A stretch of 38,461 bases of DNA, taken from Thermoplasmata archaeon. Lineage in GTDB: Archaea > Thermoplasmatota > Thermoplasmata > Lutacidiplasmatales > UBA184. The notes beneath the pieces are model-generated. The model was given only the letters and a program-made list of their open reading frames with translations, made no database searches and was not told where the DNA came from. The stretch spans positions 1-38,461 of the forward strand of contig JAJZYH010000007.1 of the NCBI GenBank assembly GCA_021798195.1, read 5' to 3'. Below are positions 1-38,461 of this stretch, piece by piece. Within the stretch, counting starts at the first letter, position 1. Every line of letters starts with the position of its first letter. Both the position numbers and the translations under genes were made by a program.

Positions 1-6
1 CGTGCC

Positions 7-858
7 ATGCGCCGACAAGACAGATCGCCAACGTGGAGACGCGCCAGCCGACTGCTCGTACTGGGGATGGTGGGGTTCGTGCTCCTGGGGCTTCCCGGAG
101 CCTACGCCTCGGCCGCCGTGGCCCCTCACCTCACCCTCTCGTCCTCCCATGGGAAGGGCCACGGGGGGAGCGGGGGGGGAGGGAGCGGATGCACGGGAGG
201 CACCACGACCACCACCAGCAGCACCAACTGGGCCGGCTACGCCGCCGAGACATGTCTCAGTTCGCCCGCCAAGGGAGCCGTCACCTTCGTCCAGGGGACC
301 TGGACCCAGCCGTCCGTCACCTGCGGTTCCACCAACACCTACTCGGCGTTCTGGGTGGGGATCGATGGGTACAGTGACGGGACCGTGGAGCAGACCGGTA
401 CCGAGGCGGACTGCAGCGGCGGGGTGGCCACGTACTCCGCCTGGTACGAGATGTACCCCAAGGCCCCTGTGACCCTCCAGATCACCATCTCTCCGGGGGA
501 CAGCATCACCGCGTCGGTCGCCTACGCCAGCGGATCGTTCACCCTCACCCTGAAGGACACCACCACGGGCCAGCAGTTCACCACCACCATCCTGGACCGG
601 CACGCGGACCGGACCAGCGCCGAGTGGATCGCCGAAGCTCCCTACAGCGGGGGCGTCCTCCCGCTCGCGGATTTCGGGGTCGTGGACTTCACCGGATGCA
701 CGGCCACGCTCGAGGGCGTCAACGGGCCCATCAGCGACTCTTCCTGGCAGAACGCCCAGATCAACATGGTGGACTCCTCGGGGAACCTCAAGGCCAGCAC
801 CTCGTCCCTTGCTTCGGGAGGCGAGAGCTTCTCCGTCACGTGGGAGGCAAGCACCTGA
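7..858 (+). CDS. Secreted G1 (eqolisin-type) glutamic endopeptidase
   Basis: An exported acid endopeptidase of MEROPS family G1 is predicted. Residues 10-37 form a signal peptide: Arg-rich start, hydrophobic stretch and an AYASAA cleavage region. A Gly/Ser/Thr-rich linker at 50-72 precedes the catalytic beta-sandwich. Family landmarks are in order: STNWAGY (72-78), the W-x-Q-P strand (99-102), FWVGIDGY (115-122), the glutamine of EQTG (Q129) and the glutamate of AEWI (E206). These Gln and Glu match the catalytic dyad of scytalidoglutamic peptidase. The frame is open to the window edge, so a start upstream cannot be excluded, but the signal peptide begins right at this ATG. The gene stands alone on this strand and converges on the aIF1 pair. 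Family members work at low pH, so an acid habitat is an inference. Confidence 0.88.
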   Translation: MRRQDRSPTWRRASRLLVLGMVGFVLLGLPGAYASAAVAPHLTLSSSHGKGHGGSGGGGSGCTGGTTTTTSSTNWAGYAAETCLSSPAKGAVTFVQGTWTQPSVTCGSTNTYSAFWVGIDGYSDGTVEQTGTEADCSGGVATYSAWYEMYPKAPVTLQITISPGDSITASVAYASGSFTLTLKDTTTGQQFTTTILDRHADRTSAEWIAEAPYSGGVLPLADFGVVDFTGCTATLEGVNGPISDSSWQNAQINMVDSSGNLKASTSSLASGGESFSVTWEAST

Positions 859-885
859 ACGGGCCTGGGGCTCCTCCCAAGAGAA

Positions 886-900
886 CCCTTTCCTTCTTTT
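886..900 (+). terminator. Pyrimidine/T-rich tract behind the G1 peptidase
   Basis: A run of C and T ending in CTTCTTTT lies 30-40 bases after the peptidase stop in otherwise GC-rich DNA. Archaeal terminators are often T-rich tracts without a hairpin. No strong stem was seen here. Confidence 0.35.
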
Positions 901-1003
901 CACCCCACCCAGTGATTCGCGGATGCCCCACGTGAAATGACATGCCTCCCCCCCGGGCCAATCGCAGGGAAGACGACCGATGCGGGGAGCCCCGGGATCC
1001 GGG

Positions 1004-1321
1004 TCAGCCCGTGGATCTACGGCGGGATGCACGACGGCGCGCCACCGCTTCGGCCACGTCCCCCTCCACGTCCAGGAAGGCGCGGTTGAGTTCCCGGCGC
1101 TCCTCCTCCCGGATCTCCCGCCCCCGGCGCAGGGCTTCCTCCTCGAGCCATCCCAATGCCTTCCGGGCCGCCCCGGGGGCGCTTTCGGGGGGGCGCTTCA
1201 CCAGGCGGTATTCCAGGTAGATCTGGATCGTCCTCTCCAGGAGGGCATCCTCCTCCCGGGAAAAGTCGATGGGGGCCTCCTCGTCCGGGGCGACTTCTTC
1301 CCAGATCGTTCGGTCCGCCAT
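1004..1321 (-). CDS. Small charged alpha-helical protein downstream of aIF1
   Basis: This 105-residue protein was not recognised. It is rich in Glu and Arg and should be mostly helical: an acidic N-terminus (EEVAPDEEAP), a central amphipathic stretch at about 28-45, and a Glu/Arg helix at about 58-95 ending in a basic tail. No signal peptide, membrane segment or Cys is present. It begins 24 bases after the aIF1 stop on the same strand, so the two are probably cotranscribed. The helical composition suggests a protein-binding or ribosome-associated role, but that is only inference. The start is the ATG encoding MADRTIW; no better start is available because aIF1 ends just upstream. Confidence 0.6.
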   Translation of the reverse strand: MADRTIWEEVAPDEEAPIDFSREEDALLERTIQIYLEYRLVKRPPESAPGAARKALGWLEEEALRRGREIREEERRELNRAFLDVEGDVAEAVARRRASRRRSTG

Positions 1322-1345
1322 ACGGTACCGAAAGGGTTCTTGCGC

Positions 1346-1624
1346 TCAACCCAGTGTCACGTGGTAGCCCAGGGCTTCCAGCTTCTCCTTGGCCCGCCGT
1401 CCGTGGTCCCCCAGGAGGACGATCTCCCCGTCCTTGGAGGTCCCTCCCGTGGCGAGGGAGGTCTTCAGTTGGCGGGCGATGTCATGCAGGTCCGCGTCCC
1501 GGGGGAACCCCGTGATGACCGTGGTGGGCTTGTTGTATCGGCGCTTCTCCACGCGAACCGTGAGAAGGGACTCTTCCCGGTCGAGCTCTCGAGTGATCTC
1601 CCGTAGGGGGTCGTAATCCTGCAC
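1346..1624 (-). CDS. Translation initiation factor aIF1 (SUI1 family)
   Basis: A 92-residue SUI1/eIF1-family protein that would bind the small ribosomal subunit and help start-codon selection. The SUI1 core is clear: basic strand VRVEKRRYNKPTTVITGF (24-41), then the DLHDIARQLKTSLATGGT segment, where TGGT-x-KDGEI matches the conserved loop, then LLGDHGRRAKEKLEALGY. Length fits archaeal aIF1 (about 100 residues). A TATA-like TTATAA lies about 30 bases before the start codon, consistent with a leaderless or nearly leaderless mRNA. It is the first gene of a two-gene unit with the small charged protein. Confidence 0.9.
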   Translation of the reverse strand: MQDYDPLREITRELDREESLLTVRVEKRRYNKPTTVITGFPRDADLHDIARQLKTSLATGGTSKDGEIVLLGDHGRRAKEKLEALGYHVTLG

Positions 1625-1645
1625 GGTTGCGGGGCATACGACGCC

Positions 1646-1663
1646 GCAGGATTATAACCCTGC
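1646..1663 (-). promoter_or_regulatory. TATA-box promoter of aIF1 inside an 18-bp near-palindrome
   Basis: TTATAA is flanked by GCAGG and CCTGC, so 16 of 18 positions obey dyad symmetry around the TATA box. The box centre is about 30 bases upstream of the aIF1 ATG on the minus strand, as expected for a leaderless archaeal promoter. The symmetry could let it work in both directions or be bound by a dimeric regulator. Confidence 0.5.
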
Positions 1664-1891
1664 TTCTTGGTCTGGAGGACCCCCTCCGGTGCCTCTCCGG
1701 GGGCATTACTCCTCCGATCCACCTGCTTGGCACCCATCATGGGGTCGGTTCCCGCCAGGTTGGCGACTCCCCTTGCCACTGGAACTCCTTCCCGCAGAGA
1801 CTCATGGTGCCGGGGAATCCCAAATCCCCCCGGAGGCGGTGGAAGAGGGGAGAGGCGCAAGGAGGAAATAGGCCATCGATATCCATGCGGG
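1664..1891. other. Intergenic region between aIF1 and the receiver-like gene
   Basis: About 230 bases hold no convincing gene. Short inverted repeats are visible, for example GCCA-ggt-TGGC near 1754-1764 and C/G-rich arms around 1678-1703. An AAGGAGG at about 1859-1865 looks like a ribosome binding site but is 26 bases from the chosen start. The plus-strand reading frame continues upstream through this stretch with Pro/Arg-rich low-complexity translation, which I judge noncoding. A 5' leader or small RNA is possible. Confidence 0.3.
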
Positions 1892-2305
1892 ATGATGACA
1901 CGGGCCACTCCGCCCCGACTCCGGACTCTCCTCATCGGTGAGGACCCCCTGCTCCGGTACGTCGTCCGTGCCTCCCTGGACCTTCAGGGTGTCCAAACGG
2001 TGCGCGAGGTGGAACGCCCCCAGGAGGTGCCCCACAGTGCGGGCCTCGGTGGGGGGGAGGAGATCGCGGTGGTATGCCTGGGGGGCCCTCCCGAGGTCTG
2101 GAAGGAGACCATCGCGGAGACACGACGGCAGCTCCCGGGGGGACATGTGGTGGCGGTGACGTTCGGCCATCCGGGCAAGGTGCAGGGAGCGAAGGGCCTG
2201 GATGCCCGGCTGGGCGCGGATTCCCTGGTCGAAGCCCCGGTTCCGGGGAATCAGCTGCGCGAGGCGATCCTACGGAGCCGGCGGGTCCGTCCCCATCCAC
2301 TGTGA
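1892..2305 (+). CDS. Degenerate receiver-like (CheY-fold) protein upstream of kdp
   Basis: A 137-residue alpha/beta protein resembling a response-regulator receiver. RTLLIGEDPLLRYVVRASLDLQG near the N-terminus looks like strand 1, an acidic loop and helix 1. Strand 3 would be EEIAVVCLGG, where the phosphoacceptor Asp is expected but absent. A later GADSLVEAPV segment sits where receivers usually have the conserved Lys-Pro. It therefore appears unable to take part in normal phosphotransfer. No DNA-binding domain is attached. It ends 108 bases before kdpF on the same strand, so a regulatory link with the potassium pump is possible but unproven. The start is the tandem ATGATG; the ribosome-binding-like AAGGAGG lies rather far upstream, so the start is uncertain. 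Confidence 0.5.
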   Translation: MMTRATPPRLRTLLIGEDPLLRYVVRASLDLQGVQTVREVERPQEVPHSAGLGGGEEIAVVCLGGPPEVWKETIAETRRQLPGGHVVAVTFGHPGKVQGAKGLDARLGADSLVEAPVPGNQLREAILRSRRVRPHPL

Positions 2306-2362
2306 ACGGGAATCCCCGGGGGGGCTCTTCCCGGTCAGGGGGCCTTCCACGGGACGCGTGAG

Positions 2363-2370
2363 ATTTATCA
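2363..2370 (+). promoter_or_regulatory. Candidate TATA box for the kdp operon
   Basis: ATTTATCA stands out in GC-rich DNA about 45 bases before the kdpF start codon. That would give a leader of roughly 20 bases, which would contain the GAGGA sequence preceding the ATG. Confidence 0.35.
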
Positions 2371-2413
2371 AGGGATGGTCCCCTCCCCACCCCCCGGCTT
2401 GGGGGCCGAGGAT

Positions 2414-2521
2414 ATGGTGGGGAGGATTTTGGATCACCTGGGGCTCGTGACGTTCACGATCATCTCCATCGGGCTCATGGTCTACCTCCTCTACAGCATG
2501 CTCCACCCCGAACGGTTCTGA
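2414..2521 (+). CDS. kdpF: KdpF microprotein of the potassium pump
   Basis: A 35-residue single-span membrane peptide. A hydrophobic segment covers residues 9-28 and is followed by the tail YLLYSMLHPERF, which matches the family ending of Tyr-Leu-x-Tyr then Leu-x-x-Pro-Glu-x-Phe. KdpF stabilises the KdpABC complex in bacteria. It lies 19 bases before kdpA on the same strand, the standard place for kdpF. The ATG at 2414 is preceded by GAGGA; a GTG follows directly as the second codon and could also serve. The gene is too short for routine gene calling and easily missed. Confidence 0.85.
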   Translation: MVGRILDHLGLVTFTIISIGLMVYLLYSMLHPERF

Positions 2522-2540
2522 GGGAGTCTGCCACCCTCCC

Positions 2541-4226
2541 ATGTTCGACCTGAGGTCCCTCCTGGACGTGGGCCTCGCCATCCTCATCGTCCTCCTCATC
2601 GCCCCGTTCCTGGGCCGCTACATGGCCAAGGTCTACATGGGACGGCCCAGCCTCCTCGACGCGCTCCTGGACCCCCTGGAGACCGCGATCTACCGCTTCC
2701 TGGGGACCCATCCGCGGGTCGCCATGGGCTGGAAGGAGTACGCCGCGTCCCTATTGGTCCTCAACGCGGTGGCCACCGCGTTCGTCTACGCGCTCCTCGT
2801 CGCCCAGGGGAGCCTCCCCATGAACCCCCTGGGAGCCCCCAACATGAGCTGGGACCTCGCCTTCCACACCTCGGTCTCCTTCATGACCAACACCGACTTC
2901 CAGCACTACACCCCGGAACACCAGCTCTCCATGCTCTCCGCCCTCCTGGGGCTCATGATGCTGATGTTCCTGTCGGCGGCCACGGGCCTCACCGTGGCGG
3001 CCGCGTTCATCCGCGGGTTCGTCCGCCGGGATGGGACCGTGGGGAACTTCTGGGTGGACATCACGCGGACCCTCACCCGGATCCTCCTTCCCCTGTCCCT
3101 CCTGGGGGCCTTCCTGTTCGCTCTGGCGGGGGTCCCCCAGACGTTCACGGGGAGCATCACCTACTTCCCCCTCTCCGGAGGGGTGCACATCCTGCCCCTG
3201 GGCCCGGTGGCCACCTGGGATGCCATCGAGTTCCTGGGCACCAACGGCGGGGGATACTTCGCCGCCAACGCGGCACACCCCCTGCAGAACCCCAGCGCCG
3301 TGACCAACTTCCTCGCGGTGATCATGATGCTCGTCATCCCCTTCTCCACCATCTTCACGTTCGGCCACATGGTCCGGCGCCCCGGCGAGTCCTGGCCCCT
3401 CCTGGTCACGGTGCTCACGATCTTCCTCGTGGCGCTGGGCCTCTTCATGTACTTCGAGCTCTCCAACCCCTTCCTCGCCGGTGTGGCGACCCAGAACAGC
3501 GGGTACCTCTACGGGGCCGAGACCCGCTTCACCATCCCCGAGGACGCCCTCTTCCAGGTCTCCAGCATCTATGCCAACGTGGGGGCCACGTCGATGGTGC
3601 TGGGCGCCCTCACGCCCGTGGCCCAGAGCACTCTCCTGTTCGGGATGTTCCTCCAGTCCGCCCCCGGAGGGGACGGAACGGGGTTCGGGATGCTCCTCAT
3701 CTTCACCATCCTCACCGTCTTCATCGGGGGGCTCATGGTGGGCCGCACCCCGGAGTACCTGGGGAAGAAGATCGGGCAGCCCCAGATCAAGTGGGCCACC
3801 GTGACGATCCTCTCCCATCCCTTCGCCATATTCGTCCCGCTGGTGGTGGCCCTCGTCTCCGGGCTCGGGGCAGTTGCCGCCGGCACCGGCCCCCACGCCT
3901 TCACGGTGCTCCTCTATGAGTTCACCAGCGAATCGGCCAACAACGGGAGCGGGATGGGGCCCATCCAGGACAACACCCTCTTCTTCAACGTGGCGGGGGC
4001 TGTGGTGATGCTGGTGGGGCGCTACCTCCCCATCCTGGCCATGCTGGCCATCGGCGGGTCCCTCGCCAGCCAGGACACCCTCCCCCCGGGCCCGGGGACG
4101 CTCCGGACCCAGTCGGCCACGTTCGCCCTCCTCCTCCTGGGGGTCCTCCTCATCCTCACGGGCCTCCTCTTCCTCCCCGTCCTGGCCCTGGGGCCGCTCT
4201 CCCAGATCGGGGTCGGAGGTCTCTGA
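2541..4226 (+). CDS. kdpA: Potassium-transporting ATPase, channel-like subunit KdpA
   Basis: The 561-residue K+-binding subunit of KdpFABC, with about ten membrane spans. The four pore-loop regions are recognisable: SFMTNTDFQ (113-121), GTNGGGYF (233-240), the third around YANVGATSM (344-352), and SESANNGSG (463-471). The Gly residues of the selectivity filter in loops two and four are intact, so the protein should be functional. Length is normal for the family. The stop codon overlaps the kdpB start in TGATG, indicating translational coupling. The start ATG follows kdpF closely. High-affinity K+ uptake under K+ limitation is the known role of the family. Confidence 0.97.
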   Translation: MFDLRSLLDVGLAILIVLLIAPFLGRYMAKVYMGRPSLLDALLDPLETAIYRFLGTHPRVAMGWKEYAASLLVLNAVATAFVYALLVAQGSLPMNPLGAPNMSWDLAFHTSVSFMTNTDFQHYTPEHQLSMLSALLGLMMLMFLSAATGLTVAAAFIRGFVRRDGTVGNFWVDITRTLTRILLPLSLLGAFLFALAGVPQTFTGSITYFPLSGGVHILPLGPVATWDAIEFLGTNGGGYFAANAAHPLQNPSAVTNFLAVIMMLVIPFSTIFTFGHMVRRPGESWPLLVTVLTIFLVALGLFMYFELSNPFLAGVATQNSGYLYGAETRFTIPEDALFQVSSIYANVGATSMVLGALTPVAQSTLLFGMFLQSAPGGDGTGFGMLLIFTILTVFIGGLMVGRTPEYLGKKIGQPQIKWATVTILSHPFAIFVPLVVALVSGLGAVAAGTGPHAFTVLLYEFTSESANNGSGMGPIQDNTLFFNVAGAVVMLVGRYLPILAMLAIGGSLASQDTLPPGPGTLRTQSATFALLLLGVLLILTGLLFLPVLALGPLSQIGVGGL

Positions 4227-6346
4227 TGGATGCGGGGACCTTCGCTCCGGCGGCCCGGTCCCGCCTCAGGTTCCGGCGCCACGCCACCACCCGGGGGACC
4301 CAGGTGGTCTGGAACGCCCTGCGGAAGTTCTGGCCCGGCCACGCGGTCCACAACTCCGTCATGTTCGTGGTCTACGTCCTGCTCCTGTTCATCCTCGTGA
4401 TCACCTTCTTCCCCTGGGTCTTCCCCGACGTGGACACCCGCGGCTTCGACCAGCTCTACTACCTCGCCGTGGCGGTGATCCTGTTCCTGACCCTGCTCTT
4501 CGCCGCGTTCGCCGAGGCCATCGCGGAGGCCCAGGGGCAGGCTCAGGCCGCTTCCCTGAGGGAGATCCAGAGCACCATCCAGGCCCGCAAGGTCCTCCCC
4601 AACGGGCGGCGGCTCACGCTCCCCTCGAGCCAGCTCCGCCTGGGGGACGTGGTGGAGGTCCGCCCCAGCGAGCTCATCCCCCTCGACGGGGACGTGGTGA
4701 AGGGGGCCGCGCAGATCGACGAGTCCATGATGACCGGGGAATCCGACGCGGTGGTCCGGGAGGCCGGCGGGGACAAGACCAGCGTCCTGGGGGGGAGCCG
4801 GGTCCTCCAGGGGATCATCGAGGTCCGGGTCACCACGCGCCCGGGGGAGGGGTTCCTGGACCGGATGATCAAGCTCGTGGAGGGAGCGAGCCGCGAGAGG
4901 ACGCCCAACGAGATCGCCCTCACCGTCCTCCTCGCGGCCCTCACCCTCGCCCTTCTGGTGGTCATCGTGGCCTTCGACTACCTCGCCATCTCCGTGGGCA
5001 CCGTCACGCTGGACCTCGCCACCCTGGTGGCGCTCTTCGTCTGCCTCATGCCCACCACCATCGGGGGGCTCCTGCCGGCCATCGGGATGGCGGGCGTGAA
5101 CCGCGTCTCCCGGGCCAACGTGGTGGCCAAGTCCGGCCGGGCCGTGGAGGCGGCCGGGGACCTGGACGTCCTCATCCTGGACAAGACCGGGACCATCACC
5201 ATCGGGAACCGCCTCGCCACCCAGTTCGTGCCCGCGCCGGACGTGGATCCCAAGGAGCTCATGGAGGCCGCCCTCCTGGCCTCCTCCCTCGACGAGACCC
5301 CCGAGGGGAGGTCCATCGTGCGCCTCGCCACGCGGCGCGGCGCCCTGGGGGAACGGGTGGACCCGGAGAAGGTCCGGCTGGTGCCGTTCACCCCCGAGCG
5401 ACGCATCTCGGGGATCGTGCTGGACGACGGGCGGGAGGTGTACAAGGGGGCGGTGGCCTCCATCGAGTCGCTCACGGGGCACATGCCCCTCGAGGTCCGC
5501 CAGGCCGCCCAGGAAGCGTCCCGCCAGGGGATGACCCCCCTTGCCGTCTCCTCCGGGAAGCGCGTCCTGGGCCTCGTGATCCTCAAGGACGTGGTGAAAC
5601 CGGGCATCAAGGACCGGATCCGGGAGCTGAAGCTCATGGGGATCCGGACCGTGATGTGCACCGGGGATAACCGCCTCACCGCCGCTGCCATCGGCCGGGA
5701 GAGCGGGGTGGACGAGGTGATCGCCGAGGCCAAGCCCGAGACCAAGCTCGAGGTGATCAACCGGGAGAAGCGCTACGGCCACCTCGTGGCCATGACCGGG
5801 GACGGGACCAACGACGCCCCCGCCCTCGCCCGGGCGGACGTGGGGCTCGCCATGAACAGCGGCACGTCGGCCGCCAAGGAGGCCGGGAACATGGTGGACC
5901 TCGACAGCGACCCCACCAAGCTCATCGAGGTGGTCTCCATCGGCAAGCAGCTCCTCATCACCCGGGGCTCCCTCACCACCTTCTCCATCACCAACGACGT
6001 GGCCAAGTACTTCGCCATCCTCCCCGCCATCTTCACGGGGGTGGCTGGGGTGGAGTTCCTGAACATCATGGGGCTCGCGAACCCCCACCAGGCGATCCTC
6101 GCCACCCTCCTGTTCAACGCCATCACCATCCCCCTGCTCATTCCCCTCGCCCTCCGGGGCGTCCGGTTCCGGCCCTCCAGCGCGGTGGAACTCCTCCGCC
6201 GGAACATCGTCATCTACGGGTTCGGGGGGCTCGTGAGCGCCTTCGTGGGGATCAAGCTCCTGTACATCGGGCTCTCCCTCCTCTATGCGAACCCCCTGTT
6301 CATCCACTGGGTGGCCCTGGGCCGGGCCATCCTGGGGGGGCTCTAG
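4226..6346 (+). CDS. kdpB: Potassium-transporting P-type ATPase subunit KdpB
   Basis: The 706-residue catalytic subunit. Motifs are all present: actuator TGES (170-173), membrane PTTIGGLLP (276-284), phosphorylation site DKTGTIT with D319, FTPERRISG in the nucleotide-binding domain, CTGDN (478-482), and hinge TGDGTNDAPAL (524-534). The N-terminal 25 residues are Arg-rich and cytosolic. Bacterial KdpB is inhibited by phosphorylation of the serine in TGES, which is conserved here. The gene overlaps kdpA by one base and ends two bases before kdpC. Nothing suggests truncation or inactivation. Confidence 0.97.
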   Translation: MDAGTFAPAARSRLRFRRHATTRGTQVVWNALRKFWPGHAVHNSVMFVVYVLLLFILVITFFPWVFPDVDTRGFDQLYYLAVAVILFLTLLFAAFAEAIAEAQGQAQAASLREIQSTIQARKVLPNGRRLTLPSSQLRLGDVVEVRPSELIPLDGDVVKGAAQIDESMMTGESDAVVREAGGDKTSVLGGSRVLQGIIEVRVTTRPGEGFLDRMIKLVEGASRERTPNEIALTVLLAALTLALLVVIVAFDYLAISVGTVTLDLATLVALFVCLMPTTIGGLLPAIGMAGVNRVSRANVVAKSGRAVEAAGDLDVLILDKTGTITIGNRLATQFVPAPDVDPKELMEAALLASSLDETPEGRSIVRLATRRGALGERVDPEKVRLVPFTPERRISGIVLDDGREVYKGAVASIESLTGHMPLEVRQAAQEASRQGMTPLAVSSGKRVLGLVILKDVVKPGIKDRIRELKLMGIRTVMCTGDNRLTAAAIGRESGVDEVIAEAKPETKLEVINREKRYGHLVAMTGDGTNDAPALARADVGLAMNSGTSAAKEAGNMVDLDSDPTKLIEVVSIGKQLLITRGSLTTFSITNDVAKYFAILPAIFTGVAGVEFLNIMGLANPHQAILATLLFNAITIPLLIPLALRGVRFRPSSAVELLRRNIVIYGFGGLVSAFVGIKLLYIGLSLLYANPLFIHWVALGRAILGGL

Positions 6347-6348
6347 GC

Positions 6349-7095
6349 ATGTCCGCCGCAGTCTCTCCGGGGGCGGCCCCCGAACCCTCCCCGGCCCCGA
6401 AACTGGACCCCCGGGAGGAGGCTCCCCGGATCCCTTCCCCTCCGTACCGTCGTCCCTCCCTGCGCTCCGCGGTGGGCATCCTCGTCCTCTTTGTCCTCTT
6501 CGGGAGCCTCTTCTACCCCGCGGCCATCACCGGTCTCGCCGGCGTCGTCGTCCCCCACAACGCGGACGGAAGCCTCATCGCGAACCCCAACGGCACCTGG
6601 CAGGGTTCCTCCCTCGTGGGGGAGAACATCACGGACCCCCATCTCTTCTGGCTGCGCCCGTCGGCCGCGGATTACCTCCCGTTCCAGGGGGCGGGCGACT
6701 CCAGCAGCTACGGGCCCACCGATCCCATGCTCCGGAACGTAACCCTCAGGTACATCGCGGAGTATGGGCTCACCAACGTGAGCGTGCCCCTGGACCTGGT
6801 GAGCGCCTCGGCGAGCGGCCTGGACCCCGACCTCACCCCGGGGGCCGTCCTGGTGCAGGTCCCCCGGGTCGCCTTCGAGGACAACCTGACGCAGAACTGG
6901 ACCACCCGGTTCGTCCTGGCGCACATCGAGACCCCGTACGCGGGGATCTTCGGCCCGCAGTACGTGAACGTGGTGGAGCTGGACCTCGCCCTCGTCCACG
7001 CCCTGGCCCTCATGGGCCGGCCCCTCCCCGTCCCGTCCGGGGAGCTCTCCTCCCTCTGTCCTTCCGGAGGTGAGCCGTGTACCGCCGGATCCTGA
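6349..7095 (+). CDS. kdpC: Potassium-transporting ATPase subunit KdpC with long N-terminal tail
   Basis: The 248-residue KdpC subunit, a single-span protein that stabilises the pump and aids ATP binding. A Pro-rich cytosolic tail of about 38 residues precedes one membrane span (about 40-64). Family blocks follow: GSSLVGENITDPHLFWLRPSA (a GS-LIGQ...F-x-RPSA equivalent), SSYGPTDP, LVSASASGLDPDLTP (the LVTASGSGLDPHISP block) and the final NVVELDLALV. It is longer than typical KdpC (about 190 residues) because of the N-terminal tail and a C-terminal extension with two Cys. The last 19 bases overlap the next gene, so coexpression is very likely. Confidence 0.93.
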   Translation: MSAAVSPGAAPEPSPAPKLDPREEAPRIPSPPYRRPSLRSAVGILVLFVLFGSLFYPAAITGLAGVVVPHNADGSLIANPNGTWQGSSLVGENITDPHLFWLRPSAADYLPFQGAGDSSSYGPTDPMLRNVTLRYIAEYGLTNVSVPLDLVSASASGLDPDLTPGAVLVQVPRVAFEDNLTQNWTTRFVLAHIETPYAGIFGPQYVNVVELDLALVHALALMGRPLPVPSGELSSLCPSGGEPCTAGS

Positions 7096-7880
7096 TCCCC
7101 GTGGCCATGCCCGCCGAGGTGGAGCCCCTCATCCGCTTCGCGGCGAACCTTCTCGAGCCCACGGGGGAGATCCGGATCCTGCACGTCATCCCCACGGTCA
7201 CCATCCCCGAGGTGGCGCGGGAGTGGCGGGCTTCGGTGAACGTCGTGATCCCCGCCCATGAGACGGGCGCCGCGCTGGACCTCCCCGTGGAGCCCGAGGT
7301 CCGGGCCTCCCGGGACGTCCCCGGGGAGATCCTCGAGACGGCGGAGAACCACGGCGTCGACGCCATCCTCCTCACCCTCCGGGGGAGCCGTCGGAGCCGT
7401 AACCCCTTCGTGGGACACACCGCCACGGCCCTCCTGCAGCACGCCTCCGCCGACGTGGTCATCGTGAACCGTCTCGCCCTCCTGGAGGAGGCTCCGGGGA
7501 AGATCCTCCTCCCCACCCTGGGGGAGCAGCCGCCCCGCAAGGGCCTCCTCCTCGCGGAGCACCTCAGCATCCGCCACCACGGGATCCCCGTGGTCACCCT
7601 GCGGTTCTCCCCGGACGCCCCGGAGGAGCCGGTGCACCGGGAGACCACCACATCCCGGGGCATCCCCCTCCGGGAGAAGTGGGTCCGGATGCCCCTGCGC
7701 TTCTTCGCGCGGCACCGGGGGCTCCCGGAAGCGATCCTCGCCCAGGTGGCCCAGGAGCGCTACGGGCTCTGCATCGTGGCCGAGGATTCCCGGCGCTCCG
7801 AGGGTCCTCTCCTCACCCGGCGCTTCCTGGAGGAGCTCTTCCGGAACGCACCCTGCCCCATCCTCGCGGTCCGGGGATAG
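7077..7880 (+). CDS. Tandem universal stress protein (UspA) closing the kdp operon
   Basis: A 267-residue protein with two USP-like alpha/beta domains. The first (1-140) starts YRRILIPVAMP, continues with ILHVIPTVTIPEVA, then GEILETAENHGVDAILLTLRGSR and ends with SADVVIVNR. The second starts KILLPTLGEQPPRKGL at about 141 and ends with CPILAVRG. The GTG start follows a GGAGGTGAG ribosome binding site within kdpC. Overlap with kdpC shows it belongs to the kdp operon. In bacteria a USP domain is part of the KdpD sensor kinase; in Halobacterium a gene named kdpQ follows kdpC. A role in sensing nucleotides or K+ status and modulating Kdp is inference. Confidence 0.75.
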   Translation: MYRRILIPVAMPAEVEPLIRFAANLLEPTGEIRILHVIPTVTIPEVAREWRASVNVVIPAHETGAALDLPVEPEVRASRDVPGEILETAENHGVDAILLTLRGSRRSRNPFVGHTATALLQHASADVVIVNRLALLEEAPGKILLPTLGEQPPRKGLLLAEHLSIRHHGIPVVTLRFSPDAPEEPVHRETTTSRGIPLREKWVRMPLRFFARHRGLPEAILAQVAQERYGLCIVAEDSRRSEGPLLTRRFLEELFRNAPCPILAVRG

Positions 7881-7937
7881 GGGCCCGCCTGCCGGAACGT
7901 TCGGAGGACGAGGCGCGGTCCACCGGAGGGGAACGAC

Positions 7938-8723
7938 TTGGCGGAACTCGTCTTCGTGGGGATGGGGCTCTCCGACGAACGGGACCTTACGCTCCGGGCG
8001 GTGGACGAGCTGCGGGCGACGCCGGTGATCTACGCGGAGATGTACACCTCCCGGCTCGCCCCGGGGAGCCTGGAACGGCTGGGGGAGATCCTGGGGCGGC
8101 CCGTCCAGGAGCTCTCCCGGGAGGCGCTGGAAGCCGAGGCCACCATCCTGGAGGCGCTGAAGCGCTCGCCCCGCGTCGCCCTCCTGGTGGTGGGGGAACC
8201 GTTCGCCGCCACCACCCACGTCTCGCTGCGGCGGACGGCGGAAGCGCACGGGCACCGGTGGCGCATCCTGCACAACGCGAGCATCCTCACCGCGGCGGCG
8301 AGCCTCCTGGGGCTGAGCCACTACAAGTTCGGCCGGGTGGTCTCGCTCCCCTACCCCACCGAACACCACGCCCCCACGTCTCCCTACGAGGCCATCGGGG
8401 CCAACGTCCGGGCGGGCCTCCACACCCTGGTGCTCCTGGACCTGGACCCGGCCGCGGCCCGGTACCTCACCGCCGACCACGCCCTCCGCCGCCTGGGGGA
8501 GATCGAACGGGAGAGGGGGGAAGGGGTCCTCCCCCCCGACCGGGACGTGGCGGTGGTGGCGCGCGCGGGGACCCCCACCGCGCAATGCTGGTATGGCCCC
8601 CGGCGTCTCCTGGAGGGCCGGGACTTCGGCCCGCCCCTGCACTCCGTGGTGATCCCGGCGCTCCCGCTCCATTTCGTGGAGGAGGAGGCGCTCCGGTCCT
8701 GGGCCGTTCCCGGGGATGGTTGA
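7938..8723 (+). CDS. dph5: Diphthine synthase (diphthamide biosynthesis methyltransferase)
   Basis: A 261-residue S-adenosylmethionine-dependent methyltransferase of the tetrapyrrole-methylase fold that builds diphthine on the conserved histidine of elongation factor aEF2. Family features: N-terminal VFVGMGLSDERDLTLRAVD, VIYAEMYTS, LLVVGEPFAATTH (45 residues later), the hallmark HNASILTAAASLLGLSHYKFG, and the C-terminal PALPLHFVEEEAL. Length is usual for archaeal DphB/Dph5. It starts with TTG, supported by GGAGGGG five bases upstream; no ATG fits the conserved N-terminus. It lies 57 bases after the kdp operon and converges on the next gene. Confidence 0.93.
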   Translation: MAELVFVGMGLSDERDLTLRAVDELRATPVIYAEMYTSRLAPGSLERLGEILGRPVQELSREALEAEATILEALKRSPRVALLVVGEPFAATTHVSLRRTAEAHGHRWRILHNASILTAAASLLGLSHYKFGRVVSLPYPTEHHAPTSPYEAIGANVRAGLHTLVLLDLDPAAARYLTADHALRRLGEIERERGEGVLPPDRDVAVVARAGTPTAQCWYGPRRLLEGRDFGPPLHSVVIPALPLHFVEEEALRSWAVPGDG

Positions 8724-8742
8724 GGCGTCGCCCGGGATCCCT

Positions 8743-10332
8743 TCATCCCGGAGGCGGCTCGCCGTCCACGCGCTCCCCCCACCAGGAGACCCCGGCCTCG
8801 GTGAGGAGGTCCGCGAGCGCCGCGTGGTATCCCCCGGGTTCGGCCTCCAACAGGCGGCGGACCTTGGGGATGAGGATCTCCCCGAACTCCCGCTCCGTGT
8901 CGGAATAGCGCCAGGACTGGTTCTCTCCGCGCCCCAGGGCGCAGAGGAAGGCCCAGGCGAGCCCCCGGAGCTTCCCGTCGGCGGGGTTCACCTGCGCGAT
9001 GCGCCGCTCCACCGCCCCCCCGCCCTGGGTCCGGTAGAGCCGGCCGAGGCTGTCGGCGAGGGCCGCCTCCGGGACGAGGTCCCGGTAGCGGGGGAGCTCC
9101 GCCAGCTGGTCCAGCTCCCGGTGCCGGCGCGCCACGCGGGTCAAGAGGTCGTTCACACGGCCCACGGGGGAACGGTTCTCCCGGGCGAGGCGCGCCGCCT
9201 CCTCCGCGGGAGCCCCCACCGCCTGGAGGAGGGTCTCGGCGTGCTCCTTCCAGAGCGCCTCGAGGACCTTCCCCACGGTGGGTTCCGCCACCACGAGGGG
9301 TCCCGTCCGTTCCTCCAGGGCGGCCTTGAGGGCCCGGGCCTCCATGGGATCTGCATGGAGCCCCTCCACGGCCGCCTCGAGGTCCGTCCCGAAGCAGGTG
9401 CCCCCCGCCACAAGGATCCTCTCCCGTTGCCCGGAGAGATGCGCCTGCATCGCATTCGTCAGATCGGACAGGAGCTCTTCGTCGGAGACCTTCCCGCTCC
9501 GGTACCTCTTCTCCTCGGAGGCGAGGAGCGGGGGGATGGTGGCCAGAGGGCAGGACCCGGGATGTACGTGCTCCAGGGGGTAGACGGTCTCCACGGTGAA
9601 GTCCGCCTCCACGTGGGGGATCGCCATGTTCTCCGAGACGGCGCTCAGGAGGTGGACGTCGGGTTTGGCGCACCGCCGGCAGACCTCGAGGGTGAGGCCG
9701 GCCGAGAGCCAGCGGAGCCGGATGTGGGCCTCCCGCTCGCCCCGGAGGAGGTGCGGGCATTGACGGATCGCCTCTCCCTCCTTCCCGGTGCCGGGGGAGA
9801 GGCGGTAGGGAAGTCGATCCAGCGTGGAACGGACGAACTCGGGCGGAGGGTCGGCCGAGCGTCCGGTGCAGACGATGCCCCTCTCCAGCGCGTAGAAGTG
9901 GTACCCGCCCCCCCCGAAGAGGCTCCCCCGGGCGTACTTGAGGTACCCGTGCAGGAGGCGCCGGGGGTCGTCGTAGTACTGGACCGCGATGAGGGCCTCC
10001 GGATCCGCGGGGGCCACGGGGAGGTACGGGATCGATCCGGAGGGGGTGCGGACCACCAGGGTGGAGAGCTCGGGCTTCTCCCGGGCCCAGTGCAGGAGCC
10101 CCGCGTAGGCACGGGCGAGGTCGTCCCCGCGGGCGGAGAGCTTCTTCAGGGCCCCGGCATCGTCCCGGACCTCCTGGACGGCCTCGAGCGCCTTCCGGAG
10201 GCGGTCGAAGGTCTCCGGGGGAGCCTCCCCCCGGCAGGTGGGAAGCAACGGCCGGTAATCCTTCCGGAGCTCCCGGGCCCGGCCCAGGAGCTCCCCTTCC
10301 TTGAGCCCGGAGGTGGCATGATAGCGTGGCAT
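8743..10332 (-). CDS. Large unrecognised protein with Cys/His clusters
   Basis: A 529-residue soluble protein not assigned to a family from sequence alone. Clear codon-like composition and a complete frame with no shadow competitor support it as real. A possible metal site is C192-P-H194 together with C218-x2-C221; further Cys are at 33, 155, 261 and 313, so the N-terminal 320 residues could hold a zinc or Fe-S centre. The C-terminal half (about 330-529) is helical, Arg/Glu-rich, with segments such as GRVNDLLTRVARRHRELDQL and SDTEREFGEILIPKVRRLLE. No signal peptide or membrane span is seen. A nucleic-acid-processing role is conceivable. It is monocistronic, and divergent from the membrane-protein gene upstream. 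Confidence 0.7.
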   Translation of the reverse strand: MPRYHATSGLKEGELLGRARELRKDYRPLLPTCRGEAPPETFDRLRKALEAVQEVRDDAGALKKLSARGDDLARAYAGLLHWAREKPELSTLVVRTPSGSIPYLPVAPADPEALIAVQYYDDPRRLLHGYLKYARGSLFGGGGYHFYALERGIVCTGRSADPPPEFVRSTLDRLPYRLSPGTGKEGEAIRQCPHLLRGEREAHIRLRWLSAGLTLEVCRRCAKPDVHLLSAVSENMAIPHVEADFTVETVYPLEHVHPGSCPLATIPPLLASEEKRYRSGKVSDEELLSDLTNAMQAHLSGQRERILVAGGTCFGTDLEAAVEGLHADPMEARALKAALEERTGPLVVAEPTVGKVLEALWKEHAETLLQAVGAPAEEAARLARENRSPVGRVNDLLTRVARRHRELDQLAELPRYRDLVPEAALADSLGRLYRTQGGGAVERRIAQVNPADGKLRGLAWAFLCALGRGENQSWRYSDTEREFGEILIPKVRRLLEAEPGGYHAALADLLTEAGVSWWGERVDGEPPPG

Positions 10333-10405
10333 GGCCGTGGACGCGCAAATCCTTGGGGGGCCGGGAGGGGTATGAACCTTCGCCTACCGGACCGGACGCA
10401 AGCCG

Positions 10406-10413
10406 CATAAAGG
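10406..10413 (+). promoter_or_regulatory. Candidate TATA box for a leaderless small membrane protein gene
   Basis: CATAAAGG lies 25 bases before the GTG at 10433, the spacing expected for a leaderless archaeal transcript. The AGGGAGG directly after it would then lie upstream of the RNA start. Confidence 0.4.
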
Positions 10414-10432
10414 GAGGTGGAAGTCCGGGGCC

Positions 10433-10669
10433 GTGGCGAACCTGTCCATGTTCCTGGGGGCCCTCATCCTCGTGGTGGTGGGCGTCCTGGTCATGATCAT
10501 CGATACCGCGAACATGGGCTTCGTCTTCGGCCTCTTCACCCTCATGGGGGGGATCTTCCTGTGGGCCATCTCGCTGAACTATGGGGACACCCCGGCGAAG
10601 GGGCCCGGGGAACTCCTGGAAGGGGAGGGCGCGGCCCCTTCGGAGCCCTCCCCGCCGCCTCATCCCTGA
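10433..10669 (+). CDS. Small two-span membrane protein
   Basis: A 78-residue protein with two hydrophobic segments (about 5-24 and 29-48) joined by a short loop (DTANMG), then a Pro/Glu-rich cytosolic or surface tail. Gly-rich spans suggest tight helix packing. No family was recognised. The GTG start fits the TATA-like box 25 bases upstream. It precedes a larger membrane protein by 82 bases on the same strand and could be cotranscribed with it. Confidence 0.65.
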   Translation: MANLSMFLGALILVVVGVLVMIIDTANMGFVFGLFTLMGGIFLWAISLNYGDTPAKGPGELLEGEGAAPSEPSPPPHP

Positions 10670-10751
10670 CGGGAGGAGTCACGGGGCGCAGCGCCCGGAT
10701 AGGAGGGAGCCCACCGATGTGCCCGGAGCCTCATCCCCCCCTGAGGTCCCC

Positions 10752-11765
10752 ATGAGCGCCTCCGCGTTCGCGTGGAACCCGTCGCTCCTCCCGTACGCCG
10801 TCACGGCGGCGGGGATGCTGGGGGTGAACGCCCTCGTCCTCCTCCTGCTCTTCCCCCGGTCGGGGGGAACGCCCCGCCTCTCCCGGGCGATCCTCGCCTC
10901 CTTCGTGCTCCTGAGCTCCACGGTGGGCACCGGGACGTTCCTCTACGCCGCCGCGCACCCGAGCTTCGGGACCGCCACCGCGGTGCTCTTCGCGAGCCAG
11001 GTGATGATGGTGGCCCCCTTCGTCTGGGTCGTGGCCCTGTTCTACCGGGGCGGCGAGAAGCGCATCAGCCCCGAGAGCTGGTTCTGGCCCCTCGTGGTGG
11101 GCGCGGGGGTGGTGGGGAACGAGATCCTCATGGGAGGCGCCTTCACCATCGGTGCGGCCGGGAGCCCCCTCCCGCTGGACCCGGGCGGGCCCTGGGGGCT
11201 CTTCATCGCGTTCACCCGCAGCGTGGCCTCCCCCTGGTTCTTCTGGCCCATGGCCGCCGACGTGGGGCTCCTCCTGTTCTGGGTCCGCCTCCCGTGGACC
11301 GAGCGGGGGGGCCTCCTGGGCCTCGCCCTCACCGCCCTCCTGGGCCCGTGGGTGCTCGTGGACCCCCTGGTGGCCGGGATCGGGATGGCCGTCCTCATGC
11401 CCGTCACGTTGTACGTCCTCTACCGGGGTCTCGTCCGTGCTCCCCTCCTCTCCCGCTGGCAGAGGGACCTCACCCTGGGCGTCGTGGCCGGGTTCTTCCT
11501 CATGGCCCTGGGAGAGGCCGCAGGGGCCCTGGACCTCCACGGCGTCGCGGGGCCGTTCGTCTTCGCCGTCCTGAGCGTCGCCGTGATGCTGGGCGAGGTG
11601 GTCTTCCTCCTCCGCCGCATCCTCCGGCCCGTGGCTGTTCCCACGCAGGGGACCCAGGGGGAGGGGACTCCTTCCGCCGCGTCCCATCACCGGAACACGC
11701 TCGCGGGGGATGGGGAGGGAGGAGTGGAGGCCTCCCCGGGATGGGAGGGCGCCCTCTCCCGGTGA
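10752..11765 (+). CDS. Polytopic membrane protein of unknown function
   Basis: A 337-residue integral membrane protein with about eight or nine predicted spans: near residues 13-35, 44-66, 73-96, 110-131, 155-176, two around 185-230, 240-262 and 270-292. The last 45 residues are polar, Gly/Ser-rich and probably cytosolic. No transporter signature or conserved charged motif was recognised. I chose the ATG of MSASAFAW because the open frame upstream is Arg/Pro-rich shadow sequence and the first span begins soon after. It converges on guaAA with an 18-base gap. Confidence 0.7.
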   Translation: MSASAFAWNPSLLPYAVTAAGMLGVNALVLLLLFPRSGGTPRLSRAILASFVLLSSTVGTGTFLYAAAHPSFGTATAVLFASQVMMVAPFVWVVALFYRGGEKRISPESWFWPLVVGAGVVGNEILMGGAFTIGAAGSPLPLDPGGPWGLFIAFTRSVASPWFFWPMAADVGLLLFWVRLPWTERGGLLGLALTALLGPWVLVDPLVAGIGMAVLMPVTLYVLYRGLVRAPLLSRWQRDLTLGVVAGFFLMALGEAAGALDLHGVAGPFVFAVLSVAVMLGEVVFLLRRILRPVAVPTQGTQGEGTPSAASHHRNTLAGDGEGGVEASPGWEGALSR

Positions 11766-11784
11766 GCCCGCCCCCGTGCCCCCT

Positions 11785-12351
11785 TCACTTCCGGCAGAGC
11801 CCGACGAAGTTCTGGAAGATCGCGGTCCCGTGCTCCGTGTGCTCCACCTCGGGGTGGAACTGCACCCCGAAGATGGGGCGCGTGCGATGGGCCATGACCT
11901 GGACGCGGCAGTGGGTGGAGTGGGCCACGAGGTCGAACTCCGGGGGCAGGCGCACCACCTCGTCGTTGTGGTTGGACCAGACGTGGAGGCGCGCCGGGAT
12001 CCCCGCGAAGAGGGGGGAGTCGGGCCGGTCCACCTCGAGGTCCACGCGCCCGAACTCCGGGACCTCGGCCCGGGCCACGGTCCCGCCGAAGTGGCGGGCC
12101 AGGAACTGGTGCCCCAGGCAGATGGCGAGGATGGGGACGCTCCCGTCGTCCACGTAGGAGGCGGTCCGGCCCAACGGGTCGCCCGTCCCCTCAAGGCTCA
12201 GGGCGCCGCCGCTCAGGACGATCCCGTCGGCATGGAGATCCTCGAGGGGGGTCGTGTTGGGCAGGATCCCGGTCTCCACCCCCAGGTCCCGCAGGACGCG
12301 GTACTCCCGGTGCGTCCACTGCCCGCCGTTGTCCACCACGGGGATCCTCAT
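11785..12351 (-). CDS. guaAA: GMP synthase, glutamine amidotransferase subunit A
   Basis: A 188-residue class I glutamine amidotransferase, the separate glutaminase subunit of the archaeal two-subunit GMP synthase. It makes ammonia for conversion of XMP to GMP by the synthetase subunit, which is not in this window. The triad is visible: C78 in ICLGHQ, H166 and E168 in FHPEVEHTEHG. The N-terminus VVDNGGQWTHREYR and LSGGALSL also fit. Length is typical. The ATG overlaps the stop of the preceding gene as ATGA, so it is translationally coupled to the two-span coiled-coil protein. It is the last gene of the ubiX operon. Confidence 0.94.
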   Translation of the reverse strand: MRIPVVDNGGQWTHREYRVLRDLGVETGILPNTTPLEDLHADGIVLSGGALSLEGTGDPLGRTASYVDDGSVPILAICLGHQFLARHFGGTVARAEVPEFGRVDLEVDRPDSPLFAGIPARLHVWSNHNDEVVRLPPEFDLVAHSTHCRVQVMAHRTRPIFGVQFHPEVEHTEHGTAIFQNFVGLCRK

Positions 12352-12725
12352 GGGCGCCCCCGGGGATCGGGGTCGCCGGCCTCGCCCGCCGGTGCCGGGG
12401 AAGGAGGGAGGGTCGCGAGACGCGTCTTGACCTCCTTCATCTCCTCCACCAGGGTCTGGACCTCCCCCCGCATCTTCAGCATCTCCTCCTCGAAGGGGGT
12501 GAACCCGCGGGGGGAGAGGATGCGGTGGGCCACGAAGATCCCCACGAAGACCGCCCCCACGAGGGCCAGGACCGTGATGAGCACCAGCGCGAACACGAAC
12601 GAGAGGAGGTTCCCCAGCACCTGGGTGTATCCCAGGTGGAAGAGGTGGGTCACCTCCGCCACCTCCAGGAAGACCAGGACCGCGATGACCACCACCCAGA
12701 AGAGGACGGTCCGGCTGAGCCTCAC
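12348..12725 (-). CDS. Two-span membrane protein with C-terminal coiled coil
   Basis: A 125-residue protein: hydrophobic segments at about 6-24 and 38-70, then a cytosolic helix FEEEMLKMRGEVQTLVEEMKEV (heptad-like, about 77-103) and a Pro/Gly-rich tail. No family was recognised. The start is GTG, overlapping the stop codon of the exported protein gene in a GTGA quartet; its own stop overlaps the guaAA start in ATGA. A coiled coil beside a membrane anchor suggests oligomerisation or a scaffold for a soluble partner. The longer upstream open frame in the same phase lies within the neighbouring gene and was rejected. Confidence 0.75.
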   Translation of the reverse strand: MRLSRTVLFWVVVIAVLVFLEVAEVTHLFHLGYTQVLGNLLSFVFALVLITVLALVGAVFVGIFVAHRILSPRGFTPFEEEMLKMRGEVQTLVEEMKEVKTRLATLPPSPAPAGEAGDPDPRGRP

Positions 12726-13351
12726 GGCAGCACCTCCGGGCCCTGAGGCCCCTGGGCCAGCGCCAGGGTCTGCGGGAGGGTGGAGAGGGACCAGGTGATG
12801 GGGGAGGTCACGGGGAGCGTGTCGGGGCCGGTGAGGGGAGCGAGGGGGTAGACGGTCATCGTGGTGGGTGCGCCCGTGGGAGAGAGCACCAGGGCGAACA
12901 CCCCCCAGGAGATGAGGTACTGGGCGGGCGCGGTCGCCGAGGGAGGGGCCACCTCGTAGCCCATGGTCACGTTCACCACAAAATAGGTCTGGTTCGTCAC
13001 GAAGAACGACGCGGCGATCCGGTCGGTGAAGTTGGACCATCGGTCCCAGTGGGCGGGGAGGGTGAGCGTGGCCGGGGAGGCGGCCGGGGAGTCGTTGAGC
13101 GCGAAGGTGATGAAGGCGAACCGGACCTGCCCCAGGCTCAGCGCGTAGAGCTCCACCGTGGAGTTCACCCGGTCCACCCGGAGCTCCCCCGCCGTGAGGA
13201 CACTGCTCCCCCCCGGGAGGCCCGCGTTCTCCAGGGAGGGCGTGAGGAGGATGAGCAGCACCAGGAGGAGGGCCACGCTCCCGAAGGCCCAGTGCAGCGA
13301 ACCATGGGGAGATGCGAACCGGGCAACGAGGGAAATCCCCCGGGATCTCAT
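12722..13351 (-). CDS. Membrane-anchored exported protein of the ubiX operon
   Basis: A 209-residue protein with a basic N-terminus and one hydrophobic segment (about 20-38, WAFGSVALLLVLLILL), acting as a signal anchor or signal peptide. The rest is extracytoplasmic: beta-rich, Thr/Ser/Pro-rich, with Asn-x-Ser/Thr sequons (NST, NFT, NQT, NVT) that could be N-glycosylated. The single Asn-rich segment SNFTDRIAASFFVTNQTYFVVNVTMGYEV looks like paired beta strands. No domain was recognised. It begins eight bases after the ubiX stop and overlaps the next gene by four bases. Together with the next protein it may form an envelope unit. Confidence 0.72.
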   Translation of the reverse strand: MRSRGISLVARFASPHGSLHWAFGSVALLLVLLILLTPSLENAGLPGGSSVLTAGELRVDRVNSTVELYALSLGQVRFAFITFALNDSPAASPATLTLPAHWDRWSNFTDRIAASFFVTNQTYFVVNVTMGYEVAPPSATAPAQYLISWGVFALVLSPTGAPTTMTVYPLAPLTGPDTLPVTSPITWSLSTLPQTLALAQGPQGPEVLP

Positions 13352-13359
13352 GGTGCCCC

Positions 13360-13950
13360 CTACCCGTCGGGGTCCTCCGCCTTCCAGCCCCGGTAGAGCT
13401 GGTGGGGGACTCCCAGGTGGTCCAGCACCTTGCCCGCGAGGTAATCCACCAGACCGTCCACCGTGGTGACCTTGAGGTAGTAGGGGGGGGCGGCCATGAG
13501 GAGGATCCCCCCCGCCTCCGCGAGGAGGGTCATGTTCCGCAGCGTGAACACGGAGAGGGGGGTCTCCCGGGGGACCAGCACCAGGGGCCGATGCTCCTTG
13601 AGATGGACGTGCGCGGACCGGGTGATGAGGGTGTCGGCGAGCCCGTGGGCGATCTTCCCCAGCGTGTTGGCGGAGCACGGGACGATGGCCATCCCCCGGG
13701 TGGGGGTGGAACCGCTGGCGATCCGGGCGGTGAAGTCCCCGTCGTCGTACACCCGGTCCACCAGCTCCTCGAGGTCCCGCGCGTACTTGCCGCACTCCTC
13801 CCGGAGGACGGTCTCCCCTCCGTCGGAGACCACGAGAGCCACCGGCACGTCGGTCTTGGCGAGGGTTTCCAGCACCCGGAGCGCGATGGGCGCCCCGCTC
13901 GCGCCGGTGATGCCGATGACGAGCGGCGGCTCTTCCCGTGGGGAGGACAT
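13360..13950 (-). CDS. ubiX: Flavin prenyltransferase UbiX
   Basis: A 196-residue UbiX/Pad1-family flavoprotein that prenylates FMN to make the cofactor of UbiD-type decarboxylases. Evidence: N-terminal VIGITGASGAPIALRVLE, the flavin-binding region IVPCSANTLGKIAHGLADTLITR, RPLVLVPRETPLSVFTLRNM, and GGILLMAAPPYY near the C-terminus. Length is normal. The ATG of MSSPREEP was chosen over an upstream in-frame start because the extra 38 residues are Arg/Pro-rich and outside the family. No ubiD lies in the window. It leads a four-gene operon ending in guaAA. In archaea the UbiX/UbiD pair has been linked to quinone or mevalonate-related decarboxylations; its client here is unknown. Confidence 0.92.
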   Translation of the reverse strand: MSSPREEPPLVIGITGASGAPIALRVLETLAKTDVPVALVVSDGGETVLREECGKYARDLEELVDRVYDDGDFTARIASGSTPTRGMAIVPCSANTLGKIAHGLADTLITRSAHVHLKEHRPLVLVPRETPLSVFTLRNMTLLAEAGGILLMAAPPYYLKVTTVDGLVDYLAGKVLDHLGVPHQLYRGWKAEDPDG

Positions 13951-13994
13951 GAGATGGTTCACCCTCGGAGGCTTGATGTGGACGAGCCGGGTAG

Positions 13995-14002
13995 GGATAA
14001 TG
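13995..14002 (+). promoter_or_regulatory. TATA-like box of the thiolase gene
   Basis: GGATAATG lies 24-26 bases before the GTG at 14022, the spacing expected for a leaderless start. This is the main reason for choosing that start codon. Confidence 0.45.
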
Positions 14003-14021
14003 GCTTTTGGGGGTCGGCGTC

Positions 14022-15191
14022 GTGGTCCGGGGGCAGCGTTCGGTGGCCGTAGTCGGGGCCGCACAGACCCCGTTCGGGACCCGGCCCGAGAGCGCGCCCC
14101 GCCTCCTCCGGGACTGCGTCCGGGAGGTCCTCTCCTCGGTGGACAAGGGGATCGCGCCGGCGGACCTCGGGGCCGGCTACCTCGCCACGCTGGGCTTCGG
14201 GGGGTGGCAGCTGGGGGATGCGGCCGCGCTCCTCGCCGAGGAGGCGGGTCGGCCCTCGATGCCCACGGTACGGGTGGAGAACGCCTGCGCGTCGGGAGGA
14301 TCGGCGATCCGGCAGGCCTACCATGCCATCCGCTCGGGGGAGGTGGACGTGGCCCTCGTGGTGGGGGTGGAGAAGATGACCGACCTGACCTCGCGCCGGC
14401 GCCGGTTCTGGCTGGGCGTGAGCGGCGACACCGAGTGGGAGCGCCTCGCCGGCCTCACCTTCGCCGGCGTCTACGCCCTCATGGCCCGCCGCTACGCCAT
14501 GGACCACGGGCCCCTGGAACCCGCCCTCGCGGCGGTGGCGGTGAAGAACCATGCCAACGGGGCGCGGAACCCTCACGCCCATTTCCAGAAGGTCATCACC
14601 GCGGAGGACCACGACTCGTCCCCGCTGGTGGCCGATCCCCTGCGCCTCTACGATTGCTCTCCCGTCTCCGACGGGGCCGCGGGGGTGATCCTCGCCCGGC
14701 GGGAACTCGCCGCCCGGTTCACCGACACCCCGGTCTACCTCGTGGCGAGCGGAGGAGGGAGCGACCACCTGGCGCTCCAGGACCGGGAGTCCCTCACCTC
14801 CCTCCGGGCCACGCGGGAGGCGGCCCAGGAGGCGTTCCGGGCCTCTCCCTTCCTCCCGAAGGACGTGCAGTTCGCGGAGGTCCACGATTGCTTCACCATC
14901 GCCGAACTCCTGGCGCTGGAGGACCTGGGCCTCGCCCCCCGGGGGGGCGCGGGCCAGAAGGAGCTCGCGGGGGATACCTCCCTGGGAGGCTCCCTTCCGG
15001 TGAACCCCTCCGGCGGCCTCAAGGCCAAGGGACACCCCCTGGGAGCCACGGGGGTCTCCCAGGTGGTGGAGATCTTCCAGCAGCTCCGGCAGGCCGCCGG
15101 CCCCCGGCAGGTCCCGGGAGCCGAGCGCGCCCTGGCGCACAACGTGGGGGGAAGCGGTGCCACGGCCGTGGTGCACCTCTTCTCGAGGTAG
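14022..15191 (+). CDS. Acetyl-CoA acetyltransferase (archaeal SCP-x-type thiolase)
   Basis: A 389-residue thiolase of the archaeal/SCP-x type. Condensation of two acetyl-CoA to acetoacetyl-CoA, the first mevalonate-pathway step, is the likely reaction. The nucleophile is C89 in ENACASGG; HDCF (H288-D-C290) and GHPLGATG (H338) give the remaining active-site residues. The NPSGG loop precedes the last. Archaeal acetoacetyl-CoA thiolases form complexes with HMG-CoA synthase and a DUF35 protein, and a DUF35-containing gene starts 10 bases downstream. The GTG at 14022 was selected from the TATA spacing; an in-frame TTG lies 15 bases upstream. A beta-oxidation thiolase is the main alternative. Confidence 0.88.
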   Translation: MVRGQRSVAVVGAAQTPFGTRPESAPRLLRDCVREVLSSVDKGIAPADLGAGYLATLGFGGWQLGDAAALLAEEAGRPSMPTVRVENACASGGSAIRQAYHAIRSGEVDVALVVGVEKMTDLTSRRRRFWLGVSGDTEWERLAGLTFAGVYALMARRYAMDHGPLEPALAAVAVKNHANGARNPHAHFQKVITAEDHDSSPLVADPLRLYDCSPVSDGAAGVILARRELAARFTDTPVYLVASGGGSDHLALQDRESLTSLRATREAAQEAFRASPFLPKDVQFAEVHDCFTIAELLALEDLGLAPRGGAGQKELAGDTSLGGSLPVNPSGGLKAKGHPLGATGVSQVVEIFQQLRQAAGPRQVPGAERALAHNVGGSGATAVVHLFSR

Positions 15192-15201
15192 GAGGGATCG
15201 A

Positions 15202-16638
15202 ATGGGGGTCCTCAACGCCGCCTCGGTGGTCATCCCCAACCGGGTCCTGGCCGGGGTCCGTGTGGAGGGCCCCGACGAGGACACCTTCACCCTCGTGGTC
15301 CGTGCGGCGAAGCTCCTGGGACGGGCGGAGGTCACTTCCGGAGGTCCCGTGGGGGTGCCCCGGCGGATCCACATCCTGTCCACCCTCCCGGAGGCTTGGG
15401 CGAACCTCCTGCGGGAGACCGGTGCCTTCGGCACCGGGCAGCTGGTCCTGGAACCCCTCCATTCGGCCGCCGTCCACTCCACCCTGGAGTCCATGCTGGC
15501 CCAGGACCCGGGGGAAGGTGCCCGCGACTGGGTCATCGGAGCCCGGGTATCGGGGGAGTCCGGGACCCCGGGGATCCCGTCCCCCGCCGGGGCCGTGGGC
15601 CTGAGCTTCGCCTCGGGCGGAGGCCTGGGGGTCTCTCTCCTGCACGCCATCCGGTCCCCGGCGGAAGGACGGGGAGACCTCACGCAGGAGCTCCGCCGAT
15701 GGCTGGGCCATCCCCCGTGGGACCCCAAGGCGGGACCCTCGCAGGTGTGGTGGAGCGGAGCCTCCCTCCCCACCGGCTCCATCCTCTCGGGGACCCCCTC
15801 CGGGAACCCGGGCTCTCCCCCTCCCCCGCCGCCGCTCCCCGTGGCCGACGTGGCCTCCCCGCTCCGCCCCCTGGCCGTCCTCGTGGAGGGGGCCACGGAG
15901 CTCCCCACCGATGCGAGCTTCGGGCTCTGGATCGACTGGGGGGCCCATCACCTCACCGTGCGGGAGGTCCGACGGCACGGTCCGGTCTCCGTGGAGGGTC
16001 TCCCCCGTCGGGGGGATGCACCGCTCCCGCTGGAACCCGCGGCGTGGACGGCCCGGGACAAGATCCCCCTCCAGGCGGTGAGCGAGGGGGCCTACGTCTC
16101 CGACGCCCGCTACCTGGAATCGCTGCCGTTCCGATGGAGGCTGGAGGCGGACAAGTGCGGCAACTGCGGCCGATGGACGTTCCCGCCCCGGGGACGCTGC
16201 CCGCACTGCGGAGAGACCCGGGAGATCGACCACGGGCGCCTCCCGGAGATGGGGGGAGTCCTCGAGACCTACACGGTGATCCGGAAGGGGGCCCAGCCCT
16301 CCGAGTTCGATTTCATGGAGCGGGCGCTGGGGAGCTACGCTGTGGGGCTGGTGCGGCTTCCGGGAGGGATCCGGCTCACGCTCCAGATCGCCGACTCGGA
16401 TCCCGCCACCCTGGCGCCGGGACAGGTCGTGGAGCTCGTCCTGCGGCGTCTCTACCCGCAGGAGGGGGCCTGGCGGTACGGCCTCAAGGCGATGGTCCGC
16501 CGGGACCTCCCCCTGGACGAATCGGTGTTCCAGCCCTCTCCACCCCCTCCCCCATCCGCCCCGGCGGCTCCCCGGCGGCAGCGGGCAAGATCCCCCAGGA
16601 CGGCCCGCGCCGCCCCGGAGGGCGCTCCCGCGCCCTGA
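15202..16638 (+). CDS. Degenerate HMG-CoA-synthase-like domain fused to DUF35 zinc-ribbon/OB domain
   Basis: A 478-residue fusion. Residues 1-150 resemble the N-terminal half of archaeal HMG-CoA synthase: VVIPNRV, the conserved GPDEDTFTLVVRAAKLL (23-39), and PAGAVGLSF. The catalytic Cys region appears as EPLHSAAVHSTLE (84-96) and no Cys exists before residue 319, so thiolase-type catalysis looks lost. A variable Pro-rich segment follows (about 200-220). At 300-440 is a DUF35 unit: SDARYLESLPFRWRLEADKCGNCG, zinc ribbon C319-x2-C322-x10-C333-x2-C336, then an OB-fold ending AWRYGLKAMVRR. The tail is Pro/Arg-rich. DUF35 proteins bridge thiolase and HMG-CoA synthase and channel acetoacetyl-CoA. 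A GGAGGG site precedes the ATG. A scaffold for the adjacent thiolase is inferred. Confidence 0.78.
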   Translation: MGVLNAASVVIPNRVLAGVRVEGPDEDTFTLVVRAAKLLGRAEVTSGGPVGVPRRIHILSTLPEAWANLLRETGAFGTGQLVLEPLHSAAVHSTLESMLAQDPGEGARDWVIGARVSGESGTPGIPSPAGAVGLSFASGGGLGVSLLHAIRSPAEGRGDLTQELRRWLGHPPWDPKAGPSQVWWSGASLPTGSILSGTPSGNPGSPPPPPPLPVADVASPLRPLAVLVEGATELPTDASFGLWIDWGAHHLTVREVRRHGPVSVEGLPRRGDAPLPLEPAAWTARDKIPLQAVSEGAYVSDARYLESLPFRWRLEADKCGNCGRWTFPPRGRCPHCGETREIDHGRLPEMGGVLETYTVIRKGAQPSEFDFMERALGSYAVGLVRLPGGIRLTLQIADSDPATLAPGQVVELVLRRLYPQEGAWRYGLKAMVRRDLPLDESVFQPSPPPPPSAPAAPRRQRARSPRTARAAPEGAPAP

Positions 16639-16643
16639 GCCGC

Positions 16644-18449
16644 TCAGGCGCTTCCCTTGGGCTCCGACGGGGTGCCGGCGAGGTCGGTCCAGGCCGCCTC
16701 GAGCCAACCCTCGAAGATGGCCTTCTCCAGGTCGGAGGGCTTGGGGACCGGTTTCACCAGGATCCGGGCGGGAGGCGCCTTCCCCAGGGTGACCGGCAGG
16801 CTCCGGAGGCGGGCCCGACGGAAGAAGGTGACGTCGACGGTCTCCCCCGGGGAGAAGCGGGCGAGCATCTCCGGGAGGGTCTCGTGGGTGACCCTCGTGT
16901 TGTTGAGGGCCAGGATCTCGTCCCCGGGGGTGAGCCCCGCCCGGCGTCCCGGCCCCCCTTCGAGGACCACGCGGACCTTGGGCCGATCCCCTTCCCGTAC
17001 CCACTCCACGCCCAGGTAGCCGGGGACGCTGGGAGGTTCCCCCTCGCCGGTATCGGGTTCCTCGGCGCTCTCCAGGGAAAGGCCCGCATACCGGAGGAAC
17101 TGGTGGAAATCGATCTCATCGGTCCCCCGGACGTACCGGTCGAAGAACCGCCCCAGGTCGAGATCGGTGGCCGCCTCGGCCTCCTTCTGCCAGCCTCCCT
17201 CGGGGATCCCCCGGTCCTTCTTCCCGAACTCGCGCCAGAGGTGCCGCATCACGTCGTCGAGCGAGCGGTCGTTGTGGGACCGGTGCCGGATCTCGAGGTC
17301 CAGGCAGAGGGAGACGAGATCCCCCTTGAGGTAGTACGAGATGGAGCTGTTCCGGCTCTCCTCGTAGGGCCGGTAATGGTCGATCCAGCTGTCGAAGCTC
17401 GCCTCCTCCAGGCTCTGGACGTTGCGGCCCGGGGTCTCCTGGTAGCGCTTGAGACGCTTCCCCAGCCCCGACGCCCAGCGCTTCACGCTGTGGAGCCCGC
17501 TCCGGCGCAGGAGGAGGTAGGTGTAGTAGTCCGTGAGCCCCTCCATGGCCCAGAGCATCCGGGTGTAGTTCTCCCGACCGTAGTCGAACGGGCCCAGCCC
17601 CTCGGGCCGGATGCGCTTCACGTTGAACAGATGGAAGTACTCGTGGCACGAGACGGAGAGGACGTGCTGGTAGTCCTTCTCGGGCCGGAAGGTGTAATGG
17701 GGGAATACGATGGAGGTGCTGCTCAGGTGCTCCAGCCCTCCGTCCCACGCGTCCCCCAGGTGGTAGAAGAAGGTGTAGTGGTCCATGGGGAGTTCCCCGA
17801 AGAGCCGGTACGTGGCGCTCACGATCTTCCCCACGTCCTCCTCCAGGCGGTGGGGGGAGAAGTTCCCCCCGTCCCCGCAGAGCAGGAGGCGGTGGGGCAC
17901 GCCGTGCGCCGCGAAGGTGATCTCCGTCCCGTGGCCGATGTCGATGGGGGTGTCCACGAGTTCGTCGAAGTTGCGGGCCCGGAACCGGGGCGGGTTCCGG
18001 CCCACCTCCTCGAGCTCGGTGACCACCTTCCAGCCGGGCGGAGGCTGGATCACCACATCGGCGGGTTCCGCCTGGGCCCCTTCCACGTAGCAGAAGGTGG
18101 GGGCCCCGTTGACGTACACGTGCTCCGGGGTGACGTCGACCCCCTCGCAGGAGAGATCGTGGCCGTAGACCACATAGGAGAAGGTCACCGTCTCCCCCGC
18201 TCCCTTCCCCACCCGCCAGCGGTTCTTCGCCACCTTGGTGACGGGGAGTTCCTGGGATTCGCCCCCCCGCGCCGTCACCTGGCGGACGTTCCGGGCGAAT
18301 TCCCGGACCAGGTAGGAGCCGGGGGTCCAGACCGGCATGACGAAGTCCATCTGGGAGCCGTCCCCGGAGGAGGTGACCTCCAGGGTCACGTGGAGCTTGT
18401 GATTCACGAGGTCTACGGGATCCAGAGTGTACCGCAGTTTCATGCGCAT
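16644..18449 (-). CDS. M61-family metallopeptidase with PDZ domain
   Basis: A 601-residue peptidase of the glycyl aminopeptidase family M61. The N-terminal beta domain (1-180) holds MPVWTPGSYLVREFARNV. The metallopeptidase core has GGLEH (237-241), the zinc motif HEYFH (H269, E270, H273) followed by FNVKRIRP, and the third ligand region MEGLTDYY (E303). A PDZ domain at about 480-565 includes YLGVEW and GRRAGLTPGDEILALNNTRV. Length and order match the family. No signal peptide is seen, so it should be cytosolic. ATG at 18449 or 18443 are both possible. It converges with the DUF35 fusion with a five-base gap. A TATA-like GGTTATG lies about 35 bases upstream. Confidence 0.93.
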   Translation of the reverse strand: MRMKLRYTLDPVDLVNHKLHVTLEVTSSGDGSQMDFVMPVWTPGSYLVREFARNVRQVTARGGESQELPVTKVAKNRWRVGKGAGETVTFSYVVYGHDLSCEGVDVTPEHVYVNGAPTFCYVEGAQAEPADVVIQPPPGWKVVTELEEVGRNPPRFRARNFDELVDTPIDIGHGTEITFAAHGVPHRLLLCGDGGNFSPHRLEEDVGKIVSATYRLFGELPMDHYTFFYHLGDAWDGGLEHLSSTSIVFPHYTFRPEKDYQHVLSVSCHEYFHLFNVKRIRPEGLGPFDYGRENYTRMLWAMEGLTDYYTYLLLRRSGLHSVKRWASGLGKRLKRYQETPGRNVQSLEEASFDSWIDHYRPYEESRNSSISYYLKGDLVSLCLDLEIRHRSHNDRSLDDVMRHLWREFGKKDRGIPEGGWQKEAEAATDLDLGRFFDRYVRGTDEIDFHQFLRYAGLSLESAEEPDTGEGEPPSVPGYLGVEWVREGDRPKVRVVLEGGPGRRAGLTPGDEILALNNTRVTHETLPEMLARFSPGETVDVTFFRRARLRSLPVTLGKAPPARILVKPVPKPSDLEKAIFEGWLEAAWTDLAGTPSEPKGSA

Positions 18450-18548
18450 CCCTTCCGTCCGTTCCCGAGGGACCCGTGCGCATAACCTTGGCGCGCGGAC
18501 GAAACGGACCGTGGGCGGTCCGCGGGTTCCCGGAGGGGGTGGAGCGAC

Positions 18549-18776
18549 TCAGGCGAAGCCCGGAGGGGGAGGCTCCCTGGCACCGGCGCCGCCTCGGTCG
18601 GGGCGATACGCGTCGGTGGCGATCCCCAGGTGGATCGCGAGGCGTCGGAAGGTCGCGAGGAGTTCCTGGACCCCCTGGGCAAGGGCCTCCTGCTGCTCCC
18701 GCAGTCGGAGCACCTCCTGGCGCAGCTCCTCGAAACGGGCGAGCATCTCCGGAGGGAGCTCCGACGGGCGGGCCAT
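18549..18776 (-). CDS. Small coiled-coil protein
   Basis: A 75-residue protein not recognised. Residues 8-50 form a long amphipathic helix with heptad-like Leu/Glu spacing (PEMLARFEELRQEVLRLREQ), followed by a shorter helix (FRRLAIHLGI) and a Gly/Pro-rich tail. This suggests dimerisation. No Cys, membrane span or signal is present. The ATG encodes MARPSELPPE; a TTG two codons upstream is less likely. It lies 99 bases upstream of the M61 peptidase on the same strand and may be cotranscribed with it. Confidence 0.55.
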   Translation of the reverse strand: MARPSELPPEMLARFEELRQEVLRLREQQEALAQGVQELLATFRRLAIHLGIATDAYRPDRGGAGAREPPPPGFA

Positions 18777-18841
18777 GGGCAAAAGCCAACCCGCGCGGTC
18801 TCTTGAGGGTTCCCCAATCCCGGGGACGCCGGGGAGATGGT

Positions 18842-19309
18842 TCAGTGGGGGGCCGAGCCGGGCGCGGGTCCCTTCCCGTCGGGCCCGAACGGCGAGGAAG
18901 AGACCCCCTTGTCCTGGAAGGGGACCCAGACTCCGCGCTTCGCGTCAAAATCGATCCGGTCCAGATTCACGGTGAACTTCTCCAGGGTCGCGGAAGGGGC
19001 GGGAAGCACCACCACGGCGTACACGTAGACCCCGAAGCCCATGAACTCCACCACCCGGCGCAGGACCTCCGGGAGCGCCTCCCGGGGCACTGTGGCAGAG
19101 ATCCGGTTCTCTCCCAGGAGCTCCGAGAACTCATCGACGTCGAACGGCTTCTCCAGGCGCAGGAGACCGCCTCCCGGAGGCGCCGGTGGGGCCACCGGGG
19201 AAGCGGGGGCCTGGGCCGGGAGAGGCCGGGAGGGAGGAGACGCGGGTGGGGTCCCCGAGCCCGGAGCCGCTCTCCTCGTCGTCTGCTTCTTGCCGCCCTT
19301 CTTCGCCAT
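18842..19309 (-). CDS. Unknown protein with basic, Pro/Ala-rich N-terminus
   Basis: A 155-residue protein with two parts. Residues 1-50 are basic then Pro/Ala-rich (MAKKGGKKQTTRRAAP) and probably disordered. Residues 52-140 form a compact alpha/beta domain: LLRLEKPFDVDEFSELLGENRISATV, a hydrophobic VEFMGFGVYVYAVVVLP strand pair, then TVNLDRIDFDAKRGVWVPFQDKG. The family was not recognised. No signal peptide exists; the FGVYVYAVVVLP segment is too short for a confident membrane span. The ATG was preferred to an upstream GTG since the basic start looks like a true N-terminus. It is divergent from the tes-like gene, separated by about 200 bases. Confidence 0.6.
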   Translation of the reverse strand: MAKKGGKKQTTRRAAPGSGTPPASPPSRPLPAQAPASPVAPPAPPGGGLLRLEKPFDVDEFSELLGENRISATVPREALPEVLRRVVEFMGFGVYVYAVVVLPAPSATLEKFTVNLDRIDFDAKRGVWVPFQDKGVSSSPFGPDGKGPAPGSAPH

Positions 19310-19431
19310 GGTCTCGAACACCTGCCGTTCCCCCACCCGCCACGGGGCCTTTAAGGCCGTTGTCCTTGCGGGGTGCCCGTGGCAGGCCGTGGCAGCCCCC
19401 GGGCGTCCTGTCGCAACCTGGACGACAAACT

Positions 19432-19439
19432 GATTATAT
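19432..19439 (+). promoter_or_regulatory. TATA box of the tes-like gene
   Basis: GATTATAT is a clear AT-rich island about 70 bases before the ATG. It implies a leader of about 40 bases that contains the GGAAGGA ribosome binding site before the start. A TTTAA at 19350-19354 may serve the divergent minus-strand gene. Confidence 0.55.
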
Positions 19440-19506
19440 GGGATGCTCGAGGTGGGGGACCAAGAGCGGACGACCCCTCGCCGCTCGCAGCAAGGAAGGA
19501 AGCAAC

Positions 19507-21213
19507 ATGCCAGCCCGAGTCATGAAGGAGTTCCAGGCCCCGCGAGGACTGCCCCGGAAGACGGCATCCGTCTGCCCGGAGTGCATCAAGGTGATCCCGG
19601 CGGTGGTCCGGGAGAAGGATGGGCGGGTGATCATGGAGAAGAACTGCCGGACCCATGGCTACTTCTGGGACGTGATCTCCAACGACGTGGACCTCTACCT
19701 CCGGATGGAGGTGTACGCCCACGATGGGGTGGGGTACGAGAACCCCTACTACGACAAGTTCAAGGGATGCCCCAACACGTGCGGGATGTGCACGCATCAC
19801 AAGTCCCACACGGGCCTCGCCCTCATGGACCTCACCAACCGGTGCAACCTCAAGTGCCCGGTCTGCTTCGCCAACGCCAACGCCGCCGGGTACGTCTACG
19901 AGCCCACCCGGGAGCAGATCTACTTCATGCTGAAGACCCTCCGGGAGCAGAAGCCGGTGGGCGCGGTGGCGGTCCAGTTCAGCGGGGGCGAGCCCACCCT
20001 GTCCCCCCTCTTCCTGGAAGCCTGCAACATGGCCCACCAGCTGGGGTTCACCCAGATCCAGGTGGCCACCAACGGGATCCGGTTCGCCAACGAGCCGGGA
20101 TTCGCGCAGGCCGCCCGGAACTCCCACCTGCACACCCTCTACCTCCAGTTCGACGGGCTGGACGACGAGATCTACCGGAAGGTCCGGGGCGTCCCGCTCC
20201 TCAAGGTGAAGCAGCGGGCCATCGAGAACGCCCGGAACACCCACACGCCCCCCGACGAGCTCGCCCTGGGCAAGCCCGACAAGCCCATCTCCGTGGTCCT
20301 GGTGCCCACCCTCGTGGGCGGGTTCAACGAGAACCAGATCATGCCCACCATCGATTTCGCCATCGACAACATCGACGTGGTCCGGGGAGTGAACTTCCAG
20401 CCGGTGGCCCTCACCGCGCGGATCCCCGACAAGGACCGCTTCAGCATGCGGTTCACCCAGTCGGACCTCGTCCGGATCCTCTGCAATGAGGGTCCCTTCG
20501 AGAAGTCGGACTTCTTCCCGGTGCCCTCCGTGGCCCCCATCTCGGAACTGGTGAGCATCCTCCACGGCCAGGACAAGATGACCCTCACCACCCACCCCGG
20601 CTGCGGCTGCGCCACGTTCGCCTTCGTGGACAAGAACCGGAAGGTGACCCCGCTCACGCGCTTCATGGACGTGGACGGATTCTTCGAGAACGTGGAGGCG
20701 CTCATCGAGAAGTACCGGGAGGCCCGCTTCCAGCGGGTCCGGATGGCGGTGGCGGGGGCGAAGCTCATGCACGACGTCTCCAAGTACTTCGACTTCTCGA
20801 AGGCCCCCGAGGGCCTCAACGAGAAGAACATCGTGAAGGTCATCGCGGGGATCTTCACCCACGGCGACAAGGAATCGGTGGGGAAGTTCGCCTGGCGGGC
20901 CCTCTACATCGGGAACATGCACTTCCAGGACGCCTACGACTACGACATCCAGCGCCTGATGCGCTGCGATATCCACTACTCGGTTCCCGACGGACGCATC
21001 ATCCCGTTCTGCTCGTACAACTCCGGCCCCATCTACCGGACGGAAGTGGAGAAGAAGTTCTCCATCGCCATCCCCGACTGGCAGAAGCAGAAGGGGGACA
21101 CGATGAAGATCAAGACCATCGAGAACATGGGGATCAACGGCGAAGTGGTGGTGGATCCCGAATACTACCGGATCCGTGCCCTCAAGGCCCAGCCGGGATT
21201 CGGGAGCGCCTGA
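19507..21213 (+). CDS. tes: Radical SAM tetraether lipid synthase (Tes-type)
   Basis: A 568-residue radical SAM enzyme resembling Tes (MJ0619 of Methanocaldococcus), which joins archaeol phytanyl chains into tetraethers. The N-terminal metal site has C23-x2-C26 and C47; a second Cys cluster is C88, C92, C95 (GCPNTCGMCTHHKSHTGL). The radical SAM motif is C113-x3-C117-x2-C120 in NRCNLKCPVC, followed by SGGEPT (159-164) for SAM binding. Later HPGCGCATF and an FCSYN segment add Cys that may bind another cluster. Length and motif order fit Tes. It is monocistronic, with its own promoter and a hairpin after the stop. Other members of the family act on other lipids, so substrate is inferred. Confidence 0.85.
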   Translation: MPARVMKEFQAPRGLPRKTASVCPECIKVIPAVVREKDGRVIMEKNCRTHGYFWDVISNDVDLYLRMEVYAHDGVGYENPYYDKFKGCPNTCGMCTHHKSHTGLALMDLTNRCNLKCPVCFANANAAGYVYEPTREQIYFMLKTLREQKPVGAVAVQFSGGEPTLSPLFLEACNMAHQLGFTQIQVATNGIRFANEPGFAQAARNSHLHTLYLQFDGLDDEIYRKVRGVPLLKVKQRAIENARNTHTPPDELALGKPDKPISVVLVPTLVGGFNENQIMPTIDFAIDNIDVVRGVNFQPVALTARIPDKDRFSMRFTQSDLVRILCNEGPFEKSDFFPVPSVAPISELVSILHGQDKMTLTTHPGCGCATFAFVDKNRKVTPLTRFMDVDGFFENVEALIEKYREARFQRVRMAVAGAKLMHDVSKYFDFSKAPEGLNEKNIVKVIAGIFTHGDKESVGKFAWRALYIGNMHFQDAYDYDIQRLMRCDIHYSVPDGRIIPFCSYNSGPIYRTEVEKKFSIAIPDWQKQKGDTMKIKTIENMGINGEVVVDPEYYRIRALKAQPGFGSA

Positions 21214-21229
21214 ACCGGTCCGCCCCAAC

Positions 21230-21253
21230 GGGGGCCCTCCTGAGAGGGCCCCC
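21230..21253 (+). terminator. Perfect 10-bp hairpin behind tes, between convergent genes
   Basis: GGGGGCCCTC and GAGGGCCCCC form a perfect 10-bp stem with the four-base loop CTGA, 17 bases after the tes stop. It lies between convergent genes and could act for both strands. There is no T-run, so it may instead protect the mRNA end. Confidence 0.55.
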
Positions 21254-21298
21254 CCTTCCAACCCCACTCCCCGCGCGGAGCGCGCCGGGTACCGGTCC

Positions 21299-21787
21299 TC
21301 AGGGGGGAGGGCCGGCGGGGAGACGGCGTGCGGATCCGGGGCGCTGGAAGATCCGCCTTCCCTCCCGCCGGAGCTTCTGAAGGACCCTTGAGAAATCACC
21401 GCTCGCGAGGCTCTCCCGGCTCGCCTCGACGAGGGTCTCGTGGGCCGCGAGGGTGGCCTCGAGGTCGGGGAGGTCGTTCCCGGCTGCTGCGGCGGGGGTC
21501 GGTGCCGGCGGATGGACCGCGGCATACGCCAGGGTGGCCTCGAGATGCTTGCACGTCCCCACGCGCCGGTTGAGGAAGTCCCGGCAGTTGCAGCTGGCCC
21601 CTTCCCGGCGGGGGAACGCGGGGACCCGGACCATGTAGGTCTGCCCGGAGGAGCCCTCCACCCTCCAGCGAGGTCCTTCGAGGGGGGCCGGGGCGTAGGT
21701 GATGGCGAAGCGGCCCGTCACGGCGCGCTGCCGGCGGACCTCCTCGGCGGGAGGCGGGGGGGAGGGAGCGGCGTTCCCCTCCGTCAT
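21299..21787 (-). CDS. Stand-alone SWIM zinc-finger protein
   Basis: A 162-residue protein with a SWIM domain: C66-x-C68-x10-C79-x-H81 (CNCRDFLNRRVGTCKHLEA), preceded by the typical strand WRVEGSSGQTYMVRVP. SWIM domains bind DNA or protein and are often found at the N-terminus of SNF2-type helicases, in MuDR transposases, or with recombination partners. Here no helicase follows. The C-terminal part (110-150) is helical (DLPDLEATLAAHETLVEASRESL). The ATG of MTEGNAAP was chosen because the frame upstream overlaps the divergent genes. It could assist recombination or repair, but the partner is unknown. Confidence 0.8.
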   Translation of the reverse strand: MTEGNAAPSPPPPAEEVRRQRAVTGRFAITYAPAPLEGPRWRVEGSSGQTYMVRVPAFPRREGASCNCRDFLNRRVGTCKHLEATLAYAAVHPPAPTPAAAAGNDLPDLEATLAAHETLVEASRESLASGDFSRVLQKLRREGRRIFQRPGSARRLPAGPPP

Positions 21788-21880
21788 GGTCCCTTGGCGG
21801 GACCGGCGGTGGGATTTCGCCGGGGGCGGGGTGCCAGAGGTGCCCATGCGGAGGGGTCCGAGGCTCCGGGCGCCAAGAAG

Positions 21881-22219
21881 ATGACGTCCGGCGAAGGCAA
21901 GGCTCATCTGGGGAAGAAACTCGATGGGGGCATGGGCGGGAGTAGCTCCCCCTCGCAGGAACCCCTCCCGGTCCCCCCGGGGATGGTGCTGCTCCCCCGG
22001 ATCTCCCCCGCGCGGGGCGTCGCGGGTTTCATATTGGTGCTGGTGGGCCTGGGGAGCCTCATCCTCACGATCTACTACGGGACCATCCCCAACGTCCACC
22101 AGGAGGCGGCACTCGCCGTGGGCTTCCTTCTGGTCTTCGGAGGTGGGGCGCTCATGGGGTTCGTCCACGGTCGAAGGCCGCCCCGCCCCCGGAGAAGGTC
22201 CACCCATGGAGCCCCCTGA
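21881..22219 (+). CDS. Small two-span membrane protein coupled to a HAD phosphatase
   Basis: A 112-residue protein: a polar Gly/Ser-rich N-terminus (1-40), two hydrophobic segments (about 47-66 and 75-94) and a basic Arg/Pro-rich tail. It was not recognised. The final 14 bases overlap the HAD phosphatase start, which supports translation of this frame. The ATG at 21881 was chosen; another ATG, 22 codons before the first span, would also leave both spans intact. Confidence 0.6.
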   Translation: MTSGEGKAHLGKKLDGGMGGSSSPSQEPLPVPPGMVLLPRISPARGVAGFILVLVGLGSLILTIYYGTIPNVHQEAALAVGFLLVFGGGALMGFVHGRRPPRPRRRSTHGAP

Positions 22220-22934
22220 CCGGGACCTTCCCCGGACCCCGTTCCGGATGGTCACCTTCGACATCGACGGGACGCTCACCCGGGGACACGGGTGGGCCCA
22301 CATCGCCCGGTCCCTGGGGAAGGACGCGGAGTACGCTGCCACCCAGGACGCATTCCTGCGGGGGAAGGAATCGGAAGAGGTGCACCTCGTGAATCTCCTC
22401 AACCTGGCGGCCGGGGTCCCGCTCACCACCCTGGAGGCCCTCCTTGAGGAGACGCCCAAGATCTCCGGAATCTCGGAGACGGTGGGAGATCTCACGGCGC
22501 GGGGGGTCATCCCCGCGCTCCTCACGCATAATCCGAGTTACGTGTGCCGGTGGTACTGCCGGACCTTCGGGTTCGCGGGGTTCTCCGGGAGCGAACAGGA
22601 GGTCCAGGGCGGGGTCATCCAGCCGGTCCACCACGCGGAGGCGGACAAGGTCGGTGGGCTGAGGTCCCTCACCCGGCGCTGGGGGATCCCGCCGGGGGCC
22701 ACCCTCCATGTGGGGGATGCGCCCGCGGACGCGACCGTGGCCGAATTCACGGGAGGGTTCGTGGCGCTGAACGCCGATAGGGAAGGCGTCCGGGCCCGTG
22801 CCGACCGGGTCCTCTTTACGGAGGATCTCCGGGACGTGATCCCCCTCGTGGCCACCGTGTTCCATCCCCCTCGTCGGATCCTTCTCCCGGTGGTCCACCC
22901 CTCAGGGGCCCGCGACGGATGTGAACGTTCTTAA
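22206..22934 (+). CDS. HAD-superfamily phosphatase (SerB-like)
   Basis: A 242-residue HAD hydrolase. Motif I is FDIDGTLT (D19 nucleophile, D21 general acid). The helical cap lies at about 28-90. Motif II is LLTHN, motif III the Lys of EADKVGGL, and motif IV VGDAPADATV with its two Asp. This order fits the phosphoserine-phosphatase subgroup, and length is close, but PSP-specific residues cannot be checked by eye, so the substrate is open. The gene overlaps the small membrane protein by 14 bases. Its stop codon lies inside the TATA-like sequence of the next gene. Confidence 0.82.
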   Translation: MEPPDRDLPRTPFRMVTFDIDGTLTRGHGWAHIARSLGKDAEYAATQDAFLRGKESEEVHLVNLLNLAAGVPLTTLEALLEETPKISGISETVGDLTARGVIPALLTHNPSYVCRWYCRTFGFAGFSGSEQEVQGGVIQPVHHAEADKVGGLRSLTRRWGIPPGATLHVGDAPADATVAEFTGGFVALNADREGVRARADRVLFTEDLRDVIPLVATVFHPPRRILLPVVHPSGARDGCERS

Positions 22935-22935
22935 G
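22928..22935 (+). promoter_or_regulatory. TATA-like box overlapping the HAD phosphatase stop codon
   Basis: TTCTTAAG ends about 25 bases before the GTG at 22958. The spacing suggests a leaderless transcript for the downstream gene, with its promoter inside the end of the phosphatase gene. Confidence 0.4.
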
Positions 22936-22957
22936 GCCCTACTCCGCTCATTGGACC

Positions 22958-23512
22958 GTGTCCCGGGAATCGGAGGAGTTCGTCGTCGTCAAGGCGGTCC
23001 ATCCCAGCTGGTGCACGACCCAGCTCCCCGGGGAGGTGGCCGAACTCCTGGGGGCTCCTCCGGAGAAGCTCGCGCGGGCACCCCGGGAGGCGCGGACCGT
23101 GGCGTTCCTGCGCCGGCCGGAGGGGACCGCACGGGCGATCCTCCCCCAGGAGGCGCCGGACCTCTTCGCCGCCGAGATGGTGGCGGGTCGGGTCCTGGCC
23201 ACGGCCCAGCTCACGGACAAGCTGGTGTTCAACATCCCCAGCGGCCTCGAGGCCCACCTGGGGCTCGTCACGTTCCGACGCGGCGACGGAGGTGCGCGGG
23301 GGACCGACGACACGCTCGCCTGGTTCCTACCCCGATCCCAGTACGAGGAATACCGGAGACGCTCTCGTGAAGTGGCCGATGGGACTCCCCGGAGCCTCGG
23401 GGGGCCCCCCCGGGTCTATCTGTGCCGATCGGTGTTCCGGGCCCTCCGTCCCGGCCTCCACGAGCCCACCGGCTCCGAGGCGGTCCGAGCCCACCTGCCC
23501 GGTGCCGCGTAA
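22958..23512 (+). CDS. Unknown soluble protein
   Basis: A 184-residue protein of unknown family. The N-terminus alternates beta strands and short helices (EEFVVVKAVHPSWCTTQLPGEVAELLGAPP). LVFNIPSGLEAHLGLVTFRR resembles a beta-barrel strand pair. Two Cys (C19 and one near residue 155) are too far apart to suggest a site. No signal or membrane segment is visible. The GTG start fits the TATA-like box. It converges on the methyltransferase gene, 49 bases apart. Confidence 0.55.
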   Translation: MSRESEEFVVVKAVHPSWCTTQLPGEVAELLGAPPEKLARAPREARTVAFLRRPEGTARAILPQEAPDLFAAEMVAGRVLATAQLTDKLVFNIPSGLEAHLGLVTFRRGDGGARGTDDTLAWFLPRSQYEEYRRRSREVADGTPRSLGGPPRVYLCRSVFRALRPGLHEPTGSEAVRAHLPGAA

Positions 23513-23561
23513 GGGAGGGCCCTTGGGGGGGGTCTCCTTCCCTGCTCCCGGAAGCCGCCGG

Positions 23562-24539
23562 TCAGTCCCCCCCCAGTCTCTGGATCACGTCCCGCACCAC
23601 ACGCCAGCGCTCCCTCTTCCGCTGCGAGGATCCGGGGCCTTCCGGGAATGGGAGGGGTCCCGCCCGGGCGGCCAGGAACCGAACGGACTTCTCCAGGTCG
23701 GGGATGAGGATCTCCTCCCGAGGCACGTACGGAGTATCGATGCGGCGCTGGATGAGGGCCGGATCCGGGTAGGGCTCATAGCCCACCCCGCGGATCCCCA
23801 GTGCGTCCGCCGCCGAAAGGGTGGCGCCCGTTCCCGCAAAGGGGTCCAGCACCAGGGAAGCGCCGGGCACGCAGCGGATCGCCCGGTGGGGGAGCCCCAC
23901 CGGGAACGGGGCTTCGTGTCCCTTCTTCCGCGTGGCCCCCGTGGTCTCCTCGTACGGGATGAACCAGACGTTCCCCGCGTCCCTGCGGTCCACGGGGCTA
24001 TAGCGCCCCACGTTGGACTTGTCGGCGTACGGGATGCCCACCGCCTTGGGGTCCAGCCGGTATCCCGGGCCCTTCACGAGGAGGAAGACGTACTCGAAGA
24101 CGTTCGCGAAGGAGCGGCCCCGGCCCGAGGGGGTGAAGTGACCCTTCCCCAGGAGGGACTTCACCCAGATGAGCGTCTGCCGGCGGCGGAATCCCGCCGC
24201 CTCGGCCACCCGGCAGACCCGTTCGCTCTTCCCCTGGTCCTCGGCCCCGTCGCCCACGTTCAGGAAGAAGACCCCGGTGGGGGAAAGGACGCGGTGGCAT
24301 TCCCGGAACACCCGCTCCAGGAAGGCGAGGTACTCCGTCTCCGGCCGGTGGTCGTCGTAGGACGGGTGGTAGCGCTTCCCCCGGTTGTAGGGAGGGCTCG
24401 TGACGATGACGTCCACCGAACCGGGGAGGAGCTCGGGCATCTCTTCGGAGCTGTGGAAGTAGACGCATTGGTCCCGGACCCGGAGGTCCCCCGGGGGGCT
24501 CGGCCGTCCCTCCATGGATGCGGTTTCCTTTCCGTCCAT
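23562..24539 (-). CDS. Orphan DNA methyltransferase (N4-cytosine/N6-adenine, beta order)
   Basis: A 325-residue DNA methyltransferase. The catalytic motif IV TSPPYN (47-52) comes first and the SAM-binding motif I DPFAGTGAT (232-240) last, the order of the beta class. TSPPY is most common among N4-cytosine enzymes. Between them lie LNVGDGAEDQGKSERV and a target-recognition region (130-215). FANVFEYVFLLVKG fits the usual motif after the catalytic site. No restriction endonuclease gene is adjacent, so it appears solitary. It starts 22 bases after the thrS stop and may share the thrS transcript. The first ATG was used; an in-frame ATG eight codons later is equally possible. Confidence 0.88.
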   Translation of the reverse strand: MDGKETASMEGRPSPPGDLRVRDQCVYFHSSEEMPELLPGSVDVIVTSPPYNRGKRYHPSYDDHRPETEYLAFLERVFRECHRVLSPTGVFFLNVGDGAEDQGKSERVCRVAEAAGFRRRQTLIWVKSLLGKGHFTPSGRGRSFANVFEYVFLLVKGPGYRLDPKAVGIPYADKSNVGRYSPVDRRDAGNVWFIPYEETTGATRKKGHEAPFPVGLPHRAIRCVPGASLVLDPFAGTGATLSAADALGIRGVGYEPYPDPALIQRRIDTPYVPREEILIPDLEKSVRFLAARAGPLPFPEGPGSSQRKRERWRVVRDVIQRLGGD

Positions 24540-24560
24540 TGCCGGGACCGGAGGCTCTCC

Positions 24561-26471
24561 TTACCCGCGGAAGACGGGACGCAGCCGGATCCGGCGGGGG
24601 AGGGGAAGGGGCGCCCGGGGGTGGGTCCCCTGGCTCTCCCGGACCTCCCGGACAAGTTCCTCGAGGCTCATCTGGGCCCGGGTCCCATCGCGGCGGCGGA
24701 CGGAAAGGTGCGGGGATCCCTTCTCCTTCTCCCCATAGACCAGGACCAGCGGGACCCACTCCAGTTCGGCATCCCGGATCTTCCGGCCGATCCCCTCCTC
24801 CCGGTCGTCGACATCCACCCGGGCCCCGGCCTCTGCCTCGAGCCGCTCCGCGAGTTCCAGGGCGGCGTCCACGTAGGCATCGGAGACCGGGAGGATCCGG
24901 ATCTGGGTGGGCGCCAGCCAGAAGGGGAACTTCCCCTTCTCCCCCCGGGCCATCCGCCTCGCCTCGGTCTCCAGGAGGGCGTACACGTTCCGCTCGATGG
25001 CCCCGGGGATGCTCGCATGCAGGAGGAGGGGGGTCTTCCGCTGCCCGTCCGAGTCGGTGTACTGGATGCCGAACCGCTCGCAGTTCTCCACGTCGATCTG
25101 CACCGTGGAGAGGGCCGCGGCCCTCCCCTGGGTGTCCAGCGGATGGAACTCGAACTTCATGACGAAGTAGAAGAACCTCTCGTCCCACATCTCCACGAGG
25201 AGGGGCTTCCCCAGGGTCCGCGCCAGGGTCTTGGCGAAGTCGGCGTGGGCATCGTAGAACTCCCGGACGAACCGGACCGCGGCGTGATACGGGATCTCGA
25301 GGTCGGCCATCCACGTCTGGCTGGCGCGGAACTGGGCGAGGAACTCCGCCTTGGCCTGCTCCAGGTCCGCCACCACGGTGTGCATGTCGGGCATGGTGAA
25401 CGTCCGCAGGCGCCGCAGGCCGGAGAGCTCTCCCGTCTGCTCCCGGCGGAACGCGAAGCGGGCCAGCTCATAGAGCCGCACGGGGAGGTCCTTGCGGCTC
25501 ATCACCATGTCGTGGAAGATGAGGTACTGGCCGAAGCAGGCGGCGAAGCGCAGGAAGTACTCCTTGTCCTCGGACCGGAGGATGTACTGCCGGGCGGGGA
25601 AGCGGTCCAGGTACTTCTTGAGGGCGGGATGCTCGAAGTCGTACATGATGGGGGTTTCCACCCGCATCCCCCCCGCCGCCTGGATGAGGTTCGAGGCGTG
25701 CTCCTCCAGGAGGCGCTTCATGAGGTACCCCTTGGGATACCACCGGAAGTTCCCGGCGTCGGCGCCCGGTTCGTAATCCACGAGTTCCATCTCGCGCATC
25801 ATCCGGACGTGGGGCGGTTCCTCCGCGGCGCTCCGGCTTCCCTGGGCCTCGTAGCGGTAGAAGGCCTGGAAGTCCGGATCCTGGGAGAAGTCGTAGCGCT
25901 CCGCCTCCGTGAGCTCGCCTTCCGGGGTGAGGACGTACCAGTGGCTCACGAGCTTCTTCTCGTTGGCGAGGGCTTGGCTCTCGGTGGGAGGCGCGGAGGT
26001 CTTGGGTGGGCTCGGCCCACCGGGGGTCGCCGGCAGGCTCGATCCGGGGCCGATGGCCCGGGAGAGCTCCGCCAGGGGATGCCCCTTCGCCCTCAGGACG
26101 AAGGACTTGTAGTACCCGAAGGGAGCCCAGCGGACCGGTACGGAGAGGGAGGACCGGACCTTCTCGCGCAATCGGTCCCCCAGCTCCTTCGCCCGGTCGG
26201 GGGGGGCGAGCTGGTTCGACAGGTGGGCATAGGGATAGAGGAGGACCTCCCGCGCGTGCACCTGGCGCAGCACATCCTGGATGTTCTCCACCGCCTGCGC
26301 CACCACGGAACCCGCGTCCTCCACGTCCCGTGCCTCCACGGTGTAGAAGACCACGAGGACCTCGGCGGCCGACCCCTTCTCCTCCCCGGGGGATAGCGGC
26401 GGGGGAGCCTTCAGGGCAGGCCGCTGGGCCTCGAAGGACATCTCATCGGCATGGACGAACAGGAGCCGCAT
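24561..26471 (-). CDS. thrS: Threonyl-tRNA synthetase, archaeal type
   Basis: A 636-residue class II synthetase that charges tRNA-Thr. The N-terminal domain (1-140; RLLFVHADEMSFEA, LVVFYTVEARDVEDA, LLYPYAHLSNQLA, FGYYKSF) is the archaeal D-aminoacyl-tRNA-deacylase-like editing domain that removes mischarged Ser. A Ser/Pro linker (141-165) leads to the catalytic core: motif 2 RFAFRREQTGELSGLRRLRTFTMPD (338-362). C312, H364 and the His of LLHASIPGAIERNV are the likely zinc ligands for Thr recognition. The C-terminal anticodon-binding domain includes WLAPTQIRILPVSDAY. Length is normal. A strong TATA box lies about 30 bases upstream. Confidence 0.96.
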   Translation of the reverse strand: MRLLFVHADEMSFEAQRPALKAPPPLSPGEEKGSAAEVLVVFYTVEARDVEDAGSVVAQAVENIQDVLRQVHAREVLLYPYAHLSNQLAPPDRAKELGDRLREKVRSSLSVPVRWAPFGYYKSFVLRAKGHPLAELSRAIGPGSSLPATPGGPSPPKTSAPPTESQALANEKKLVSHWYVLTPEGELTEAERYDFSQDPDFQAFYRYEAQGSRSAAEEPPHVRMMREMELVDYEPGADAGNFRWYPKGYLMKRLLEEHASNLIQAAGGMRVETPIMYDFEHPALKKYLDRFPARQYILRSEDKEYFLRFAACFGQYLIFHDMVMSRKDLPVRLYELARFAFRREQTGELSGLRRLRTFTMPDMHTVVADLEQAKAEFLAQFRASQTWMADLEIPYHAAVRFVREFYDAHADFAKTLARTLGKPLLVEMWDERFFYFVMKFEFHPLDTQGRAAALSTVQIDVENCERFGIQYTDSDGQRKTPLLLHASIPGAIERNVYALLETEARRMARGEKGKFPFWLAPTQIRILPVSDAYVDAALELAERLEAEAGARVDVDDREEGIGRKIRDAELEWVPLVLVYGEKEKGSPHLSVRRRDGTRAQMSLEELVREVRESQGTHPRAPLPLPRRIRLRPVFRG

Positions 26472-26501
26472 CGAAGGACGGAGGGACGCACCTGGCGGGG
26501 G

Positions 26502-26509
26502 TTATTTAA
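26502..26509 (-). promoter_or_regulatory. TATA box of thrS
   Basis: TTAAATAA on the minus strand begins about 38 and ends about 31 bases before the thrS ATG. It is one of the clearest archaeal-type TATA boxes in the window and implies a leader of only a few bases. Confidence 0.6.
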
Positions 26510-26548
26510 CCCGCTCCCCGGGGCCGAAGCTGGGGACGGGGGCCGGAA

Positions 26549-26556
26549 GCTTTAGC
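26549..26556 (+). promoter_or_regulatory. TATA-like box of the DoxX-like gene
   Basis: GCTTTAGC lies about 26-33 bases before the ATG at 26582, suggesting a leaderless transcript. It is about 40 bases from the divergent thrS TATA box. Confidence 0.4.
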
Positions 26557-26581
26557 CCTCCCACGGGTTCCCTCCCCCCTC

Positions 26582-27148
26582 ATGCTCGACAAGATCCAGG
26601 TGCGGCTCGACAGCTGGTTCGTCCGTCACGCGCAGGGTCTCGCCCGGTTCCTCGCGGTGGTGACCGGTCTCATCTGGGGGATCGACGGCGGCCTCAAGTT
26701 CTCCCCCGGGCTCGTGGCGGCGTTCCCCTCCATGGTCCAGGACGCAGCGCAGGGGCAGCCCGCTTGGCTCCAGGGCTGGTTCCACTTCTGGTACCTCCAG
26801 GTCTCCGCCGATCCGGCCCTCCTGGTCTACCTCGTGGGAACCCTGGAATTGGCCCTCTCCGTGGCCCTCCTCCTGGGGTTCCTGCGCAAGGTCGCCTATA
26901 CCGGGGGCATCGCGTTGAGCCTGGTCATCTGGGCAGTCCCGGAGGGGTTCGGAGGCCCCTACGGGCCCACCTCCACCGACGTGGGGACAGGGATCATCTA
27001 TGCGCTCCTCTTCGTGGCGTTCATCGTCATCGACGCCACGTTTGGTCGGGGACCCTACACGCTGGACGGATGGATCATCCGGAAGTTCCCCGGATGGGGT
27101 CGCCTCTCGGACATCCGGCACTACCCGGAGCGGCCCCCGGCGGACTGA
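26582..27148 (+). CDS. DoxX/DoxD-like membrane protein
   Basis: A 188-residue protein with four probable membrane spans, near 20-40, 75-97, 102-122 and 135-155. LARFLAVVTGLIWGIDGGLKF matches the first-span pattern of the DoxX family (R-x3-G...G-x-KF). The terminal thiosulfate:quinone oxidoreductase subunit DoxD and many DoxX oxidoreductase-like proteins share this layout. Its partner subunit is absent, so function is only at family level. The C-terminal 35 residues are cytosolic and polar. The transcript is probably leaderless. It is followed by a small membrane protein on the same strand. Confidence 0.7.
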   Translation: MLDKIQVRLDSWFVRHAQGLARFLAVVTGLIWGIDGGLKFSPGLVAAFPSMVQDAAQGQPAWLQGWFHFWYLQVSADPALLVYLVGTLELALSVALLLGFLRKVAYTGGIALSLVIWAVPEGFGGPYGPTSTDVGTGIIYALLFVAFIVIDATFGRGPYTLDGWIIRKFPGWGRLSDIRHYPERPPAD

Positions 27149-27204
27149 GGAACGCGACCTCTTCTTTCCCCGCAGCGGCAGGTAGAACTACTGGGAGCCG
27201 CGTC

Positions 27205-27639
27205 GTGGATGGCGAGGGATCCGCCGTGAGCACGCCGACGACCTACGCCACCCCGCCGCCCGTGCCGGGACGCCCCATCCTGGTCTCCATCCTGGCCATC
27301 CTGGTGGGCCTGGTGGGAATCTTCCTGGTCGTCGTGGGTGTGATCCTCCTGGCATTGGGCCTCTTCATCCCATTGGGGATCCCCGCCCCGGTGTTCGTGT
27401 TTCCCCTCACCCTGGGCCTCCTCCTCGTGGGGATCCTTACGCTGATCCTGGGGGCCGTATTGGTGGCTGTGGCGAGCGGTCTCTGGCACCTCGAATCCTG
27501 GGCCCTCTGGTTGACCGGGATCGTGGTGGTCATCGAGCTCATCGGCCAGGTGCTCCCGCCCCCCCACTTCGGGCTCCTCGCCCTCCTCTACCTCTTCCTC
27601 CTGGTGTACCTGGTCGCCGTCCGAAGGCATTTCCACTGA
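27205..27639 (+). CDS. Small four-span membrane protein
   Basis: A 144-residue protein with four hydrophobic segments, near 26-49, 53-82, 90-110 and 115-137, and a His/Arg-rich C-terminus (VRRHFH). The N-terminal 22 residues are Thr/Pro-rich. No family was recognised; small Gly- and Val-rich spans occur in many archaeal membrane proteins. Two GTG starts fit, 27205 (GGGAG eight bases upstream) and 27226 (GAGGG upstream); the first was chosen. It probably belongs with the DoxX-like gene, 56 bases upstream. Confidence 0.6.
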   Translation: MDGEGSAVSTPTTYATPPPVPGRPILVSILAILVGLVGIFLVVVGVILLALGLFIPLGIPAPVFVFPLTLGLLLVGILTLILGAVLVAVASGLWHLESWALWLTGIVVVIELIGQVLPPPHFGLLALLYLFLLVYLVAVRRHFH

Positions 27640-27652
27640 AGGGAGGGGGGGC

Positions 27653-28024
27653 TCACGGGCCCTCCGCCCGGTGGGCGATCCCCTCGAGGACCCTCCCCAG
27701 GGTGTTGGCCCGGGGCGCGCTGTCCAGGAGGACGCGGATGCTCCGGAAGCCCCGGAGGGGTTTCGCCCGGAGGATGGATTCCCGGAACTCTTCGTCCACC
27801 TGGTGGTCCTCCACGAGGGACGGCACCATCCGTTCGGGGAGTCGGACCCGCACGTGGATCCCCCGGGGATCGGGCCGGAAGGTGAGGACCCGGTGGCCGG
27901 CGAGGTACCAGGAAAGGGTCCACGCGCGGGACTCAGGATCGGGCATCACCCGGTGCTTTCCTCCCAGAGCTTCCGCTGTCCGACCCACCCGTTGCGCCCA
28001 CTCCCTCGGCCATGCCGGAGCCAT
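27653..28024 (-). CDS. Small unknown protein, possibly of a DUF3788/YdhG-like fold
   Basis: A 123-residue alpha/beta protein. Features are an N-terminal helix (WAQRVGRTAEALGG), two strands (AWTLSWYLAGHRVLTFRP and GIHVRVRLPE), a helix (VDEEFRESILRAK) and a final strand (FRSIRVLLDS). This order resembles small proteins of the DUF3788 or YdhG type, but the match is only by eye. No active-site residues can be named. The start is the ATG of MAPAWPREW; the longer frame upstream is Arg/Pro-rich. It is divergent from the SDR gene. Confidence 0.5.
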   Translation of the reverse strand: MAPAWPREWAQRVGRTAEALGGKHRVMPDPESRAWTLSWYLAGHRVLTFRPDPRGIHVRVRLPERMVPSLVEDHQVDEEFRESILRAKPLRGFRSIRVLLDSAPRANTLGRVLEGIAHRAEGP

Positions 28025-28131
28025 GAGGAGGAGCTGGGAAGGACGAGGCCGCGCCGACTTGGGGAGGAGAGGGCGGCGGCTGGCGGGAGGGCCGGTCCGC
28101 CCTCTGGTTCGGGCGATGGGACGCATCCTTC

Positions 28132-28146
28132 CCCTCTCAAAGAGGG
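28132..28146. repeat. Short perfect inverted repeat before the SDR gene
   Basis: CCCTCT and AGAGGG flank CAA, giving a 6-bp perfect dyad about 40 bases before the SDR start. It could be an operator, but it is short and may be chance in this GC-rich DNA. Confidence 0.25.
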
Positions 28147-28182
28147 AGGGTACATGACCCCACGGGTGCTGCGGTGGGAGCC

Positions 28183-28947
28183 ATGACCGATGGGGAAGAG
28201 GGTTGGAAGGGGCGCAGCATCCTGGTGACCGGTTCGTCCCGGGGGATCGGGCGCGCGGTGGCATTGGAACTGGCCGGGAGGGGGGCGCACGTGATCCTCC
28301 ATCACCGGGCGAATCCCGGGGCCGCAGAGGGGGTGGCGCGGGCCGTCCGCGAACTCGGTGGGACGGCCGATGTGGTGAGCGGGGACCTTTCGGACCTCAC
28401 CGAGATCCCCTCCGTCGCCCGGGAGGTGCTCCGGAGAGCTCCCCGACTGAGCGGACTCGTCAACAACGCCGGGATGTATGAGGAGGCGAGCCTGTCGAAG
28501 CTCACCCCCCGGGACTGGGAACGGACGATCTCGCTGAACCTCGCGGCGCCGGTGTTCCTCCTGAAGGCCCTGGCTCCGCGCCTGGCACGCCAGAAGGGGG
28601 CGGCGGTGGTGAACGTCTCCAGCATCCTGGGGCTCCGGTCGGCCCCCGGCGCCTACGCCTACCAAGCCAGCAAGGCGGCCGTGATCCACGTGACGAGAGC
28701 CCTCGCCCTGGAGCTCGCCCCCCGGATCCGGGTGAACGCCATCGCGCCCGGATTCATCCGGACCGACATGAACCAGGATGCCTGGACGCACCGGAGCTTC
28801 TCCCGGCAGGTGATCCGGGAGACCCCCCTGGGCCGCTGGGGGGAGCCCGAGGATATCGCTGCCATGGTCCGGGTGCTCCTCTCCCCGGACAGCCGCTTCG
28901 TCACCGGCGAGACCTGGCTCGTGGACGGGGGGAAGGGGCTCCGGTGA
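28183..28947 (+). CDS. Short-chain dehydrogenase/reductase (FabG-like)
   Basis: A 254-residue classical SDR oxidoreductase using NAD(P)H. Present are the cofactor motif TGSSRGIG (16-23), LVNNAG (structural motif), the catalytic Ser in VNVSS, the Tyr-x3-Lys motif in YAYQASK, and the PGFIRTDM substrate loop. The order fits 3-oxoacyl reductase-like (FabG) enzymes, but archaea rarely make fatty acids by this route, so the substrate is open. The ATG at 28183 has GGGAG just upstream. It ends 101 bases before the MetF-like gene and may share its operon. Confidence 0.9.
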   Translation: MTDGEEGWKGRSILVTGSSRGIGRAVALELAGRGAHVILHHRANPGAAEGVARAVRELGGTADVVSGDLSDLTEIPSVAREVLRRAPRLSGLVNNAGMYEEASLSKLTPRDWERTISLNLAAPVFLLKALAPRLARQKGAAVVNVSSILGLRSAPGAYAYQASKAAVIHVTRALALELAPRIRVNAIAPGFIRTDMNQDAWTHRSFSRQVIRETPLGRWGEPEDIAAMVRVLLSPDSRFVTGETWLVDGGKGLR

Positions 28948-29004
28948 GGGCCTGTCGTGTCCCGGGCTCCGGTTGCGCGGGATGCAACTGACCCGCCCGA
29001 GGCC

Positions 29005-29012
29005 CTTTTAGG
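29005..29012 (+). promoter_or_regulatory. TATA-like box of the MetF-like gene
   Basis: CTTTTAGG about 40 bases before the CTG at 29049 gives a short leader containing the GGAAGGAGGGG ribosome binding site. This supports transcription and translation starting upstream of the first in-frame GTG at 29199. Confidence 0.4.
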
Positions 29013-29048
29013 CCCACGGAGGGGTGGGAACCGGAAGGAGGGGGATCC

Positions 29049-29975
29049 CTGAGCTTCGTACCCCTGAACCGGCGGATCGAGGCCACTCCACTCCTGTTCG
29101 AGGCGGTCCCGCCCCCACGTCGGGCCGGTCGGGACACCACCACGCAGCTCCTGGGGCGCCTGGAATCGGCGCTCCGTCCGCTGTCCCGTCTCGCGGCGGT
29201 GAACATCCCCGAGGTGGTGGACGAGAACCACGCCGGCCGGCCGTACTACCGGACCATGGAGGCCCGCGAGTTCGCGCTCCGGATCCGGGAGGTCGTTCCC
29301 GCGGACGTGATCGTGAACAAGGTGGTGGTCCACCTCCCCTCCCGCGGGGCCTTCGCCCGGTGGGCCCGGGAGACCACCGTGGAACGGGCCATCCACAACT
29401 ACGTGCTGGTGGGAGGCACCAGCAGCCTCCGGCACTATCCGGGACCCGGGGTGCTCGAGGCCTGCGGGATCCTCTCCCACCTCTTCCGCTCCCGGGGGAT
29501 CGAGGAGGGGCTGGCGGGGACCATCGCCATCCCGGCCCGCCCCGGGGAGGCGGAGCGGCTGTTCGCGAAGACCCTCGCGGGAAGCCGGTTCGCCACCACC
29601 CAGATCCTGTTCGACACGGAGAGCCTCCGGGAATTCCTCCCGGCCTACGTCCACCTGTGCGAGGAGTTCGAGGTCCCCCCCGCCACCCTGGTGATCAGCG
29701 TGGCCCCGGTCTCCGACGCCCACGACCTCGAGTTCGTCCGATGGCTGGGGGCCGACGTTCCCGACGTGGTGGAGGACCGGCTCTTCCATGAGGGACCGGA
29801 GGCGGCCAAGAACCAGTCCATCAAGCTCGCCATGACCCTCTGGAAGGAGATCCTGGCGCTGCGGCGGTCGCGGCGGCTCCGGATCCCCCTGGGCCTCAAC
29901 GTGGAGCAGGTTTCCCATCACAACCTCGACGCGGCGGTGGAGATGGCGGGCGCCCTCTCGAGCCTCCTCGATTGA
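29049..29975 (+). CDS. Methylenetetrahydrofolate-reductase-like TIM-barrel protein, probable CTG start
   Basis: A 308-residue MetF-like protein. The family N-terminus FEAVPPP (20-26, matching FE-x-x-PP) lies upstream of the first in-frame GTG (29199), so the frame must start earlier. The only plausible codon is CTG at 29049, preceded by AAGGAGG with a seven-base gap. Later landmarks include NIPEVVDEN, YVLVGGTSSLRHYPGPGVLEA (glycine-rich folate/flavin loop), ISVAPVSDAHDLEFVRWLG and LGLNVEQVSHHNL near the C-terminus. A reductase of methylene-tetrahydro(methano)pterin or folate type is the nearest idea, but the reaction is not certain. Alternatives are a sequencing error or a frameshift from a start just upstream. 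Confidence 0.7.
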   Translation: MSFVPLNRRIEATPLLFEAVPPPRRAGRDTTTQLLGRLESALRPLSRLAAVNIPEVVDENHAGRPYYRTMEAREFALRIREVVPADVIVNKVVVHLPSRGAFARWARETTVERAIHNYVLVGGTSSLRHYPGPGVLEACGILSHLFRSRGIEEGLAGTIAIPARPGEAERLFAKTLAGSRFATTQILFDTESLREFLPAYVHLCEEFEVPPATLVISVAPVSDAHDLEFVRWLGADVPDVVEDRLFHEGPEAAKNQSIKLAMTLWKEILALRRSRRLRIPLGLNVEQVSHHNLDAAVEMAGALSSLLD

Positions 29976-30017
29976 GCCCATGCGCCGGGGCATCGCGATT
30001 TATGGCCCGGGAACGCC

Positions 30018-31568
30018 ATGTCTCCTCCCAGGGGGAATCGGTTGAGCGAGGATCGCACGGAGGGGCTTCCCGCAGGGCCCTCCGAACTCGACACATTCCT
30101 GCGTCGCCCGGGCCCCTGCGCCCTGGTGATCCGGGGGGCGCCGGGCACGGGGAAGAGCACCCTCGCCCTCACCCTCCTCGCGAGCTTCCCCGGACGCCGG
30201 ATCCTGGTGACCAGTCGGGTGGGTGAGGAGGAGGTGCGGGCCCAGTACCCCTGGCTCCCCCGGGGAGCCCCGGGACCCGGGGGAGCCATCGAGGTGGTGG
30301 ACCTCTCCCGGGTCCCCGAGAGGGCGGCGAGCGAAGCATCCACCGCGGGACCGGCCCGGGAAATCGGGGGCGCGGGCTCCCGCCTTTCCGAGGAGGAGCT
30401 CCCCGGGCTCCGATGGCTTCCCCTCCCCCTGCGACGGGTCTGGAAGGCGCTCTCCTACGACCAGCCCACGATGCTGGCCATCGACAGTTGGGACTCCATC
30501 GTGGAGCAGTACGTGGGCCCGTCCGTGGGCCGAGAGAGGGACCTCCCGGATCGGGAGGAACTGGAGCGGGTCCTCCTCCGGCTTCTCCAGGTGGGGTCCA
30601 TCCACCTGGTGATGGTCCTGGAGCGAGAAGAGCCGAACCACCTGGATTTCATGGTCGACGCGGTGGCGGTCACTTCGCAGGACCTCGTGGATGAGAGACT
30701 GGAGCGGTGGTTGCGGCTGGTGAAGGTGCGGGGGACACCTCTCCAGAGTCCCGTGACCCCCTTCACCCTCCATGAGGCGCGATTCACCCCCATCGAACCC
30801 GTCGCGGCGGCGGCGCCCCCGCTCCCCCGGGAGTGCGACCCGTCCCCGGGCGCCCGGCCCGGCTGGATCTGGCCGGGGAATTCGGACTACGCCCAGGCCT
30901 TCGGCTGGCTTCCCCTGGGACGCTACTCCCTCGTCGGGCTCGACCCCGTGGCGCCGGAGTTCATGATCCGGATCCTGAACCTCCCGGTGGGGATCCATGC
31001 ACTTTCCCACGGCTCGCGCATCCTCTACGTCCCCTCGTTGAGCTCCCTCAAGGGGGAGGTGGTGGCCGCCTTCCAGCACATCCTTCCGGCCGAGGAGTTC
31101 GAGCGCCGGGTCCTCATCCTCTCCCCCAACCCCGCGCCGGACCGCCCGTGGGAGGTCTCGCCGGCCTACGTCTCGGGGATGGCCCGGGACCGGACGAGCC
31201 CCGTCCCGCCCATCACGAACCTCGTGGGGCACTTCCTCGAGGAGGGGGCCACCCCGGACCAGCCCAGCCTGGGCGTCATCAACCTGGCGAGCTTCCGGGT
31301 GCTGAGCGACCTCATGGGGAACCGGCTGACCCCCGACACCCTCCCCGGGCTCATCCAGGCCGAGCTGCAAGGGAAACCCACGCATTTCGTCCTGTACGGC
31401 CAGAGGGGAGACCCTCTCCTCGAGTCCATGTCGGGCCTCGCGTCGGTGCACCTGGAGTTCCGGAACCGCCACGGGAGGGTATTCCTCCGGGGCCTTCTGC
31501 CGCACACCCCCAACTACGTCATGGAGGCCCGGGGGACGCGCCCGTACAGCCTGGTCCCCGTGGTGTGA
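30018..31568 (+). CDS. RecA-superfamily (GvpD/KaiC-like) ATPase
   Basis: A 516-residue protein with a Walker A GAPGTGKST (40-48) in a RecA/KaiC-type core and a Walker B-like MLAIDSWDSI. The rest resembles archaeal GvpD-family regulators: VINLASFRVLSD and PGLIQAELQGKPTHFVLYG. GvpD is a haloarchaeal repressor of gas-vesicle genes; no other gas-vesicle gene is present, so a general signalling or regulatory role is inferred. An in-frame TTG eight codons later is an alternative start, since the GATTTATGG box at 29998 is only 14-20 bases before the ATG at 30018. Confidence 0.7.
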   Translation: MSPPRGNRLSEDRTEGLPAGPSELDTFLRRPGPCALVIRGAPGTGKSTLALTLLASFPGRRILVTSRVGEEEVRAQYPWLPRGAPGPGGAIEVVDLSRVPERAASEASTAGPAREIGGAGSRLSEEELPGLRWLPLPLRRVWKALSYDQPTMLAIDSWDSIVEQYVGPSVGRERDLPDREELERVLLRLLQVGSIHLVMVLEREEPNHLDFMVDAVAVTSQDLVDERLERWLRLVKVRGTPLQSPVTPFTLHEARFTPIEPVAAAAPPLPRECDPSPGARPGWIWPGNSDYAQAFGWLPLGRYSLVGLDPVAPEFMIRILNLPVGIHALSHGSRILYVPSLSSLKGEVVAAFQHILPAEEFERRVLILSPNPAPDRPWEVSPAYVSGMARDRTSPVPPITNLVGHFLEEGATPDQPSLGVINLASFRVLSDLMGNRLTPDTLPGLIQAELQGKPTHFVLYGQRGDPLLESMSGLASVHLEFRNRHGRVFLRGLLPHTPNYVMEARGTRPYSLVPVV

Positions 31569-31607
31569 CGGGGGCCGGTGGGTTTGTGAAATCCATTCCC
31601 TCGCCGT

Positions 31608-31616
31608 CTTAAATAT
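31608..31616 (+). promoter_or_regulatory. TATA box of the ABC exporter operon
   Basis: CTTAAATAT ends about 27 bases before the ATG at 31643. The spacing fits a leaderless or nearly leaderless transcript and argues against the GTG at 31622. Confidence 0.55.
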
Positions 31617-31642
31617 CCCCAGTGGGTCGCCGGGGGCCCTCC

Positions 31643-32572
31643 ATGACGACCCCCGCCCTCTCCGCCCGCGAGGTGAAGAAGGTCTACCGGCCCCGCAACC
31701 GGCCGGAGGTCCCGGCGCTCAAGGGGGTCTCCCTGGAGGTCGGCCGGGGAGAACGGGTGGGCCTCCTGGGCCGGAACGGGGCGGGGAAGACCACGTTCCT
31801 CAAGATCGCCTCGACGCTCCTCCGGCCCACCAGCGGCGAGATCACCATCTTCGGGCACGATGTGATGGCACATCCCGAGGAGGTCCGGCCCCTCATCGCG
31901 GTGGTCCCCCAGGAGGGGAAGCCCTTCTTCCACCTCACGCCCCGGGAGCAGGTCTACACGTACCTCCGGACCCGGGGGTTCTCCCGGGAGTCCGCCCGGA
32001 CCCGCACCGAGGAGGCCATCGAACAGATGGGGCTCGGCGAGGTGGCCGACCGGCTCAACGTGACCCTTTCGGGAGGCCAGATGCAGCGCGCCATGGTGGC
32101 CACCATCATCGCCACCGAGGCGCCGCTCTTGTTCCTCGACGAACCCACCATCGGGATGGACCCGTTCGCCCGCCGGGGGGTCTGGGACTCGCTGCGCCGC
32201 CTCACCCGGAAGGGGTCCACCATCCTCCTCACCACTCACTACCTCGACGAGGCGGAGGTGCTCTCGGACCACATCTACATCGTGGACCGGGGGAAGGTCC
32301 TCGCCGCCGGGACGGCGGAGGAGCTCAAGCGGAAGACCGGAGGGACCCTGCGGGTCTCCATCCGGGGGGCGAACCACATGCGGGAGGGCTTCCGATCGTT
32401 CGGGGACCTGATCGTCGAGGATGACACCTTCCACATCATCACCGAGCCGCCCCGGGTCCCCGAGATCATGCAGACGGCCCTGGACCAGAAGCTCTCCGTG
32501 ACCGTGGGTCCCGTGACGCTGGAGGAGGCGTTCCTCCGCCTCGTGGGGAGGTCCATCAACGATGAATCCTGA
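31643..32572 (+). CDS. ABC transporter ATPase (ABC-2 exporter type)
   Basis: A 309-residue ATPase driving export by the two following permeases. Walker A GRNGAGKTT (43-51), Q-loop around VVPQEG, signature LSGGQ (142-146), Walker B LLFLDEPT (162-169) and H-loop H199 are complete. The DrrA/CcmA-like C-terminal domain (240-309) is typical of ABC-2 drug, lipid or polysaccharide exporters. It overlaps the first permease gene by 11 bases. Substrate is unknown; antibiotics, lipids or surface glycans are possible. TATA spacing fixed the start codon. Confidence 0.95.
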   Translation: MTTPALSAREVKKVYRPRNRPEVPALKGVSLEVGRGERVGLLGRNGAGKTTFLKIASTLLRPTSGEITIFGHDVMAHPEEVRPLIAVVPQEGKPFFHLTPREQVYTYLRTRGFSRESARTRTEEAIEQMGLGEVADRLNVTLSGGQMQRAMVATIIATEAPLLFLDEPTIGMDPFARRGVWDSLRRLTRKGSTILLTTHYLDEAEVLSDHIYIVDRGKVLAAGTAEELKRKTGGTLRVSIRGANHMREGFRSFGDLIVEDDTFHIITEPPRVPEIMQTALDQKLSVTVGPVTLEEAFLRLVGRSINDES

Positions 32573-33338
32573 GATGGAGGCCCCCCGGGTGCGCCGGTCC
32601 CCCTGGACGGGTCTCCCCGGGTTCTTCGGCACCGAGTCCCGGGTCCAGCTCCACGAGACCCCCTCCCTGGTGAGCGCCCTGGTGATCCAGGTCATCTTCC
32701 TGGTCTTCGTCTGGCTCCTCGCCCCCCCCTCGTACCGCGTCTACGCCGTGGTGGGCGCCATCGTGTTCTCCATCTTCACGGTGGGGGAACGGGTCCAGAA
32801 CGAGGCCGCCTACATCCGCCTGGACCACAAGCTCAACGAGCTCTACCATGCCTCTCCGCTCGCCCCGGAGTCCTACTTCGTGGGGATGGCCGCGGGGGTC
32901 CTCGTCCTCTACCTTCCCCCGGTCCTCATGCTCGTCGTCATCCTCGAGCTGGTCCACCCCCTCACGGCCCTCCCCGCCCTGGTCTTCCTGGCCTCCCTGG
33001 CCGGGATCTGGCTCTTCTCCTCCTCCATGGGGTACATCATCTCCACCCTCTTCCGGGACCTCCGGGCCATCTGGCCCTACTCGAGCCTCCTGTTCAACCT
33101 CTTCGGGGTGCTCCCCCCGGTCTTCTATCCCCTCGCGGCGTTCCCGGGGCCCCTCCAGCCCGTGGCCCTCCTCATGCCGCCCAGCGCGGTCGCCGCCCTC
33201 ATGATGGACGTGATGGGAGTGGCCCCCCTGGCCCACGGCCCCCTGATCCTCGCCGTGGGGGGGCTCCTGGTGGAGTGCGTCGGGGTCACCCTGTTGGGGC
33301 TCCGCTGGGCCCGTCGGTCGGCCCGGGAGGGCGGATGA
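32562..33338 (+). CDS. ABC-2 permease, first subunit
   Basis: A 258-residue ABC-2 type membrane subunit with about six spans, beginning near residue 40 (SLVSALVIQVIFLVFVWLL). A cytosolic coupling-helix region LDHKLNELYHASPLAPESYFVGMAAG and the loop MGYIISTLFRDLRAIWPYSSLLFNLFGVLPPVFYPLAAFP match the family. It overlaps the ATPase by 11 bases and the second permease by four bases (ATGA). Two non-identical permeases imply a heterodimeric exporter. Confidence 0.9.
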   Translation: MNPEMEAPRVRRSPWTGLPGFFGTESRVQLHETPSLVSALVIQVIFLVFVWLLAPPSYRVYAVVGAIVFSIFTVGERVQNEAAYIRLDHKLNELYHASPLAPESYFVGMAAGVLVLYLPPVLMLVVILELVHPLTALPALVFLASLAGIWLFSSSMGYIISTLFRDLRAIWPYSSLLFNLFGVLPPVFYPLAAFPGPLQPVALLMPPSAVAALMMDVMGVAPLAHGPLILAVGGLLVECVGVTLLGLRWARRSAREGG

Positions 33339-34111
33339 CCGCAGCGGCGCTTCCGGGGGATTCCCCCCGGGTGCCCCGCGAGGGCCGGGTCTTCCCCGGG
33401 TTCGCCTTCATGGGCTGGCGCTGGATCTCCCGGAACCCCGCCGCCGCCATCGCTCCCGTCCTCGTCCCGTTCATCTTCCTCTACTTCCTGCGCCTGGTCT
33501 CCCCGGCCTCGTACTTCCCGGCCGAGGTGGTGGGCGCCATGCTCTTCACCACCCAGAACATCGGCAACTGGGTCCTGGGGGACTCCGCCACCTGGCGCAT
33601 CGAGAACGCGATCCAGGACATGTTCATCGCCTCCCCCCTGGGGAAGCTCCGCTACCTCCTGGGGATCGCCGTCTCGAACCTCATCCCGGCGGTCCCGGCC
33701 CTCGCGGTGATGGCGGGTCTTCTCGTCTGGGTCACCCCGGGCGGGATTCCATGGGTGGGATGGCTCGCCCTCCTGGGGTCCATCCTGGTCCTCTGGGTGG
33801 TGGCCTCCGCCATCGGGATCATGATGTCCAGCCGGATCCAGTCCCGGCGCGAGGTCTGGCCCGTGGGGAACCTCACCTTCACGACCCTGGGGATGCTCTC
33901 CCCGCTGTACTATCCCCTCTCGGTCCTCCCCCCCGCATGGCAGGTGGCGGCCCTGTTCTTCCCCTCCACCTACGCCGCCCTCCTGGCCCGGGGGGCCATG
34001 GGGCTGGGAAGCGGGGGACCCTTCCCTCTCCCCTGGGACGGCGTGCTCCTGGGAGTCCTCGCGGTCATCGGGACCGTGGTCGCCCTGCACTACTACCGCT
34101 GGGGCGAATAG
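33335..34111 (+). CDS. ABC-2 permease, second subunit
   Basis: A 258-residue ABC-2 permease paired with the preceding one. The coupling region IENAIQDMFIASPLGKLRYLLGIAVSNL and GNLTFTTLGMLSPLYYPLSVLPPAWQ resemble subunit one, so the two arose by duplication. About six spans. The ATG overlaps the first permease's stop. Its last 19 bases overlap the 3' end of the convergent surface-protein gene. Confidence 0.9.
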   Translation: MTAAALPGDSPRVPREGRVFPGFAFMGWRWISRNPAAAIAPVLVPFIFLYFLRLVSPASYFPAEVVGAMLFTTQNIGNWVLGDSATWRIENAIQDMFIASPLGKLRYLLGIAVSNLIPAVPALAVMAGLLVWVTPGGIPWVGWLALLGSILVLWVVASAIGIMMSSRIQSRREVWPVGNLTFTTLGMLSPLYYPLSVLPPAWQVAALFFPSTYAALLARGAMGLGSGGPFPLPWDGVLLGVLAVIGTVVALHYYRWGE

Positions 34112-36606
34112 AGGCGGGACTGCGGAGGTGCCCCGGGGGGCGCGGGGGGAGGAGGAACCCCTCCCCGTGCGTTTGAGGAGCGTCCCTGCCGCCGGTAGAG
34201 GATGAGAAAGACCACAGCCAACAGCGCACTGACACCCGCAATGCCCAGCCCCAGCCCGACCCACAGGGCAGCGAGCCCCGGGGAGGATGCGTTCGACGGG
34301 CCCGTGAGGTTGGTGGCCAGGAGGCCCAGGACCCCCGGGCCGGCCACCAGGAGCCCGTTCTGCGTGGGGACAAGGGCGCTGACGCCGACCCGTGGGTCCT
34401 GGAGCACACCGGCCGGAAGGAGTCCGGTGGAGTCCTCCCACCCGCCCGTCTGCGGGTCGTACTGCGCCAGGATCCCGGAGCCTCCCCGGGCGGACCCCGT
34501 CCCGCCCATCCAGATCTCCCCGCTCCAGGAGGAGACGACCTGGGGGGACCAACCGGGAGGAATGAGGCCGGACAGGTTGGCATAGCTCCCGTTGGTGAGG
34601 TCGTACCGGGCGAAGTACGGAAGACCCGGCGCACCCGGGGCTCCGTAGCTGCCCACCAGGTACTCGAAGTTCCCGTCGAGGGCCGCCCATTTCACGAACG
34701 CCCCTCCCAGGCAGATCCGGGCGAGCGTCGAGGAGGCGTTCGTGGAGGGAACATACGCCGCGATCTCCACCTCCCCCCCGTAGAGGGTCCCGCCGGAGCG
34801 GCAGTTCACCAGGGCGCTCCCCACCAGGATGAATGCACTGCCGTTGTAATCGTCGCCCCACCAGGTGACGTTGTAGGAGGCGATCCCGCTCTGGATGGGT
34901 GTCACCGTTCCCGTGGAAGGATCGAGCGCGTCGAGCACTCCGTTGTACTGGAAGTCGTATCCCTCCAGGAGGAAGACCTGGCCGCCGAAGGAGGCCATGT
35001 AGTACCCCCGGGTGGTGCCCGGGATCCCGGCCCCCAGGACCGTCCAGTCCCGCGTCTGGGGCTCGAAGAGGCCCAGGAGCGGGGTGGGGTCGAGGGCCGA
35101 CCGCGTCCCCACCGCGAGGAACCCGTCGGGTCCCACCGCCCACTCGCTGATCCAGGACCCGCTCTCGTCCCATGCCGAGGGCGGAGCGATGGACCGGGCG
35201 ACGCCCTGGCAGGTGTCCACCCATTCCACCGAGGGGGCTTGCCAGCCGTATCCACCCAGCAGGGAGGTGCACCCCTGGCTGGCGCCTCCCTGGGGGTCCG
35301 GCGCCTGCGAGAAGTCCGGGGAGAGCGGGAGGAAGCGTCCCGAGGAGGTGGAGTAGGCGGTGAACTCTGCCCCGGGGGAGACCGGGGAGAACCCACCCCC
35401 CAGGAAGACGGAACCTCCCGCATAGACCGCGCCGGCGAGGTGGGGGAAGGGCACCGTGCCGGCCACGTCCAGGCTCGTCGTGAGCGAGGTGTAGGTCCCG
35501 GAGGAGAGGTTGAGGAAGCCCGCGTCCGCCACGGGAACCGCGTAGAGGAACGGGTTCTCTCCGGCCACGAAGAGCCCCGCCCCGGGGGTGGGTACCAGGG
35601 CCGAGAGGGCGCAGCCGGGGCAGGATTCATTGGCGGAGAGGTAGCCCGTGAGATTGACGGTACGGCCCGTGAGGTTCGCCGCGAGGGGGATCTCGCCCAG
35701 GAGCACCTGGGGGCGGGGGGAAACGAGGGCCACGAAGAGGGTCCGTCCCGACGCCGCGAATGCCGTGGGCCTCACTCCCGCCCGGGTCCAGTTGGAGGGG
35801 AGGGCATCCAGCGGGTGATAGGAGAACCCTCCCGAAGAGGAGGGCTCCATGAGGCCCAGCTCGGGGCCCCGGGGGGTCGCGAAGAACAGGGTGAAGCTCC
35901 CCGGAAAAAGACCGGGGGTGGGGGCGATCCCGGCGATGCCCGTGACCCCGGGAGGGAGGTTCCCCGAGAGATCCTCGAGGAGTCCGGTGCTGAGGTTCCA
36001 GGAGAGGAGCCCTTCCCCCTGGGCGATGGCTCCCGCCACCACGGCATTGCCCCCCACGATGGCGAGGGGTCCCAGGCTCGGCGTCGCGGCCTCGGTGAAG
36101 TTCCGCGGGAGGGGGGTGCCAAGGTCCCAGGAGGTCCCTGTCGTGTTCACCACGCCAAGGAGATCCCGGGTCCCGTTCTCCCCCGCCAGGGCAAGGCAGC
36201 CGCAAAGGGGATCGTACCCCAGGGCGCGGATGCTGGTTTGCGGGTCCTGGAAGGCACCTGGGATCCGGTAGGACTGGTCCGTGAGGGAGTTCCCGGTGAC
36301 GTTGTAGAGCTCCAGGGCATTGGCGAGGGTCCGCGCCCCCGCCACCTCGACGCCCCCCGGGGCGGCGGAGAGGGCGCTGATCCCCAACCAGCCATCCGTG
36401 GAGGTCCCCGCGCTCAGGTCCCGGTACTGGAAGCTGGGGGAGGTCCCGGGCCGAGAGGAAAGGGGATGCGGAGAGGCGGACAAGCCGGAGGCTTCTGCCG
36501 GGGCGGCCCCCGGAAATGGAGCCAGGGCTGCCAAGAGCAGGAAGGAGGCCGCCACGAGGAGAGTGACCGTCGTGCCCCCGCGGAGGCGAGCCTGTGGAGG
36601 TTGCAC
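34093..36606 (-). CDS. Large exported propeller-like surface protein with C-terminal anchor
   Basis: An 837-residue surface protein. From the GTG at 36606, residues 8-38 give a fine signal peptide (basic GTT, hydrophobic LLVAASFLLLAALAPFPG, then AEASG). The body has repeated beta units (LFVAGENPFLYAVPV, VFLGGGFSPV, FLLEGYDFQYNG, NGLLVAGPGVLGLLATN) suggesting a beta-propeller, plus more than a dozen Asn-x-Ser/Thr sequons. Near the C-terminus, a membrane span (WVGLGLGIAGVSALLAVVFLIL) and basic Pro-rich tail anchor it. Kelch-type or YVTN-type propellers are possible families. A TATA box 25-32 bases upstream fixes the GTG as a leaderless start. The ends overlap the ABC permease by 19 bases. Confidence 0.8.
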   Translation of the reverse strand: MQPPQARLRGGTTVTLLVAASFLLLAALAPFPGAAPAEASGLSASPHPLSSRPGTSPSFQYRDLSAGTSTDGWLGISALSAAPGGVEVAGARTLANALELYNVTGNSLTDQSYRIPGAFQDPQTSIRALGYDPLCGCLALAGENGTRDLLGVVNTTGTSWDLGTPLPRNFTEAATPSLGPLAIVGGNAVVAGAIAQGEGLLSWNLSTGLLEDLSGNLPPGVTGIAGIAPTPGLFPGSFTLFFATPRGPELGLMEPSSSGGFSYHPLDALPSNWTRAGVRPTAFAASGRTLFVALVSPRPQVLLGEIPLAANLTGRTVNLTGYLSANESCPGCALSALVPTPGAGLFVAGENPFLYAVPVADAGFLNLSSGTYTSLTTSLDVAGTVPFPHLAGAVYAGGSVFLGGGFSPVSPGAEFTAYSTSSGRFLPLSPDFSQAPDPQGGASQGCTSLLGGYGWQAPSVEWVDTCQGVARSIAPPSAWDESGSWISEWAVGPDGFLAVGTRSALDPTPLLGLFEPQTRDWTVLGAGIPGTTRGYYMASFGGQVFLLEGYDFQYNGVLDALDPSTGTVTPIQSGIASYNVTWWGDDYNGSAFILVGSALVNCRSGGTLYGGEVEIAAYVPSTNASSTLARICLGGAFVKWAALDGNFEYLVGSYGAPGAPGLPYFARYDLTNGSYANLSGLIPPGWSPQVVSSWSGEIWMGGTGSARGGSGILAQYDPQTGGWEDSTGLLPAGVLQDPRVGVSALVPTQNGLLVAGPGVLGLLATNLTGPSNASSPGLAALWVGLGLGIAGVSALLAVVFLILYRRQGRSSNARGGVPPPPAPPGAPPQSRLYSPQR

Positions 36607-36630
36607 GGCGGGGTGCAGGCAGGGAGGAGG

Positions 36631-36640
36631 ATTATAAACC
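36631..36640 (-). promoter_or_regulatory. TATA box of the propeller surface protein
   Basis: The minus-strand TTTATAAT sits about 25-32 bases before the GTG at 36606. This spacing and the resulting signal peptide agree on a leaderless transcript. Confidence 0.55.
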
Positions 36641-36678
36641 CCCGGTCCCGACACGCCCCCTCCCCTGTCGTAATTCAC

Positions 36679-36701
36679 GGATGGAACGCTCCGTTCCATC
36701 C
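36679..36701. promoter_or_regulatory. Perfect 10+3+10 palindrome between the surface-protein genes
   Basis: Arms GGATGGAACG and CGTTCCATCC are separated by CTC. It lies 12-18 bases upstream of the plus-strand TATA box and about 40-60 upstream of the minus-strand one. A dimeric transcription factor site controlling both genes is likely; an RNA hairpin is the alternative. Confidence 0.55.
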
Positions 36702-36710
36702 TTCGGCATG

Positions 36711-36719
36711 TTGATATAC
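36711..36719 (+). promoter_or_regulatory. TATA-like box for the PKD surface protein
   Basis: TTGATATAC is the only AT-rich island before the ATG at 36795. It would give a leader of about 50 bases including the GAGGGA ribosome binding site. Confidence 0.4.
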
Positions 36720-36794
36720 CCAACCGGGGTCCGACTCGGCAGTCCATGCCACGGCACGGTAGTCAACCGGGCGGGCACGGAACGAGGGACCAGC

Positions 36795-38461
36795 ATGAAC
36801 GGGGATGGAGCTGAGATGCGGACGGGGCCAGCGGACGCAACGAACCGGGACCACGGGGAACTTGGAACATCCACCGGACGCCGGAAGCGCGTGGCGCTGG
36901 TCCTCCTCGTGGTGTCGGTCACCATCCTGGGTTCGTTCCTCATCGCCGTGGGGAACCTCTCCGCGCCCTCCGGCTCTCCCGCCGCCGCCGCGCCCCCCGC
37001 TCCCCCCGCGCCGCCGGCGACCTCCCCGAACCCTACCACATCCACCCTCGGCTGCGACGGGATGTTCTGGGCGAGCACCATCTGGGCGCGGTACTCCCCC
37101 TCGTACTGCTACGGACATGACGAGCCGACGATCTCCTACGTCTCCACGGCCCCGGGATCCGGGGAGAACGCGAGCTGGCAGATCACCCTCCCGGCCGACG
37201 GGACGTACGCCCAGGGGGACTTCTATGCTACCATCTGGTTCGGGGGCACCGTCTACGACACCGCCAGCACGGCGGGCAGCGACCAGGGGTTCCTCGAGTT
37301 CCAGTTCTATCCGGCCCCTCCCACCTACACGGGATCGGGGAGCGGGGCCCAGGATTGCGCCCCCAACGGCGGGTTCAACGCCAACTTCCAGGCGGGCGCC
37401 AACAAGTGGTTCGCCTGCGCCATCGTCTGGCAGCTCCAGGGCTCCAGCTTAAGCCCCACGGAGGACGCCGCCTTCGCGGGCCCGCTCAACGCGGCCGGCT
37501 CCAGCGGCGCCATCCTGGAGATGAGCAGCAACGACCACCTCTACGTGAACTTCAGCGGCGTCGCCCAGCAGACCGCCTGGACGCTCTCGGTGAAGGACAT
37601 GACCAGCGGCCAGTCGGGGACCGTGGTGCTGCAGAACGGCTCCCTGGTCCTTTCCCCGTACTACAGCACCGCGGCGGCCGGCAACACCATGAGCTGGGGG
37701 GCGAGCGCCCCGGGAGCCATCGCGTGGGCCTACGAGATCGGCCACGCGCTGGACCCCAACATCCCCCAACCCAGCGGACAGTGCTCCCCCGGAGACGGCG
37801 CCTGCGACAGCTACTGGCCGGGTCGCTGGGCCCAGTCCGGGCAGATGGACCTGAGCCTCCCGATCCTGGGCAGCGGCAGTTCCGCCACCTACCCCACCCA
37901 GCTGGGGTTCAGTTCGTCCCAGGGAGGGGAGGCCGAGGTCAATGCGTCCTCCTGCGGCGCCCCCTCCACATCCACGAGCACGAACTGCATGTATCCCTGG
38001 TACATGTACCGGGGCGGATCGTACGGTTTCACCTTCGGCACCACCGACGTGGCGAACACGACCCATGACTACGGGAACGAGTACCAGTTCCCGGGGACCA
38101 GCAGCACGCACCACACCGTGACAGCTCCGTGGGGCACGGTGTCCCTCTCGGTGAGCCCTTCCACGGCCACCGTGGACTTCAACCGCAGGGGGCAGACCGA
38201 CCCGGTGACCCTCTCCTCGGGAAGCTTCTCGGGACAGTACACGGAGGGGCCCTATTGGCTCAACGTGTCCGCGAGCGGATGCACGAGCTCCAGCCAGTTT
38301 GTCTACGTCCATACCGGCGCGAGCCTCAACCTGCCGGTGACGCTGAGCTGCGGGAGCTCGAGCCCTCTCACCGCATCGGCCAGCGCGAGCCCCACGAGCG
38401 GGACGGCACCCCTCGCGGTGAGCTTCACGGGGAGCGCGTCCGGCGGGACGAGCCCCTACAG
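36795..38461 (+). CDS. Large PKD-containing exported surface protein (runs off the window)
   Basis: An open frame of 555 codons without a stop reaches the window end. A short cytosolic part (RRKR at 29-32) is followed by one membrane segment (33-53), then a Pro/Ala/Ser/Thr linker (56-84). A beta-rich globular part (87-520) has Cys at 87, 105, 188, 208, 330, 337, 387 and 398, likely disulfides, and repeats rich in Ser/Thr and Trp (NASWQITLPADGTYAQGD). From about 524 a PKD domain begins (ASPTSGTAPLAVSFTGSASGGTSPY). PKD domains occur in archaeal S-layer and adhesive proteins. GAGGGA seven bases before the ATG supports the start. It is divergent from the propeller protein, with a palindrome between. 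Confidence 0.85.
   Translation, partial: MNGDGAEMRTGPADATNRDHGELGTSTGRRKRVALVLLVVSVTILGSFLIAVGNLSAPSGSPAAAAPPAPPAPPATSPNPTTSTLGCDGMFWASTIWARYSPSYCYGHDEPTISYVSTAPGSGENASWQITLPADGTYAQGDFYATIWFGGTVYDTASTAGSDQGFLEFQFYPAPPTYTGSGSGAQDCAPNGGFNANFQAGANKWFACAIVWQLQGSSLSPTEDAAFAGPLNAAGSSGAILEMSSNDHLYVNFSGVAQQTAWTLSVKDMTSGQSGTVVLQNGSLVLSPYYSTAAAGNTMSWGASAPGAIAWAYEIGHALDPNIPQPSGQCSPGDGACDSYWPGRWAQSGQMDLSLPILGSGSSATYPTQLGFSSSQGGEAEVNASSCGAPSTSTSTNCMYPWYMYRGGSYGFTFGTTDVANTTHDYGNEYQFPGTSSTHHTVTAPWGTVSLSVSPSTATVDFNRRGQTDPVTLSSGSFSGQYTEGPYWLNVSASGCTSSSQFVYVHTGASLNLPVTLSCGSSSPLTASASASPTSGTAPLAVSFTGSASGGTSPY

Follow-up and report, generated by a model that had tools for sequence, protein, structure and literature searches.

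In solved complexes of thiolase with HMG-CoA synthase, DUF35 acts as the glue between the two enzymes (PMC12329534), and a beta subunit of the DUF35 type is indispensable for the activity of the haloarchaeal ketothiolase BktB/PhaA (PMC7137286). A subunit that has lost its own chemistry is known from PhlACB: its HMG-CoA-synthase-like subunit PhlA is dead, with Gly115 in place of the Cys and Cys83 at the position of the Glu, PhlB is a DUF35 protein and PhlC a live thiolase, and activity is found only in the full PhlACB complex (PMC6392133). Fusion of DUF35 to domains of the thiolase superfamily was noted, in general terms, in 2010 (PMC2954200).

We here analyze a gene pair in which a live thiolase is directly followed by an open reading frame that joins a Cys-less synthase-like domain to DUF35. 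The pair lies in a stretch of 38,461 nucleotides (hereafter, the window; contig JAJZYH010000007.1 of assembly GCA_021798195.1) from a Thermoplasmata archaeon of the UBA184 lineage, whose genome measures 1.75 Mb and is 96% complete. The setting of the host is a soil or acid habitat. A tetraether lipid synthase gene, Tes (window positions 19501-21213; NF045702, 572 bits versus a cut-off of 450), suggests that this archaeon makes membrane-spanning lipids.

Results

A thiolase gene paired with a fused open reading frame

The thiolase and fusion genes lie on the same strand and are separated by 10 bases (Table 1). The thiolase matched the Pfam families Thiolase_N (5e-26) and Thiolase_C_1 (5.5e-45), as well as PRK06064 with 433 bits, above the cut-off; with all of its active-site motifs in place it is the complete enzyme that the original prediction had placed beside the fusion. 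The pair is flanked on the thiolase side by a gene for a UbiX-family flavin prenyltransferase (13360-14064, reverse strand) and on the other by a large reverse-strand gene (16644-18449) that resembles an M61 peptidase by eye and has no NCBIfam match. These immediate neighbors give no clue to the substrate of the pair, and clustering of the neighborhood was uninformative in this respect because of antisense frames in the GC-rich DNA.

Table 1. Parts of the gene pair, with window coordinates and the evidence for each
Feature	Position	Strand	Evidence
Live thiolase (alpha subunit), 389 aa; ENACASGG, HDCF and GHP intact	14022..15191	+	Pfam, PRK06064, motifs
Putative beta subunit of 478 aa: pseudo-HMG-CoA synthase joined to DUF35; ORF open	15202..16638	+	Translation, Pfam, profile, model
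N-terminal domain, a degenerate HMG-CoA synthase, residues 1-292; no Cys, catalytic Glu or His	15202..16077	+	Profile alignment, model, Cys count
Residues 22-30, EGPDEDTFT; best-conserved segment of the N-terminal domain, corresponding to PDEDTITI of HMG-CoA synthase	15265..15291	+	Conservation, information content
Helix at the nucleophile place (FEFACKAGT in live synthase), residues 88-100, SAAVHSTLESMLA; no Cys, not conserved	15463..15501	+	Profile alignment
GAVGLSFA strand, residues 130-137; corresponds to GAAFVIG of HMG-CoA synthase	15589..15612	+	Profile alignment
Pro-rich stretch, residues 187-221, at the expected place of the synthase His motif FHQPNGK	15760..15864	+	Model, alignment
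Conserved linker, residues 293-312, VSEGAYVSDARYLESLPFRW; haloarchaeal counterpart GGGAYVSVPSWRRSIPQRY	16078..16137	+	Alignment, conservation
DUF35 zinc ribbon, residues 313-340; Cys 319, 322, 333 and 336	16138..16221	+	Pfam; four Cys invariant
DUF35 OB-fold domain, residues 341-432	16222..16497	+	Pfam, model
Pro/Arg-rich C-terminal tail, residues 433-478, of variable length	16498..16635	+	Alignment, model

The C-terminal part of the fused protein is a normal DUF35 zinc ribbon/OB domain. Both Pfam components score above their curated cut-offs, zf-ChsH2 (PF12172) at residues 313-339 (E 2.5e-9, 37.2 versus 23.2 bits) and OB_ChsH2_C (PF01796) at residues 351-414 (E 6.3e-9, 36.1 versus 27.1 bits), bearing out the predicted fusion to DUF35, and the four zinc-binding cysteines are invariant across 28 relatives. 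By sequence, the closest solved chain is 6esq_E, the DUF35 subunit of the Methanothermococcus thiolase/HMG-CoA synthase complex, onto which the DUF35 part of an AlphaFold2 model superposes with a TM score of 0.88 and an rmsd of 1.9.

Descent of the N-terminal domain and loss of its active site

Scans with Pfam and NCBIfam returned nothing on the N-terminal 300 residues, and TIGR00748, the archaeal HMG-CoA synthase family, did not match the fusion in the NCBIfam scan at E values up to 10. The original prediction had assigned this region to HMG-CoA synthase by its GPDEDT (residues 23-28) and GAVG (residues 130-133) signatures. A profile built from 26 long relatives, compared with a profile in which live and Cys-less HMG-CoA synthases were combined, aligned residues 17-145 with synthase residues 45-181 in register (P 2.4e-6), GPDEDTFTL falling on PDEDTITI and GAVGLSF on GAAFVIG. 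With haloarchaeal sequences added the profile score reached 56.6 (P 4e-7), versus at most 15.8 for 30 column-shuffled controls. Profiles of thiolases did not match the profile of the domain (P 0.03 and 0.8), ruling out an origin from thiolase proper instead of HMG-CoA synthase; together with the shuffled columns, these controls also rule out a chance resemblance of fold.

The AlphaFold2 model of the fusion, calculated with 26 sequences (pLDDT 85, pTM 0.86), matches HMG-CoA synthases and KAS III with E values of about 1e-7 over about 320-380 columns, in line with the thiolase-fold similarity originally expected of residues 1-150. Among the matching structures is a chain of PqsBC, a complex whose pocket is shaped by PqsB, a partially dead partner. 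On the strength of the profile matches with their shuffled controls, the matches of the model and the end-to-end similarity to haloarchaeal proteins described below, the N-terminal domain is a degenerate HMG-CoA synthase, both by descent and by fold.

The prediction of a missing nucleophile also held. There is no cysteine in residues 1-318 of the window protein, the first being the zinc ligand C319, and a count across the relatives found no conserved cysteine in this domain in any of them, so that a hidden catalytic Cys elsewhere in the domain is ruled out. When aligned with live synthases, the column of the catalytic Glu is occupied by Thr and the stretch carrying the catalytic His is deleted, its place being taken by the Pro-rich stretch, where the model has low confidence (residues 191-193 and 197-210). 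With all three catalytic residues lost, the domain is, as judged from these alignments, CATALYTICALLY dead.

Per-position information showed the helix at the nucleophile's place to be poorly conserved. Within the first 312 residues, conservation is highest in EGPDED (residues 22-27, mean information 3.87 bits) and in the linker to DUF35; D25, E26, D27 and T30 are invariant and the GAYV linker is at least nearly so, irrespective of whether the form of the protein is long or short. Strict conservation of the acidic PDED motif plus helix could indicate that the domain gained a new catalytic or ligand-binding function of a non-Claisen kind, for instance acyl carrier binding or substrate selection, as is the case for PhlA and for partially dead partners such as PqsB, which shape the pockets of the complexes they belong to. 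However, PDED is already conserved in live HMG-CoA synthases and is therefore inherited, and the domain contains no other cluster of conserved polar residues. We therefore regard such a new function as highly improbable.

The same fusion in haloarchaea and bacteria

A protein search of plasmids with a live HMG-CoA synthase as query retrieved fused proteins of about 460-496 aa. In haloarchaea these are found on many plasmids, directly after a live thiolase and under the title 'zinc ribbon domain-containing protein'; in bacteria (Rhodococcus, Variovorax, Sphingobium) they directly precede a live thiolase. All six of the fusions that we translated lack the nucleophile Cys, which their thiolases keep, and the profile of the window family matches the haloarchaeal fusion along its entire length (399 columns, E 2.4e-34). 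The original prediction had taken DUF35 and HMG-CoA synthase to be separate proteins in the known archaeal complexes; these plasmids show that the fusion is not unprecedented, and PhlA is a precedent for the dead subunit.

We found no published characterization of the haloarchaeal fused protein, no structure of a fused member and, in a literature search covering mostly journals outside subscription, no paper on the fused family; as far as could be found, the fused dead-synthase/DUF35 subunit of haloarchaea and bacteria is undescribed. In public records the haloarchaeal and bacterial plasmid fusions (L272-L278) go by the names zinc ribbon, OB-fold, ACP synthase or HMG-CoA synthase, of which the last two are probably misleading. 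We also considered whether the haloarchaeal fusion might be the BktB beta subunit of H. mediterranei. This identification is unsupported, as the fused gene lies in another cluster of its plasmid and the two DUF35 matches exceeding the family cut-off on that plasmid come from short, separate reading frames (128 and 137 aa).

Erosion of the pseudo-synthase across Thermoplasmata

Scanning GTDB genomes yielded 79 loci, nearly all titled Thermoplasmata; the scan patterns were taken from the DUF35 half, and the 79 loci are hence not a full census. Genomes of the window's own family in the search set comprised Thermoplasmata including Candidatus Lutacidiplasma and UBA184. In 69 of the 79 loci the fusion gene is immediately preceded by a thiolase gene on the same strand, with 2-58 bases from stop to start, and the remaining 10 have no thiolase in the available DNA, most of them starting close to a contig end. 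Where the active site was covered, the upstream thiolases invariably keep ENACA/S (66/66) and GHP (69/69).

The pseudo-synthase domain persists in every relative read, and among the 79 loci it shrinks from 317 residues to as few as 182, with PDED and the DUF35 linker staying fixed. Many relatives have lost roughly half of the synthase fold. The model of a short form (311 aa in total; pLDDT 77.5) still matches HMG-CoA synthases weakly, over about 125-170 columns (E 0.01-0.1). Among nine close pairs, dN/dS was 0.12-0.46 in the N-terminal domain and 0.07-0.21 in DUF35. Since the ratio is below 1 in all nine pairs, the N-terminal domain is kept, though loosely, that is, under relaxed but real purifying selection.

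These results bear on the possibility that the domain is merely a decaying relic and that DUF35 alone matters to the thiolase. The drop in length, the Pro-rich low-confidence stretch of the window protein and the upper dN/dS value of the N-terminal domain would all fit such decay, and many thiolase/DUF35 pairs work without an HMG-CoA synthase (BktB, BbsAB, Ltp2), with three pairs of this composition in the window's own genome. A relic would not be expected, however, to show purifying selection in every pair, to hold D25, E26, D27, T30 and the GAYV linker (nearly) invariant in long and short forms, to yield a model that is well folded, with pLDDT exceeding 90 for the larger part of residues 1-120, or to still model as part of the synthase fold in short forms and occur in all relatives. 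We thus consider decay unlikely, and a scaffold remains the best reading of the domain. The original prediction had proposed a scaffold that keeps the shape of the synthase; the scaffold part of this proposal would stand, but since the short forms have lost much of the fold, full shape-keeping is not required.

The result is a series of naturally occurring deletions in a pseudoenzyme: a single fold is seen at many stages, among them a full-length synthase with Thr for Cys, a shortened form within a fusion, and a fragment of ~180 residues, in each case beside a live thiolase. This series makes the role of the dead synthase subunit in thiolase/DUF35 complexes, PhlA included, directly testable.

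Unfused relatives and thiolase phylogeny

An unfused version occurs in 19 genomes from two other Thermoplasmata families, as an HMG-CoA-synthase-like protein of about 341 aa in which Cys is replaced by Thr or Ser, Glu by Thr and His by Gln. The thiolase beside it, seen in 18 of these 19 genomes, is live, and a separate DUF35 gene follows in both of the two loci that were read through. In two related genomes (L045 290-8854 and L046 1388-9941), genes for AdoMet synthetase, a lysine-2,3-aminomutase-like protein, live thiolase, dead synthase, DUF35, CoA transferase A/B and a class III aminotransferase lie side by side, a cluster that looks like a route from an alpha-amino acid via beta-amino and beta-keto acids to thiolysis.

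In a tree of 72 thiolases without haloarchaea, the thiolases linked to the fusion and those linked to the unfused dead synthase are sisters (support 99/98), with the mevalonate-operon thiolases separate (100/94). A tree that also included haloarchaeal thiolases did not resolve the order in which the fused and unfused groups branch, and a single fusion event is therefore not proven.

A mirror-image arrangement in the mevalonate operon

The search for a separate active HMG-CoA synthase in the genome, suggested with the original prediction, found one on another contig (C63): it scores 530 bits, carries intact FEFACKAGT, SESHPY and FHQPNGK motifs, and is accompanied by a thiolase and DUF35 in the mevalonate operon (L047 1408-4143). 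In the thiolase of this operon, RVEAGGASG stands in place of ENACASGG and GQP in place of GHP. Across the genomes read (L001, L047, L052-L126), the mevalonate-operon thiolase lacks the nucleophile Cys, with Gly, Asp or Glu in its place, in 37 of 37 genomes of the family (our genome and 36 others), and the Cys is likewise missing in 18 of 23 other Thermoplasmata, with an intact synthase next to it; the GHP His is also missing in our genome and its 36 family relatives. Judging by these motifs, the C63 operon is a mirror image of the window pair, a live synthase standing beside a Cys-less thiolase. Since these thiolases have no nucleophile, annotations of the mevalonate operon as the source of acetoacetyl-CoA are probably wrong in most of the sampled Thermoplasmata families.

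The window pair might then supply acetoacetyl-CoA to the separate live synthase, replacing the dead mevalonate-operon thiolase: a live thiolase step is needed somewhere, and the window thiolase has both the Cys and the GHP His that the operon enzyme lacks. Yet five genomes of a single genus, and one other member of the family, have no fusion but carry the dead mevalonate thiolase too, which rules out a strict reciprocity with the fusion present only where that thiolase is dead. The genome also contains an additional classical thiolase, besides further DUF35-paired thiolases, and the window pair is therefore not the only possible source of acetoacetyl-CoA. For both of these reasons, the fusion-less relatives and the classical thiolase, we view the two complexes as complementary but not strictly coupled, and this particular supply role as rather doubtful. 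It concerns the substrate only, and is compatible with a scaffold function of the fused subunit.

Elsewhere in the genome (contig C48; L002 1973-3118), a PRK06365-like thiolase with EWGGATGG and no Cys at the nucleophile place adjoins a stand-alone DUF35; it is possibly an aldolase-like or otherwise repurposed thiolase.

Discussion

We consider it likely that the two genes of the pair encode a beta-ketothiolase whose second subunit, the dead synthase fused to DUF35, is a scaffold without catalytic function. A thiolase with a non-catalytic subunit is the simplest model because DUF35 is the glue of the solved complexes and beta subunits of this kind are indispensable for the activity of haloarchaeal ketothiolase. 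The observations behind it are homology, the loss of three catalytic residues, the pairing of the genes, a live thiolase and selection on the N-terminal domain; from these we infer a physical complex, the scaffold or wall role and the thiolase reaction. In this two-subunit enzyme the thiolase would carry the whole chemistry, forming or cleaving acetoacetyl-CoA or a longer 3-ketoacyl-CoA. DUF35 would dock on the thiolase, as it does in the solved thiolase/HMG-CoA synthase/DUF35 and PhlACB complexes, and the pseudo-synthase would stand in for the synthase at their common interface, where it may wall off the thiolase active site and contribute to the CoA site and to oligomer formation. The altered substrate channeling envisaged in the original prediction is unlikely in its original sense: with only one active site left, channeling between two is not possible.

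As a more tentative scenario, which we find conceivable but short of probable, an ancestral thiolase/HMG-CoA synthase/DUF35 complex may have given rise, within one cell, to two complementary half-dead complexes, the mevalonate complex with live synthase and dead thiolase and the window complex with live thiolase and dead synthase. The dead partner of each would have no role left but to wall the CoA site that the two partners share; in this archaeal order, the dead synthase would have been whittled down to a minimal part of that kind.

Compared with known systems, the window pair has the same three modules as the thiolase/HMG-CoA synthase/DUF35 complex of Methanothermococcus (6esq), in which, however, the genes are separate and the synthase is live. 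BktB/PhaA, BbsAB, Ltp2-ChsH2 and Sal-Shy likewise combine a catalytic thiolase-fold subunit with a DUF35 that is needed for activity, but their DUF35 subunits are described without a domain derived from HMG-CoA synthase in PMC7137286 and PMC12329534. PhlACB (PDB 5M3K, PMC6392133) resembles the window in having a dead subunit of the HMG-CoA synthase/KAS III type, a DUF35 and a live thiolase. It differs in that these are three separate proteins, whereas pseudo-synthase and DUF35 form one chain in the window, in its reaction, a Friedel-Crafts acyl transfer on phloroglucinol, and in that PhlA, unlike the window domain, keeps the full fold.

In the unfused Thermoplasmata operons (G041, G054 and 17 others) a live thiolase accompanies a Cys-less synthase as in the window, but the synthase-like protein (341 aa) and DUF35 are encoded by separate genes. 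In G041 and G054 these are linked to genes for a CoA transferase, an aminotransferase and an aminomutase, unlike the window pair. The haloarchaeal fusions (for example WP_004060773 of Haloferax mediterranei and WP_012996954 of Natrialba magadii, about 480 aa) share with the window the Cys-less synthase joined to DUF35, the live thiolase ('thiolase domain-containing protein') directly upstream, and a near-identical GAYV linker in the same place. Their N-terminal domain is of full length, with Thr for Cys, whereas in the window protein this domain is shortened and without the His region, and PDED and GAVG are the only recognizable motifs left. What is new here is therefore the erosion of the pseudo-synthase: haloarchaea and bacteria have a fused subunit of this kind too, and the window protein represents a heavily eroded version of it.

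Follow-up and report, generated by a model that had tools for sequence, protein, structure and literature searches.

What controls the tes gene of this Thermoplasmata archaeon, and is its product a genuine tetraether synthase? Tes is a radical SAM enzyme that couples the phytanyl chain ends of archaeol-type lipids to make tetraethers. It decides between bilayer and monolayer lipids, and it underlies GDGT-based palaeothermometry. Our searches of open-access papers turned up no regulator of tes, and no transcription factor of tes is named in the accessible text of PMC8941075, PMC9433317, PMC10465181, PMC10138448, PMC4870337, PMC7285479 or PMC13286277. In Thermococcus kodakarensis, a TrmB protein is up in stationary phase as tetraethers increase; the accessible text of that paper discusses the protein as a sugar and global regulator and gives it no role in controlling tetraether synthesis (PMC4870337). 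The window, meaning the whole stretch of DNA that was analysed (38,461 nucleotides), is archaeal, as it encodes an archaeal threonyl-tRNA synthetase editing domain and SUI1; Rfam and tRNA searches of it gave no match and no tRNA. The features discussed below are collected in Table 1.

The enzyme and its relatives

The tes reading frame is intact from the ATG at 19507 to the stop at 21213 on the + strand (568 aa). Its product scores 572.1 bits against the NCBIfam equivalog NF045702, 'tetraether lipid synthase Tes', which has a cut-off of 450, and matches the GDGT-MAS of M. jannaschii (PDB 7tol/7tom) with an E of 6.7e-132. When the two proteins are aligned, all metal ligands of the M. jannaschii enzyme are present position by position: the rubredoxin set C23/C26/C47/H50 (pattern CX2CX20CX2H), the N-terminal Cys3His cluster C88/C92/C95/H98, the radical SAM cysteines C113/C117/C120 (CX3CX2C), and the C-terminal cluster C366/C487/C502 with M471, the equivalent of Met439. 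Tyr491 corresponds to Tyr459; Met439 and Tyr459 are both treated in the accessible text of PMC9433317. Its nearest known counterparts are this enzyme and the Tes of Methanosarcina and Sulfolobus. An earlier note on this DNA had claimed a Tes-type synthase with three Cys clusters and a radical SAM core, and both claims hold on the NF045702 score and the alignment. Unlike the M. jannaschii enzyme, with which it has in common the four metal sites and the Met439 and Tyr459 equivalents, the window protein carries a C-terminal extension of ~36 aa, common to its family, and a short insert near residues 247-262. The extension (NGEVVVDPEYYRIRALK, window 21091-21210) is family-specific, partly found in L143 and absent from M. 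jannaschii.

By its sequence, then, 19507-21213 encodes a true Tes, and the gene itself is of an already known kind, the ordinary archaeal enzyme for membrane-spanning lipids. Within its own genome (1.75 Mb, 73 contigs) it is the sole match above the NF045702 cut-off. The same genome encodes a CarS-like protein as well as a GGR_cat protein (C41:70090), which makes archaeol a plausible substrate. The source organism is predicted to produce GDGTs.

A tree was built from 77 rows, with two distant plasmid homologs as its root and MA_1486, MA_1114 and Saci_0703 not among the rows; in it, the window protein groups with its own family, deep among the Tes rows. M. jannaschii, the only characterised Tes in the tree, is an outer branch (support 83), and L003 and L004, both flagged as long branches, lie outside. 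A tblastn search against plasmids gave 16 matches, and the 10 of them that were listed are all distant relatives, with at most 29% identity. Fourteen rows from Acidobacteriota (L083, L084, L087, L090, L093, L096, L100-L102, L107-L109, L111 and L112), sampled as part of the best 80 matches, form one clade (SH-aLRT 100) that is nested among Thermoplasmatota Tes and adjoins the window's group with a support of 93, under the 95 mark. Such a placement suggests transfer of tes from Thermoplasmatota to bacteria, for which our literature search found no paper. Acidobacteriota are bacteria suspected as makers of brGDGTs. Named relatives with 83-85% Tes identity to the window include AcS5-34, AcS5-58 and SubAcS15-120, which appear as isolates in the genome table of the Lutacidiplasmatales paper, in its accessible part (PMC9287336); on this ground the source organism, an uncultured Thermoplasmata archaeon, probably belongs to the order Lutacidiplasmatales. 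In another family, f19, the tes frame stays open upstream of the model match as far as an in-frame ATG, 147-156 bp away, in 14 of 14 loci read (L242, L246, L248, L250-L253, L259, L261, L262 and L264-L267), an N-terminal extension of ~50 residues relative to the model.

Table 1. Coordinates of features at the tes locus, as positions in the window
Feature	Position	Strand	Basis or remark
tes, tetraether (GDGT/macrocyclic archaeol) synthase, 568 aa	19507..21213	+	NF045702, PDB 7tol/7tom match
Divergent neighbour, family-conserved	18842..19309	-	occupies the place of tesR in other families
19-bp palindrome TGTCGC-AACCTGG-ACGACA, proposed TesR operator	19409..19427	.	conservation upstream of tes
BRE position AACTG (class consensus AAANN)	19428..19432	+	consensus positions 19-23 of palindrome-aligned sites
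TATA box ATTATAT (class consensus TTTAAAT)	19433..19439	+	consensus positions 24-30
Purine-rich RBS-like stretch AAGGAAGGAAG	19492..19502	+	read from sequence
Perfect 10-bp hairpin, function doubtful	21230..21253	.	after the stop codon
Convergent neighbour ORF	21299..22525	-	residues ~294-343 conserved in 10/22 family loci

The transcription unit and its promoter

Gene order was compared across 24 loci, 22 of them from the same family; L052 and L055 match the tes query only. The order that recurs in the family is UbiX, thiolase, DUF35 protein, M61 peptidase, small ORF, divergent ORF and tes, complete in some loci and partial in others, where contigs are cut or pieces were not found. The divergent ORF lies upstream in 19 of the 22 same-family loci, the other three being truncated at that point. 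Downstream, the convergent ORF is recognised by its conserved segment in 10. Because of this family-wide order, tes looks like a one-gene transcription unit in the window's family, as the earlier note had proposed.

The divergent ORF has a Pro-rich N-terminus and a weak match to an Alba-like fold (best E 0.044, mean pLDDT 73), a hint too slight for it to be retained as a candidate for the regulator. The conserved segment of the convergent ORF has a CxC...CxH pattern, which we take to be SWIM-like; Pfam and NCBIfam searches with this ORF gave no match. The UbiX, the thiolase and a 493-aa ChsH2/DUF35-type protein (window 13360-16638) recur near tes in the family and may form an isoprenoid-precursor cluster; the first ~300 residues of the 493-aa protein have no Pfam or NCBIfam match. 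In some other families, tes is followed on its own strand by a geranylgeranyl reductase-type gene, in an apparent operon (called by Pfam in L194 and L203, and by similarity in L197, L198, L204 and L209).

The hairpin beyond the stop codon is as perfect as the earlier note had said: its arms (21230-21239 and 21244-21253) pair at 10 of 10 positions around a 4-nt loop, and a stem of that size was reached in none of 100 mononucleotide shuffles. The role in control that the note gave it fares less well. The tail of the hairpin, CCTTCCAACC, is without a T-tract, and the hairpin is absent from the terminator-like sites found. The window was compared with 46 further loci whose Tes is 80% or more identical, a set of 47 in which several genomes occur twice; only 14 of the 47 have a Watson-Crick stem of at least 7 within 120 bp after the stop, and the sequences are unlike. 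Since it is not conserved in place and no T-run follows the stem, the hairpin was rejected as an intrinsic terminator and is unsupported as a control element.

The promoter gave a different picture. An alignment of 22 upstream regions, the window's included, brought to light an inverted repeat beside the TATA box, with the pattern TGTMGY-N7-RCKACA abutting the BRE/TATA of tes, and this palindrome recurs upstream of tes in relatives of merely 44-51% Tes identity. One region per genome, reaching up to 300 bp back from the Tes model match, was then scanned in the 138 Tes-bearing genomes of the class for which upstream DNA was obtained, a subset of the class in which families are unevenly sampled and genomes related. 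The core TGTMG-N9-CKACA is present in 88 of the 138, and in 103 when up to one mismatch is allowed, as compared with 0 and 3 for a reversed-motif control; dinucleotide shuffles averaged 0.14 and 2.32 and reached 1 and 5 at most. All 29 same-family genomes carry the core, and in 21 of 27 families half or more of the genomes have it. The palindrome-poor families are f8 (core in 1 of 17), f19 (0 of 21, with a loosened palindrome in 7) and f2 (0 of 2, with a one-mismatch site in one genome).

The family-weighted consensus of the 103 sites is T-TGTAGC-N7-GCTACA-AAA-NN-TTTAAAT, with 96-97% of the weight on T, T and A at positions 25-27; four of the 103 are f19 sites, two of which are off the TATA position. 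Spacing between palindrome and TATA box is fixed, in that 86 of the 88 core sites pass a loose test for a TATA box, namely a run of four A/T-rich bases 4-6 bp beyond the palindrome. Because the ATTATAT of the window is placed where the consensus has TTTAAAT, it is more than a chance match, and the TATA box that the earlier note had pointed to coincides with it. The note's wider suggestion, of a promoter of its own and independent control, gains support from the conserved palindrome and the candidate regulator described below. Most of the aligned same-family relatives (L033-L059) show another conserved block, TTGTAGCGA...ACCGTGCGACTCTCCGTCACGG, upstream of the palindrome, which is a palindrome too; this block is degenerate in the window (19350-19408), with a direct repeat CCGTGGCAG.

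As far as sequence counts can tell, the palindrome is nearly private to tes. The strict form occurs once in the window's own genome (twice for the reversed control). Across a draw of 150 genomes, its count per genome ranges over 0-4 and that of the reversed control over 0-15, and a large regulon was rejected on these counts. In families f6 and f15, the promoter of SAM synthetase carries a palindrome of the tes type in all seven of their genomes in the draw (L193, L195, L196, L199, L200, L201 and L202; two of the seven genes were named by Pfam and the others by similarity), which hints at a link to cofactor supply. SAM synthetase as a general co-target was rejected: 24 of 26 promoters read are without a core site, and the two that have one, of which one was read over 191 bp only, are both among the seven of f6 and f15.

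A TrmB-family candidate, TesR

In 29 loci (28 distinct), a gene of the TrmB family lies divergent from tes; TesR is the name coined here for its product. A model was made from 31 such proteins, and orthologs were called at E<=1e-30. By this measure, TesR is present in 125 of 150 genomes of the class; phylum-wide it occurs in 46 of 196 genomes, 9 of which belong to other classes. In 38 of the 125, spread over 12 families, its gene is divergent from tes and lies next to it, with a model-to-model gap of 105-148 bp; in three further genomes of f9 it is divergent within 1.1-4.5 kb. The window's own genome has a TesR ortholog (299.5 bits, sole match at 1e-5) at G000:C56:12656-13378(-), outside the window and not adjacent to tes.

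A 240-aa stretch of this ortholog scores 62.7 bits against Pfam TrmB PF01978 (gathering 25.6). The TrmB family is defined by PF01978 and/or PF11495, according to the part of PMC4158304 available. Of four TesR proteins searched for PF11495, the TrmB effector/sugar-binding domain, two fall below the cut-off of 22.2 (13.8 and 16.4) and two are not listed. An AlphaFold model of the TesR relative from L055 has an HTH, a long helix and a PLD-like domain (mean pLDDT 85.9, pTM 0.55), and its best PDB match is TrmBL2 (E 8e-14, TM ~0.4), with TrmBL2 and TrmB on top. TrmBL2 (PDB 5box, 5bpd, 5bqt) is the best fold and profile match of TesR; it is a chromatin protein by its entry titles, whereas TesR is proposed to be a site-specific regulator. 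TrmBL1/Tgr shares with the proposed TesR a TrmB-type HTH, a palindromic site and a geometry of activation from upstream and repression from downstream. It differs in its site, the Thermococcales glycolytic motif TATCAC-N5-GTGATA as opposed to TGTAGC-N7-GCTACA for the candidate TesR site, in having many sugar genes as targets where the candidate targets of TesR are few (tes, plus SAM synthetase in two families), and in that TesR has no clear PF11495 sugar-binding domain. In sequence, a palindromic site does lie at the BRE/TATA of tes, the candidate TesR target.

Several observations tie TesR to the palindrome. The gap of the 29 divergent tesR-tes loci holds the palindrome in 26 (24 core, 2 one-mismatch), at most 16 bp from the tesR start codon in 22 of these. 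Three loci, L007, L008 and L085, have tesR beside tes and no palindrome at up to one mismatch; L007 has a one-mismatch palindrome when read from the tes side. In families f1, f6, f15, f16, f17, f20, f23, f25 and f26, tesR is not adjacent to tes, and the core palindrome is found at tes in every genome read; since such families keep the site at tes, it cannot belong to tesR alone. In f11, the two genes are on different contigs in five genomes, tes not being found in the sixth. There all six tesR promoters carry a core palindrome of their own, on the downstream side of TATA, between a TTTAAAT box and the ATG, and tes has the core in 2 of 5 and a one-mismatch site in 3 of 5. The palindrome is missing in 16 of 17 f8 genomes, and the sole bearer, G134, is the only TesR holder of 20. 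Across the 138 genomes, those with TesR have the site in 100 cases and are without it in 19, and those without TesR have it in 3 and are without it in 16 (Fisher p 7e-9, uncorrected for kinship and driven by f8).

Other loci fit less neatly. TesR is present in 21 of 21 f19 genomes, its recognition helix intact in the 20 read, with the core palindrome at tes in 0 of 21; because f19 retains TesR without a core site, TesR must have other targets or tolerate drift. Three genomes have a site and no TesR match at E<=1e-30: G115 (96% complete), G099 (94%, one-mismatch site) and G026 (88%). In f1, the window's family, where tesR is non-adjacent, 0 of 12 tesR promoters read have a core site and one has a one-mismatch match; the window's own tesR, whose contig ends ~100 bp upstream, is outside this set. 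With no core site in 12 f1, 7 other and 14 further loci, autoregulation of non-adjacent tesR was rejected. Two one-mismatch matches occur in the tesR promoter of G063, and f11 is the exception among non-adjacent tesR genes. The enzyme family and its ligands, the palindrome with its spacing and conservation, the adjacency of TesR and the second copy at tesR in f11 are all direct readings of the DNA.

Activation or repression, and what it would mean

The palindrome probably binds a regulator devoted largely to tes. From the features above we infer that TesR would be the protein that binds it, which sign its regulation would have, and that its C-terminal PLD-like domain would sense a signal. For TrmBL1, sites upstream of BRE/TATA activate and downstream ones repress, according to the accessible parts of PMC4706686 and PMC4158304, a rule under which TesR would be an activator of tes and a repressor of its own gene. 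If the analogy with TrmBL1/Tgr holds, a TesR dimer bound just upstream of the BRE/TATA would help recruit the basal factors and so turn tes on. At divergent tesR-tes loci, the same palindrome lies next to the tesR start codon, which would be a repressing position, so that a single site would serve both for activation of tes and for autorepression of tesR. We regard it as likely that TesR activates tes through the palindrome and represses its own gene when that promoter holds the site.

It is possible, with a lesser and minority probability, that TesR binds the palindrome and represses tes by blocking TFB at the BRE. The palindrome touches the BRE, and TrmB of P. furiosus represses malE from a site at BRE/TATA (PMC4158304, in the text available); on the other hand, the palindrome of tes stops 5 bp before the TATA box and leaves it uncovered, and TrmBL1 activates from upstream sites in the portion of PMC4706686 consulted. 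That the palindrome is the operator of another regulator, TesR merely adjoining tes in some lineages, seems improbable. It would account for f19, which keeps TesR without the core site, for G115, which has the site without TesR, and for the three loci with an adjacent TesR and no clear site, but it sits poorly with the adjacency of TesR in 12 families, with the separate copy of the site that all six f11 genomes have at their distant tesR, and with the co-loss of TesR and site in f8.

The two remaining readings concern the gene rather than its regulator. The window protein could be a Tes-like paralog with another activity, such as making macrocyclic archaeol only, like MA_1114, a second Tes homolog that gave mere traces of macrocyclic archaeol (PMC8941075, accessible text). 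This is very unlikely, as the window protein is the only one in its genome over the Tes cut-off, scores well above it and has the catalytic residues. Least credible of all is that nothing here is special and that, on the lines of the earlier note, an unremarkable Tes gene has an unremarkable promoter and ends in a terminator hairpin; Tes is indeed a known family and the hairpin is exact, but the palindrome is conserved far above its controls and the hairpin is not conserved.

Activation by TesR is thus the preferred reading, and what is new here is the pair of proposed operator and candidate regulator, the tes gene being of a kind already known. A broader proposal, to which we give an even chance, is that the pair is an ancient dedicated switch for membrane-spanning lipids, in place since the ancestor of the class Thermoplasmata. 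In it, a regulator of the TrmB family, whose sensor domain is PLD-like and probably non-catalytic, would respond to a signal linked to lipids or to SAM; a single palindrome would let it switch on tes and hold down its own gene, and in some lineages it would raise SAM synthetase too. If true, the SAM synthetase co-target would couple lipid remodelling to the supply of the cofactor that Tes consumes. With a proposed operator defined to the base and a candidate for its regulator, control of tes becomes testable in cultured Thermoplasmata, and the conserved palindrome and its candidate regulator would give a handle on how archaea switch on membrane-spanning lipids.
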